Made by a program: the position numbers and the translations under genes. Source: an uncultured Oscillospiraceae bacterium (GTDB taxonomy: Bacteria; Bacillota; Clostridia; Oscillospirales; Oscillospiraceae). From it: a DNA stretch of 35,771 nucleotides. Below the pieces are notes generated by a model that saw only the letters and a program-made list of their open reading frames with translations, made no database searches and was not told where the DNA came from. Where the stretch lies: contig CATNCS010000020.1 of NCBI GenBank assembly GCA_950097245.1, positions 1 to 35,771 on the forward strand, in the 5' to 3' direction. Below, in pieces: positions 1 through 35,771 of this stretch (position 1 is the first letter of the stretch; every line of letters begins with the position of its first letter).

Positions 1-178
1 GACCAAAGCCGCGCTCGTCGCCGACCATGACCTCGATCTCCTGCAGAACCTCGATCGCTTCGACGTTGTTGCTTTCGTCAACATCGTCATAGCCCACAGC
101 GCCGGAACCGACGACCATCATGCCCAGCAGCATAACGGAGGCCAGAGTCAGGCTGAGGGCCCGCTTCAGGTTTCTCAT
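1..178 (-). CDS. SLH-domain surface protein, N-terminal part only
   Basis: The start of a minus-strand gene that runs off the left edge of the window; 59 codons are visible. The ATG at 178 is preceded by AAGGAGG (about 187-193). Residues 1-28 form a classic signal peptide: basic MRNLKR, a hydrophobic stretch, then a small-residue cleavage region near GSGAVG. Just after it, residues 30-59 (YDDVDESNN, EAIEVLQEIEVM, GDERGFG) match the opening of an S-layer homology repeat, which binds pyruvylated secondary wall polymer. The protein is therefore probably exported and held on the cell wall. What lies after the SLH start cannot be seen, so enzymatic or adhesive domains remain open. Confidence 0.75.
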   Translation of the reverse strand, partial: MRNLKRALSLTLASVMLLGMMVVGSGAVGYDDVDESNNVEAIEVLQEIEVMVGDERGFG

Positions 179-309
179 TCGGATTTCCTCCTTACAATTT
201 TTTCGGCCTGAGAGGGGCCGGGTTTCGGATAAACCATGGAAAATTTTTTCGTCCTGTCAGCCCTCCGGTAGACCCGGGAGATTTAACATTTTTGAAATCA
301 TTTTCTCTG

Positions 310-338
310 TTTTATCCAAATTTTTCGAGGTTTTTCAA
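310..338 (-). promoter_or_regulatory. Possible promoter of the SLH gene
   Basis: On the minus strand TTGAAA (333-338), 17 bp, then ATAAAA (310-315). It would give a leader of about 125 nt ending at the AAGGAGG of the SLH gene. The -10 is a poor match, so this is tentative. Confidence 0.35.
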
Positions 339-447
339 CTTTTCTCCCTATCACCCCAGTGTCACGATCCTTGCACAGGATTTTTCGTTGAGAAAAGCGG
401 GAGGAAATCCAGAAAAGAGACCTGTTTCCCTGTAAAAAAGTTTCGCT

Positions 448-541
448 GGTAGACATCCGGTAGACGCCCTGAAATATGGAAAGGCCCCCAACCCCTGGGC
501 CGCAGGGGATTGGAGGCCTTTCTGGTAGACATTTGGTAGAC
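448..541. repeat. Paired GGTAGAC direct repeats flanking a hairpin
   Basis: GGTAGAC occurs at 448-454, 459-465, 524-530 and 535-541, with another copy at 267-273. Within each pair the spacing is exactly 11 bp, one helical turn. Between the two pairs sits a long imperfect hairpin (480-522, arms AAAGGCCCCCAA-CCCCT and AGGGGATTGGAGGCCTTT). No gene covers this stretch. The layout resembles arm-type binding sites of a recombinase or a cooperative protein-binding array, but no integrase gene is present nearby. Confidence 0.6.
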
Positions 542-557
542 ACAGGTAAGACAGCAC

Positions 558-585
558 AAAAAAGGGCCGCTCACAGGAGCGGCCC
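558..585 (-). terminator. Intrinsic terminator of the hydroxyacid dehydrogenase gene
   Basis: GGGCCGCT/AGCGGCCC hairpin (564-585) followed on the minus strand by six T, 17 bp past the stop codon at 603. Confidence 0.85.
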
Positions 586-602
586 GGAAAAGTTATATTT
601 AC

Positions 603-1544
603 CTACTGGAGATTCAGGGCCTCTTTCACCTTGCTGATGATGTGAGCGCCAATATCCCGGGAGGCGTCCACGGTCTGAGCACCCAAGTGGGGAGTGACGA
701 TAAAGTTATCGCAGCCGAACAGGGGGGAGTCGAAGCCTGCACCCTCGGTGAGGCCGCCGGCAGCCAGCTCGTTCTCCATCACGTCGGAGGCGTAGCCGCC
801 GATCTTGCCGGCCTTCAGAGCCTCGTACATATCCTGTTCGTTGACGATGCCGCCACGGGCCATGTTCAGAACAACGGCGTCATCCTTCATCCCGGCAATA
901 GACTGGGCATTGAACAGATTTTTGGTCTCGGGAGTGAGGGGCATGTGGATGGTTACAAAGTCAGATACCTTCAGCACCTCCTCAATGGACATGCTCTTGG
1001 CGTGCTGCTGCTCGAAGACCTCGGCGGGGAGGTAGGGGTCATAGGCCACCACGTCCATCAGGAAGGCCCGGGCCAGCTCGCCCACCCGCTGACCGATGCG
1101 GCCAAAGCCCAGCACGCCCAGGGTCTTGCCCCGGAGCTCGCGGCCCACAAACTTATACTTGTCCCAGTTCTTATTGATCTTTACGTCATTGCAGGCGGGG
1201 ATGGTGTGGCGGGACATATCCAGCATCTTGGAGATAGTCAGCTCGGCCACGGCGTTGCCGTTGAGGCCGGGGGCGTTAAAGACCTGCACCCCGTTGGCCT
1301 TGGCGGTGTCCATGTCGATGTGGTTCAGGCCCACGGAGCAGACGCCGATGACCTTCAGCTTCTTGGCGGCGTCCAGGATCTCCTTGTTGATGGCGGGGTC
1401 CACCCGCATGATGAGAACCTCATAGTCGCCGATCATGCCGGCCAGCTCGGCCTGAGTGGGGAGGATCCTGGTGTCCACTTCCATGTACTTGCCAAGTTCC
1501 TCAGCGATGGCGGGGGAGACGACGTCGATGATGAGACATTTCAT
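603..1544 (-). CDS. D-2-hydroxyacid dehydrogenase, phosphoglycerate dehydrogenase-like
   Basis: 313 aa. NAD-dependent oxidoreductase of the D-isomer-specific 2-hydroxyacid dehydrogenase family, which interconverts 2-keto acids and D-2-hydroxyacids. The Rossmann nucleotide motif LGFGRIG is at about 145-151. The catalytic triad is readable as Arg230 (NMARGGIVNE), Glu259 (DVMENE) and His286 (TPHLGAQT). The length matches short SerA forms that lack the C-terminal ACT/serine-binding domain, so a strict serine-biosynthesis role is not proven; hydroxypyruvate, glyoxylate or another keto acid is possible. The ATG at 1544 was chosen because AAGGAAGG lies upstream and the protein then begins at the usual family start (MKCLIIDVV); further upstream codons read through the promoter. 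It is divergent from a LysR gene, the usual sign that LysR controls it. Confidence 0.85.
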   Translation of the reverse strand: MKCLIIDVVSPAIAEELGKYMEVDTRILPTQAELAGMIGDYEVLIMRVDPAINKEILDAAKKLKVIGVCSVGLNHIDMDTAKANGVQVFNAPGLNGNAVAELTISKMLDMSRHTIPACNDVKINKNWDKYKFVGRELRGKTLGVLGFGRIGQRVGELARAFLMDVVAYDPYLPAEVFEQQHAKSMSIEEVLKVSDFVTIHMPLTPETKNLFNAQSIAGMKDDAVVLNMARGGIVNEQDMYEALKAGKIGGYASDVMENELAAGGLTEGAGFDSPLFGCDNFIVTPHLGAQTVDASRDIGAHIISKVKEALNLQ

Positions 1545-1610
1545 AAGCCAACATTCCTTCCTTACTATAAAATTTGGGCCGCAGCCCGGTTCAAACATCT
1601 TCTGTCCATT

Positions 1611-1639
1611 ATTATGCCATATTTTTTCCCTTTTGGGAA
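1611..1639 (-). promoter_or_regulatory. Promoter of the dehydrogenase with overlapping dyad
   Basis: Minus strand TTCCCA (1634-1639), 17 bp, CATAAT (1611-1616). The -35 lies inside the dyad TTCCC-TTTT-GGGAA (1626-1639), a candidate operator for the divergent LysR protein. Confidence 0.5.
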
Positions 1640-1657
1640 GTACATTTTTGTCGAGGG

Positions 1658-1686
1658 TTGCCACAATCTTTTGGCTGTGGTATAAT
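1658..1686 (+). promoter_or_regulatory. Consensus promoter of the LysR gene
   Basis: TTGCCA (1658-1663), exactly 17 bp, TATAAT (1681-1686). Transcription would start near 1693, giving a leader of about 26 nt before the GTG at 1719. Confidence 0.75.
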
Positions 1687-1718
1687 GGCTTATACACCAA
1701 AAAAAGCGGGGCGTTTTT

Positions 1719-2651
1719 GTGAACTTTCAACATTTAAAGTATTTCCTCATGGTGGCGGAGGAGCTGAACATCACCCGGGCGGCGGAACGGCTGTACATCT
1801 CTCAGCAGTCTCTGTCCAACCACATCGGCAACCTGGAGCGGGAGCTGGACGTAAAGCTCTTTACCCGGTCGCCCAAGCTGTCGCTGACCTACGCGGGGGG
1901 ACTGCTGGTGGACACGGCCACCCAGATTCTGGACCTGCACAGTCAATACCTGTCCAAGGTGGGGGACATCAACAAGCAGTACATGGGGGTGCTCCGGGTG
2001 GGCATCTCCCACACCTGCGGGCTGGCCCTGCTGCCGGATATCCTGCCCCAATTCCGGACGGAATTTCCTCAGGTGGAGTTCTCTCTCTTCGAGGGCAATT
2101 CCACCCAGCTGGAGGACGAGCTTTCCCACGGGCGGGCCGACCTGATTATCTGCTTTCAGCCCATCATCATGGAGGGCGTCACCACCGTCCCCCTGAAAGA
2201 ACAGCAGCTGGTGATGGTGGTGCCAAAGAGCTTTACGGAGGAGCTCTTCGGCAGCCAGGCGGAGGATATCCGCCGCCAGTTTGCCCACGGGGCGGACATT
2301 CAGGTCTTTGAGCACCTGCCCTTTGTGCTCATCAAGCGGGGCAACCGCACCCGGAATATTGTGGACCAGTACTTCAGCCGGTACTACTTCAAGCCCCAGC
2401 TGATTCTGGAAACCGAAAACACCGTCACCACTCTGGCCATGGCCCAGGCGGGCATCGGAATCACCATCTGTCCGGAGCTGTTTTTGCGGGCCATCCCGGC
2501 GCCCACGCCGGGCTCGGCGGGCGTAGACCTGTTTCCCCTTACCGACCCCTCCACCTTCAGCAAGCTGGTGGCCGGCTACCGGGAAAGCCGGTATCTCTCC
2601 CACTTCGGCCACCGGTTTATCGAAATCGCCCAGGACGTCCTGGCGCTGTAA
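1719..2651 (+). CDS. LysR-family transcriptional regulator
   Basis: 310 aa, the normal LysR length. Residues 1-60 form the winged helix-turn-helix (MNFQHLKYFLMVAEELNITRAAERLYISQQSLSNHIGNLE), followed by the linker helix and a periplasmic-binding-like effector domain from about 90 to 300. The start is GTG at 1719, which gives the typical family N-terminus; the Shine-Dalgarno is weak (AGCGGGG). It stands back to back with the hydroxyacid dehydrogenase gene, with both promoters inside 175 bp, so it very likely regulates that enzyme in response to a substrate-like ligand. The ligand cannot be read from sequence. Confidence 0.9.
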   Translation: MNFQHLKYFLMVAEELNITRAAERLYISQQSLSNHIGNLERELDVKLFTRSPKLSLTYAGGLLVDTATQILDLHSQYLSKVGDINKQYMGVLRVGISHTCGLALLPDILPQFRTEFPQVEFSLFEGNSTQLEDELSHGRADLIICFQPIIMEGVTTVPLKEQQLVMVVPKSFTEELFGSQAEDIRRQFAHGADIQVFEHLPFVLIKRGNRTRNIVDQYFSRYYFKPQLILETENTVTTLAMAQAGIGITICPELFLRAIPAPTPGSAGVDLFPLTDPSTFSKLVAGYRESRYLSHFGHRFIEIAQDVLAL

Positions 2652-2654
2652 GAA

Positions 2655-2687
2655 AACAGAGCCAGACCTTACAGTCTTGGCTCTGTT
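2655..2687 (+). terminator. Hairpin after the LysR gene
   Basis: AACAGAGCCA-GA paired with TCTTGGCTCTGTT, immediately after the stop. The T tract is poor, so it is either a weak terminator or a 3'-end stabilising hairpin. Confidence 0.5.
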
Positions 2688-2788
2688 GCTTCAACCGCAA
2701 ATACATTCTTCACCACAAGGAGTATTCGTATCTGCGCGTTTTAAAATAAGCGGGGAAAATCGATTTCCTTTCAGCCCTGCGCCCAAAA

Positions 2789-2900
2789 CCAAACCGCAAC
2801 CCAGCGAAGCGGTTGCGGTTTGGAAAGGAGGAGCAGCGGAATGAGCGCGCTCTGACTTTTGAAAAAAGTCGGAGCAAACGATATGAAGCTTGCTCCGACG
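2789..2900 (-). repeat. tRNA-adjacent hairpin repeat, copy 1 (after tRNA-Lys)
   Basis: The element begins right after the encoded CCA of tRNA-Lys. Reading on the minus strand it holds a terminator-like hairpin (2868-2899), a conserved linker of about 23 nt with the core CGCTCATTCCGCTGCTCCTCC-like sequence, and a perfect 13-bp hairpin (2789-2801 with 2811-2823) with loop CAGCGAAGC (plus strand). A second copy lies at 3175-3281. The two 13-bp stems differ at three positions, and every change is matched on the opposite arm. Confidence 0.7.
2862..2899 (-). terminator. Terminator of the tRNA cluster
   Basis: GTCGGAGCAA.. paired with ..TTTGCTCCGAC, then TTTTTT on the minus strand, starting one base after the tRNA-Lys CCA. 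It is built from the first hairpin of repeat copy 1. Confidence 0.75.
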
Positions 2901-2976
2901 TGGTGACCCGTCGGGGATTCGAACCCCGGACCCACGGCTTAAAAGGCAGTTGCTCTACCGGCTGAGCTAACGGGTC
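2901..2976 (-). tRNA. tRNA-Lys (anticodon TTT)
   Basis: 76 nt with encoded CCA. Acceptor GACCCGT pairs with ACGGGTC; D arm AGCTCAGCCGGTAGAGC; anticodon loop CTTTTAA (TTT); T arm CGGGGTTCGAATCCCCG. Last gene of the minus-strand tRNA cluster. Confidence 0.97.
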
Positions 2977-3028
2977 ATTTTTACATATTTAGAAAGTCAA
3001 ATGCGGACCTCGTTTCCGGCTGACGCCG

Positions 3029-3123
3029 GGCAGTTGCTCATCTCGCCGCCAAGTGCCGCTGTGCGGCGGTTGCGGCTCGAAACGCCCGCCTGCGGGCGGG
3101 TGTACCAACTGAGCTAACGGGTC
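3029..3123 (-). pseudogene. Broken tRNA-Lys-like gene with an insertion
   Basis: On the minus strand 3123-3101 reads as a tRNA 5' part (GACCCGT acceptor strand, TAGCTCAGTTGGTA D arm) nearly identical to tRNA-Lys. About 61 bp of palindromic sequence then intervenes (3040-3100, with CCGCCCGCAGGCGGG and related hairpins). The next 11 nt, GAGCAACTGCC (3029-3039), match tRNA-Lys where it should resume. No anticodon loop, T arm or 3' acceptor follows. It lies between tRNA-Gln and the intact tRNA-Lys and is transcribed with them. The simplest reading is a tRNA-Lys duplicate disrupted by a hairpin-rich repeat. Confidence 0.6.
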
Positions 3124-3174
3124 AAGTATGCAATTTTGCAGGAGAACCTCCTCCGGGCCGCCGCAGGCGGCCCC

Positions 3175-3281
3175 CCAAAACACAAACCAGCGAAGCGTTT
3201 GTGTTTTGGAGAGGAGGAGCAGCGGAATGAGCGAGCTTTCGGCGCAAGCCGGAAGCGAGGGATATGGAGCTTGCGACGACG
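3175..3281 (-). repeat. tRNA-adjacent hairpin repeat, copy 2 (after tRNA-Gln)
   Basis: Starts directly after the CCA of tRNA-Gln with CGTCG, as copy 1 does after tRNA-Lys. It has the 13-bp stem (3175-3187 with 3197-3209), the identical loop CAGCGAAGC, the shared GGAGGAGCAGCGGAATGAGCG segment (about 3212-3232), and a GCTTTCGGC/GCCGGAAGC hairpin at 3235-3256. Unlike copy 1 it lacks the T tract, so transcription can continue to tRNA-Lys. Confidence 0.7.
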
Positions 3282-3356
3282 TGGCAGGGATGGCTGGACT
3301 CGAACCAGCGGATGAGGGAGTCAAAGTCCCTTGCCTTACCACTTGGCTACACCCCT
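3282..3356 (-). tRNA. tRNA-Gln (anticodon TTG)
   Basis: 75 nt with encoded CCA. Acceptor AGGGGTG pairs with CATCCCT (one G-T pair), discriminator G; anticodon loop CTTTGAC (TTG) on an AGGGA/TCCCT stem; T arm GCTGGTTCGAGTCCAGC. Confidence 0.96.
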
Positions 3357-3376
3357 GTATCAACGGGGAAAGGCTT

Positions 3377-3400
3377 GGGCCGGAGCAGAAGCTCCGGCCC
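3377..3400 (-). other. 10-bp perfect hairpin in the Gln-His tRNA spacer
   Basis: GGGCCGGAGC and GCTCCGGCCC with an AGAA loop lie between tRNA-His and tRNA-Gln. There is no T tract, so it is more likely an RNA-processing or spacing element than a terminator. Confidence 0.6.
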
Positions 3401-3413
3401 TGCCGCCTCAATG

Positions 3414-3491
<78 letters not shown>

Positions 3492-3525
3492 ATATCACTG
3501 ATGTCCGGTCACCCCTGAAGCTGGC

Positions 3526-3602
3526 TGGCACGCCTGGAGGGACTCGAACCCCCGGCCCGCTGCTTAGAAGGCAGCTGCTCTATCCACCTGAGCTACAGGC
3601 GC
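3526..3602 (-). tRNA. tRNA-Arg (anticodon TCT)
   Basis: 77 nt with encoded CCA. Acceptor GCGCCTG pairs with CAGGCGT; anticodon loop CTTCTAA (TCT) on GCTGC/GCAGC; T arm GGGGGTTCGAGTCCCTC. It reads AGA/AGG codons. Confidence 0.96.
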
Positions 3603-3605
3603 ATT

Positions 3606-3679
3606 TGGAGCGGGTGATGGGAATCGAACCCACGCGACCAGCTTGGAAGGCTGGGATTCTACCATTGAACTACACCCGC
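3606..3679 (-). tRNA. tRNA-Gly (anticodon TCC)
   Basis: 74 nt with encoded CCA. Acceptor GCGGGTG pairs with CACCCGC; D arm GTTCAATGGTAGAA; anticodon loop CTTCCAA (TCC); T arm GTGGGTTCGATTCCCAT. First gene of the cluster, three bases upstream of tRNA-Arg. Confidence 0.97.
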
Positions 3680-3708
3680 ATGGTGTTTCTTCTCACATCA
3701 GCCTAAGC

Positions 3709-3737
3709 ATACTATCATATTTTTCAATGGCTGTCAA
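3709..3737 (-). promoter_or_regulatory. Promoter of the tRNA cluster
   Basis: Minus strand TTGACA (3732-3737), 17 bp, TAGTAT (3709-3714), about 30 bp before tRNA-Gly. A perfect -35 suits strong stable-RNA expression. Confidence 0.85.
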
Positions 3738-3794
3738 TGGGTTTTTGCAAATTTTCACCGTGAGAACGGGGCCGCCCCAGAGACAGCCCCCCGG

Positions 3795-4634
3795 TCAGCC
3801 GCCGATGAAAAAGATGGTGTCCCCGTCCTGCTTGCTGACCACCTCCACCTCCCCGGTGAGGGGAATGAGGGCCATATTCCGGTACAGCTGCTTTCCGGTG
3901 ACCTGCCAGGAGGCCATGGTACACAGGTAGTTCAAAACATCCTGGACGGGCAGCTCAGGGTCAAAGAACCCCAGCTCGGGCAGGCCGAACTCGCCCAGCC
4001 CCTGGGTCTGCAGGGTGGGTTTCTCCTCCTGGAGGCCCCGGTAGAACCAGAGCCACAGGGTAACCGGGAAGTAGTCCGGGTCCCTCCAGTCCATCTCTCT
4101 CATCCGGGCGCAGTGGGTCAGGTAGTGCTCCCGGCTCACCAGCAGGGCGGTATTGGTCACCGACACCCCCACGGCTTCCTCCAGCTCCAGCAGGGCGGCG
4201 CACAGAAGGCTGAGGTCCCAGCAGGCCCGGCGCTTGCCCTCCAGCGTCTTCCCACCCCCCTTCTGGGCTATGAGCCAGAAGGACTTATGGCTGACAAACG
4301 CCTCCTCTTCCTCGGGTCTCAGCAGCATATTGTACTTGACCTTTGCGGCAATGTCCTGCTCCTCCCGGGGAACCGGCATGGGCAGATAGGAGCACCAGAA
4401 CTCCAGGCCGTCCGCCGTGACGGTAAAGGCGGGCACCAGGGGATGGCTGCGGTCAATATCGCTCACCGAATTGTCCCCAAAGGCCCTTCGGAGCAGCGCA
4501 ATGGCCGGGTCAATGTCCTCCAGCACCCGGTCCATCAGCAGCAGGGCCATGGTGTCCTCCTTCGGAGGCTTGGGCCACTCGCTTTTCGGCGCGGGCTCCG
4601 GCGCTTTCTTCCTGAAACGGTCAAACAGTCCCAT
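3795..4634 (-). CDS. DUF4261-type protein
   Basis: 279 aa, soluble, no signal peptide. The sequence plan matches DUF4261 proteins: an early segment MALLLMDRVLEDIDPAIALLRRAFGD, then FWCSYLPMPVPREE, then a region with the conserved HKSFWLIAQKGGGKT and the helix LLCAALLELEEAVGV, then a tail with ITFF-like DGDTIFFIGG. Function of the family is unknown. The ATG at 4634 has GAAAGGAA upstream; an earlier in-frame ATG would lie inside the repeat at 4656-4705 and was rejected. It lies downstream of pyrB on the same strand but is separated from it by that hairpin repeat, so co-transcription is uncertain. Confidence 0.75.
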   Translation of the reverse strand: MGLFDRFRKKAPEPAPKSEWPKPPKEDTMALLLMDRVLEDIDPAIALLRRAFGDNSVSDIDRSHPLVPAFTVTADGLEFWCSYLPMPVPREEQDIAAKVKYNMLLRPEEEEAFVSHKSFWLIAQKGGGKTLEGKRRACWDLSLLCAALLELEEAVGVSVTNTALLVSREHYLTHCARMREMDWRDPDYFPVTLWLWFYRGLQEEKPTLQTQGLGEFGLPELGFFDPELPVQDVLNYLCTMASWQVTGKQLYRNMALIPLTGEVEVVSKQDGDTIFFIGG

Positions 4635-4655
4635 GGTACAAATTCCTTTCTTCTG

Positions 4656-4705
4656 TGTAGGGGCGGACATTGTCCGCCCGCGGGCGCGCAATGCGCGCCC
4701 CTACA
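4656..4705. repeat. TGTAGGGGCG two-hairpin dispersed repeat, 50 bp
   Basis: Ends are inverted (TGTAGGGGCG and CGCCCCTACA). Inside are two palindromes, GGGCGGACATTGTCCGCCC and GGGCGCGCAATGCGCGCCC. Related copies are at 14074-14150 and 32179-32427. It fills almost the whole gap between pyrB and the DUF4261 gene. Small size, inverted ends and lack of coding suggest a MITE-like or REP-like element. Confidence 0.8.
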
Positions 4706-4713
4706 TAGGCTCT

Positions 4714-5775
4714 CTACCCCAGCGCCGAATCGCAGAAGGCGCAGCAGTCCACCCCGCCGTTCTTTTTCACCAGGGGCGGGAGGTAGGGCTGGGTCCGGGT
4801 GATGCACCGGGGGTTGCGGCAGACGGGCCTTGTGCCGATCTCCACCGCCTCAGTGCGGTCCAGCCTGGGCTGGTTGGCCAGGTCGGCCAGCAGGGACATC
4901 CGGGCGAACATGCCGTACCGGGCCTGGTCGAAGTACACCGCCCGAGGGTCGTCGTCCACATCCACGGCGATCTCATCCACCCGGGGCAGGGGGTGCATCA
5001 CCAGCATGTGCTCCTTGGCCCGCTCCAGCTTCCGCCGGGTGAGGATGTAGATCCCCTTGTTCCGCTCGTACTCCAGGGGGTCCACAAACCGCTCCCGCTG
5101 GATGCGGGTCATGTACAGCACGTCCAGCTGGGGGATGACCGCCTCCAGGCCGGTGACCTCGGTAAAGCGCATGTCGTTCTCCCGCATGAAAGCCCGCATG
5201 TAGTCGGGGACGGCCAGCTCCCGGGGGGAGATGAGGAAAAACCGGATGTTGTCAAACTTTGCCAGGGCCTTGATAAGGGAGTGGACGGTGCGGCCGTTCT
5301 TCAAATCGCCGCACAGGCCCACAGACAGGCCGTCCACATGGCCCAGCAGCCGGGTGATGGTGGTCAGGTCGGCGGTGGTCTGGGTGGGGTGCATGTGGCC
5401 GCCGTCGCCGGCATTGACCACCGGCACGTGGGAGTACAGCGATGCCGCCTTGGCCGCCCCCTCCCAGGGGGTGCGCATGACGATGACGTCGGCGTAGCCC
5501 GATACCATCTTGACGGTGTCCTTCAGGGTCTCCCCCTTGGCCACCGAGGAGGAGTTGGGGTCGGCGAAGCCGAAGACCGTCCCCCCCAGGCGGAGCATGG
5601 CGGTCTGGAAGGAGAAGTTGGTGCGGGTGGAGGGCTCGTAAAACAGGGAGGCCATCACCCTGCCCCGGCAGACGTCGATGTACTGCTGGGGGTCGTCCAT
5701 AATTTTGCCGGCCCGGGCGTAGAGCTTGTCCCACTCCCGGCGGGACAGGTCCCCAAAGTCGATCAAATGCCGCAT
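4714..5775 (-). CDS. pyrB: Aspartate carbamoyltransferase with fused PyrI-like zinc tail
   Basis: 353 aa; carbamoyl phosphate + aspartate to carbamoyl aspartate, the first committed step of pyrimidine synthesis. The carbamoyl-phosphate loop is EPSTRTNFSF (STRT at 49-52), the flexible-loop region is SSVAKGETLKDT, and HPLPR marks the aspartate domain. The family is usually about 305 aa; here about 45 residues are added. That tail has four cysteines at about 319, 324, 345 and 348 (C-x4-C-x20-C-x2-C). This is the spacing style of the zinc domain of the regulatory chain PyrI, but the PyrI nucleotide-binding domain is missing. ATG at 5775 has AAGGAGCG upstream. It stands alone, without other pyr genes in view. 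Confidence 0.93.
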   Translation of the reverse strand: MRHLIDFGDLSRREWDKLYARAGKIMDDPQQYIDVCRGRVMASLFYEPSTRTNFSFQTAMLRLGGTVFGFADPNSSSVAKGETLKDTVKMVSGYADVIVMRTPWEGAAKAASLYSHVPVVNAGDGGHMHPTQTTADLTTITRLLGHVDGLSVGLCGDLKNGRTVHSLIKALAKFDNIRFFLISPRELAVPDYMRAFMRENDMRFTEVTGLEAVIPQLDVLYMTRIQRERFVDPLEYERNKGIYILTRRKLERAKEHMLVMHPLPRVDEIAVDVDDDPRAVYFDQARYGMFARMSLLADLANQPRLDRTEAVEIGTRPVCRNPRCITRTQPYLPPLVKKNGGVDCCAFCDSALG

Positions 5776-5812
5776 TCCAACCGCTCCTTACTTCCCCTTT
5801 TTTCTTCCAAAT

Positions 5813-5841
5813 ATCCTACCATAAAGCGATGGTTTGCGCAA
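5813..5841 (-). promoter_or_regulatory. Promoter of pyrB
   Basis: Minus strand TTGCGC (5836-5841), 17 bp, TAGGAT (5813-5818). The leader is about 30 nt, too short for a PyrR attenuator. Confidence 0.6.
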
Positions 5842-5918
5842 TAGGCGCTTCTTCAAAATCTTCCGTATAACTCCCCTCCAATTTCCACATCCTAACAGGC
5901 AGAATGGAGGGGTTTTTC

Positions 5919-6443
5919 ATGCTCTGGTTCTGGAGCTTTGTGGCCTACAGCTTTATGGGTTTTCTGCTGGAGACGGCCTTCGCCGCCCTGACCGGCGGGC
6001 ATCCGGACCGGAAGGGGCTGCTGGTGCTGCCCCTGTGTCCGGTGTACGGGGCGGGGGCCTGCCTGATCCTGGCCCTGCCCGGGTGGGTGGATGAGCGGCC
6101 CTGGGCGCTGTTCCTGCTGGGCGGGCTGGCCGCCACAGCGGCGGAGTACCTGGCGGCCCTGTACCACGAGAAGGTGCTGGGGGTGTCCTTCTGGAGCTAC
6201 GACGGCCTGCCCGGCAGCATCCAGGACCGGGTGTGTCTGCCCTTCTCTCTGGCCTGGGGGCTGCTGTCTCTGGAGCTGACCCGCCATGTCCACCCCCTGC
6301 TGGCCCCCTGGCTGGCCCGGATTCCCGCCCCGGTGGGCTGGCTGGCTCTGGCCACCCTGCTGACGGACGGGATCCTCACCGCCGCCCTGCTGCGGAGCAC
6401 CGGGGACACCGCCTCTCTCCGGTGGTACGCCCGCACCCCCTGA
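5919..6443 (+). CDS. CmpB/DUF1113-type multispanning membrane protein
   Basis: 174 aa, four to five hydrophobic segments. The N-terminus MLWFWSFVAYSFMGFLLETAF and the block RKGLLVLPLCPVYGAGACLIL match the ABC_trans_CmpB family (putative ABC-transporter type IV, common in Firmicutes), including the G-x-L-x-x-P-x-C-P-x-Y-G signature and the YHEKVLGVSFWSYDGLPG segment. Transport substrate is unknown and no ATPase is adjacent. Start chosen at 5919 because GGAGGGG (5906-5912) sits six bases upstream; an in-frame ATG at 5904 would overlap that ribosome site. It is divergent from pyrB and ends at a bidirectional terminator. Confidence 0.75.
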   Translation: MLWFWSFVAYSFMGFLLETAFAALTGGHPDRKGLLVLPLCPVYGAGACLILALPGWVDERPWALFLLGGLAATAAEYLAALYHEKVLGVSFWSYDGLPGSIQDRVCLPFSLAWGLLSLELTRHVHPLLAPWLARIPAPVGWLALATLLTDGILTAALLRSTGDTASLRWYARTP

Positions 6444-6446
6444 CGC

Positions 6447-6482
6447 AAAAATGACCGCCGGCGTAAAACCGGCGGTCATTTT
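6447..6482. terminator. Bidirectional terminator
   Basis: AAAATGACCGCCGG and CCGGCGGTCATTTT hairpin between the convergent CmpB-family gene and the small membrane protein; both flanks are A/T tracts. Confidence 0.85.
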
Positions 6483-6483
6483 C

Positions 6484-6654
6484 TTACTCCTCGTAGTCGT
6501 CGTACTCGTCCACGTGGGCGGAGTGCTGGAGCTTGCACTTGGCGTTGTCGTACAGCTCGGTCAGGCCGTCCCAGTAGGCGATGATGGCGCACACGGCGGC
6601 GGCGGCGGCCAGAGACAAGGCCACGATCTTCAGGACAAAGCGGGCAACTTTCAT
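6484..6654 (-). CDS. Small single-pass membrane protein, 56 aa
   Basis: Not recognised. It starts MKVARFVLKIVALSLAAAAA: a basic N-terminus and one hydrophobic helix (residues 5-27). A short soluble part follows with YWDGLTELYDNAK and an acidic tail DEYDDYEE. AGGAGGTG lies six bases before the ATG at 6654. It has its own promoter and ends exactly at the bidirectional terminator, so it is a real monocistronic gene. The acidic tail faces one side of the membrane; which side is not clear. It is too short to carry an enzyme domain. Confidence 0.75.
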   Translation of the reverse strand: MKVARFVLKIVALSLAAAAAVCAIIAYWDGLTELYDNAKCKLQHSAHVDEYDDYEE

Positions 6655-6686
6655 GGTGGCACCTCCTATGCAAAACTGTCGTTCCC

Positions 6687-6715
6687 AGTTTACACGATTG
6701 CGGCGAAAAATACAA
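6687..6715 (-). promoter_or_regulatory. Promoter of the 56-aa membrane protein
   Basis: Minus strand TTGTAT (6710-6715), 17 bp, TAAACT (6687-6692), placed between the deacetylase stop and the small gene. Confidence 0.5.
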
Positions 6716-6730
6716 TCGTTTTTGAAAAAT

Positions 6731-7444
6731 TTAATTTATTTTTCGGTACCGCGCCCCCGCCTCCGGGGTCACCCCCCGCTCGGCCATCAGCTGCTCCACG
6801 GTGACAAAGCAGTACCCCCTGGCCAGCAGGGCGTCCACAATGCGCAAAGCGGCCTGGGCGGAGCTGGGAAACAGGTCGTGGAGGAGGATAATGTCCCCGT
6901 CGGACACGTGTTCCGTCACAGCGGCCACAATCCGGTCGATGTCCTTGTCCTTCCAGTCCTCCGGGTCCACCGACCACAGAATCACCGGCCCGCCGCACCA
7001 GCTCTCCGCGTTTTTGTCCAGCAGCCCGTAGGGGGGCCGGAGCCAGTAGTTCCCCTCCCCCGCCAGGCTGGCAATCAGGGCCCGGGTCTTGCCCACCTGA
7101 AGGTCGAAGTCCCGGCGGGACAGCCCCTTCAGCTCCACGTGGTCGTAGGTGTGTATGCCGATCTGGTGCCCCTCGGCGGCCATGCGGCGCACCAGGTCCT
7201 CGTTGCCCAGGATGCGGCTGCCCACCAGAAAGAAGGTGGCGGGCACCTCCCGCAGCGCCAGGCCGTCCAGCAGGGGGCCGGTGGTGGAGGACCGGGGGCC
7301 GTCGTCGAAGGTGAGGGCCACCAGGGGCGGGTTGTCCAGGGTCACCTCCGCCGGCGCCGCCGCCGGGACAGGCGTATCTCCCCCGGGGAGCATGACCGCC
7401 AGAGACAGAACACACAACAGAGCCGCAAATTTTTTCCTCTTCAC
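6731..7444 (-). CDS. Polysaccharide deacetylase (NodB-like), secreted or anchored
   Basis: 237 aa. Metal-dependent deacetylase of the carbohydrate esterase 4 type, acting on N-acetyl sugars such as peptidoglycan. Visible motifs: ALTFDDGP (about 43-50, metal and base aspartates), HTYDH (metal histidines, about 97-101), LRPPYG, WSVDPEDW and ILLHD. Residues 1-28 are a signal peptide or anchor (MKRKKFAALLCVLSLAVML). Start is GTG at 7444 with AAGGAGG eight bases before it. The XRE gene at 7499-7729 ends 54 bp upstream on the same strand with no clear terminator between, so read-through from the XRE promoter is possible. Confidence 0.9.
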   Translation of the reverse strand: MKRKKFAALLCVLSLAVMLPGGDTPVPAAAPAEVTLDNPPLVALTFDDGPRSSTTGPLLDGLALREVPATFFLVGSRILGNEDLVRRMAAEGHQIGIHTYDHVELKGLSRRDFDLQVGKTRALIASLAGEGNYWLRPPYGLLDKNAESWCGGPVILWSVDPEDWKDKDIDRIVAAVTEHVSDGDIILLHDLFPSSAQAALRIVDALLARGYCFVTVEQLMAERGVTPEAGARYRKIN

Positions 7445-7498
7445 CGCCGCCGCCTCCTTGACGCCTTTGCTGTCAGTATGTGCGGCGGGGCAAAAAAC

Positions 7499-7729
7499 TT
7501 ACGTTGAAAATTTTCTCTGCCTCCGGTTGGGCACGTCGTCCCTGCCCACCAGATAGTCCAGGCTGACGTTGTAGAAGTCGGCAATTTTAATCAGCTGCTC
7601 AATGGGAATGTTGATCTTCCCGTTTTCATAGTCAGAGTATGTGCTCTGGTCGATGTTCAAATGCTTTGCCAGCTCTATCTGTTTTTTATCATTGTCTTCC
7701 CTCAGGTCCCGAATCCGAGAAAAAGTCAT
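7499..7729 (-). CDS. XRE-family repressor, module 1
   Basis: 76 aa, one Cro/C1-type helix-turn-helix: RIRDLREDNDKKQIELAKHLNIDQSTYSDYENG, then IPIEQLIKIADFYNVSLDYLVGR. The putative recognition helix is DQSTYSDYE. It is very similar to the XRE protein at 28925-29146, but the recognition helix differs. ATG at 7729 is favoured over the GTG at 7738, because GGGTG belongs to the ribosome site and paralogues start the same way. It is divergent from a 51-aa gene, with a consensus promoter and an inverted repeat TATGGGT..ACCCATA between them, so it probably represses that promoter. Confidence 0.88.
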   Translation of the reverse strand: MTFSRIRDLREDNDKKQIELAKHLNIDQSTYSDYENGKINIPIEQLIKIADFYNVSLDYLVGRDDVPNRRQRKFST

Positions 7730-7755
7730 TTCGATCACCCAAGGAAACTATAAAG

Positions 7756-7801
7756 TATGGGTATTACGGATATTGACAAATATGGTCGACACCCATATAA
7801 T
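7756..7801 (+). promoter_or_regulatory. Promoter and operator of module 1
   Basis: TTGACA (7773-7778), 17 bp, TATAAT (7796-7801). The inverted repeat TATGGGT (7756-7762) and ACCCATA (7791-7797) straddles it, with the right arm touching the -10. Likely bound by the divergent XRE protein. Confidence 0.75.
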
Positions 7802-7820
7802 TACCGATGAGGTGATGATG

Positions 7821-7976
7821 ATGACGGAGCCGGACTATAAAGAGATGTATTTAACCTTGTTCAGAGCCAGCGAGGAGGCGCTGGATATTCTGATTGCCGC
7901 CCAGCGGAAATGTGAGGAGATGTACCTCGCTGGCGGTGAAGGAACTGCACAGGCGGAGGAGAGGGCCGGGAATTGA
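7821..7976 (+). CDS. 51-aa partner of XRE module 1
   Basis: Small soluble protein, MTEPDYKEMYLTLFRASEEALDILIAAQ... It is predicted mostly helical and charged, with the look of a two-helix or coiled-coil protein (DYKEMYLTLFRASEEAL then AQRKCEEMYL). No domain is recognised. Three ATGs follow each other (7815, 7818, 7821); the last is best placed from TGAGGTG (7809-7814). It is driven by the strong promoter opposite the XRE gene and ends in a hairpin. Possible roles are modulator of the repressor or a phage-type accessory protein; nothing in the sequence decides. Confidence 0.75.
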   Translation: MTEPDYKEMYLTLFRASEEALDILIAAQRKCEEMYLAGGEGTAQAEERAGN

Positions 7977-7987
7977 TTCCCCGGCCC
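7963..7987 (+). terminator. Hairpin overlapping the stop of the 51-aa gene
   Basis: GGGCCGGG-AAT and ATTCCCCGGCCC with the stop codon in the loop. A T-rich run follows only some 12 bp later, so terminator function is moderate. It also lies just after the converging 41-aa gene. Confidence 0.5.
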
Positions 7988-7992
7988 CGTCT

Positions 7993-8118
7993 TCAGTCTT
8001 CTTTTTTTCTGTCTTCCAGCAGTTCTTCTACCTTCTGCTTTGCTTCCTCCAGGTCTTTGCAGCCGTCCAGGACCATACGGATCATTTTAATAATCTTGTC
8101 AAATTGCTTATCAGTCAT
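7993..8118 (-). CDS. 41-aa helical hypothetical protein
   Basis: Reads MTDKQFDKIIKMIRMVLDGCKDLEEAKQKVEELLEDRKKED. It is wholly helical and strongly charged, with a heptad-like second half (LEEAKQKVEELLED) and one cysteine (Cys20). GGAGG lies seven to eight bases before the ATG at 8118, which supports translation. It converges on the 51-aa gene of XRE module 1 and follows a 49-aa gene on the same strand. Not recognised; composition is AT-richer than the flanking housekeeping genes. Confidence 0.65.
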   Translation of the reverse strand: MTDKQFDKIIKMIRMVLDGCKDLEEAKQKVEELLEDRKKED

Positions 8119-8174
8119 CTGCGATACCTCCATATTGTTCCCTCATGCCGCTCAAATGCCATCTTCACAATGAG

Positions 8175-8324
8175 CTACTCTTGGTCTTTCGCGTCCGCGA
8201 TGGTGTCCAGCAGGTCGCACAGCTCCTCCTTGGTGTAGGTGGCTTTGTCGCTATTTTTAAACAGGCGGCGCAGGTCGTAAATGGTCGCTTTTTCAATTAC
8301 CTTGTAATCCTTCTCAATTAGCAT
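8175..8324 (-). CDS. 49-aa acidic hypothetical protein
   Basis: Begins MLIEKDYKVIEKATIYDLRRLF and ends in TKEELCDLLDTIADAKDQE. Predicted helical, no membrane segment. It begins 15 bp after the stop of the SPFH gene and could be translated from the same mRNA. Its ribosome site (AGTGAG) is weak, which lowers confidence. Codon use is AT-richer than the SPFH gene. It probably belongs to the small-gene islet 7499-8324 rather than to the SPFH operon. Confidence 0.55.
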   Translation of the reverse strand: MLIEKDYKVIEKATIYDLRRLFKNSDKATYTKEELCDLLDTIADAKDQE

Positions 8325-8339
8325 TGCATTTACTCACTT

Positions 8340-9314
8340 TTACTGCTTGGGCACAGTTTTGGTAATGGTAGCCTTGGGGTCCTCGGTGTCGAACACGGTC
8401 TTGGCGGCGGCGGCCAGGCCGGCGATGCCCTGGAGCTCGGAGGGGATAATGATCTTGGTGGCCTTGCCGTTGGCGGCGGCGGTAAAGGCCTCCAGGGCCT
8501 TGATGGTGAGCACACCCTGTCCCGGGGCGGCCTCGTTAATCAGGCGGATGGCGTCGGCGGTGGCCTGCTGGACCTTGAGGATTGCCTGGGCCTCGGCCTC
8601 GGCCTCCAGAATCTTGGCCTGCTTGGCGCCCTCGGCCTGGAGGATGGCCGCCTGCTTGGCTGCGTCGGCCCGGAGGATGGCGGACTGCTTCTCGCCCTCG
8701 GCCACCAGAATCTGGGACTGCTTCTGGCCCTCGGCCTGGAGGATGGACTCCCGGCGCTCCCGCTCGGCCCGCATCTGCTTCTCCATGGACTCCTGGATAT
8801 CCCTGGGGGGCATGATGTTCTTCAGCTCCACCCGGTTGACCTTGATGCCCCAGGGGTCGGTGGCCTCGTCCAGCAGAGCCCGCATCTTGGTGTTGATGTG
8901 GTCCCGGCTGGTGAGGGTCTGGTCCAGCTCCAGGTCGCCGATGATGTTCCGCAGGGTGGTGGCGGTGAGGTTTTCAATGGCGGACATGGGGTTCTCGATG
9001 CCGTAGGTATAGAGCTTGGGGTCGGTGATCTGGAAGTAGACCACCGAGTCGATCTGCATGGTGACATTGTCCTTGGTGATAACGGGCTGGGGGGCAAAGT
9101 CCACCACCTGCTCCTTCAGGGACACATTCTTGACAATCCGCTCCACAATGGGCACCTTAAAGTGGACGCCCGCGCCCCAAACGGCGTGGAAGGTACCCAG
9201 CCAGGTGATGACGTAGGCCCGGGACTGAGGCACGATGCGCACAATGCTGGCCAGCAGGGAAAAGATTACGATGGCGATGACAACGACAATCAGGGTTGGG
9301 ATCAGGTATTCCAT
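8340..9314 (-). CDS. SPFH/stomatin-like membrane protein (QmcA type)
   Basis: 324 aa. One N-terminal membrane helix (residues 4-25), then the SPFH/band-7 domain (VPQSRAYVITWLGTFHAVWGAGVHFKVPIVERI, VVDFAPQPVITKDNVTMQIDSVVYFQI), and from about 170 to 250 an Ala/Glu/Gln-rich coiled coil made of imperfect repeats of the form AEGxKQxxIL. These proteins form large rings in membrane microdomains and organise proteases or envelope processes. AAGGAGGAG precedes the ATG at 9314. It is encoded 30 bp after nfeD, the standard partner, so the two proteins almost surely work together. Confidence 0.93.
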   Translation of the reverse strand: MEYLIPTLIVVVIAIVIFSLLASIVRIVPQSRAYVITWLGTFHAVWGAGVHFKVPIVERIVKNVSLKEQVVDFAPQPVITKDNVTMQIDSVVYFQITDPKLYTYGIENPMSAIENLTATTLRNIIGDLELDQTLTSRDHINTKMRALLDEATDPWGIKVNRVELKNIMPPRDIQESMEKQMRAERERRESILQAEGQKQSQILVAEGEKQSAILRADAAKQAAILQAEGAKQAKILEAEAEAQAILKVQQATADAIRLINEAAPGQGVLTIKALEAFTAAANGKATKIIIPSELQGIAGLAAAAKTVFDTEDPKATITKTVPKQ

Positions 9315-9344
9315 TTTGTTCGCTCCTCCTTGTTTTTGATCTGT

Positions 9345-9767
9345 TTACAGGGTTTCTACAATGACCTTTACGCCCTCGATGCGCAGGACCTTCACGTCCC
9401 GCCCGGCGGGGATGACCACATCCTGGTCGGAGCGGGCCGACCAGACCTGCCCCTTTACCCGCACCTGGCCCTGGGCCTGGGCGTTGTCGATGGTCTCGGT
9501 GACCAGGGCCTGGGCGCCAATCACCCGGTCGGCGTTGGTGGCGGAAATCCTGGGCTTGAGGAATTTGCTGCTCAGCGGCTTGAACAGGGCCAGCGCCAGG
9601 GCGGACACCCCCAAAAACACCGCGATCTGCAGCCAGAGTCCGGCCCCAAAGGCCGTGGCAAACATGGCGGCCAACGCCCCCACGGCGAACCAGACCGACA
9701 CCAGACCCACCGTCACCGCCTCGCCAATGGCGAAGACAATAAAGGCGGCCAGCCAAAAAATCGTCAT
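9345..9767 (-). CDS. NfeD-like membrane protein, partner of the SPFH protein
   Basis: 140 aa, short NfeD without the N-terminal ClpP-class protease. Two or three membrane helices fill residues 2-70 (IFWLAAFIVFAIGEAVTVGLVSVWFAVGALAAMFATAF). The C-terminal part is the OB-fold-like NfeD domain with ATNADRVIGAQALVTETIDN, GQVRVKGQVWSARSDQDVVIPAG and VKVLRIEGVKVIVE. Start at 9767 has AGGAGGAA upstream; the longer reading frame to 9815 would cover the promoter. It is the first gene of the nfeD-SPFH pair. Confidence 0.9.
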   Translation of the reverse strand: MTIFWLAAFIVFAIGEAVTVGLVSVWFAVGALAAMFATAFGAGLWLQIAVFLGVSALALALFKPLSSKFLKPRISATNADRVIGAQALVTETIDNAQAQGQVRVKGQVWSARSDQDVVIPAGRDVKVLRIEGVKVIVETL

Positions 9768-9810
9768 AGCAATTCCTCCTTTCCACGGGCGGCTATAGTT
9801 CGTCATGCTT

Positions 9811-9819
9811 ATCATATCA
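9811..9819 (-). promoter_or_regulatory. Possible extended -10 promoter of the nfeD-SPFH operon
   Basis: Minus strand TG-A-TATGAT, about 44 bp before the NfeD start; no convincing -35. Confidence 0.35.
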
Positions 9820-9828
9820 CAGCTGAGT

Positions 9829-9854
9829 AAAAAATACCACCGTGCCGGTGTATT
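9829..9854 (-). terminator. Terminator of the WYL regulator gene
   Basis: AATACACCG and CGGTGGTATT hairpin with a one-base bulge, then TTTTTT on the minus strand, immediately after the stop at 9856. Confidence 0.75.
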
Positions 9855-9855
9855 T

Positions 9856-10881
9856 TTATTCTTTCATTTCTGTGACAGCGGCGCGGTCCTTCGGGGAGGG
9901 CAGCTGCTCCAGGGCGGCGGTCAGCTGGCGGCGGTAGACAGCCACGGCCTCTCTGGGCCCCGTCAGGGTAACGGCGCCGTCCAGCCCCAGCAGCCAGCCG
10001 AAAAACTGGGGGCTGACCACCACCGGCAGGGTGACGGTAAAGTGCTCCTCCCCGTCGGGCACCAGGATCACATCCTGTCCGAACCGGTCCCACACCAGGT
10101 GCGCCTTGTCCCGCCGGCCCCGGAGGGTGACCTTCATCTCCTGGCCGCCGTACATGCCGAAGTGCTTCTGGCCGTACTCGGCCAGCTGAAAATCGGGGTA
10201 CTGGTCCTGCCCCTCCCGGTCCAGGCCGGTGACCACAATTTCGGCCATCTTGTCCACCCGGTAGTGGCGCAGCGCCCGGTGGGTGTGGTCAAAGGCCACC
10301 AGATAGTAGTTCTCGCTGTTCCAGATCAGGCCGTAGGGGGAGACCATATACCGCTTCCCGTCCTGACGAAATACCTTTTTCCGGGCGATATCGTAGTCGA
10401 AATATTTGAAGGTGATGGCCCTCCGGCCGGCGATGGCGGTGTGGAGCTTGTCCACGTTGTAGTAGATGCTCTCGTTCATCACCTTGATCCGCCGGTCGAC
10501 ATACACCTGCCGCTGGAGCTGCCCCGCCTGGTGGATGCTGGCCAGCCCCTCCAGCTTGCGGATCAGGGCGTCGCTCTTCTTCTGGGTGATGAACCGAGAG
10601 GACTGCACCGCGTCCATCAGCAGCTTGACCTCGGGCAGCTCAAAGTCCCGCTCTCCCACAAACCAGCCGGGGACCTTCCCCTTCCTGGACTGGACGTCCA
10701 GCCCGAAGAGCCGCAGGGCCTCCAGGTCGTCGTAGATGCTCTTGCGCTCGGCTCTGATGTCCTGCCGGGCCAGCTCCTCGATAATCTGGGGCACGGTGAG
10801 AGGGTGCTCCTCATCCGTCTTCCGCAGGAGCATGCGGCAGAGATGGAGCAGCTTGGTCTTCTGATTGGCGCTTTTTGGCAT
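9856..10881 (-). CDS. WYL-domain transcriptional regulator
   Basis: 341 aa. N-terminal winged helix-turn-helix (about 5-70, KTKLLHLCRMLLRKTDEEHPLTVPQIIEELARQDIRAERKSIYDDLEAL), a middle helical segment, and a WYL ligand-binding domain from about 140 to 230 in which the signature is NYYLVAFDHTHRALRHYRVDKM, followed by the C-terminal extension domain. WYL proteins sense nucleic acids or nucleotides and control defence, DNA-damage or metabolic genes. ATG at 10881 is nine bases from AAGGAGG; the ATG at 10890 abuts it and is disfavoured. No defence genes lie beside it, so the target is unknown. Confidence 0.88.
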   Translation of the reverse strand: MPKSANQKTKLLHLCRMLLRKTDEEHPLTVPQIIEELARQDIRAERKSIYDDLEALRLFGLDVQSRKGKVPGWFVGERDFELPEVKLLMDAVQSSRFITQKKSDALIRKLEGLASIHQAGQLQRQVYVDRRIKVMNESIYYNVDKLHTAIAGRRAITFKYFDYDIARKKVFRQDGKRYMVSPYGLIWNSENYYLVAFDHTHRALRHYRVDKMAEIVVTGLDREGQDQYPDFQLAEYGQKHFGMYGGQEMKVTLRGRRDKAHLVWDRFGQDVILVPDGEEHFTVTLPVVVSPQFFGWLLGLDGAVTLTGPREAVAVYRRQLTAALEQLPSPKDRAAVTEMKE

Positions 10882-10961
10882 GGATTTCATCCTCCTTTCC
10901 GGGTTTCACACCCCAGCATAGCGGATTTTGTGTCCGTTAAAACGGACTTTAAAGGTCCGCG

Positions 10962-11148
10962 CCCAAAAGCCTCCTTTTGAAAGGAGGTGGCACGGCGAAG
11001 CCGTGACGGAGGATTGAATTTTGGCGAAGCCAAAATATGCGGAGCAAATAGATGGTCGGAAGCCTTATTTACTTCGTATGTTTTGCTTCGCAAAACACAA
11101 TCCCCACCGCCCTGCGGGCGGAGCCCCTTTCAAAAGGGGCCCTTTGGG
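10962..11148. repeat. MITE-like 187-bp multi-hairpin element
   Basis: Terminal inverted repeats are imperfect: CCCAAAAGCCTCCTTTTGAA at the left, and CCCAAAGGGCCCCTTTTGAA read inward from the right. Between them are hairpins GGCACGGCGAAGCCGTG, ATTTTGGCGAAGCCAAAAT, TGTTTTGCTTCGCAAAACA and CCGCCCTGCGGGCGG. No coding potential. It fills the gap between the ArsC-like gene and the WYL gene. A shorter relative is at 19900-20006. Confidence 0.7.
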
Positions 11149-11170
11149 TGCTCCCCTATGGGCTCCGGCA

Positions 11171-11503
11171 TCATTGCCATCCCTCCCACACCTCGGGGCA
11201 GAACCCCACGGTGGCCTGCCGGCCGTTGCGGACAATGGGGGTGCGCAGGAGGGAGGGGTCCTCAAAGAGCTTCTCCAGCCTGGCCTGGTCGGATGCCAGG
11301 TAGGACACCAGCACTGCATCCGGGTGTTTGGGGTCCACCATGGCCTCCAGTCCCACGGCGTTTTTCACGCTGTTCAGCTCCCCCAGGCTCATGCCCTGCT
11401 TTTTCAGGTCCACCGCCTGGAATCTGATCCGCCGCTCCTTGAACCACCGCTCCGCCTTCTTTGTATCAAAGCACTTACTTTTGCCGAAAATCTGAATGTT
11501 CAT
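11171..11503 (-). CDS. ArsC/Spx-family protein
   Basis: 110 aa, thioredoxin-fold ArsC family. The N-terminus MNIQIFGKSKCFDTKKAERWFKERRI carries the single redox cysteine (Cys11) at the arsenate-reductase position. The later block LLRTPIVRNGRQATVG is the family cis-proline and substrate region. It lacks the CxxC of Spx, so an Spx-type redox switch on RNA polymerase is unlikely. The three-arginine set of true ArsC is not obvious, so the substrate is uncertain. ATG at 11503 has GGGAGAG upstream. The gene has its own promoter and is divergent from the nucleotidyltransferase fusion. Confidence 0.85.
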   Translation of the reverse strand: MNIQIFGKSKCFDTKKAERWFKERRIRFQAVDLKKQGMSLGELNSVKNAVGLEAMVDPKHPDAVLVSYLASDQARLEKLFEDPSLLRTPIVRNGRQATVGFCPEVWEGWQ

Positions 11504-11534
11504 GCCGACTCTCCCGCCCTCCGTTGTTTTTTAC

Positions 11535-11563
11535 ATTCTACCATATTTTACTTTCCCGCACAA
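11535..11563 (-). promoter_or_regulatory. Promoter of the ArsC-like gene
   Basis: Minus strand TTGTGC (11558-11563), 17 bp, TAGAAT (11535-11540). Next to it on the other side is the dyad TGAAAG..CTTTCA (11567-11584), possibly part of the divergent control region. Confidence 0.55.
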
Positions 11564-11627
11564 GATTGAAAGGGCCGGCTTTCAGCCATACTAACTGTCA
11601 CTGACTGACGGAAGGATGGCGAAGCGT

Positions 11628-13985
11628 ATGAAAGCTGTCATTATGGCGGGCGGGGAGGGCACCCGGCTGCGGCCCCTGTCCCTGGGCGCCCCCAAGCCCA
11701 TGACCCCCCTGCTGGGGCGGCCTGTGATGGAGCACATCATCAACTTGTTAAAGGCTCACAGGATTACCGACATCTGCGTCACCCTGTGCTACAAGCCCCA
11801 GATGATTATGGACTGTTTCGGCAGCGGGGACCGGCTGGGGGTGCGGCTGACCTGGTTTGTGGAGGAGGAGCCCCTGGGGACGGCGGGCAGCGTGAAGAAC
11901 TGCATGGGCCACATAGGCGACGAGGACTTTCTGGTCATTGGCGGGGACTGCGTCTGCGACCTGGACCTCACCGCCCTGGCAAGCTTCCACCGGACCCGGA
12001 GCGCCCGGGCCACCCTGGGCCTCTACCGCCACCCCAACCCCCTGGAGTACGGCCTGGTGCTCACCGGCGGGGACGGCCGGGTGGAGCGCTTTGTGGAGAA
12101 GCCGGGGTGGGGCCAGGTGTTTACCGACCAGATCAACACGGGAATCTATGTCCTCTCCCCCGCCGCCATGGACCGGGTGCCCCAGGGCACGGCCTTTGAC
12201 TTCGGCAGGGACCTGTTCCCCGCCCTGCTCCGGGAGGGCGCCCCCCTGTACGGCCTGCCCCTGGAGGGTTACTGGCGGGACATGGGGGACTGCGGCGCCT
12301 ATCTGGACTGCGCCTGCGACGCCCTGTCCGGCAAGGTGCGGCTGGATATGGGCCTGCCCAAGCGGGAGGCGGGGGTGTGGTCCGCCCGGCCCCTGCCCCA
12401 GGGGCTGAACCTGGTGCCCCCCTGCTGGATTGGCGAGGGGGTGTCTCTGGGGGAGGGCTGCCTCATCGGGCCCCACACCGTGCTGGAGCGAAACGCCCGG
12501 GTGGGGGACCGGTCCATGGTCCAGCGGTCCATTCTGCTGGAAAACGCCGCCGCCGGAGAGCGCTCCACCCTCTACGGCGCCATCCTGTGCCGGGACGCCT
12601 CCGCCCGAAGGGGGGCGGTCCTCAACGAGGGGGCCGTGCTGGGGGAGAACGCCCTGGCGGAGGAGGGGGCCACCCTGCTGGAGCGGGTGCGCCTCTGGCC
12701 CGGGCAGACCGCCCCCGCCGCCTGCCGGCTGGCCCGGTCCATCACCAGCGGAAGCCAGAAGGGGGTGCTGCGCTTTGGAGACAGCGGCGCCATCCGGGGG
12801 GTGCTGGGGGAGGACATAGGTCCGGAGGCCCTGCTCACCCTGGGAAGCCTCCTGGGGAGAGAGGGCCCGGTGGGCCTGGGCTGCTCCCCCACCCCCGGCG
12901 CCGGAATGCTGGCCCGTGCCGCTGCGGTAGGGGCGGCGGCGGCGGGGAGCGAGGTGCTCACCCACTCCCTCACCAGCCCCGTCCAGGGGGCGGGGGCGGC
13001 CGCCATTCACCAGCTGCCCGTCTCCCTCTTTGTAGAGGAGAGCGAAAATACCGTCTTCCTCCACTTCTTTGACAAAAACGGCCTGCCCCTGGGCCGGACC
13101 CGGGAGCGGAAGCTGGAGCACGCCCTCCTCCAGGGGGAGGTGCGCCGCACCCGGGGGGACAAGGTGGGCCGACTGGGGCGGCTGGAGCTCTCCCAGGAGC
13201 AGTGGGCCAGGGAGGTGGCGGAGAGCGCCTCCCTGCGCCGGCCCGCCCTGCGGAGAGTGACCGTGGCGGTGGGGGACGCCACGCCGGAGGACCGGGCACT
13301 GCGGGAGGCCCTGTCCGCCCTGGGCTGTAAGCTGGAAAAGGAGTGGCGGCCGGGAATTGCGGCCTTTCACGCCCGGCGGGGGGGCTTCTCCCTCACCGCC
13401 CGGGACGAGGGGGGCGCGCTGGTGGATGACGGCCAGCTGCTGGCCCTGGTCTGCCTCATTGAGATGGAAAACGGCTCGGGCAAGGTGGCCGTCCCCGCCT
13501 CGGCCAGCGCGGCGGTGGAGCTGGTAGCCGCCGGCTACGGCGGAACCGTCCTCCGGCTGGACCGGGACGGGGATCAGGCGCAAGAGCTCTACGCCGCCCG
13601 GCCCTGGCTGCGGCAGGCCCCGGCAGCGGCGGTGCGCATCTGCTCCCGGATGGCAGTCTCCGGCCAGAAGCTGGAGGCCCTGGTGGCCAAGACCCCCCGC
13701 TTCTCCTCCTGGCGGCGGGAGGTGCCCCTCACCTCCGACCGGGGGCGGGTGATGCAGGCCCTGGCCCGGGAACAGGCCCGTCAGCCCTCCGGAGAGGGCC
13801 TGCGGATGCGCACCGGCAGCGGCTGGGTGTACCTCACCCCCATCGCCCGGCGGTCCGCCCTGCGGGTGATCGCCGAGGGCCCCGACCTGGAGCTGGCCGC
13901 CGAGCTGTGCGACTTCTACGCCGGCCGGGCGGCGGAGGTGGACCGGTCTCTTTCTGAGCAATGTGCCCAAGAAGGGGACAAATAG
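11628..13985 (+). CDS. Sugar nucleotidyltransferase / left-handed beta-helix / degenerate phosphomannomutase fusion
   Basis: 785 aa. Residues 1-235 are a sugar-phosphate nucleotidyltransferase (MKAVIMAGGEGTRLRPL, FVEEEPLGTAGSV, VIGGDCVCDLDL, VEKP, INTGIYVL), probably mannose-1-phosphate guanylyltransferase-like. Residues about 262-360 are hexapeptide repeats of a beta-helix. From about 383 a phosphohexomutase-like region starts with RFGDSGAIRG (the FGTSGxRG relative). The catalytic phosphoserine loop (TASHNP type) is absent: its place reads SLFVEESENTVFLHFF. The metal loop DGDGDR is only LDRDGDQ. The second half is therefore probably non-catalytic. Start at 11628 gives the family N-terminus; the ATG at 11616 abuts the GGAAGG ribosome site. 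Likely role: activated sugar supply for surface glycans. Confidence 0.85.
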   Translation: MKAVIMAGGEGTRLRPLSLGAPKPMTPLLGRPVMEHIINLLKAHRITDICVTLCYKPQMIMDCFGSGDRLGVRLTWFVEEEPLGTAGSVKNCMGHIGDEDFLVIGGDCVCDLDLTALASFHRTRSARATLGLYRHPNPLEYGLVLTGGDGRVERFVEKPGWGQVFTDQINTGIYVLSPAAMDRVPQGTAFDFGRDLFPALLREGAPLYGLPLEGYWRDMGDCGAYLDCACDALSGKVRLDMGLPKREAGVWSARPLPQGLNLVPPCWIGEGVSLGEGCLIGPHTVLERNARVGDRSMVQRSILLENAAAGERSTLYGAILCRDASARRGAVLNEGAVLGENALAEEGATLLERVRLWPGQTAPAACRLARSITSGSQKGVLRFGDSGAIRGVLGEDIGPEALLTLGSLLGREGPVGLGCSPTPGAGMLARAAAVGAAAAGSEVLTHSLTSPVQGAGAAAIHQLPVSLFVEESENTVFLHFFDKNGLPLGRTRERKLEHALLQGEVRRTRGDKVGRLGRLELSQEQWAREVAESASLRRPALRRVTVAVGDATPEDRALREALSALGCKLEKEWRPGIAAFHARRGGFSLTARDEGGALVDDGQLLALVCLIEMENGSGKVAVPASASAAVELVAAGYGGTVLRLDRDGDQAQELYAARPWLRQAPAAAVRICSRMAVSGQKLEALVAKTPRFSSWRREVPLTSDRGRVMQALAREQARQPSGEGLRMRTGSGWVYLTPIARRSALRVIAEGPDLELAAELCDFYAGRAAEVDRSLSEQCAQEGDK

Positions 13986-14073
13986 CGGTATATCTGTTCT
14001 TCTGAAACGCATAGTATACTTTTGGGGCAAAGTGTGGTAAACTATGATTATCTATTGTGGCCTTTTGGGCCAT

Positions 14074-14150
14074 TGTAGGGGCGGATACCATCCGCCCGCA
14101 ATCCGGAGGCGGACTATGACTCGAACGGGCGGCTAATAGCCGCCCCTACA
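14074..14150. repeat. TGTAGGGGCG two-hairpin dispersed repeat, 77 bp
   Basis: Ends TGTAGGGGCG and CGCCCCTACA, with inner hairpins GGCGGAT-ACC-ATCCGCC and GGGCGGCTAATAGCCGCCC joined by an unrelated linker. Same family as 4656-4705 and 32179-32427. It sits directly upstream of the structured RNase J leader. Confidence 0.75.
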
Positions 14151-14184
14151 GCCGAATTGTTAAAACGGATGCAATATTTGGTGG

Positions 14185-14390
14185 ATTTAAACGCCAAAGG
14201 GGCTGGGAGAAGACCTCCCGCCCCGGCGTCTAAATATATTTCCCGGCCCCGAACCGTAGGACAGGCGGGAACGGACTGAGGAGCAAAAACGACAGAAGCC
14301 CCATAATCAGGCGAAGGGATCGCGCACCCCAACCGGCGAGGCAGGGCCGGAGGGGGACGGTCCTTCGTCTGGTTGCTGTGGGGCTCTGTC
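14185..14390 (+). ncRNA. Structured leader RNA upstream of RNase J
   Basis: About 205 nt with three hairpins seen by eye. H1 (14185-14235) is a long stem built from ATTTA, ACGCC, GGGGC and GGGAG paired with CTCCC, GCCCC, GGCGT and TAAAT. H2 (14240-14271) pairs TTCCCG-GCC with GGC-GGGAA around the loop CCGAACCGTAGGACA. H3 (14291-14390) is a 100-nt rod from GACAGA/TCTGTC through GCCCCA/TGTGGGGC and CAGGCGAAGG/CCTTCGTCTG to an apical CCGGC/GCCGG. There is no terminator T tract, so it is continuous with the rnj mRNA, whose ribosome site is 21 nt downstream. Could be an autoregulatory leader or a riboswitch-class RNA; no class was recognised with certainty. Confidence 0.5.
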
Positions 14391-14422
14391 AGGATACATC
14401 AATTTTGAAAAAAGGAGTTATC

Positions 14423-16081
14423 ATGGCAGAAAAACTGAAAATTATTTCCCTTGGCGGTCTCAACGAGATCGGCAAGAACCTCACCGTATACGAGTACGGA
14501 AACGACATCATCGTGGTGGACTGCGGCATGGGCTTCCCCGACGACGACATGTACGGCATCGACGTGGTCATCCCCGACGTCACCTACCTCATCAAGAACC
14601 AGAGCAAGATCCGGGGCATCTTCATCACCCACGGCCACGAGGACCACATCGGGGCCCTGCCCTACGTGCTGCGGTCCATCAACGCCCCCATCTACGCCAC
14701 CCGCATGTCCGCCGGCCTCATCAAGCTGAAGCTGGAGGAGCACCGCCTGCTGGACCGCACCAGGCTGGTCACCTGCGAGGCGGGCCAGATTGTCAAGGCG
14801 GGCAAATTCACCGTGGAGTTCATCCACGTGAACCACTCCATCGCCGACGCGGTGGCCTTTGCCATCAAGTGCCCGGTGGGCACCTGCGTCCACACCGGCG
14901 ACTTCAAGATCGACGCCACCCCCATCCAGGGGGGCATGATGGACCTGGCCCGGCTGGGCGAGCTGGGTAAGGAGGGGGTCCTGGCCCTGCTGGCCGACTC
15001 CACCAACGTGGAGCGCTCCGGCTACACCCGCTCCGAGCGCAGCGTGGGCGCCTCCTTCGACGGTCTGTTCCGGGGCTGTGAGGAGCGCATCATCGTCACC
15101 ACCTTCGCCTCCAACGTGGACCGCATCCAGCAGGTCATCGACGTGGCCGCCCGGTACGGGCGAAAGGTGGCCGTCACCGGCCGGTCCATGGAGAACGTGA
15201 TGAAGGTGTCCTCCGAGCTGGGCTATATGAACATCCCCGACGGCATCCTCATGGACCTGAACCACATCAAGTCCCTGCCCAAGAGCCGGGTGTGCATTAT
15301 CACCACCGGCAGCCAGGGGGAGACCATGTCCGCCCTCACCCGCATGGCCTTCAACACCCACCGGCAGGTGGACCTGCTCCCCGGCGACCGGGTGATTATC
15401 TCCGCCTCCGCCATTCCGGGCAACGAAAACGCCATCGGCAACGTGGTCAACGAGCTCTACCGCAAGGGCGTGGAGGTGATGAACGAGCGGGAGCTGACCC
15501 TCCACGTCTCCGGCCACGCCTGCCAGGAGGAACTGAAAATCGTCCACGCCCTGGTCAAGCCCAAATTCTTCGTCCCTGTCCACGGGGAACAGCGGATGCT
15601 CCAGATCCACGCCAAGCTGGCCCGGCAGATGGGGATGGACCCCAACCACATCCTCATCAGCGACATCGGCCGCGTGATGGAGTTCACCCCCAATTCCGCC
15701 AAAATCACCGGCACCGTCACCGCCGGGCAGGTCTTTGTGGACGGCTACGGCGTGGGCGACGTGGGCAGCGTGGTGCTGCGGGACCGCCGCCACCTGGCCG
15801 AGGACGGCATGATTGTGGTGGCACTGTCCATGTCCGGGGAGGACGGCGCGCTGGTCTCCGGCCCGGACATCATCACAAGGGGCTTCGTCTACGTGAAGGA
15901 GTCCGAGGGGCTCCTGGAGGAGCTGCGCCAGGTGGCCCTGGAGGCCCTCCAGCACGTGGATACCCGCTACGCCACCGACTGGTCCGCCATCAAGGGGGCC
16001 ATCAAGGGCGACCTGTCCGGCTACCTGTACAAGAAAACAAAGCGCTCCCCCATGATCCTGCCTGTTATCATGGAGGTGTGA
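14423..16081 (+). CDS. rnj: Ribonuclease J
   Basis: 552 aa, the normal size. Metallo-beta-lactamase/beta-CASP nuclease with 5'-to-3' exo- and endonuclease activity, central to mRNA decay and rRNA processing in Firmicutes. The zinc motif HGHEDH is at 70-75, with HVNHSIAD, HTGDFKID and LLADSTNVE following. The beta-CASP region contains TTGSQGETMSAL, and VSGHACQEEL and FVPVHGEQRML complete the active site. The C-terminal domain is present. ATG at 14423 follows AAAAGGAG by five bases. It is preceded by a long structured leader and ends in a strong terminator, so it is monocistronic. Confidence 0.96.
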   Translation: MAEKLKIISLGGLNEIGKNLTVYEYGNDIIVVDCGMGFPDDDMYGIDVVIPDVTYLIKNQSKIRGIFITHGHEDHIGALPYVLRSINAPIYATRMSAGLIKLKLEEHRLLDRTRLVTCEAGQIVKAGKFTVEFIHVNHSIADAVAFAIKCPVGTCVHTGDFKIDATPIQGGMMDLARLGELGKEGVLALLADSTNVERSGYTRSERSVGASFDGLFRGCEERIIVTTFASNVDRIQQVIDVAARYGRKVAVTGRSMENVMKVSSELGYMNIPDGILMDLNHIKSLPKSRVCIITTGSQGETMSALTRMAFNTHRQVDLLPGDRVIISASAIPGNENAIGNVVNELYRKGVEVMNERELTLHVSGHACQEELKIVHALVKPKFFVPVHGEQRMLQIHAKLARQMGMDPNHILISDIGRVMEFTPNSAKITGTVTAGQVFVDGYGVGDVGSVVLRDRRHLAEDGMIVVALSMSGEDGALVSGPDIITRGFVYVKESEGLLEELRQVALEALQHVDTRYATDWSAIKGAIKGDLSGYLYKKTKRSPMILPVIMEV

Positions 16082-16129
16082 AAAAATCCCTTGGGTGTAC
16101 GTTAATGTGCAACACCCAAGGGATTTTTT
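16081..16129 (+). terminator. Terminator of rnj
   Basis: AAAAAATCCCTTGGGTGT and ACACCCAAGGGATTTTTT hairpin starting at the stop codon, with a T tract on the plus strand. Confidence 0.9.
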
Positions 16130-16185
16130 ATGATGATTGAGAACAAAAATATTTCCAAAAATTCAACAAAAATTGCTTCAGCTTA

Positions 16186-16246
16186 TTGAAGGAAAACCTT
16201 GTTTATGCTACAATGACAGTGAAGCTAGAATTACTTTTCTAACTTC
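16186..16246 (+). promoter_or_regulatory. Promoter and start-site hairpin of the AT-rich three-gene operon
   Basis: TTGAAG (16186-16191), 17 bp, TACAAT (16209-16214). A hairpin GAAG-C-TAGAA..TTCTA-A-CTTC (16221-16246) lies at the expected transcript start, a candidate operator or 5' stabiliser. Confidence 0.65.
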
Positions 16247-16299
16247 AGGCAGTAACAAGGCCCACTGTTTAAAAAGAGAGAATTTCGGAGGGCACTTAT

Positions 16300-16587
16300 A
16301 TGGCAATTGAAGAAAAAAAGAAAGTTTCTGTATCCATTGACCCAGAGGTGCGTTCACCTCAAATTTATCATCAATTTTTAATTACATCAACAGAGAATGC
16401 CCTGCATATCGACCTAGCTGATAGCGTTGAAACCAATGACGAGATAAAAATAGAAGTTAAAGAGTCTTTTTCCGTATCGGCAGATAAAATGCTGAATTTT
16501 GCGGCATCCATCCTTAACGAACTAATTCGATATGAAGAAAAATATCATAATGGTTATGGGCTGTCATATCCTGATGTCGGAAAATAA
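16300..16587 (+). CDS. Unknown soluble protein, first gene of the AT-rich operon
   Basis: 95 aa, no signal or membrane segment. The chain alternates beta-like strands (VSVSIDPEVR, QFLITSTENALHIDLA, IKIEVKESFSV) with one C-terminal helix (ADKMLNFAASILNELIRYEEKYH). That order, and the phrase on an N-terminal Ile-Tyr and a final helix ending in RYEEKY, recall DUF3467-type proteins, but the match is by impression only. GGAGGG stands seven bases before the ATG at 16300. AT-rich codon use is unlike the flanking rnj gene and suggests recent acquisition. It is followed by two membrane-protein genes. Confidence 0.75.
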   Translation: MAIEEKKKVSVSIDPEVRSPQIYHQFLITSTENALHIDLADSVETNDEIKIEVKESFSVSADKMLNFAASILNELIRYEEKYHNGYGLSYPDVGK

Positions 16588-16628
16588 TATACTCATGGCT
16601 ACTGTGATAAGACAAGGGAGGTGTTAAT

Positions 16629-17195
16629 ATGCTGGCAAGGGCTGAATTAAAATTATATGAAGAAGCTTGGACAAAAAATATAGAACTAAATAACAATCCA
16701 GGGCAAGCACGGGCTTTTTTAGACATTGTCGCACAGTTAGGACATGATCATGCACGGTCTGAATTTGAGTATGACAAAGAATTGAAACAATATCTAAATC
16801 TATGGCTCAATCAGATATCTCAAGATCAAAGCATTTGTGCAGGCCAAAATAGTATAGACATGCTGAAATCGACGCTTTTTGTACAGGAATATGCCTATAA
16901 TACAGATACTACTAATGCAGTGGGCCAGGTAGAATCTGTAGAGAGAATTGGGCGTGATGTCGTGAAGCGGTTGATTCCAATCTCATATGCTGTTGCTGGT
17001 ATGTTGTTTTTTAGCTTATCCCTCATCTTTGGATTTACATTCTATTTGGGATTACATGGCGCGGGTTATTTGATTGGGCCATGGACTAATCTCATGTTGC
17101 TGGTGGCTGCCATAGGAATGACCCTCACGGTTCTGGCAGCAATCTTTGAGTGGAGGAAACTAAGCAATGGGTGGCAAAAAGGAAGACAGGGATAA
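16629..17195 (+). CDS. Unknown membrane protein with cytoplasmic helical domain
   Basis: 188 aa. Residues 1-112 are hydrophilic and helical (LARAELKLYEEAWTKNIEL, ARAFLDIVAQLGHDHARSEFEYDKELKQYLNLWL, VESVERIGRDVVKR). Two membrane helices follow at about 116-140 and 150-174, then a short basic tail. The two-helix hairpin after a soluble head is a layout also seen in small membrane effectors, but no family is recognised. GGGAGGTG precedes the ATG at 16629. The 3' end overlaps the next gene by 29 bp, implying coupled translation. Confidence 0.75.
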   Translation: MLARAELKLYEEAWTKNIELNNNPGQARAFLDIVAQLGHDHARSEFEYDKELKQYLNLWLNQISQDQSICAGQNSIDMLKSTLFVQEYAYNTDTTNAVGQVESVERIGRDVVKRLIPISYAVAGMLFFSLSLIFGFTFYLGLHGAGYLIGPWTNLMLLVAAIGMTLTVLAAIFEWRKLSNGWQKGRQG

Positions 17196-17538
17196 AAATC
17201 AAAAAGGATTTATTTTTCAAATTATTGCTGGAATTTTCAATGCTCTCCATTTAGAGCTTTTTTCACCAGTAGGCCGGATAAATATCCTTTCTGAGTTTAT
17301 GTTGTTGGTTATAATAGTTGTATATCTGTTTCAAAGCACCACTACATCTGTGGCCCGAATTATTGCTTCAATATGGAATACCGATTTAACAAGCCAGACT
17401 GATGACAATATTGTAACGCTTTTAATTATATTCTTTGCCTCTTTTATACTTTGCCTGGGATTTATATTTATTGCTGATCGGGAACGAAAACACTTTGAAA
17501 AGGCGCAAGATGAGGTAAAAGAAGAATTGTCAAACTAA
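17167..17538 (+). CDS. Unknown two-helix membrane protein, last gene of the AT-rich operon
   Basis: 123 aa. It has a basic lysine-rich start (MGGKKEDRDKNQKG) and an amphipathic segment (FIFQIIAGIFNALHLELF). Membrane helices lie at about 42-56 and 81-103, then a charged tail (DRERKHFEKAQDEVKEELSN). The ATG at 17167 lies within the previous gene; GGAGG about ten bases upstream supports it. Both membrane proteins of the operon share a two-helix plan, so they may form a complex. No homologue is recognised. Confidence 0.7.
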   Translation: MGGKKEDRDKNQKGFIFQIIAGIFNALHLELFSPVGRINILSEFMLLVIIVVYLFQSTTTSVARIIASIWNTDLTSQTDDNIVTLLIIFFASFILCLGFIFIADRERKHFEKAQDEVKEELSN

Positions 17539-17572
17539 AAAACGCCCGCTCCGGTTTAATGGAGCGGGCGTT
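17537..17572. terminator. Bidirectional terminator
   Basis: AACGCCCGCTCC and GGAGCGGGCGTT hairpin between the convergent AT-rich operon and the stalk-protein gene. The T tract is best on the minus strand; T-rich sequence follows on the plus strand 7 bp later. Confidence 0.85.
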
Positions 17573-17586
17573 GCTGTATTTTTTAT

Positions 17587-19016
17587 TTATTCCGCGTAGG
17601 GCTTGTCGCTCTCGATGAACACGCCGTTCTCATTGCTGTAGCCCACGTTAAAGCCCAGGGCCTTGCCCAGGTCGCGGAGCTTGAAGTAGTTGTAGCCGCC
17701 GCCGTTGTCGTCGGTGAGGGTGATGGCCGTCATGGCCACGTCCTTGCCGTTGATTTTGACGGTCTGTGCGCCGCCGGAGTAGGCCCGGTCGCCGGAGTAG
17801 GGGGTGGTCATCTCGGTGCCGCCGGCCTCATAGGGCTGGCCGGTGGTGAGGGAGATAGTCCCGTCATACCCTACGGCAAACTGTGCCTTGGTGCCGTTGA
17901 GGACATAGGCCATGTCCCGGAGCTTGATGTAGTTGGTCAGGTTGCCGTTGGCGTCCTTCAACGCGTACATCTGGAACTCCACCTTCTTCCCGTCCACGGT
18001 GACGGTCTGGTTGCTGGCAATGGCCGTGCCGCTGGCGGGGATGTCCTCCACCTTGATGGCAGGATCGGCGGGGGTGGTGGGCTTGGGATCGGCAGGCTTG
18101 TCGGGGACATTTGTACCCTTCACCACCTGGACGAACAGATAGAAATGCTCGCTCGAACTTGTGTTGCTCACTGTCATGGATACAAGGTTATCGCTGGCGG
18201 TTTTGAATGTAAAGGGATTTTCGGCGGGCCAGCCGGCCTCCGGCTCCTCGTCCACATATTCTTCCATCACAATGTAATCCGCCAAAGTGCCGTCAGGATT
18301 GTACAGCGTAACGACGGTTCCCTCGGGAATCTGATGGACAGGGAAGCCTTTTTTGGATGTCTTTACGGCGATGACCGGATTGGACAGCTTAAAAACACTT
18401 CCGTCCGTGCCTTTGACCTCATTGCTGCCAGCCTGTAGCTCTAAATATTTTTCTCCTTTGGCAGGAGTAGTTGAGGTTTCATCCGAAATCTGGAAATAGA
18501 CGCGGATGGATTCCCTGCCTGTTCCTATCCCATCGGAGTCCTGCACACCGAAATAATGCTGGCACACAATGGCCAAAACTCCATCAGAGAGCGTCGTATT
18601 CCCGGAAAAATAGTCGCCTTCAGTCCAGGAACCAGCGGCTCCGGTTTGCTTTTTACAGGCAAACTCTACGCCTTCTTCTCCATCCCAGGTCTGGCCGGCT
18701 GGCAGTTTCCCGATGAAGTCTGAATTGCAGAGCATATCTCCATTAAATATGCCTTCCTTCCAGTTTGCCCCCGGGATGGAAGGTGTGACTGTTGTGCCAG
18801 CGGGGATAGTGTAAACAGTAACATTAGTCTCGTCACCGTCGCCAGCGGCCAGGGTCTCTACCCCCAGAATGCCGTTAATAACTCTAATGTAATGGACAGC
18901 CCAGTGGAGTCTGTGACCGCTACAGACGTGTCACCTGCCTTTGCAGCAAACGTGGGAACCGTCAGGCCAAGACACATCACCAGAGCCAGCGCCAGGGATA
19001 AGATTTTCTTTTTCAT
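17587..19016 (-). pseudogene. Secreted stalk-domain (copper amine oxidase N-like) protein, frameshifted
   Basis: The 5' part starts at ATG 19016 (GAGGAAG upstream) and encodes a clean signal peptide (MKKKILSLALALVMCLGLTVPTFAA), then runs into a stop at 18858-18860. The rest is open in another frame down to 17587. One missing G in the GGG run at 18900-18902 explains this: restoring it gives a continuous reading STGAVHYIRVINGILG. The C-terminal region has two stalk repeats (YIKLRDMAYVLNGTKAQFAVGYDG and YFKLRDLGKALGFNVGYSNENG) typical of surface proteins; the middle is of unknown type. If intact it would be about 476 aa and exported. It may be a true pseudogene, a phase-variable allele or a sequencing error. 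Confidence 0.8.
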
Positions 19017-19058
19017 ACAATTTCTTCCTCTCTTTTATGTTTTCTCAGCGGTACTGGC

Positions 19059-19090
19059 CCCCGGGGGGTGGGGATTTAGTCCCCCCGGGG
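19059..19090 (-). promoter_or_regulatory. 10-bp G/C hairpin in the leader of the stalk gene
   Basis: CCCCGGGGGG paired with CCCCCCGGGG around a 12-base loop, 43-74 bp upstream of the start codon. It could act as a leader hairpin or as an insulator. Confidence 0.5.
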
Positions 19091-19176
19091 CGTTTTCCGC
19101 CGAGACAAACAAAAGCGGCGCAGGATAATTGATCCCACACCGCATTTACTCAGACACAAAACCCTCAAACCAGAGC

Positions 19177-19205
19177 TTGTAAAACAGGAGGCTTTCCGGT
19201 ATAAT
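19177..19205 (+). promoter_or_regulatory. Consensus promoter of a candidate small RNA
   Basis: TTGTAA (19177-19182), 17 bp, perfect TATAAT (19200-19205). Transcription would begin near 19212, 220 bp before the ECF sigma gene. Confidence 0.75.
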
Positions 19206-19211
19206 GAGGGC

Positions 19212-19379
19212 TGGCGCAGCAAAGCTGTTGTGTAGGAGGCGCTTTCTCCTGCATAGAGGTGTGGGGGAGGGCGAGTCCCCCACGCCTTGCCTTTATTTGC
19301 CTCGTGGTTACATTTTACACCATATTCCACCAATACGCAAGGTTTTTTTCACCCGTCCGATTTTTCGGGCGGTTTTTTT
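19212..19379 (+). ncRNA. Candidate small RNA or attenuator leader upstream of the ECF sigma gene
   Basis: Downstream of the promoter come a hairpin TGTGTAGGAG/CTCCTGCATA (19229-19255), a 12-bp hairpin AGGTGTGGGGGA/TCCCCCACGCCT (19257-19287), then CCTTGC (19285-19290) pairing with GCAAGG (19337-19342) before seven T. A compact intrinsic terminator CCGTCCGA/TCGGGCGG plus seven T follows at 19353-19379. The tandem terminators imply a discrete RNA of about 135-165 nt; read-through would reach the sigma gene. No coherent ORF with a ribosome site was found inside. Class unknown. Confidence 0.5.
19353..19379 (+). terminator. Intrinsic terminator before the ECF sigma gene
   Basis: 8-bp stem CCGTCCGA/TCGGGCGG with a TTTT loop, followed by TTTTTTT. 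Confidence 0.8.
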
Positions 19380-19407
19380 GCAGCAAAATCCCCCGCTCAT
19401 GCGTCTA
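19380..19407 (+). promoter_or_regulatory. Possible ECF-type autoregulated promoter
   Basis: GCAGC (19380-19384), 17 bp, CGTCT (19402-19406), just 25 bp before the sigma start. This fits the GCAAC-N16/17-CGTCT style of ECF promoters and would let the sigma factor drive its own gene beyond the terminator. Confidence 0.45.
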
Positions 19408-19431
19408 TATGGGTGAAAGGAGGTGACCGGC

Positions 19432-19899
19432 ATGTCCCCAAAATCCAACCGGCCGGTGGATTGGGAGGCACTTGTCACGCAGAACGAGACCCGCCTGTAC
19501 CGGGCGGCCCTGGCCATCCTGGGCGACCCCCACGAGGCGGAGGACGCCGTGCAGGACGCTTTTGTCCGCTATCTGGAAAAGGCCCCAAAGGAGCTTGAAA
19601 ACCCCTCCGCCTGGCTGATGCGGGTGCTGGTGAACGGCTGCAAAAGCCGCCTGCGCCTGGCCTGGCGGCGGGTGGGCCCCCTCCCGGAGACCCTCCCCGC
19701 CCCCGGCCCCGAGGAGCGGGAGGAGCTGGAGGAGCTGTTCGCCCTCCCCCCGGAGGACCGGGCGGTCATCCACCTGCACTACTGCGAGGGGTACTCCACC
19801 GACGAGATCGCCGGCCTGCTGGGCAAGCGCCCGGGCACGGTGCGCTCCCGCCTCTCCCGGGCCCGGGAGAAGCTGCGGAAGCTGCTGGAGGAATCATAA
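19432..19899 (+). CDS. ECF-family RNA polymerase sigma factor
   Basis: 155 aa. Region 2 is WEALVTQNETRLYRAALAILGDPHEAEDAVQDAFVRYLE; region 4 is LPPEDRAVIHLHYCEGYSTDEIAGLLGKRPGTVRSRLSRAREKLRKLL. No region 3 and no C-terminal extension, so a minimal ECF sigma. ATG at 19432 is eight bases after AAAGGAGG; a GTG inside that site was rejected. It is followed by a one-helix membrane protein with the form of an anti-sigma factor, separated by a hairpin repeat. It likely responds to an envelope signal passed by that partner. Confidence 0.93.
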   Translation: MSPKSNRPVDWEALVTQNETRLYRAALAILGDPHEAEDAVQDAFVRYLEKAPKELENPSAWLMRVLVNGCKSRLRLAWRRVGPLPETLPAPGPEEREELEELFALPPEDRAVIHLHYCEGYSTDEIAGLLGKRPGTVRSRLSRAREKLRKLLEES

Positions 19900-20006
19900 G
19901 CCTCCCTTGAAAAGGGAGGGGGACCGCCGGGCGTCAGCCCGGTGGTGGAGGGTTTAAACCCCCACCCGGCTCCGCCGGGAGCCCCCTTTGCGAAGGGGGC
20001 CTTTTG
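19900..20006. repeat. Short hairpin repeat, relative of the 187-bp element
   Basis: Begins GCCTCCCTTGAAAAGGGAGG and ends GCCCCCTTTGCGAAGGGGGCC, inverted to each other in layout, with hairpins GCCGGGCGTCAGCCCGGT and CCCGGCTCCGCCGGG inside. It separates the sigma gene from the anti-sigma gene without closing either. Confidence 0.65.
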
Positions 20007-20048
20007 GAGCAGTTAATTAACTCGGTTGCAACAACAAGGAGAATTTTG

Positions 20049-21512
20049 ATGAAATATTACAAATCGTATATGGACCGGCAGGAGATTTCCCCGGCGGTCC
20101 ACGAAAAGCTGCTGAATCTGGAGTCGCGGCCCTCCCGGCCCTGGCTGAGATACGGGGTTCTGGCCGCCTGCGCGGCCCTCGTCATCGGAGCAGGGGTGTG
20201 GAGGCTGGCCCCCGCTCCCGCCCCTGTGACGGACCCGCCCCGGAGCGCCGGCCAGTTTGCCGCCGACTATGACCCTCTGCCCGGGGAGAAGGACGTGGTG
20301 GAGCCGGGTGACGGCTTTGTGGTCAGCAGCCCCGCCGGAGGCGGCAAGCTGGAGTTCCCCATGATTCCCGACATCAACTACCAGGATATCACCGACCAGT
20401 CTCAGTTGTCCTCCGACGCGTCCCGGGCCTATCTGCCGGGCAGCTTTATGACAAACCTGAAGAAGGAGGATGTCCAGACCATCTTCTGGGGGCCAGAGGG
20501 CAAGCCCCAGGCGGACCACCCCAAGACGGAGCAGGGGGACCTGCCCTGGATGCTGTTCTGGGACGGCTATACCCTCCAGGGCCGGGCCCTGTACGACGGC
20601 CAGGGCCAGCTGATGGAGCTGTGGCTCTGGGGCGAACAGGACCGGGCCAGCTTTGAGCTGGAGCTGTGCCCAGGTGCCCTGCCCTTCACCTGCTGCATCG
20701 ACGTGAACCGGGGAGACATCATCAGCGAGTTTAACGGTGTCTCTGTGGCCGGCTGGAGCCAGGTCTACGACCGGGACGGCGACGGCCAGGACGACTATAT
20801 CTGCGGCAGTGAGTTTATGACCAAAAACGACATCGGCGTTCGGTTTGTTAACCGGAACAGCCTGATGAGGGTGGAATATGAGCAGGACGGAAGCATGGAC
20901 CTGGGCGGGGCCCAGGCCTTCAACGCCCTGTTTGTCCGTCAGGCCCTGACCGACGGCGGGCTGTACCTGGATCACCTGGCAGAAAACGAAAACATCCCCG
21001 CCTGGCGGGAGGAGAGCTTCTCCACCCTGGCCCAGGCCCGGCAGGAGGCGGACTTCGCCCCCTATCTGCCCGCCTCCGAGCCGGAGGGCTACAGTGCCTA
21101 CTCCGGAAACAAGGAGTTCTACGGCCGCCTCAGCTACCAGGAGGGCAGGCAGAACATGCTCTTCGTCCGCTGGAGCCGGGGGTATGACAACGTGGAGGTC
21201 TGCGTCTACCGGGACGGCTATTACTCCTGTAACCTGGTGTCCCCCGACCAGCCGGAGGCCTACGACCTGCGGCTGTATGAGATTCCCTGGTGCGACAGCG
21301 TGCCGGAACAGTACCGGGAGACAGTGGACCGTCCCGCCTTTCGGGCGGAGGACATGTCCCTGGCCATCGTGGAGGCCCGGGGCCGGGAGCACGACACTGG
21401 CGGGATGACCTGGTCCTTCGACGTCCTCCACCCGGACGGGACGGTGGTGTCCTACCGCTGCGACGGCCTGACGGCCCGGCAGGTTTGGGAGATGGTGGAA
21501 GAGACCCTTTAA
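20049..21512 (+). CDS. Putative membrane anti-sigma factor with large outer domain
   Basis: 487 aa. A short cytoplasmic head (residues 1-32, MKYYKSYMDRQEISPAVHEKLLNLE) is followed by one membrane helix (33-52) and an extracytoplasmic domain of about 430 aa rich in aromatic and acidic residues. The head-helix-sensor plan and its place behind an ECF sigma gene point to an anti-sigma factor, although no classic zinc-binding anti-sigma motif is seen. ATG at 20049 follows AAGGAGAA; an upstream frame start at 20004 lies in the repeat and was rejected. The outer domain is not assigned to a family and may sense wall stress or an antimicrobial. Confidence 0.75.
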   Translation: MKYYKSYMDRQEISPAVHEKLLNLESRPSRPWLRYGVLAACAALVIGAGVWRLAPAPAPVTDPPRSAGQFAADYDPLPGEKDVVEPGDGFVVSSPAGGGKLEFPMIPDINYQDITDQSQLSSDASRAYLPGSFMTNLKKEDVQTIFWGPEGKPQADHPKTEQGDLPWMLFWDGYTLQGRALYDGQGQLMELWLWGEQDRASFELELCPGALPFTCCIDVNRGDIISEFNGVSVAGWSQVYDRDGDGQDDYICGSEFMTKNDIGVRFVNRNSLMRVEYEQDGSMDLGGAQAFNALFVRQALTDGGLYLDHLAENENIPAWREESFSTLAQARQEADFAPYLPASEPEGYSAYSGNKEFYGRLSYQEGRQNMLFVRWSRGYDNVEVCVYRDGYYSCNLVSPDQPEAYDLRLYEIPWCDSVPEQYRETVDRPAFRAEDMSLAIVEARGREHDTGGMTWSFDVLHPDGTVVSYRCDGLTARQVWEMVEETL

Positions 21513-21515
21513 CAG

Positions 21516-21544
21516 AACAGGCCCCGCCGGCGGCGGGGCCTGTT
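21516..21544. terminator. Bidirectional terminator between anti-sigma gene and cysK
   Basis: AACAGGCCCCGCC and GGCGGGGCCTGTT, a 13-bp perfect stem between convergent genes. Confidence 0.8.
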
Positions 21545-21557
21545 GCTTATTCGGAGG

Positions 21558-22490
21558 TCAGTCCGCAAAGAGCGGGGTGGACAGATACCGGTCGCCGGTG
21601 TCGGGCAGCAGGGCCACAATGGTTTTTCCCCTGTTCTCCGGCCGTCTGGCCAGCTGGATGGCCACCCAGACCGCCGCGCCGGAGGAGATGCCCACCAGGA
21701 TGCCCTCGGTCCTGCCCACCAGTCTGCCAGCGGAAAAGGCGTCGTCACTCTCCACGGCGATAATCTCGTCGTAAATTTTGGTATTCAGCACGTCGGGGAC
21801 AAAGACGGCGCCGATGCCCTGAATGGCGTGCTTGCCCGCGATGCCCCTGCTCAGCGCCGGGGAGTCGGCGGGCTCTACGGCCACCACCTTCACCGCCGGG
21901 TTCCGGCTCTTCAGGTACTCTCCCACGCCGGTTATGGTGCCGCCGGTGCCCACGCCGGCCACAAAGATATCCACCTGTCCCTCCGTATCCTCCCAGATCT
22001 CAGGTCCGGTTGTGGTCCTGTGGGTCTCCGGGTTGGCGGGGTTGACAAACTGGCCGGGGATAAAGCTGTTGGGGATCTCCCGGGCCAGCTCCTCCGCCCT
22101 GGCGATGGCCCCCTTCATGCCCTTTGCCCCATCGGTGAGCACCAGCTCCGCGCCGTAGGCCCTCATCAGCTGGCGGCGCTCCACGCTCATGGTCTCGGGC
22201 ATGACGATGATGATGTGGTAGTTCCGGGCGGCGGCCACCGAGGCCAGGCCGATGCCGGTGTTGCCGGAGGTGGGCTCGATGATAACGGAGCCGGGCTTCA
22301 GCGCCCCCCTGGCCTCGGCGTCGTCGATCATGGCCCTGGCGATGCGGTCCTTCACAGAGCCGGCGGGGTTGAGGTACTCCAGCTTGGCCAGTATCCGGGC
22401 CTGGAGCGCCTCCTTTTCCTCGGTGCGGGCAAGCTCCAGCAGGGGCGTTTTGCCGATCAGCTGGTCGGCGGATGTATAGATTCTGCTCAT
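21558..22490 (-). CDS. cysK: Cysteine synthase A (O-acetylserine sulfhydrylase)
   Basis: 310 aa. PLP enzyme joining O-acetylserine and sulfide to make cysteine. PLP lysine is in NPAGSVKDR (Lys47); the substrate loop is PTSGNTG; the phosphate-binding loop is [10 protein letters not shown]; the C-terminal [11 protein letters not shown] binds the pyridine nitrogen. Length and motifs are standard for CysK. ATG at 22490 follows GGAGGAAC. A consensus promoter lies about 45-70 bp upstream, and AT-rich sequence between promoter and start (ATACTAATATACC) may hold a CymR-type site, which is only a suggestion. Confidence 0.95.
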
Positions 22491-22534
22491 AATTGTTCCT
22501 CCATGTTTCCTACTTTTCCGGTTGGTATATTAGT

Positions 22535-22563
22535 ATTATAAGCACGTCCCCCGAAAAAGTCAA
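22535..22563 (-). promoter_or_regulatory. Promoter of cysK
   Basis: Minus strand TTGACT (22558-22563), 17 bp, TATAAT (22535-22540). Confidence 0.82.
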
Positions 22564-22601
22564 CTGTCAATTTAAAATTTTCAACAAAAATTGTGCCTGA
22601 T

Positions 22602-22628
22602 AAAAAAGCCCCCCTTGCAGGGAGGACT
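22602..22628 (-). terminator. Terminator of the orphan XRE gene
   Basis: CCTCCC and GGGGGG with a TGCAA loop, then CTTTTTT on the minus strand, just after the stop at 22634. Confidence 0.7.
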
Positions 22629-22633
22629 TTGGT

Positions 22634-22966
22634 CTATTCTCTCTGGTTCTGCTTCTGCATAAACTGGATGGTGTGCAGAAGCAGCTCCTTCTGATCCCGA
22701 TTCAGCGTGCGGAGATTTTCAACAAGCTTCCGTTCTGAGTCTGTCAGCTGCATTGACGGCATGGGCTCATCACTGAGGCCAACCAAATAATCCATGCTCA
22801 GCCCGCTCCGCTTCGCGAACTTTACAAGAACATCCAGCGTTATCGCACTTCGTCCCGTTAAATAATTGCTCAGCGCCGCTTCTGTTACATGAAACTCTTT
22901 TGCCAAAGCCTTCTGGCGAATATCGTGGTCAGTTATCCACTCTTTCATCCTTGTCTCATAAGGCAC
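22634..22966 (-). CDS. XRE-family regulator, not part of a small-gene module
   Basis: 110 aa. Helix-turn-helix at about 12-66 (IRQKALAKEFHVTEAALSNYLTGRSAITLDVLVKFAKRSGLSMDYLVG), then a helical C-terminal arm (LTDSERKLVENLRTLNRDQKELLLHTIQFMQK) suited to dimerisation. It differs clearly from the three module repressors. Start is GTG at 22966, seven bases after GAGGTG; the internal ATG at 22948 has a poorer site. The upstream AT-rich region contains repeated TTCGA/TCGAA motifs (about 23020-23075) that may be its own operators. No divergent partner gene is present. Confidence 0.88.
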   Translation of the reverse strand: MPYETRMKEWITDHDIRQKALAKEFHVTEAALSNYLTGRSAITLDVLVKFAKRSGLSMDYLVGLSDEPMPSMQLTDSERKLVENLRTLNRDQKELLLHTIQFMQKQNQRE

Positions 22967-23106
22967 TGTCTTTCACCTCATGACCAGTATTAACGAATGA
23001 AGAATTAAAAACACAAAAAATATCGAAATATTATTTTTCTTCGCAATACAAAATAATTCGACAAAATTCGATTATTAAATATGCTATTATTTAGACGTGA
23101 TCTGAC

Positions 23107-23135
23107 AAAAAAAGAGCGCCGCGGCAGCGGCGCTC
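23107..23135 (-). terminator. Terminator of gap
   Basis: GAGCGCCGC and GCGGCGCTC hairpin with seven T on the minus strand, 15 bp after the stop. Confidence 0.9.
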
Positions 23136-23149
23136 AGAGAGGGACTGAA

Positions 23150-24166
<1,017 letters not shown>

Positions 24167-24222
24167 TTACTCCTTTTTTATCAATTTATCCGCGGCGGCC
24201 CGCGGTATTGGTAGCGTTGTAT

Positions 24223-24228
24223 ATTATA
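24223..24228 (-). promoter_or_regulatory. Likely -10 of gap
   Basis: TATAAT on the minus strand, about 63 bp before the start codon. The -35 is not convincing. Upstream, at 24294-24341, there is a large imperfect hairpin (TTTGCC..GGCAAA enclosing GCCCCC/GGGGGGC) of unknown role. Confidence 0.4.
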
Positions 24229-24367
24229 CCCCTGGCAGAACGATTTTCCTAGTGGTTTTTTTCATAGTTTTCCGCAAAAATTTGCCTGAAATTTTGCCAT
24301 TGAGGGCGGTGAGCCCCCCGGGCCCGGCGGGGGCGGCAAATTTTTCGACATTTTTCGACTTTTTCTA

Positions 24368-24396
24368 TTGTAGCGGATGGAAAATTTTGATATACT
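24368..24396 (+). promoter_or_regulatory. Promoter of the kinase-like gene
   Basis: TTGTAG (24368-24373), 17 bp, TATACT (24391-24396). Confidence 0.55.
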
Positions 24397-24439
24397 TAGT
24401 AAGTTATAGCCGGGAAGGCCCCGGCACATGCTACAGCTG

Positions 24440-24476
24440 TACAAATTGCGGCCGCGGAGGCCGCTTCTGATTTGTA
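24440..24476 (+). promoter_or_regulatory. Leader hairpin before the kinase-like gene
   Basis: TACAAAT (24440-24446) pairs with ATTTGTA (24470-24476), enclosing GCGGCC/GGCCGC. The stem ends right at the AAGAGG ribosome site, so it may limit translation. Confidence 0.5.
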
Positions 24477-24486
24477 AGAGGTATTT

Positions 24487-25527
24487 ATGCTTGAAACCAT
24501 CCAATCCCTGCTGGACGCCTTTCCGGAAGGCGTGATCCAGGCCCGGGCGGGTCTGGTGCTGGCGGCCAACGCCAGGGCCCGCCGGTATCTGCCCCAGCTG
24601 ACGCCCGGCGGCCCTGTACCCAATTTCCTCCCCCTGCCCCGGGAGGGGGAGACCGGCAGGGGCTCTTTTGCCGCCGGCTCCGTCTCATACTCCTTCAGCT
24701 GCACCTCCTGTGGGGAGGAGCAGGTGATTCTGTTCTGCCCCGGCGGCCGGGGCGGGCTGGAGGACTGGCAGCTGGAGGGGGCGCTGCGGCAGCTGCGCGG
24801 GCTGCTGGGCGAGATTCTGGCGGAGGTGGGGCCCGTCACAGAGGGGGGCCGTCTGCCCGCCGCCGCCTTCAGCAAGACCTTCCACCGCCTGTTCCGCCTG
24901 ATGGAAAATCTGGAATTTATGTGTCAGGCCGCCGGGGAGGAGGGGATCCCCTTCCGGCCGGCGACCATGGACCTGGCCGGCCTGTGCCGGGATACGGTCC
25001 GGGACGCGGGGGCCCTCCTCCGGGAGGCGGGCGTCCGCCTGGAGTTTCGCTCCAGAGAGGCGGGGCTGCTCATCCCCGGCGACCGGTCGCTGCTGCGCAG
25101 GCTGCTGCTGGGCCTGATCTCCAACGCCGCAAGGGCCGTGGGGGAGGGGGAGGTGACCCTCTCCCTCCGGCGCAGCGGGGGCCGCGCGGTGCTTCTCCTG
25201 TCCAACAGCGGGCCGGCGCCCGACCCGCGCCAGCTGGCCGCCCTGCTTCAGGAGGGGCCGGGAGGGGATATCCCCCAGCCCGGCCAGGGCGCCGGGCTGG
25301 GGCTGTCCATCGCCCGGCACATCGTTGTCCTGCACGGGGGCCAGCTGCTGATTCAGGGGGGAGACCGGGCCCCCAGCGTCCTGGTGGCACTGCCCACCGG
25401 CCCTCTGGACGGCCGCTCCACCGTCCGCCAGCCCTCCGCCCAGCGGGACGGCGGCCTGGACCCCGTCCTTACCGAGCTGTCCGACGTGCTCCCCGCCAGC
25501 CTTTTCGGCCTGGAGGGGCTGGACTGA
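24487..25527 (+). CDS. Soluble orphan histidine-kinase-like protein
   Basis: 346 aa, no membrane helix. Residues 1-85 look like a small PAS-type sensor (ETIQSLLDAFPEGVIQARAGLVLAANARARRYLP) with a CTSC pair at 72-75. A dimerisation helix follows at about 125-145 with His133 in SKTFHRLFRLMENLEF rather than the canonical HELRTPL. The HATPase domain spans about 165-305, with LISNAARAV (N box) and GAGLGLSIARHIVVLHGG (G box). No response regulator is adjacent. It may be a cytosolic kinase acting on a distant partner, or an SpoIIAB-like ATPase without phosphotransfer. ATG at 24487 follows AAGAGG. Confidence 0.75.
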   Translation: MLETIQSLLDAFPEGVIQARAGLVLAANARARRYLPQLTPGGPVPNFLPLPREGETGRGSFAAGSVSYSFSCTSCGEEQVILFCPGGRGGLEDWQLEGALRQLRGLLGEILAEVGPVTEGGRLPAAAFSKTFHRLFRLMENLEFMCQAAGEEGIPFRPATMDLAGLCRDTVRDAGALLREAGVRLEFRSREAGLLIPGDRSLLRRLLLGLISNAARAVGEGEVTLSLRRSGGRAVLLLSNSGPAPDPRQLAALLQEGPGGDIPQPGQGAGLGLSIARHIVVLHGGQLLIQGGDRAPSVLVALPTGPLDGRSTVRQPSAQRDGGLDPVLTELSDVLPASLFGLEGLD

Positions 25528-25540
25528 GGCCCTCCTGATT

Positions 25541-25568
25541 AAAACCGCTCTGTGGGGCGGTTTTTTTT
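25541..25568 (+). terminator. Terminator of the kinase-like gene
   Basis: AAACCGC and GCGGTTT hairpin with TTTTTT, 14 bp past the stop. Confidence 0.88.
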
Positions 25569-25577
25569 AAAAACTCC

Positions 25578-25605
25578 TTGACTTTTTCCAAAATTCCGAT
25601 ATAAT
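25578..25605 (+). promoter_or_regulatory. Promoter of rpsF-ssb-rpsR
   Basis: TTGACT (25578-25583), 16 bp, TATAAT (25600-25605). Confidence 0.85.
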
Positions 25606-25623
25606 AATTAAGCTTGTCTCCGG

Positions 25624-25672
25624 AGGGAGGCAGGAATATCCTTGCTCCCGGGGAGCTTCCGGGGGCCATATG
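25624..25672 (+). promoter_or_regulatory. Leader hairpins of the rpsF operon, possible S6:S18 site
   Basis: GGGAG-GCA-GGA pairs with TCC-TTGC-TCCC, followed by GCTCCCGGGGAGC-type pairing and CCGGGGG. S6:S18 autoregulation of this operon by a leader hairpin is known in bacteria; the assignment here rests on position and structure, not on a checked consensus. Confidence 0.4.
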
Positions 25673-25692
25673 TCCATAAGGAGGTGCAAAAC

Positions 25693-25989
25693 ATGGCAAA
25701 AATCAACGCAAATTACGAGGCGCTCTATATCCTCAAGCCCGACCTGAACGAGGAGCAGATCAAGGCTCTGGTGGAGCGGTTCAAGGGCGTGGTCGAGGCG
25801 AACGGCACGGTGTCTGAGATCGACGAGTGGGGCAAGCGCCGGCTGGCCTACCCCATCCAGGACCTGATGGAGGGCTACTACGTGCTGATGACCTTCACCG
25901 CCGCCGCCGCCGTCCCCGCTGAGCTGGACCGTATTTTCCGGATCACCGACGGCGTGATGCGCTCCATGATCGTCTGCAAGGACGAGTAA
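25693..25989 (+). CDS. rpsF: 30S ribosomal protein S6
   Basis: 98 aa, normal S6 length. Opening NYEALYILKPDLNEEQIKALVERF and the block DEWGKRRLAYPIQDLMEGYYVLMTF are diagnostic. It binds S18 in the platform of the small subunit. ATG at 25693 follows AAGGAGG; the longer frame start at 25642 covers the leader and was rejected. First gene of the conserved rpsF-ssb-rpsR operon. Confidence 0.97.
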   Translation: MAKINANYEALYILKPDLNEEQIKALVERFKGVVEANGTVSEIDEWGKRRLAYPIQDLMEGYYVLMTFTAAAAVPAELDRIFRITDGVMRSMIVCKDE

Positions 25990-26002
25990 GGGGGAGCGGC
26001 AA

Positions 26003-26506
26003 GTGCTGAACAAAATTTTCATCATGGGCCGCCTCACCCGGGACCCCGAGCTGCGGCGGACCCAGACCGGCACTCCGGTGGCCTCCTTCTCCCTGGCCGT
26101 CGACCGGGACTTTAAGGACAAGACCACCGGCGAGCGGGCCACCGACTTTATCGACGTGGTGGCCTGGCGGCAGACCGCCGAGTTTGTCAGCCGCTACTTC
26201 TCCAAGGGCCGCATGGCCGTGGTGGAGGGCCGGCTGCAGATTCGGGACTGGACCGACAAGGAGGGCGGCAAGCGCCGCTCCGCCGAGGTCATCGCCGACC
26301 AGATTTACTTCGGGGACTCCAAGCGGGACGGCGACGGCGGAGGCTACTCCGCCGGCTATCACCAGGGCGGGAGCTACAATCAGGGCGGAGGCTATTCCTC
26401 TGCGCCGGCAGCCCCCTCCGACCCCTTCGGCGGCTACGGCGCCCCCCCCGCGGACGGCGACCAGTTCGCTGAGCTCTCTACTGACGACGGCAATCTGCCG
26501 TTTTGA
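26003..26506 (+). CDS. ssb: Single-stranded DNA-binding protein
   Basis: 167 aa. OB-fold from 1 to about 108 ([69 protein letters not shown]). A Gly/Tyr/Ser-rich flexible linker follows, then the acidic protein-interaction tail ending DDGNLPF. Start is GTG at 26003 after GGGGGAG, 13 bp past rpsF. It coats single-stranded DNA in replication and repair. Gene order is the standard S6-SSB-S18. Confidence 0.97.
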
Positions 26507-26544
26507 CTTTGACCGTATCCGGTCGTAAAAAGGAGGTTAATTCC

Positions 26545-26790
26545 ATGGCTATGGAACGCGATAACAAGCCCATCCGGGGCCGTAAGCGCCGCAAGGTCTG
26601 CGCCTTCTGCGCCGACAAGGTGGAGCAGATCGACTACAAGGACGCCGCCAAGCTGCGCCGGTTTATCTCCGAGCGGGCCAAGATTCTGCCCCGCCGCACC
26701 ACCGGCACCTGCGCCATGCATCAGCGCCAGCTGACCGAGGCCATCAAGCGCGCCCGCCAGGTCGCCCTGCTGCCCTACGTCACCGACTGA
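26545..26790 (+). CDS. rpsR: 30S ribosomal protein S18
   Basis: 81 aa. [65 protein letters not shown] is the classic S18 body. The cysteines in VCAFC plus Cys in GTCAMH suggest the zinc-binding C+ form of S18. AAAAGGAGG precedes the ATG at 26545. Last gene of the operon. Confidence 0.97.
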
Positions 26791-26800
26791 ATAAATCGCA

Positions 26801-26835
26801 AACGCCCTCGCCAATTGGCGGGGGCGTTCCTGTTT
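26801..26835. terminator. Terminator of the rpsR operon, shared with XRE module 2
   Basis: AACGCCCTCGCC and GGCGGGGGCGTT hairpin (26801-26828), then CCTGTTTTT. It lies between convergent genes. Confidence 0.85.
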
Positions 26836-27054
26836 TTATGCCCTGGGGTAGGGCTCCCGGACGTTGGTCAGGCCCAGCAGATAGTCAACGCTGGTGTTGT
26901 GGACTTTTGCCAGCGCAATTAAAATTTCCGGAGGAATTGTGCGCTGGCCCAATTCGTAATTGCTGTACGTCTGCTGAGAGCAGCTCAGGATATTGGCCAT
27001 CTCTGTCTGGTTTTTGTCGGAATCTTCCCGCAAATCCCGTATTCTTTGATACAT
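26836..27054 (-). CDS. XRE-family repressor, module 2
   Basis: 72 aa. RIRDLREDSDKNQTEMANILSCSQQTYSNYELGQRTIPPEILIALAKVHNTSVDYLLGLTN, a single Cro/C1 helix-turn-helix, with recognition helix near SQQTYSNYE. Same family and size as modules 1 and 3 but more diverged. ATG at 27054 is six bases after GAGGTG; the GTG inside that site was rejected. Between it and the divergent 61-aa gene lies a perfect 12-bp inverted repeat covering the partner promoter, so it likely represses both. Confidence 0.88.
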   Translation of the reverse strand: MYQRIRDLREDSDKNQTEMANILSCSQQTYSNYELGQRTIPPEILIALAKVHNTSVDYLLGLTNVREPYPRA

Positions 27055-27077
27055 CAGGCTCACCTCAAAAAAAGTAT

Positions 27078-27127
27078 AGTTTACTGCAAATTGTTGTATT
27101 GACTTTTACAATAAATTGCAGTAAACT
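27078..27127 (+). promoter_or_regulatory. Promoter and operator of module 2
   Basis: Inverted repeat AGTTTACTGCAA (27078-27089) and TTGCAGTAAACT (27116-27127), perfect over 12 bp. Promoter TTGACT (27099-27104), 17 bp, TAAACT (27122-27127); the -10 is the end of the right arm. Confidence 0.85.
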
Positions 27128-27145
27128 GTCCTTGAGGTGATTCAC

Positions 27146-27331
27146 ATGATAAGCGGACCCAAGAAAGCTGTAAGTGTTCTGATGCCGCTGAAGCTGTACG
27201 AGCGGGTAAAGGAGCAGGCGGAGAAGAAGCACAAAACCGTACCGGGGTACGTCAGGCAGGTGTTGAGGCGCTATCTGTGGCATGTAGAGAACGCTCCGGA
27301 GGCCTTGACAAAGGAATGGGACATTGTATAG
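27146..27331 (+). CDS. Ribbon-helix-helix-like partner of XRE module 2, 61 aa
   Basis: Small basic protein with the plan of a CopG/Arc ribbon-helix-helix: strand KKAVSVLMPL, helix KLYERVKEQAEKKH, then KTVPGYVRQVLRRYLWHV. It could be a DNA-binding antitoxin-like or accessory regulator. The partner genes of modules 1 and 3 are unrelated to it. ATG at 27146 follows GAGGTG by six bases. It ends in a hairpin shared with the convergent MATE gene. No toxin gene is adjacent, so a toxin-antitoxin role is not supported. Confidence 0.8.
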   Translation: MISGPKKAVSVLMPLKLYERVKEQAEKKHKTVPGYVRQVLRRYLWHVENAPEALTKEWDIV

Positions 27332-27336
27332 ACAAA

Positions 27337-27366
27337 AAGCGCGTCCCGGCGATCCGGGGCGCGCTT
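27337..27366. terminator. Terminator between module 2 and the MATE gene
   Basis: AAGCGCGTCCCGG and CCGGGGCGCGCTT with a three-base loop, between convergent genes. Confidence 0.75.
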
Positions 27367-27390
27367 CTTGCGATCAGGTTTCGGCGTGCT

Positions 27391-28797
27391 TCAGCGGTGC
27401 GCCCCCGCCTTCAGGGGGACGGGCTGGACAGCCGGTGTCTCCTCGGGCTGATTGGGGTAGAGCCGGCGGAGTTTGGCGATACAGGCCATGCTGGCGGGCA
27501 CCAGGAACAGGTCGGCGCACACCCAGGCGGCGGGGGAGGCGAAGCAGGCGGCGGTATAGCCGAACATGGGCACCAGAATCAGGCCCACCCCGGTGCGGGC
27601 GGCCATCTCCAGCACCCCGGCCAGGATGGCAAAGGGGCTGAAGCCCATGCCCTGGATGGAGAACCGGACAATGTTCACCAGGGACAGGGGGAAGAAGAAG
27701 GCGGACTGGATAAGGATATACCGGGCGGTCAGCTCCGTGAGCAGGACCACATCCAGCTCTCTGGGGTCCAGAAAGAGCAGGGCGCACTGGGGGGCAAAGC
27801 GGAGCATGGCGCAGAAGGCGATCACCGAGTAGCCCAGCCCCAGCAGGGAGCAGGCCCGGATACCCTGAGACAGCCGGTCCAGGCGGCACGCCCCCACGTT
27901 CTGGCCGCAGTAGGTGGCCATGGTGGCCCCCATGGCGTCGAAGGGGCAGGCCAGCAGCTGATACACCTTGGCCCCCGCCGCCACGGCGGTGACATAGAGG
28001 CTGCCCAGGGCGTTTACCGAGGACTGGAGCACAATGGAGCCCACAGCGGTGATGGAGTACTGCAGGCCCATGGGGATGCCCATGGCGCACAGCACCCCGC
28101 AGGCGTGGAGGTCCAGCCGCCGCTCCTCCCTTGTCATGCGGAGGATGGGGTACTTTTTCCTCATGTAAAACAGGCAGGCGATGCCGGACACCCCCTGAGA
28201 GGTCACCGTGGCGATGGCCGCCCCGGCCACTCCGGCGTGGAAGCCCAGAATCAGAGCAAAGTCCAGGGCGATGTTCAGGCAGGAGGACAGGGCCAGAAAG
28301 TACACCGGGGTCTTGCTGTCCCCCAGGGAGCGGATGATGCCGGCCAGCAGGTTGTAGAGGAAGGTGGCGGGGATGCCCATAAAGATGACGAAGATATAGG
28401 CGTAGGCGTGGTCAAAGATGTCCGCCGGGGTGCGCATCACGGTGAGGATCCGCCGGCACAGCAGGCCGGTGGCCGTGGTGAGCACCACCGCGAAAAGAAT
28501 GGACAGCCAGGCCGCGTTGGCCGCGAAGCGGCGCATTTTGGAGGGCTCGCCGGCCCCCATCCGCTGGGCCACCGGGATGGCGAAGCCGTTGCACACCCCC
28601 ATGCAGAAGCCAATCACGAAGAAGTTGATGGAGCCGGTGGAGCCCACTCCGCCTAGGGCGGCGGAGCCCAGCAGCTTGCCCACAATCATGGTGTCCACCA
28701 GGTTGTAAAGCTGCTGGAACAGCATGCCGAACAGGGTGGGCAGGGCGAAGCCGGCAATCAGCCGCATGGGGCTGCCGGTGGTCAGGTCCTTGGTCAT
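27391..28797 (-). CDS. MATE-family efflux transporter
   Basis: 468 aa, about twelve hydrophobic segments in two homologous halves. Signature regions include FALPTLFGMLFQQLYNLVDTMIVGKLLGSAALGGVG at the start of the first half and SSVNALGSLYVTAVAAGAKVYQLLACPFDAMGATMATYCGQNVGA in the second. MATE proteins export cationic drugs or metabolites using Na+ or H+ gradients; the substrate is not readable. ATG at 28797 is eight bases after AAGGAAGG; the GTG at 28806 is in that site. A 13-bp palindrome overlaps its -10, so a dimeric repressor probably controls it. Confidence 0.93.
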   Translation of the reverse strand: MTKDLTTGSPMRLIAGFALPTLFGMLFQQLYNLVDTMIVGKLLGSAALGGVGSTGSINFFVIGFCMGVCNGFAIPVAQRMGAGEPSKMRRFAANAAWLSILFAVVLTTATGLLCRRILTVMRTPADIFDHAYAYIFVIFMGIPATFLYNLLAGIIRSLGDSKTPVYFLALSSCLNIALDFALILGFHAGVAGAAIATVTSQGVSGIACLFYMRKKYPILRMTREERRLDLHACGVLCAMGIPMGLQYSITAVGSIVLQSSVNALGSLYVTAVAAGAKVYQLLACPFDAMGATMATYCGQNVGACRLDRLSQGIRACSLLGLGYSVIAFCAMLRFAPQCALLFLDPRELDVVLLTELTARYILIQSAFFFPLSLVNIVRFSIQGMGFSPFAILAGVLEMAARTGVGLILVPMFGYTAACFASPAAWVCADLFLVPASMACIAKLRRLYPNQPEETPAVQPVPLKAGAHR

Positions 28798-28825
28798 AAG
28801 GGGCACCTTCCTTCAAAGAATCTCG

Positions 28826-28838
28826 GACTATTATAGTC
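28826..28838 (-). promoter_or_regulatory. -10 of the MATE gene inside a palindrome
   Basis: GACTATTATAGTC is a perfect palindrome around the central base and contains TATAAT on the minus strand (28829-28834). Candidate operator. Confidence 0.55.
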
Positions 28839-28912
28839 ATCCGCCCCCGTTCTGCCTAGCGGTGTTTTGACGGTTTTATCCCTTGGATGTGAAGAACTTT
28901 TCATCAAAATAC

Positions 28913-28939
28913 AAAGGGAACCGCTCAACGATTCCCTTT
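28913..28939 (-). terminator. Terminator of XRE module 3
   Basis: AAAGGGAA and TTCCCTTT hairpin spanning the stop codon of the repressor, followed by GTATTTT on the minus strand. Confidence 0.65.
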
Positions 28940-29146
28940 GGGGTTTTTGTTTCGTTTTCGACCTACCAGATAATCCAGGCTGACATCATAAAAATCCGCA
29001 ATTTTAATAAGCTGTTCGATGGGGATATTGATCTTCCCACATTCGTAGTCGGAATATGTATTCCGCCGGACGTTCAGATAGCTTGCAAGCTCAAATTGCT
29101 TTTTGTCGTTATCTTCTCGTAATTCTCTTATTCTGGGAAAAAACAT
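28925..29146 (-). CDS. XRE-family repressor, module 3
   Basis: 73 aa. RIRELREDNDKKQFELASYLNVRRNTYSDYECGKINIPIEQLIKIADFYDVSLDYLVGR. It is nearly the same as the module 1 repressor outside the helix-turn-helix centre, where RRNTYSDYEC replaces DQSTYSDYEN. ATG at 29146 with GGTGAT upstream, as in the paralogues; the longer frame to 29299 would cover the operators. It faces a divergent 64-aa gene across two palindromes, one lying exactly between -35 and -10, so direct repression is very likely. Confidence 0.9.
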   Translation of the reverse strand: MFFPRIRELREDNDKKQFELASYLNVRRNTYSDYECGKINIPIEQLIKIADFYDVSLDYLVGRKRNKNPKGNR

Positions 29147-29173
29147 ATTATCACCAAAAGAAACTATACAATA

Positions 29174-29218
29174 TCGGTAATACCGACATTGACAAAAGTC
29201 GGTATTACCGACTATAAT
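29174..29218 (+). promoter_or_regulatory. Promoter with two palindromic operators, module 3
   Basis: TTGACA (29189-29194), 18 bp, TATAAT (29213-29218). Palindrome 1 is TCGGTAATACCGA (29174-29186) and palindrome 2 is GTCGGTATTACCGAC (29198-29212), which fills the spacer exactly. Confidence 0.9.
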
Positions 29219-29236
29219 TCTCTTGAGGTGAGAATC

Positions 29237-29431
29237 ATGTGTGAAAAAATTGATCCAGCTTTTATGGTTTGCGGAAACTGCACTTATTTTGTCCAACACT
29301 ATGTAGATTTAGATGGCCGCTTTGTTGCAATCCTCGCCGGGAACTGTACATATCCCCGCCTGAAAAACCGGGACTATAAAAACACCTGCCCGAATTGGAC
29401 GCCAAAGCTGGAAAAAAACAATCAGCCATAG
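29237..29431 (+). CDS. 64-aa cysteine-rich partner of XRE module 3
   Basis: Residues MCEKIDPAFMVCGNCTYFVQHYVDLDGRF carry C-x2-C. Later come GNCTYPRLKNRD and NTCPNW, giving a second cysteine pair, so a small zinc-ribbon-like or metal-binding fold is likely. No membrane segment. ATG at 29237 is six bases after GAGGTG. It ends in a strong hairpin. Function is unknown; possible roles are DNA or RNA binding, or modulation of the XRE repressor. Confidence 0.8.
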   Translation: MCEKIDPAFMVCGNCTYFVQHYVDLDGRFVAILAGNCTYPRLKNRDYKNTCPNWTPKLEKNNQP

Positions 29432-29459
29432 AAAAAGCCTCCCAATGGGAGGCTTTTTC
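29431..29459. terminator. Bidirectional terminator
   Basis: GAAAAAGCCTCCC and GGGAGGCTTTTTC with a three-base loop, between the 64-aa gene and the Bce-type permease gene. Confidence 0.9.
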
Positions 29460-31306
29460 TATGCGTTCTTCGCCATTCGGCCGCAGGCCAGGGCGGTGGC
29501 CAGGAAGTACCCACCGTAGACCACCAGGATCACCCCGGCGGTGATGAGGGAGCTGGCGGCGCTGTCCACCTTGCCCACGGTGAAGATGATGTCGTTGGCG
29601 GCCTTCATGCCCACGGCGGAGTGGACCAATGCCAGGGCCAGGGGCAGGAGGAAGGCCAGGGCCACCTGCTGGGTGGCGGATTTCTTCATCTGCCGCTCCT
29701 CCGCCCCCAGGCGGCGGAGAATGGCGTACCGTCCGGTGTTGTCCGCCCCCTGGCTCAGCTGCTGGAGGGCCAGCACGGCGGCGGCGGCCAGCAGGAAGGT
29801 GAAGCCCAGGTACAGCCCCAGGAACAGGGCCAGAATCTTGTTGCCCATCATGTCGCCGTAGATGGACAGCCTTGTCTCCGGCCGGACAGACATCTTCTCA
29901 TACAGGGGCCGGACCAGCTGGAGGAGCTGCTGCTCTGTCTCCCCCTTGTTTTCCCCTGCGTAGTCGGCGGACCACACCTGCCGGCGGACCTCCAGCTGCT
30001 CGGCCATCTCGTCCGGAACGACCACGCACCGCAGGCTCAGGTTCCCGGTGGTGAGCTGGTCCTCCAGCGTCTCCAGCAGGGCGGGGAGGGACCCGGAATA
30101 TGCGGGCTTGCCCTGGCGGGTCAGCAGAGCGTCCAGGTCCGACACCGTAATCGCGCCGCTGGCATCCTCAATGCCGGTAATCTCTTTTTCGTTGTAGTAG
30201 AACAGCGTGTCGTGGCTCCAGGCCAGCTTTTCGTCGGGGTCGAAGCCCCCCTCCCGGAGGACCGCGTCGAAGTCGATCAGCTCGGTGTCCCCCGACTGGT
30301 TCTGCACCGTGATATCGAAGGGGGCCTCCCCGCCGGCCATGGCGGACAGGGTGGAGTTGAGGCCCAGGGAGCTGGCGGTGATGCCGATGGCCAGCAGCAG
30401 GAGGATACACACCACCGTCTGGGCCAGGTAGGTGGTGTGGACCTTGCTGATCCACTGCCGCAGGGTGAACACGTTCAGGTTCTTGAAATACAGCCCGGGC
30501 CGTCCCTGGACGAACTTCATCACGAACCCGGACAGGGACCGGAAGATGAGCAGGGTGCCCACCGTCCCCAGTCCCAGCATGGGGAAGCACAGGAAGGGGA
30601 GGGCAATGGCCAGGGCCATGCCGAAAACCAGCAAAATGGCGTAGGCGGCCAGCAGGCAGATCACTCCCAGCACAAACTGGAACACCGCCACCCCCAGGGG
30701 CCGGGGCTTGAGCACCTCGTTCTTCCGCTCCCCGTGGATCAGGTCGATGAGCTTCGCCCGGGACACCTGCACCCCGCTGAGGGCCATGACCAGCAGGAAG
30801 ATTACCCCGAAGTAGAGGACGGTTTTTGCCGCCGCCCGGGGGGAGAAGTTGACAGCCAGCATGGCGGACAGGTCCATCTCAAACATGGACAGTGTGAGTG
30901 CGGACATGCCGAAGCTGGCGGCCACCCCCAGGGCCAGCCCGGCGATGAGGGAGATGAGTCCGATGAGGCCCGTCTCCAGGAAGAGCAGCCGGGACACCTG
31001 GCCCTGGTTCAGGCCCAGCAGCAGGTAGGTACCCAGCTCCCGCTTGCGCCGCCGGAGGAGGAAGCGGTTGGCGTAGAGGATGAGGCAGGCCAGCACCACC
31101 GCCACCACCACGGAAAAGATGTCCATAAAGATCATGATGGAGTCCACAATGGGGTTGCCGTTCTGGGCCAGGAAGACCATGGCCCCCTGGCCGTCCAGGG
31201 AGTTGAAGGTGTAGAACAGGCACACGCCGAAGGTGAGGGTGAGCAGATACACCCCGTAGTCCCGGAAGGACCGGCGCACGTTGCGCAGGGCCAGCTTAGA
31301 GAACAT
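29459..31306 (-). CDS. Bce/Vra-type ABC permease (FtsX family)
   Basis: 615 aa with about ten membrane helices and one large extracytoplasmic domain at about 310-490, between the second and third helix groups. This is the plan of BceB-type permeases that remove or sense cell-wall antibiotics such as bacitracin and lantibiotics. N-terminus MFSKLALRNVRRSFRDYGVYLLTLTFGVCLFYTF and the block LILYANRFLLRRRKRELGTYLLLGLNQGQV are typical. The ATG at 31306 overlaps the ATPase stop by 11 bp, so translation is coupled. No Bce-type histidine kinase or response regulator lies within view. Confidence 0.88.
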   Translation of the reverse strand: MFSKLALRNVRRSFRDYGVYLLTLTFGVCLFYTFNSLDGQGAMVFLAQNGNPIVDSIMIFMDIFSVVVAVVLACLILYANRFLLRRRKRELGTYLLLGLNQGQVSRLLFLETGLIGLISLIAGLALGVAASFGMSALTLSMFEMDLSAMLAVNFSPRAAAKTVLYFGVIFLLVMALSGVQVSRAKLIDLIHGERKNEVLKPRPLGVAVFQFVLGVICLLAAYAILLVFGMALAIALPFLCFPMLGLGTVGTLLIFRSLSGFVMKFVQGRPGLYFKNLNVFTLRQWISKVHTTYLAQTVVCILLLLAIGITASSLGLNSTLSAMAGGEAPFDITVQNQSGDTELIDFDAVLREGGFDPDEKLAWSHDTLFYYNEKEITGIEDASGAITVSDLDALLTRQGKPAYSGSLPALLETLEDQLTTGNLSLRCVVVPDEMAEQLEVRRQVWSADYAGENKGETEQQLLQLVRPLYEKMSVRPETRLSIYGDMMGNKILALFLGLYLGFTFLLAAAAVLALQQLSQGADNTGRYAILRRLGAEERQMKKSATQQVALAFLLPLALALVHSAVGMKAANDIIFTVGKVDSAASSLITAGVILVVYGGYFLATALACGRMAKNA

Positions 31307-32063
31307 CGGCCATCCCTCCCCCCATCTCGGTGACCACCTGGATGATCTTCTTGAAGAAGGCCTTCCGGCTGTCGTTTTCCCGGTGGAGCTCCAGGAAGAG
31401 CCTGCCGTCCCGGAGGAAGACCACCCGGCGGCAGCAGCTGGCGGTAAAGGCGTCGTGGGTGACCATGAGGATGGTGGCCCCCAGGTCCCGGTTCAGCACG
31501 TCCAGCCGGTCCAGCAGCAGCTGGGAGGACTTGGAGTCCAGGGCCCCGGTGGGCTCGTCGGCCAGCACCAGGGCGGGGTGGGTAACCATGGCCCGGGCGG
31601 CGGCGCACCGCTGCTGCTGGCCCCCGGACATCTGGTAGGGGTACTTGTCCAGGCAGTCGGCGATGCCCAGAAAGTCCGCCATCTCCCGCACCCGCCGGTC
31701 TATCTTCTGGGCGGGGGCCCGGATGATGGACAGGGACAGTGCGATGTTCTCATAGGCGGTGAGGGTGTCCAGGAGGTTGCAGTCCTGGAAGATGAACCCC
31801 AGCCGTTCCCGGCGGAATCTGGCCAGCTCCCTGCCCTTCAGCCGGGTGAGCTCCTTCCCGTCGATGACGATGGACCCGGCGGAGGGCCGGTCGATGGTGG
31901 ACACGCAGTTGAGCAGGGTGGTCTTGCCCGACCCGGAGGGGCCCATCACCCCCACGAACTCCCCCGCCTCCAGGGACAGGGACACGCCGTCCAGCGCCCG
32001 GGTCAGCGACCCGCCCTTGCCGTAGACCTTTTTCAGGTCGGTTACCGTTAAAATCTCAGCCAT
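31296..32063 (-). CDS. Bce-type ABC transporter ATPase
   Basis: 255 aa. Walker A GPSGSGKTT at 41-49; Q loop in GFIFQDCNLLD; signature MSGGQQQR at about 145-152; Walker B ALVLADEPTGALD; switch histidine in VTHD. The MacB/LolD-like type of ATPase that energises FtsX-family permeases. AAAGGAG lies nine to ten bases before the ATG at 32063. First gene of the pair with the permease; an inverted repeat upstream (32085-32111) probably is a regulator site. Confidence 0.93.
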   Translation of the reverse strand: MAEILTVTDLKKVYGKGGSLTRALDGVSLSLEAGEFVGVMGPSGSGKTTLLNCVSTIDRPSAGSIVIDGKELTRLKGRELARFRRERLGFIFQDCNLLDTLTAYENIALSLSIIRAPAQKIDRRVREMADFLGIADCLDKYPYQMSGGQQQRCAAARAMVTHPALVLADEPTGALDSKSSQLLLDRLDVLNRDLGATILMVTHDAFTASCCRRVVFLRDGRLFLELHRENDSRKAFFKKIIQVVTEMGGGMADVL

Positions 32064-32084
32064 AGTAAGCTGCTCCTTTCCTTG

Positions 32085-32111
32085 AACTGTACTAGATCAT
32101 ATCATACAGTT
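32085..32111 (-). promoter_or_regulatory. Inverted repeat upstream of the Bce-type operon
   Basis: AACTGTA (32085-32091) and TACAGTT (32105-32111), perfect 7-bp arms, 13-bp spacer, 22-48 bp before the start codon. Candidate site for a response regulator or repressor. A clear promoter was not found. Confidence 0.55.
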
Positions 32112-32178
32112 GTAGAAAATGCTTTAAAGGAAAGATAAGGATTTCATTAAGAAGAGATTAAGGTTTTCTGTGCTTTTT

Positions 32179-32427
32179 TGTAGGGGCGCACATTGTGCGC
32201 CCGCGTAACCGGGGCAGGGGATGCGTCAGGTGGACATTGTGCGCCCGCGTAGCCGGGGCGGAGGATGCGGCGGGCGGACATTGTGCGCCCGCGTAGCCAG
32301 GGCGGAGGATGCGGCGGGCGGACATTGTGCGCCCGCGTAGCCGGGGCGGAGGATGCGGCGGGCGGACATTGTGCGCCCGCGTAGCCGGGGCGGAGGATGC
32401 GGCGGGCGGACAATGTCCGCCCCTACA
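32179..32427. repeat. TGTAGGGGCG element expanded by a 44-bp tandem array
   Basis: The ends are the same as in the other family members (TGTAGGGGCG at 32179 and CGCCCCTACA ending at 32427). Between them are exactly five contiguous 44-bp units (32191-32234, 32235-32278, 32279-32322, 32323-32366, 32367-32410). Units 2-5 are almost identical (one C/A-type change in unit 3); unit 1 is more diverged. 44 is not divisible by three and there are no spacers, so it is neither coding nor CRISPR. It lies between the divergent Bce-type operon and the ABC-2 operon. Confidence 0.9.
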
Positions 32428-32435
32428 CACCCCCC

Positions 32436-32464
32436 TTGATTTTCTCCCCCAAATATGCGATACT
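32436..32464 (+). promoter_or_regulatory. Promoter of the ABC-2 operon
   Basis: TTGATT (32436-32441), 17 bp, GATACT (32459-32464), nine bases after the tandem-repeat element. Confidence 0.6.
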
Positions 32465-32485
32465 ACTGAAAAAGGGGGTGAGACC

Positions 32486-33157
32486 GTGCTGGAGATACAT
32501 CAGCTCTGCAAGAGCTACGCAGGCCGTCAGGTGCTGGCGCCGGTGAGCTTTGTCCTGCCGCCCGGCCAGTGCCTGGGCCTGGCGGGGAGCAACGGCTCGG
32601 GCAAGTCCACCCTGCTGCGGCTCATCGCCCAGATCGAAAAACCGGACGGCGGAGATGTCCTCTACGGGGGCCGCTCCGTAATGGGGGACCGGCAGTTTCT
32701 GCGCCACGGGCTGGGCTACGTCCCCCAGGGCGCCGGGCTGGCCGGGGAGCTGACGGTGAAACAGCAGCTTGTCCTGTGGCAGGCCGCCTGCGAGGTGCCC
32801 GGCCCCCTGCCCGGGGACATTCTGGACCTGCTGGGGCTGAGGCCCCTGCTGGAGAAGCCCATCCGGGCCCTGTCGGGCGGGATGGCCCGGCGGGTGAGCA
32901 TCGCCCTGGCGCTGCTGTCCCGGCCCGGGGTGCTGCTCATGGACGAGGCCACCAGCGGCCTGGACCAGAGCTATGTCCCTCAGCTGCTGGACTGGCTGGA
33001 GGGGTATGTGGCCAGCGGCGGCAGTCTGGTGTGGTGCAGCCACCACCCCCAGGAGCTGGACCGGCTGTGCGGCGCGGTGCTGCGGCTGGAGGAGGGGCGT
33101 CTGATTCCCATGCAGGGGCGGCCGCCCTGGCAAAACAGAAAGGGAGGATACATATGA
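32486..33157 (+). CDS. ABC transporter ATP-binding protein
   Basis: 223 aa. Walker A GSNGSGKST at 34-42; Q loop VPQG; signature LSGGMARR at 129-136; Walker B VLLMDEATSGLD; switch histidine in CSHHPQEL. It has the shape of ABC-2 export ATPases. GTG at 32486 follows GGGGGTGAG; the longer frame to 32309 reads the tandem repeat and was rejected. Its stop overlaps the next start as ATGA, so translation is coupled. Partner permease is probably the gene at 34853. Confidence 0.92.
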   Translation: MLEIHQLCKSYAGRQVLAPVSFVLPPGQCLGLAGSNGSGKSTLLRLIAQIEKPDGGDVLYGGRSVMGDRQFLRHGLGYVPQGAGLAGELTVKQQLVLWQAACEVPGPLPGDILDLLGLRPLLEKPIRALSGGMARRVSIALALLSRPGVLLMDEATSGLDQSYVPQLLDWLEGYVASGGSLVWCSHHPQELDRLCGAVLRLEEGRLIPMQGRPPWQNRKGGYI

Positions 33158-34848
33158 TTTGCAGAAACTGTGGAACCGAAATGCGGGACGACGTCAAGTT
33201 CTGTCCCAACTGCGGCGTGCTCAACGCCCCGCCCTCCGATTCCGGCGGCGCCAACCCCTGGGAAGCCCCGGTGGGAGGCGGCCCCCAGGGGGGCGGGAAG
33301 AAAAAAATCGGGCTGATCGCCGGCATCGCCGTGGCCGCGGTGGCGGTGGTGGCCCTGCTGGTCGTTGTGGTCAGCGGCGCGTTCTCCTCCCCCAGGGGCA
33401 GTCTGGAGAAGGCCGCGGCCAAAACCGCAGCCGCCTACCGGGCCGCCGAGGAAAAGCTGGGCATGCCCGATATTGACAAGCTTCAGCAGGACAAATCCAT
33501 CAGCCAGAGCTTCAGCCTGGAGCTGAAGGGCATCAACGAGCAGCTGGTGGGCTACGACATGTCCGACCTGAACGGCCTGGGCCTGCGCATGAGCACCAAC
33601 TACGACGGCGCGGCCCGCAAGCTGGACGCGCAGCTGTCCGCCTTCTGGGACAGTGAGGAGCTGGCCGGCTTCCAGATGCTCTTCGACGACGCCGACATGT
33701 ATCTGGGCTCCCCCCAGTTCCTCGGGAACACCTTCTTCGGGATGAACACCGAGACCATAGGCGCCGACCTGGCGGAGCTGACCGGCGACGACTCAGTGAA
33801 GGACGTCAGCTTCAACGTCTTCGATCTGATGGACATCCTGGTGGACAAGGTGGACTCCGAGGAGATGGAGAAGAGCCTCCGGGAGGCGAACGGAGTGCTC
33901 TGGAAGGCGGTGGAGGTCAAAAAGGAGGGCGCCAGGACCCTGGACATCAACGGCGCCAGCACCAAGACCACCTCCTATCAGGTTACCGTCCCCGAGGAGG
34001 CCATGGACCAGTATGTGGACGACCTGGAGACCGTGATGTCCGCCCTGAACTACTACGACCTGTACAAGGAGGTCTACCAGTCCATGGGCATGCCCCAGGA
34101 CCAGATTGACGAGATCATGTCCGCCCTGGAGGAATTCGACGTCTACGGCGAGCTGGCCGACGGGCTCCGGGATATTGTCAGCGAGCTGGGCGACGTGGAG
34201 CTGGAGGTCTGCGTCAGCGGCGGCTATGTGTCCGCGGTGCTGTTTGAGGACCGGGTCAACGGCTCCGACCTGAGGCTTGCCCTGTACCTGGGCGGCGGCC
34301 AGGAGTATGTGGACGACATCGGCCTGGAGCTGGAGGTGGACGGCGATACCATCGAGGTGGCCTCCTCCGGCGACCACGGCCTGAAGAGCGGCGTTTTTAC
34401 CGACGAGACCACCGTCCGTATCCGCGAAGGGGGGAGCACCCTGGCCCGGGTGAGCTCCGAGATGAGCATCGACCCCAAGGCCGGCAGCGACAACTTCCAG
34501 TGGAAGCTGGGGGTGGACAGCTCCGGTCTGAGCATCCTTGTGCTGGAGACGGAGGGCGACCTGGCCGTCACTAAGGACTCTATGGACCTCCGCCTGGACC
34601 AGGTGTCGGTGCGGGCTGTGGGCATGGAGGTGTGCACCCTGGGCTTTGACTACTATGTGGGCCCCTGCGGCGGGATGGACGTCTCTGCGGACGATGTCCG
34701 GATGCTGGCCGGCATGAGCGAGATGGATCTTCTGGAGCTGGCCTACACCCTCCAGTCCAACGCCGAGACGTGGGCGTACGACATGGAGGAGCTCTTCGGC
34801 AGCCGGCTGTCCGACGAGCTGCTCTGGAATCTGATGTACGGCTATTGA
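33154..34848 (+). CDS. Zinc-ribbon membrane protein with large outer domain
   Basis: 564 aa. Residues 1-22 are a zinc ribbon with Cys3, Cys6, Cys17 and Cys20 (CRNCG, CPNCG). A Gly/Pro linker leads to one membrane helix (52-73). The rest, about 490 aa, is acidic and hydrophilic and should lie outside the cell; it has alternating strands and helices and no known family was recognised. AGGGAGG precedes the ATG at 33154. Its place between an ABC ATPase and an ABC-2 permease, with coupled translation, suggests an accessory or cargo-handling subunit of that transporter. Confidence 0.82.
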   Translation: MICRNCGTEMRDDVKFCPNCGVLNAPPSDSGGANPWEAPVGGGPQGGGKKKIGLIAGIAVAAVAVVALLVVVVSGAFSSPRGSLEKAAAKTAAAYRAAEEKLGMPDIDKLQQDKSISQSFSLELKGINEQLVGYDMSDLNGLGLRMSTNYDGAARKLDAQLSAFWDSEELAGFQMLFDDADMYLGSPQFLGNTFFGMNTETIGADLAELTGDDSVKDVSFNVFDLMDILVDKVDSEEMEKSLREANGVLWKAVEVKKEGARTLDINGASTKTTSYQVTVPEEAMDQYVDDLETVMSALNYYDLYKEVYQSMGMPQDQIDEIMSALEEFDVYGELADGLRDIVSELGDVELEVCVSGGYVSAVLFEDRVNGSDLRLALYLGGGQEYVDDIGLELEVDGDTIEVASSGDHGLKSGVFTDETTVRIREGGSTLARVSSEMSIDPKAGSDNFQWKLGVDSSGLSILVLETEGDLAVTKDSMDLRLDQVSVRAVGMEVCTLGFDYYVGPCGGMDVSADDVRMLAGMSEMDLLELAYTLQSNAETWAYDMEELFGSRLSDELLWNLMYGY

Positions 34849-34852
34849 TACG

Positions 34853-35771
34853 ATGAGATCACCGGGTTTCTTTGGACAATTTTTTCGTTTGACTCTGGTC
34901 AGGCTCTGCCGACAGCGCTGGCTGCTGGCGGGGCTTGCCCTTTTGTGCCTTCTCCTCCCCCTGGGAGCGGGGCGGGCGGCCGAGCTTCTGCTGTCCCGGG
35001 GGGTGAATTTTTCCGGAGTGACCCTGGCCGTCACCGCCCCGGAGGGGGACAGCGTCCCTCAGCTGCTGGAGCAATTCATGGGGGACATGGAGGACATCGC
35101 CCAGTACTGCGAAATTACGGCCATGGAGGGGGAGGAGGCGATGGACGCCCTGAAGCAGGGCGCGGTCACCGCCGTGCTGGTCCTGCCGGAGGACTTTATC
35201 CGGGGAGTCATGTGGGGAACCAACCCCGACCTGCGGCTGGTGGTGGCCGGAGACCGGCCCCTGGAGTCCCTGCTGCTGCTTTGGGTGGGCCAGAGCGCCT
35301 GCGACATCCTGTCCGCCTTCCAGAGCGGGGTCTATGCCGTGCTGGACCTGTATGAGGCGGACCCGCCCCCCGGCCTCACCCGGGACCAGGTGGTAATGGA
35401 CATCAACCTGCGCTATATCTCCCTGGCCATGGGCCGGAGCGAAATGTTCCGGACGGAGGAGGTCTCCGCCACCCGGACCCTGCCTGTCGCCCTGCACTAC
35501 TCCCTGGCCCTCACCGCCTTCTTTGCCCTGTGCGCCGCGCCGGTGTTTGTCCCCCTCTACAGCGGGGACTGGCTCCGGTTCCAGCGCCGTCTGCGGGCCG
35601 CGGGCCGCGGGGTGTCCGCCGGCTATTTCAGCGGAGTGGCCGCCGGGATGGCGGCGCTGCTCCCCCTGATTCTCCCCTCCCTGCTGCTGGCGGGCGGGAG
35701 AGAGCCCCTTCCGCTGCTGGGGGCCGCCCTGCTGGCCGCCCTGTTCTGCTCGGTGTTCTGCTCCCTGTGCT
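34853..35771 (+). CDS. ABC-2 type permease, N-terminal part (cut by window end)
   Basis: Open from the ATG at 34853 to the right edge, 306 codons, no stop reached. It starts MRSPGFFGQFFRLTLVRLCRQ and has a first membrane helix at about 24-40. An extracytoplasmic region of about 160 aa follows (TLAVTAPEGDSVPQLLEQF, AVTAVLVLPEDF), then a cluster of helices from about 220. This is the layout of ABC2_membrane_3 export permeases (YhgE/Nod-like). It is four bases after the zinc-ribbon gene; the ribosome site is weak, so coupling is likely. Confidence 0.8.
   Translation, partial: MRSPGFFGQFFRLTLVRLCRQRWLLAGLALLCLLLPLGAGRAAELLLSRGVNFSGVTLAVTAPEGDSVPQLLEQFMGDMEDIAQYCEITAMEGEEAMDALKQGAVTAVLVLPEDFIRGVMWGTNPDLRLVVAGDRPLESLLLLWVGQSACDILSAFQSGVYAVLDLYEADPPPGLTRDQVVMDINLRYISLAMGRSEMFRTEEVSATRTLPVALHYSLALTAFFALCAAPVFVPLYSGDWLRFQRRLRAAGRGVSAGYFSGVAAGMAALLPLILPSLLLAGGREPLPLLGAALLAALFCSVFCSLC

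Follow-up and report, generated by a model that had tools for sequence, protein, structure and literature searches.

Small repeats in bacterial genomes are usually known by sequence only, and their movement is rarely caught. REP and REPIN sequences are thought to move as folded single strands (PMC3733652, PMC8266576, PMC3116915). CGTC-REPs have an unpaired CGTC, stems of 8-9 bp and loops of 4-5 nt; the survey lists them in five other phyla, and no dedicated transposase is known (PMC3733652). The window analysed here, a stretch of 35,771 nt from an uncultured Oscillospiraceae bacterium (GCA_950097245.1, contig CATNCS010000020.1), carries two copies of a repeat that belongs to a large and apparently undescribed family of hundreds of copies. 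A search of the copies against Rfam gave no family above the gathering threshold other than tRNA, rRNA and tmRNA, and we found no description of the family in the literature. On balance, we favour a non-autonomous dispersed mobile repeat that would be recognised in the form of a folded single strand and would land at gene boundaries; one lineage of it has probably been co-opted as a tRNA terminator. Nearly all of the evidence is comparative, and sequence does not separate recognition as RNA from recognition as single-strand DNA.

The tRNA operon of the window lies on the minus strand and reads 5' Gly-Arg-His-Gln-Lys 3'. The first-pass annotation had reported two repeats that begin with CGTCG directly behind an encoded CCA. 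This holds for both tRNA-Lys and tRNA-Gln: each encodes its CCA, and on the minus strand the next letters are CGTCG, with which the repeat ends (at 2900 and 3281). A covariance model had been proposed as a check; we built one (R1), together with the structure, from an alignment of 28 copies (A1), and conservation of the stems holds across copies. The features are:

2788 to 2900, plus strand: element copy 1, type B (terminator type), with its right end adjoining the CCA of tRNA-Lys; R1 score 118.9 bits, E 1.5e-24 in its own genome
2789 to 2823, plus strand: HP1 of copy 1, a 13-bp stem (2789-2801 with 2811-2823) with a CA bulge and a GC-GAA-GC tip
2827 to 2899, plus strand: P1, P2 and HP2 of copy 1; P1 is 2827-2837 with 2888-2899, P2 is 2841-2843 with 2882-2884, and the enclosed HP2 is 2849-2875 (from alignment A1 and pair counts)
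2862 to 2899, minus strand: predicted intrinsic terminator of the tRNA operon, GTCGGAGCAAGC..GTTTGCTCCGAC followed by TTTTTT (from the fold and a terminator scan of 208 copies)
2901 to 2976, minus strand: tRNA-Lys(TTT), final gene of the operon Gly-Arg-His-Gln-Lys (ARAGORN, synteny)
3174 to 3281, plus strand: element copy 2, type A (general type), without terminator, inserted between tRNA-Gln and tRNA-Lys; R1 score 113 bits, E 3.7e-23
3175 to 3209, plus strand: HP1 of copy 2, stem 3175-3187 with 3197-3209, three compensated changes relative to copy 1
3213 to 3233, plus strand: common core GGAGGAGCAGCGGAATGAGCG, the 5' part of P1 and P2
3282 to 3356, minus strand: tRNA-Gln(TTG) (ARAGORN)

The original description of the two repeats is right in detail. 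Their 13-bp stems are 100% complementary around an identical 9-nt loop, the stems differ at three pairs that are all compensated, and the shared block contains a 21-nt core found exactly twice in the window, against 0.01 expected by shuffling. One point can be refined: the 9-nt loop is present, but it pairs in itself, through the CA bulge and a GC-GNA-GC tip. The copies, 108-113 nt long, differ in their second half. Copy 1 has been remodelled so that the tRNA strand gives a predicted intrinsic terminator directly behind CCA, whereas copy 2 has not. A separate, tRNA-mimicking repeat lies at 3008-3123 on the minus strand; it consists of a tRNA-Lys 5' part (GACCCGTTAGCTCAGTTGGTA) with an insert (CACCCGCCCGCAGGCGGGCGTTTCGAGCCGC..GGCGGCGAGAT) at the D-loop position, then GAGCAACTGCC and CGGCGTCAGCCGGAAACGAGG. 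The same repeat occurs in the Gln-Lys gaps of L148, L154 and L155, and a similar tRNA-Arg version in L143.

On the plus strand the element is made up of HP1, the long-range stem P1, a short P2 and the enclosed HP2. The 13-bp stem of the bulged hairpin HP1 is hypervariable in sequence yet always paired. In P1, GGAGNNGCAGC pairs with GCTTGCNNCGAC, and two tandem G.A pairs are conserved; besides this tandem G.A version, the stem occurs in Watson-Crick and reversed G-C versions. Selection on structure, which had been claimed from the two copies, is borne out by the family. In alignment A1, which was not fitted to the fold, 27 of 38 pairs have changed on both sides, 89% of cells are paired compared with 32-43% in slid controls, and none of 500 shuffles reached the observed values. 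In an alignment of 116 copies, G.U occupies 257 cells and A.C 40 (two wobble positions provide most of the G.U excess), and tandem G.A occupies 355 cells compared with two for T.C. Thus, selection acts on the fold of the plus strand, and this strand runs antisense to the tRNAs.

The core, with up to two mismatches, occurred in 61 of 149 related genomes, mostly of the same genus, whereas control patterns were almost empty. Named carriers include Pseudoflavonifractor capillosus An827, Flintibacter muris, Oscillibacter species and the complete genome CCNA10. R1 found 11 copies in the genome of the window, 1-52 copies in each of 59 of 64 congeners, and copies in 66 of 295 sampled Oscillospirales genomes, these 66 belonging to 47 genera in many families. 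The element is about 110 nt long, and longer in some lineages. Two candidate sets were rejected: core matches with two or three mismatches in the genome of the window (L003 and L004) lie inside coding sequence and are due to chance, and a conserved reading frame from the core ATG is excluded because frames vary among copies. A plasmid collection gave no match to the element and a phage collection gave two weak phage-like records; three IMG/VR viral contigs (L372, L373 and L374) contain the core.

Most of the genomes are metagenome assemblies, but the same features are seen in the single-contig genomes CCNA10 and G012 and so are not an assembly artefact. The counts mix related species and are not counts of independent events. 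The copies listed first were picked by score; a set of five well-assembled genomes with 107 copies is less biased. Recently amplified composite repeats, in which the element carries conserved flanks of up to several hundred nucleotides with further hairpins, were seen in G010 (L273-L292), G054 (L087-L096) and G006 (L097-L105). As some recent families share flanks well past the 108-nt element, the moving unit may exceed our model.

A preference for tRNA 3' ends had been predicted, and we find it. Among 208 distinct copies 45 adjoin a tRNA, all by the right end, and 44 of these lie at the tRNA 3' end (CCA) in one orientation, antisense, 36 of them at offset 0; eleven tRNA families are involved. 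The further suggestion that the element targets tRNAs stands in part. Empty sites in congeners show insertion directly behind CCA, but the element also occurs at other classes of site. In the five genomes, 13 of the 107 copies are at intact tRNA 3' ends, eight have TGG and a terminator but no intact tRNA, four are at tmRNA, one distinct copy is at 23S rRNA and one at a tRNA 5' end; 13 have duplicated flanks, and 67 are without a recognised boundary or duplication. Next to tmRNA the element ends 1-4 nt before the mature 5' end in 19 of 29 congener genes examined, the rest having unrelated leaders. For instance, in L043 the element ends at 1569 and tmRNA starts at 1571 (Rfam RF00023, 143.5 bits), and in L219 the element stops 2 nt short of the 5' end of 23S rRNA. 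The tmRNA genes of this genus escape ARAGORN (L043, L034), though Rfam detects that of L043. Copies end exactly on the right (..CGACG), whereas their left junction varies; orientation at tRNAs is opposite to that at protein genes.

Minus-strand terminators, that is, a GC-rich hairpin and a T-run on the transcribed strand, occur in 32 of the 44 tRNA-linked copies, copy 1 of the window being of this type and copy 2 not, compared with 18 of the 164 other distinct copies (Fisher p 2e-15). Of the latter, 14 have kept TGG, which is complementary to CCA, as their first letters. As terminators are concentrated in tRNA-linked copies, the terminator function would be a property of one lineage and not of the family. 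Judged from its sequence, the terminator-type repeat behind tRNAs plausibly acts as the terminator of tRNA operons. Type B copies resemble intrinsic (Rho-independent) terminators in having a GC-rich hairpin and T-run behind the tRNA CCA on the tRNA strand; they differ in that the terminator is the right part of a larger repeat with a conserved fold on the other strand, and type A copies lack it. Terminator-type copies were also seen next to broken tRNA 3' fragments (L108, L121, L234, L238 and L256), as though part of a tRNA had been carried or copied along with the element.

Orthologous sites, both empty and filled, were found in the tRNA operon and at pgk-tpiA, rnhA and tmRNA loci. The operon is conserved in 28 congeners. 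Its tRNA-Gly/tRNA-Arg spacer is 3 nt in most congeners, where it is empty, and about 90-150 nt in four genomes where it is filled; there the element begins precisely at CCA. Between tRNA-Gln and tRNA-Lys, several empty congeners have 9-14 nt; at this place the window has copy 2, and other species have other copies. At the Gly-Arg site we saw no target duplication, and looked for but did not find an inverted copy spanning the site. Comparison of these sequences shows that insertion is clean and real, with gain and loss at orthologous sites.

Insertions next to protein genes are organised differently. There the element often lies behind the stop codon, and past its right end the 3' tail of the same gene appears once more; pgk, tpiA, fhs, rnhA, groEL and rplQ, among others, were recognised from C-terminal translations. 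Significant duplications starting at the right end were found for 20 of 157 non-tRNA copies (13%; a few are tandem copies of the element), whereas mismatched flank pairs never reached this score. They are variable in length, about 30-100 nt. In addition, 10-22 nt of gene sequence from across or beside the insertion point usually recur in inverted form between the stop codon and HP1, and in most duplicated cases this match beats all 100 shuffles. Differences between the left and right tails are mostly synonymous. In G030 the right pgk tail is like that of the relatives G001 and G059 and is native, whereas the left tail is foreign; the same is true of rnhA in G027 when compared with the empty G010. 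Simple target duplication is incomplete on its own, because it leaves the synonymous differences unexplained, which homologous transfer of filled alleles accounts for. The simplest account of these sequences is that an original insertion made a long duplication and that filled alleles were then probably transferred between species by homologous recombination. The pgk-tpiA region also holds a third repeat family, GCGCGGATGGAC(C/T)GRAGCGA..GAGTCGGAGGGAARCCGCGC, behind pgk (L191, L196 and L208), and in L193 yet another insert that duplicates the pgk tail.

Based on these observations, we propose a model for how the element moves. The exact right end, the variable left end, the long duplication, the fold-back at the left junction and selection on one strand lead us to infer recognition of a single strand by an enzyme acting in trans. 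The plus strand, as DNA or RNA, would move or be recognised in its folded form by this putative enzyme, and the right end (..CGACG) would be cut or joined precisely. Genes that form terminal stems may offer preferred landing places at their boundaries. Entry near the 3' end of a gene would duplicate the segment between two cuts and so leave the gene intact. Homologous recombination through the duplicated tail could later carry filled alleles from one species to another. Last, the lineage behind tRNAs would have evolved an intrinsic terminator on the opposite strand and been kept for it. Two points weigh against the model: most copies (67 of 107 in the five genomes) lie at no recognised boundary or duplication, and the tRNA insertions have no target duplication, so that more than one mechanism may be at work.

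Movement through RNA is an unlikely alternative. A reverse transcriptase would copy the folded plus-strand RNA, starting at its exact 3' end (CGACG) and using a nicked DNA end or the 3' CCA of a tRNA as primer, to give exact 3' and variable 5' junctions and long target duplications with fold-back. The exact right and variable left junctions, the duplications of ~30-100 nt, the inverted copies near the left end, the junction exactly at CCA and the conservation of G.U and tandem G.A on one strand are all consistent with this. The tRNA insertions without duplications are not, and since the element is antisense at tRNAs, its plus strand is not made from the tRNA promoter. A fuller version is rather improbable: a bacterial SINE-like retroelement whose small folded RNA, with an exact 3' end, was reverse transcribed from tRNA 3' CCA or nicked gene ends as primers, leaving long duplications and fold-backs, and was co-opted as tRNA terminator and tmRNA leader.

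It is also quite doubtful that the family is a REP-type element mobilised by the RAYT, a Y1 single-strand transposase, of the same genomes. The element is small and dispersed, with a bulged hairpin followed by GGAG. It occurs together with RAYT-like genes (at least 44 bits) in 32 genomes, half of the genus, and the five element-free congeners lack these genes; at two RAYT loci it lies about 80 nt upstream. However, no RAYT is detectable in G006 or G028, with 52 and 28 copies, respectively, and RAYT genes carry other palindromes, tagged GTAGGGCGGG, so RAYT is not consistent as the obvious mover. Both upstream elements are explained by insertion into the tail of the neighbouring gene. Moreover, target duplications are not known for Y1 enzymes. 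As a separate observation, some RAYT-like genes contain in-frame palindromes (GTAGGGCGGGGGCTTGCCCCCGCC and similar) that add peptides such as VGRGLAPAE or VGGGLRAAP (L167, on contig C19 of the genome of the window at 1259-1891, and L168-L184).

A non-mobile RNA leader or trailer, inherited vertically and selected for termination or processing of tRNA and tmRNA, is very unlikely. The terminator in tRNA copies, the position just upstream of 19 of the 29 tmRNA genes and the conserved structure would fit it, but the empty sites largely refute it as the sole explanation, and the gene-tail copies with duplicated flanks and near-identical copies at different places within one genome also speak against it. 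Finally, scars or minimal forms of tyrosine-recombinase elements, which insert at the 3' ends of genes and complete the interrupted gene with a tail that they carry, would match the restored and displaced tails with their mostly synonymous differences and the choice of tRNA and housekeeping gene 3' ends, but are hardly probable given many unrelated target sites with no shared core, opposite orientations at tRNAs and protein genes, inserts of ~130 nt with no integrase, and foreign left tails that homologous recombination explains equally well.

Within one genus, this repeat family provides many sites in both filled and empty form; it has an exact end, a hairpin that is hypervariable yet paired, a strong preference for the ends of stable RNA genes, and a duplicated tail with an inverted target copy. 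With such features, one can work out how it inserts, as well as its probable exaptation as a tRNA terminator, and test both in cultivable Pseudoflavonifractor, Flintibacter and Oscillibacter. Its positions suggest that it bears on the synthesis and trimming of tRNA and tmRNA transcripts in anaerobes common in the gut.

Compared with known systems, the element shares with REP/REPIN sequences and their RAYTs (GTAG family; PMC3733652, PMC8266576, PMC3116915) short dispersed structured repeats, bulged hairpins and a location mostly at gene ends. It differs in its 108-nt length, its two-domain fold, the lack of a GTAG tag or constant RAYT association, its exact landing at tRNA and tmRNA and its duplicated gene tails. 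REPs have an unpaired GTAG or variant at the foot of a short palindrome; here, GGAG on the 5' side of P1 is paired with CGAC via tandem G.A (alignment A1). Like CGTC-REPs (PMC3733652), the minus strand starts with CGTC and then a stem, but the complement of CGTC is inside P1, the stems are 11-13 bp and the minus-strand loop is about 8-12 nt. As the unpaired tag, short stem and short loop are all lacking, we do not file the element as a REP or CGTC-REP. It is unlike MITEs, because its ends, CCAAA.. on the left and ..CGACGACG on the right, do not form inverted repeats and the target-site duplication, instead of being short and constant, is lacking at tRNA sites and variable at gene tails. It is also unlike IS200/IS605-type (Y1) elements, which insert 3' of a fixed short target with no duplication, as it has long gene-tail duplications and no fixed left target. 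ERIC, BOX, Correia and Rickettsia palindromic elements (PMC2229807) are likewise non-coding, non-autonomous and intergenic or sometimes intragenic; the present element has no terminal inverted repeats and another fold, host range and target preference. The family is best called a member of the small structured mobile repeats, with the REP/REPIN group as its closest kind.

What the first reader, a model, noticed from the sequence alone, without database searches (positions are those of the whole stretch)
14185..14390. Large structured leader before RNase J
Three strong hairpins, including a 51-nt stem with matching AT ends and a 100-nt rod with perfect terminal complementarity, lie in the untranslated region of rnj. 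There is no terminator, so they stay in the mRNA. RNase J would be a natural protein to bind and cut its own leader, which is an autoregulation idea. A riboswitch-class RNA is the alternative.
Basis: partly seen in the sequence, partly recalled or inferred. Interest (0 to 1): 0.68.

Follow-up and report, generated by a model that had tools for sequence, protein, structure and literature searches.

The report
Conserved RNA leader of RNase J
In front of the gene for RNase J, an enzyme that destroys RNA, gut bacteria of one large family carry a folded RNA segment found at no other gene, which probably lets the cell sense and adjust how much of the enzyme it makes.

Summary
Window 14182-14400, upstream of rnj (14423-16081), folds far better than shuffles (z -6.2). 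It is kept by compensatory base changes. A covariance model finds it in 55 of 64 genomes of the genus. All 55 best matches lie directly upstream of rnj, and 57 of 64 genomes have a detectable rnj. In other genera of the family the stem sequences change completely, but the rod keeps an octaloop C-[G N N N C R G G]-G; 19 of 39 held-out leaders have it, against 0 of 39 on the opposite strand. A general model gave 62 hits at E<=0.001 in 160 genomes; 61 are rnj leaders and one is a chance-like hit inside a gene. A UACAUA element beside the structure extends to other families of the order. Rfam 15 has no matching family. Best reading: a cis-acting leader RNA class dedicated to rnj, most likely for autogenous control by RNase J. 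The association is shown; binding, cleavage and feedback are inferred. A competing pairing of the 3' strand with the rnj start codon region is enriched in this genus only.

The parts
14010..14046 (+). conserved promoter-like dyad CATAGTATAC...GTAAACTATG; extended -10 like TGTGGTAAACT at 14033-14043
   Evidence: inverted repeat; sole match in the window, 0.00 expected; same shape GTATACTTTT..TGTGGTATACT upstream of the leader in relatives and other genera; TATACT and GTATAC enriched in 97 family leaders. The sigma-70 scan found none on +.
14074..14150 (.). inverted repeat TGTAGGGGCGG...CCGCCCCTACA lying between promoter and leader; probably a lineage-specific insertion
   Evidence: absent between dyad and P1 in several relatives such as L010, L012, L020
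14185..14235 (+). P1 hairpin: stem 14185-14195/14225-14235 with conserved mismatch, inner hairpin 14199-14224
   Evidence: 99.2% of cells paired in helix 1 over 26 species
14243..14281 (+). P2 domain with near-invariant GAACCGUA..ACAGGCGG; seen only in the genus
   Evidence: helix 4 has 7 of 8 pairs changed on both sides somewhere
14291..14390 (+). P3 domain: closing stem GACAGA 14291-14296 / TCTGTC 14385-14390
14305..14374 (+). P3a rod, arms 14305-14317/14362-14374
14333..14350 (+). apical hairpin CCGGC-GAGGCAGG-GCCGG; octaloop 14338-14345
   Evidence: single exact copy of its core in the window's genome
14395..14400 (+). tail TACATC, genus form of the order-wide TACATA element
14412..14417 (+). 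Shine-Dalgarno AAGGAG
   Evidence: read from sequence; aligned in 30 relatives
14423..14432 (+). rnj start codon region ATGGCAGAAA, complementary to the 3' strand of P3 in many genus members
14423..16081 (+). rnj, RNase J (552 aa)
   Evidence: TIGR00649, 616.5 bits against a cut-off of 400

Best explanation
The segment is a cis-acting leader RNA of the rnj mRNA, one member of an undescribed RNA class found in front of rnj in the family (Oscillospiraceae in GTDB terms; that name is mine). Transcription would start just upstream of P1, and the folded leader would stay in the mRNA. The most likely function is autogenous control: when RNase J is plentiful, it (or a degradosome partner) recognises the rod with the GNNNCRGG octaloop, and the mRNA is cut in the UA-rich single-stranded UACAUA element or is blocked or degraded from its 5' side, so less RNase J is made. 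In the window's genus the 3' strand of P3 can also pair with the start codon region, which could couple opening of the leader to translation. SHOWN: conserved structure, compensatory changes, location, exclusivity to rnj, conserved octaloop and UACAUA. INFERRED: transcript start, protein binding, cleavage, feedback, switch.
For: Structure: 83-pair model on 26 species, 84.8% of cells paired, 36 pairs with double changes against 24.4 shuffled and 18-24 when slid. Exclusivity: 55 of 55 genus best hits at rnj; all 25 further loci examined from the genus and family searches have RNase J downstream, as do all 15 loci of the order search; 61 of 62 general-model hits at E<=0.001 are rnj leaders. Octaloop hairpin: 35 of 59 surveyed leaders against 0 reverse and 1.2 shuffled, and 19 of 39 held-out leaders against 0 and 0.65. 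Stem pairs 5 and 6, which the selection did not require, are paired in 43 of 54 and 43 of 53 with all six pair types. UACAUA: 47 of 97 family and 32 of 60 order leaders against about 3 expected each. Precedents: RNase Y cleaves its own 5' UTR, and E. coli RNase E binds a stem-loop of its own leader (passages of PMC10303841).
Against: No binding, expression or transcript-end data. RNase J occurs in nearly all related families (195 of 197 order genomes; 115 of 118 class genomes), yet the octaloop is absent there (0 of 60 order leaders, 1 of 40 class leaders), so RNase J does not need it. About half of the family leaders lack the strict octaloop. The UACAUA tail does not covary with P1 (p 0.11), and the start-codon pairing is not enriched outside the genus (6 of 93 leaders). 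The excess of G-U over A-C cells is only modest (67 against 46 in well-paired positions of A1).
Confidence: 0.5

Rival explanations
1. A riboswitch: the RNA binds a small molecule (for example a nucleotide that signals RNA turnover) through P2 or the octaloop and controls rnj.
For: Long conserved single-stranded motifs (octaloop, GAACCGUA..ACAGGCGG); near-balanced alternative folds in the window species (P3 probability 0.49).
Against: Only one gene is associated in whole-genome searches; P2 is confined to the genus; no Rfam match.
Confidence: 0.17
2. Control by another protein: a degradosome partner (RNase Y, PNPase, helicase, KH-domain protein) or a ribosomal protein binds the octaloop and sets rnj expression.
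For: Conserved octaloop on a variable stem is typical of a protein site; UACAUA beside a hairpin fits the UA-rich, structure-flanked RNase Y sites described in a passage of PMC10303841.
Against: No conserved partner gene was examined; exclusive rnj association points first to RNase J itself.
Confidence: 0.2
3. A passive 5' stabiliser: strong structure near the 5' end keeps 5' exonucleases, RNase J included, off the rnj mRNA.
For: P1 lies close to the conserved promoter-like dyad in many relatives; very stable fold.
Against: Stability alone does not explain the invariant loop letters or UACAUA.
Confidence: 0.1
4. A transcription attenuator: the rod followed by a U-tract terminates transcription unless disrupted.
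For: A T-run follows the loop in 37 of 50 family leaders (three of them from the genus), against 11 of 50 before it.
Against: No terminator-like site in the window; the T-run is often several bases away from the stem.
Confidence: 0.1
5. An independent small RNA, such as a second 6S-like RNA, that merely lies next to rnj.
For: Similar size, strong structure.
Against: The genome has its own 6S RNA elsewhere; no terminator between leader and rnj; distance to rnj stays -15 to 102 nt in 55 of 55.
Confidence: 0.04

Closest known systems
rne (RNase E) 5' UTR autoregulatory leader of E. coli
   Same: Structured leader of the gene for the cell's main decay RNase; a stem-loop is bound by the enzyme (cited in PMC10303841).
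   Different: Different enzyme, different RNA, no sequence relation tested; here binding is only inferred.
rny (RNase Y) autoregulation in B. subtilis
   Same: RNase of Bacillota regulated through its own 5' UTR (PMC10303841 abstract and passages).
   Different: There many cleavages in a 164-nt UTR; here a conserved multi-domain structure and another enzyme.
Ribosomal protein leaders
   Same: RNA found only in front of the gene of its presumed binder (general knowledge; paper PMC7247131 seen as search listing only).
   Different: The gene is an RNase, not a ribosomal protein.
6S RNA (RF00013)
   Same: About 200 nt, rod-like.
   Different: The genome's 6S is at another place (72.6 bits); the rnj leader does not match it.

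Membership tests
Any Rfam 15 family | score at or above the gathering cut-off, or at least a plausible E-value | tested here: not met
   no hit over the leader in the window; at E up to 10 only microRNA chance hits; none over the rnj leaders in 18 diverse loci
Autogenous leader of an RNase gene | located in the 5' region of the RNase's own gene | tested here: met
Autogenous leader of an RNase gene | conserved RNA structure with compensatory changes | tested here: met
Autogenous leader of an RNase gene | bound or cut by the encoded enzyme, and enzyme level changes expression | not testable with these tools
   needs bench work
Metabolite riboswitch | occurs with several functionally linked genes | tested here: not met
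   rnj only
Metabolite riboswitch | expression platform with exclusive folds | tested here: inconclusive
   start-region pairing enriched in the genus, not outside; P3 mean probability 0.66 in those of 29 folded leaders where the motif was found
Metabolite riboswitch | ligand binding | not testable with these tools
   needs probing
6S RNA | match to RF00013 | tested here: not met
Intrinsic terminator attenuator | GC stem followed by U-tract | tested here: not met
   window only; in family leaders a U-run is enriched after the rod
Dispersed repeat (REP/MITE) | many copies per genome | tested here: not met
   one R1 hit in G000, one exact apical motif; a 21-nt piece of the P1 inner hairpin does recur

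The most novel reading that the evidence does not exclude
An RNA class that acts as the cell's gauge of 5'-3' RNA-decay capacity: the octaloop rod is a docking site for RNase J, UACAUA is the processing point, and the leader couples RNase J activity to its own mRNA's life or translation across a whole order of gut bacteria, with lineage-specific output modules (P2 and start-codon pairing in this genus).
Probability: 0.35. Interest if true: 0.82.

Novelty: new variant of a known kind. Interest (0 to 1): 0.7.

Why it matters
RNase J is a central decay enzyme of Gram-positive bacteria. In the papers searched I saw no description of a conserved cis element that controls its gene; subscription papers and supplements were not searchable. 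A dedicated, structurally conserved leader in many culturable gut species makes feedback control of RNase J directly testable. It also offers an RNA-protein pair whose recognition code (octaloop on a freely changing stem) can be read from evolution.

Tried and rejected
Rejected: 6S RNA; any Rfam family; a dispersed repeat; a terminator in the window. UACAUA as a -10 promoter element: judged unlikely by eye from its letters, not tested.

Tried without support: pairing of UACAUA with the P1 5' strand; own tails are no better than foreign tails (mean 6.35 against 5.99, p 0.11, mean rank 0.50, 44 leaders). Start-codon pairing outside the genus (6 of 93 family and 1 of 60 order leaders exceed all 20 shuffles). 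Octaloop outside the family (0 of 60 order, 1 of 40 class); the class hit at -321 looks like chance. UACAUA at class level (2 of 40).

Rows dropped before counts: A1 holds 26 of 30 genus loci (L005, L007, L018, L021 left out for lack of a clear tail). Of 60 survey leaders, 59 were counted (L245 is mostly N), and 35 of 59 includes four genus genomes. The survey was picked by me, nearest relatives first, then spaced; five of its genomes had already been hit by R2. L284 repeats genome G207 and was left out of the hold-out. For models R2 and R3 leaders were chosen for the loop (R3 also for at least 4 stem pairs), so loop letters and the first four pairs are met by selection there. L030 has no usable rnj motif in the scripts and was skipped; one search used 32 genus loci (L030 and L067 not given) and 93 of 95 family leaders.

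Full report
WHAT IS THERE. The segment is the 5' region of rnj. The CDS 14423-16081 is RNase J (TIGR00649, 616.5 bits, cut-off 400), with AAGGAG five bases before the ATG. Upstream lies a gene whose product resembles sugar-phosphate guanylyltransferases and phosphomutases (11616-13985). The three hairpins exist at the stated coordinates. The region 14182-14400 folds at -110.2 kcal/mol against -80.6 for shuffles (z -6.15). No terminator-like site lies between structure and gene.

CONSERVATION IN THE GENUS. A DNA similarity search hit 44 of 64 genomes of the genus. Thirty loci were aligned; conserved blocks run from GATTTAAACGC through GAACCGTA..ACAGGCGG, GACAGA, the rod, TCTGTC and TACATC to AAGGAG..ATGGCAGAAAA. 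On 26 of these an 83-pair structure has 84.8% of cells paired, 36 pairs with a change on both sides (shuffles 24.4; slid controls 18-24) and a covariation score of 0.180 (shuffles 0.126; slid 0.062-0.093). Helix P3b is missing in the window species and its closest relatives. A covariance model found 55 of 64 genomes. RNase J itself was found in 57 of 64. All 55 best RNA hits lie -15 to 102 nt upstream of rnj on the same strand. The two genomes with rnj but no model hit (G012, G015) show a recognisable variant by eye (L261, L260). Twenty-six of the 55 genomes supplied the model, so the independent part is the other 29.

NAMES. Of these 80, forty have RNase J directly downstream, with titles such as Flintibacter muris, Pseudoflavonifractor, Colidextribacter, Lawsonibacter, Flavonifractor and Intestinimonas. 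Two (L115, L118) are too short to tell. Thirty-eight have no RNase J downstream; the titles of 37 name other phyla and one (L136) is an unnamed Bacillota bacterium. Several contig lengths equal those of genus genomes, for example Flintibacter muris and G002.

OTHER GENERA. The genus model also hit 37 of 400 family genomes in 14 of 106 genera. All 25 further loci L066-L090, taken from the genus and family searches, have RNase J downstream. An order search with a rod model gave 15 of 394 genomes, all in the same family, and all 15 loci have RNase J downstream. I then took rnj upstream regions without regard to RNA hits: 60, 40 more from the family (70, 71), 60 from other families of the order (72-74) and 40 from the class (75, 76). 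In the first set 35 of 59 leaders hold a hairpin with loop GNNNC[AG]GG and at least 4 closing pairs, against 0 of 59 on the reverse strand and 1.16 in shuffles. As that motif was defined on this set, the held-out family leaders are the proper test: 19 of 39, against 0 of 39 and 0.65; with at least 6 pairs, 12 of 39 against 0 and 0.05. Outside the family: order 0 of 60 (3 on the reverse strand), class 1 of 40. Stem sequences differ completely, for example GCTTCGC/GCGAAGC and ATATCCGC/GCGGATAT. In 54 leaders the closing pair is C-G in 52, and pairs 5 and 6, not required by selection, form in 43 of 54 and 43 of 53 with all six pair types. On 48 aligned sequences the covariation score is 0.590 against 0.206 shuffled and at most 0.235 slid (the first four pairs are largely met by selection).

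EXCLUSIVE TO RNJ. The general model R3 was run on 160 whole family genomes. At E<=0.001 there were 62 hits: 60 lie upstream of rnj by coordinates, one (G212) lies at a contig end directly before rnj, and one (G219) lies antisense inside a gene that looks to me like a tRNA-dihydrouridine synthase (not searched), probably chance. At E<=0.01, 67 of 81 hits are at rnj by coordinates; four weaker off-site hits read by eye (L427-L429, L431) lie in long open frames that are not rnj. In genomes not used for the model, 24 of 25 hits at E<=0.001 are at rnj by coordinates, the exception being the contig-end case.

SECOND ELEMENT. TACATA is the most enriched hexamer upstream of rnj in the family (47 of 97 leaders, 2.9 expected; 17 on the reverse strand) and in other families of the order (32 of 60, 3.5 expected; 5 reverse), but not in the class sample (2 of 40). 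In the genus it appears as TACATC. It lies just after the structure and before the Shine-Dalgarno sequence.

MECHANISM. Dedication to one gene whose product acts on RNA, with a fixed loop on a free stem, is what autogenous control looks like. RNase Y of B. subtilis and RNase E of E. coli are regulated through their own leaders (PMC10303841, passages). UACAUA, UA-rich and apparently single-stranded beside structure, resembles the RNase Y sites described there. In the genus, the 3' strand of P3 (UUUUUCUGUC in many species) is complementary both to GACAGA of P3 and to the rnj start region AUGGCAGAAAAA: the longest complement averages 9.59 against 6.50 shuffled, and 18 of 32 leaders exceed all 20 shuffles. 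It is not enriched in other genera (7.77 against 7.44; 6 of 93) or in the order (1 of 60). In the window species the two pairings are nearly balanced (P3 probability 0.49). So a translational switch is a lineage-specific possibility. Pairing of UACAUA with P1 was tested and not supported. A U-run follows the rod in 37 of 50 family leaders (11 of 50 before it), so attenuation remains possible there but is not evident in the window.

KNOWN OR NEW. No Rfam 15 family matches. Text searches and term searches inside PMC8040213, PMC11109978 and PMC8632094 (no occurrence of RNase J, ribonuclease or rnj) found no such element. I could not read supplements, so a nameless entry in a large candidate list, for example that of PMC8040213, is possible. 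I file it as a new RNA class of a known kind, a cis leader of an RNase gene.

LIMITS. All evidence is sequence-based. The transcript start is inferred from a conserved dyad that a sigma-70 scan does not call on the + strand. Shuffles do not remove relatedness of species. The strand signal from G-U against A-C cells is modest (67 against 46).

Noticed in passing
14074-14150: Imperfect inverted repeat TGTAGGGGCGG...CCGCCCCTACA between the conserved promoter-like dyad and P1. Similar GTAGGG..CCCTAC elements sit at different places near the leader in relatives (L002, L014, L018), as if mobile elements had inserted several times.
   Followed up: partly
14204-14224: This 21-nt stretch of the P1 inner hairpin recurs exactly elsewhere in the window's genome (G000:C10:5945-5965) and in other genus genomes, so the hairpin may have been recruited from a common element.
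   Followed up: no
L324-L326, L332, L335, L336, L339: rnj leaders of another family of the order (f13) share a quite different conserved leader: GTACAAAT promoter, GACGGTGC or GTGTTT blocks, and AAAGGAAAGTGAT before the start. Possibly a second rnj leader class.
   Followed up: no
L071-L087, spacer before the rnj start: Outside the genus AAGGAGTGT lies about 15 nt before ATG with a conserved AAGACTTTTATG-like spacer, unusually long for a Shine-Dalgarno distance; a small hairpin may shorten it.
   Followed up: no
L346, L354, L363-L365, L370, L372-L378, L381: In several other families of the order the sequence ahead of the aligned RNase J start looks like a Lys-rich coding extension instead of a leader.
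   Followed up: no
L279 134-288 (-): A cobalamin riboswitch (RF00174, 43.5 bits) lies on the opposite strand upstream of rnj in one genome.
   Followed up: no
2901-3679: Cluster of five tRNA genes (Lys, Gln, His, Arg, Gly) on the - strand.
   Followed up: no
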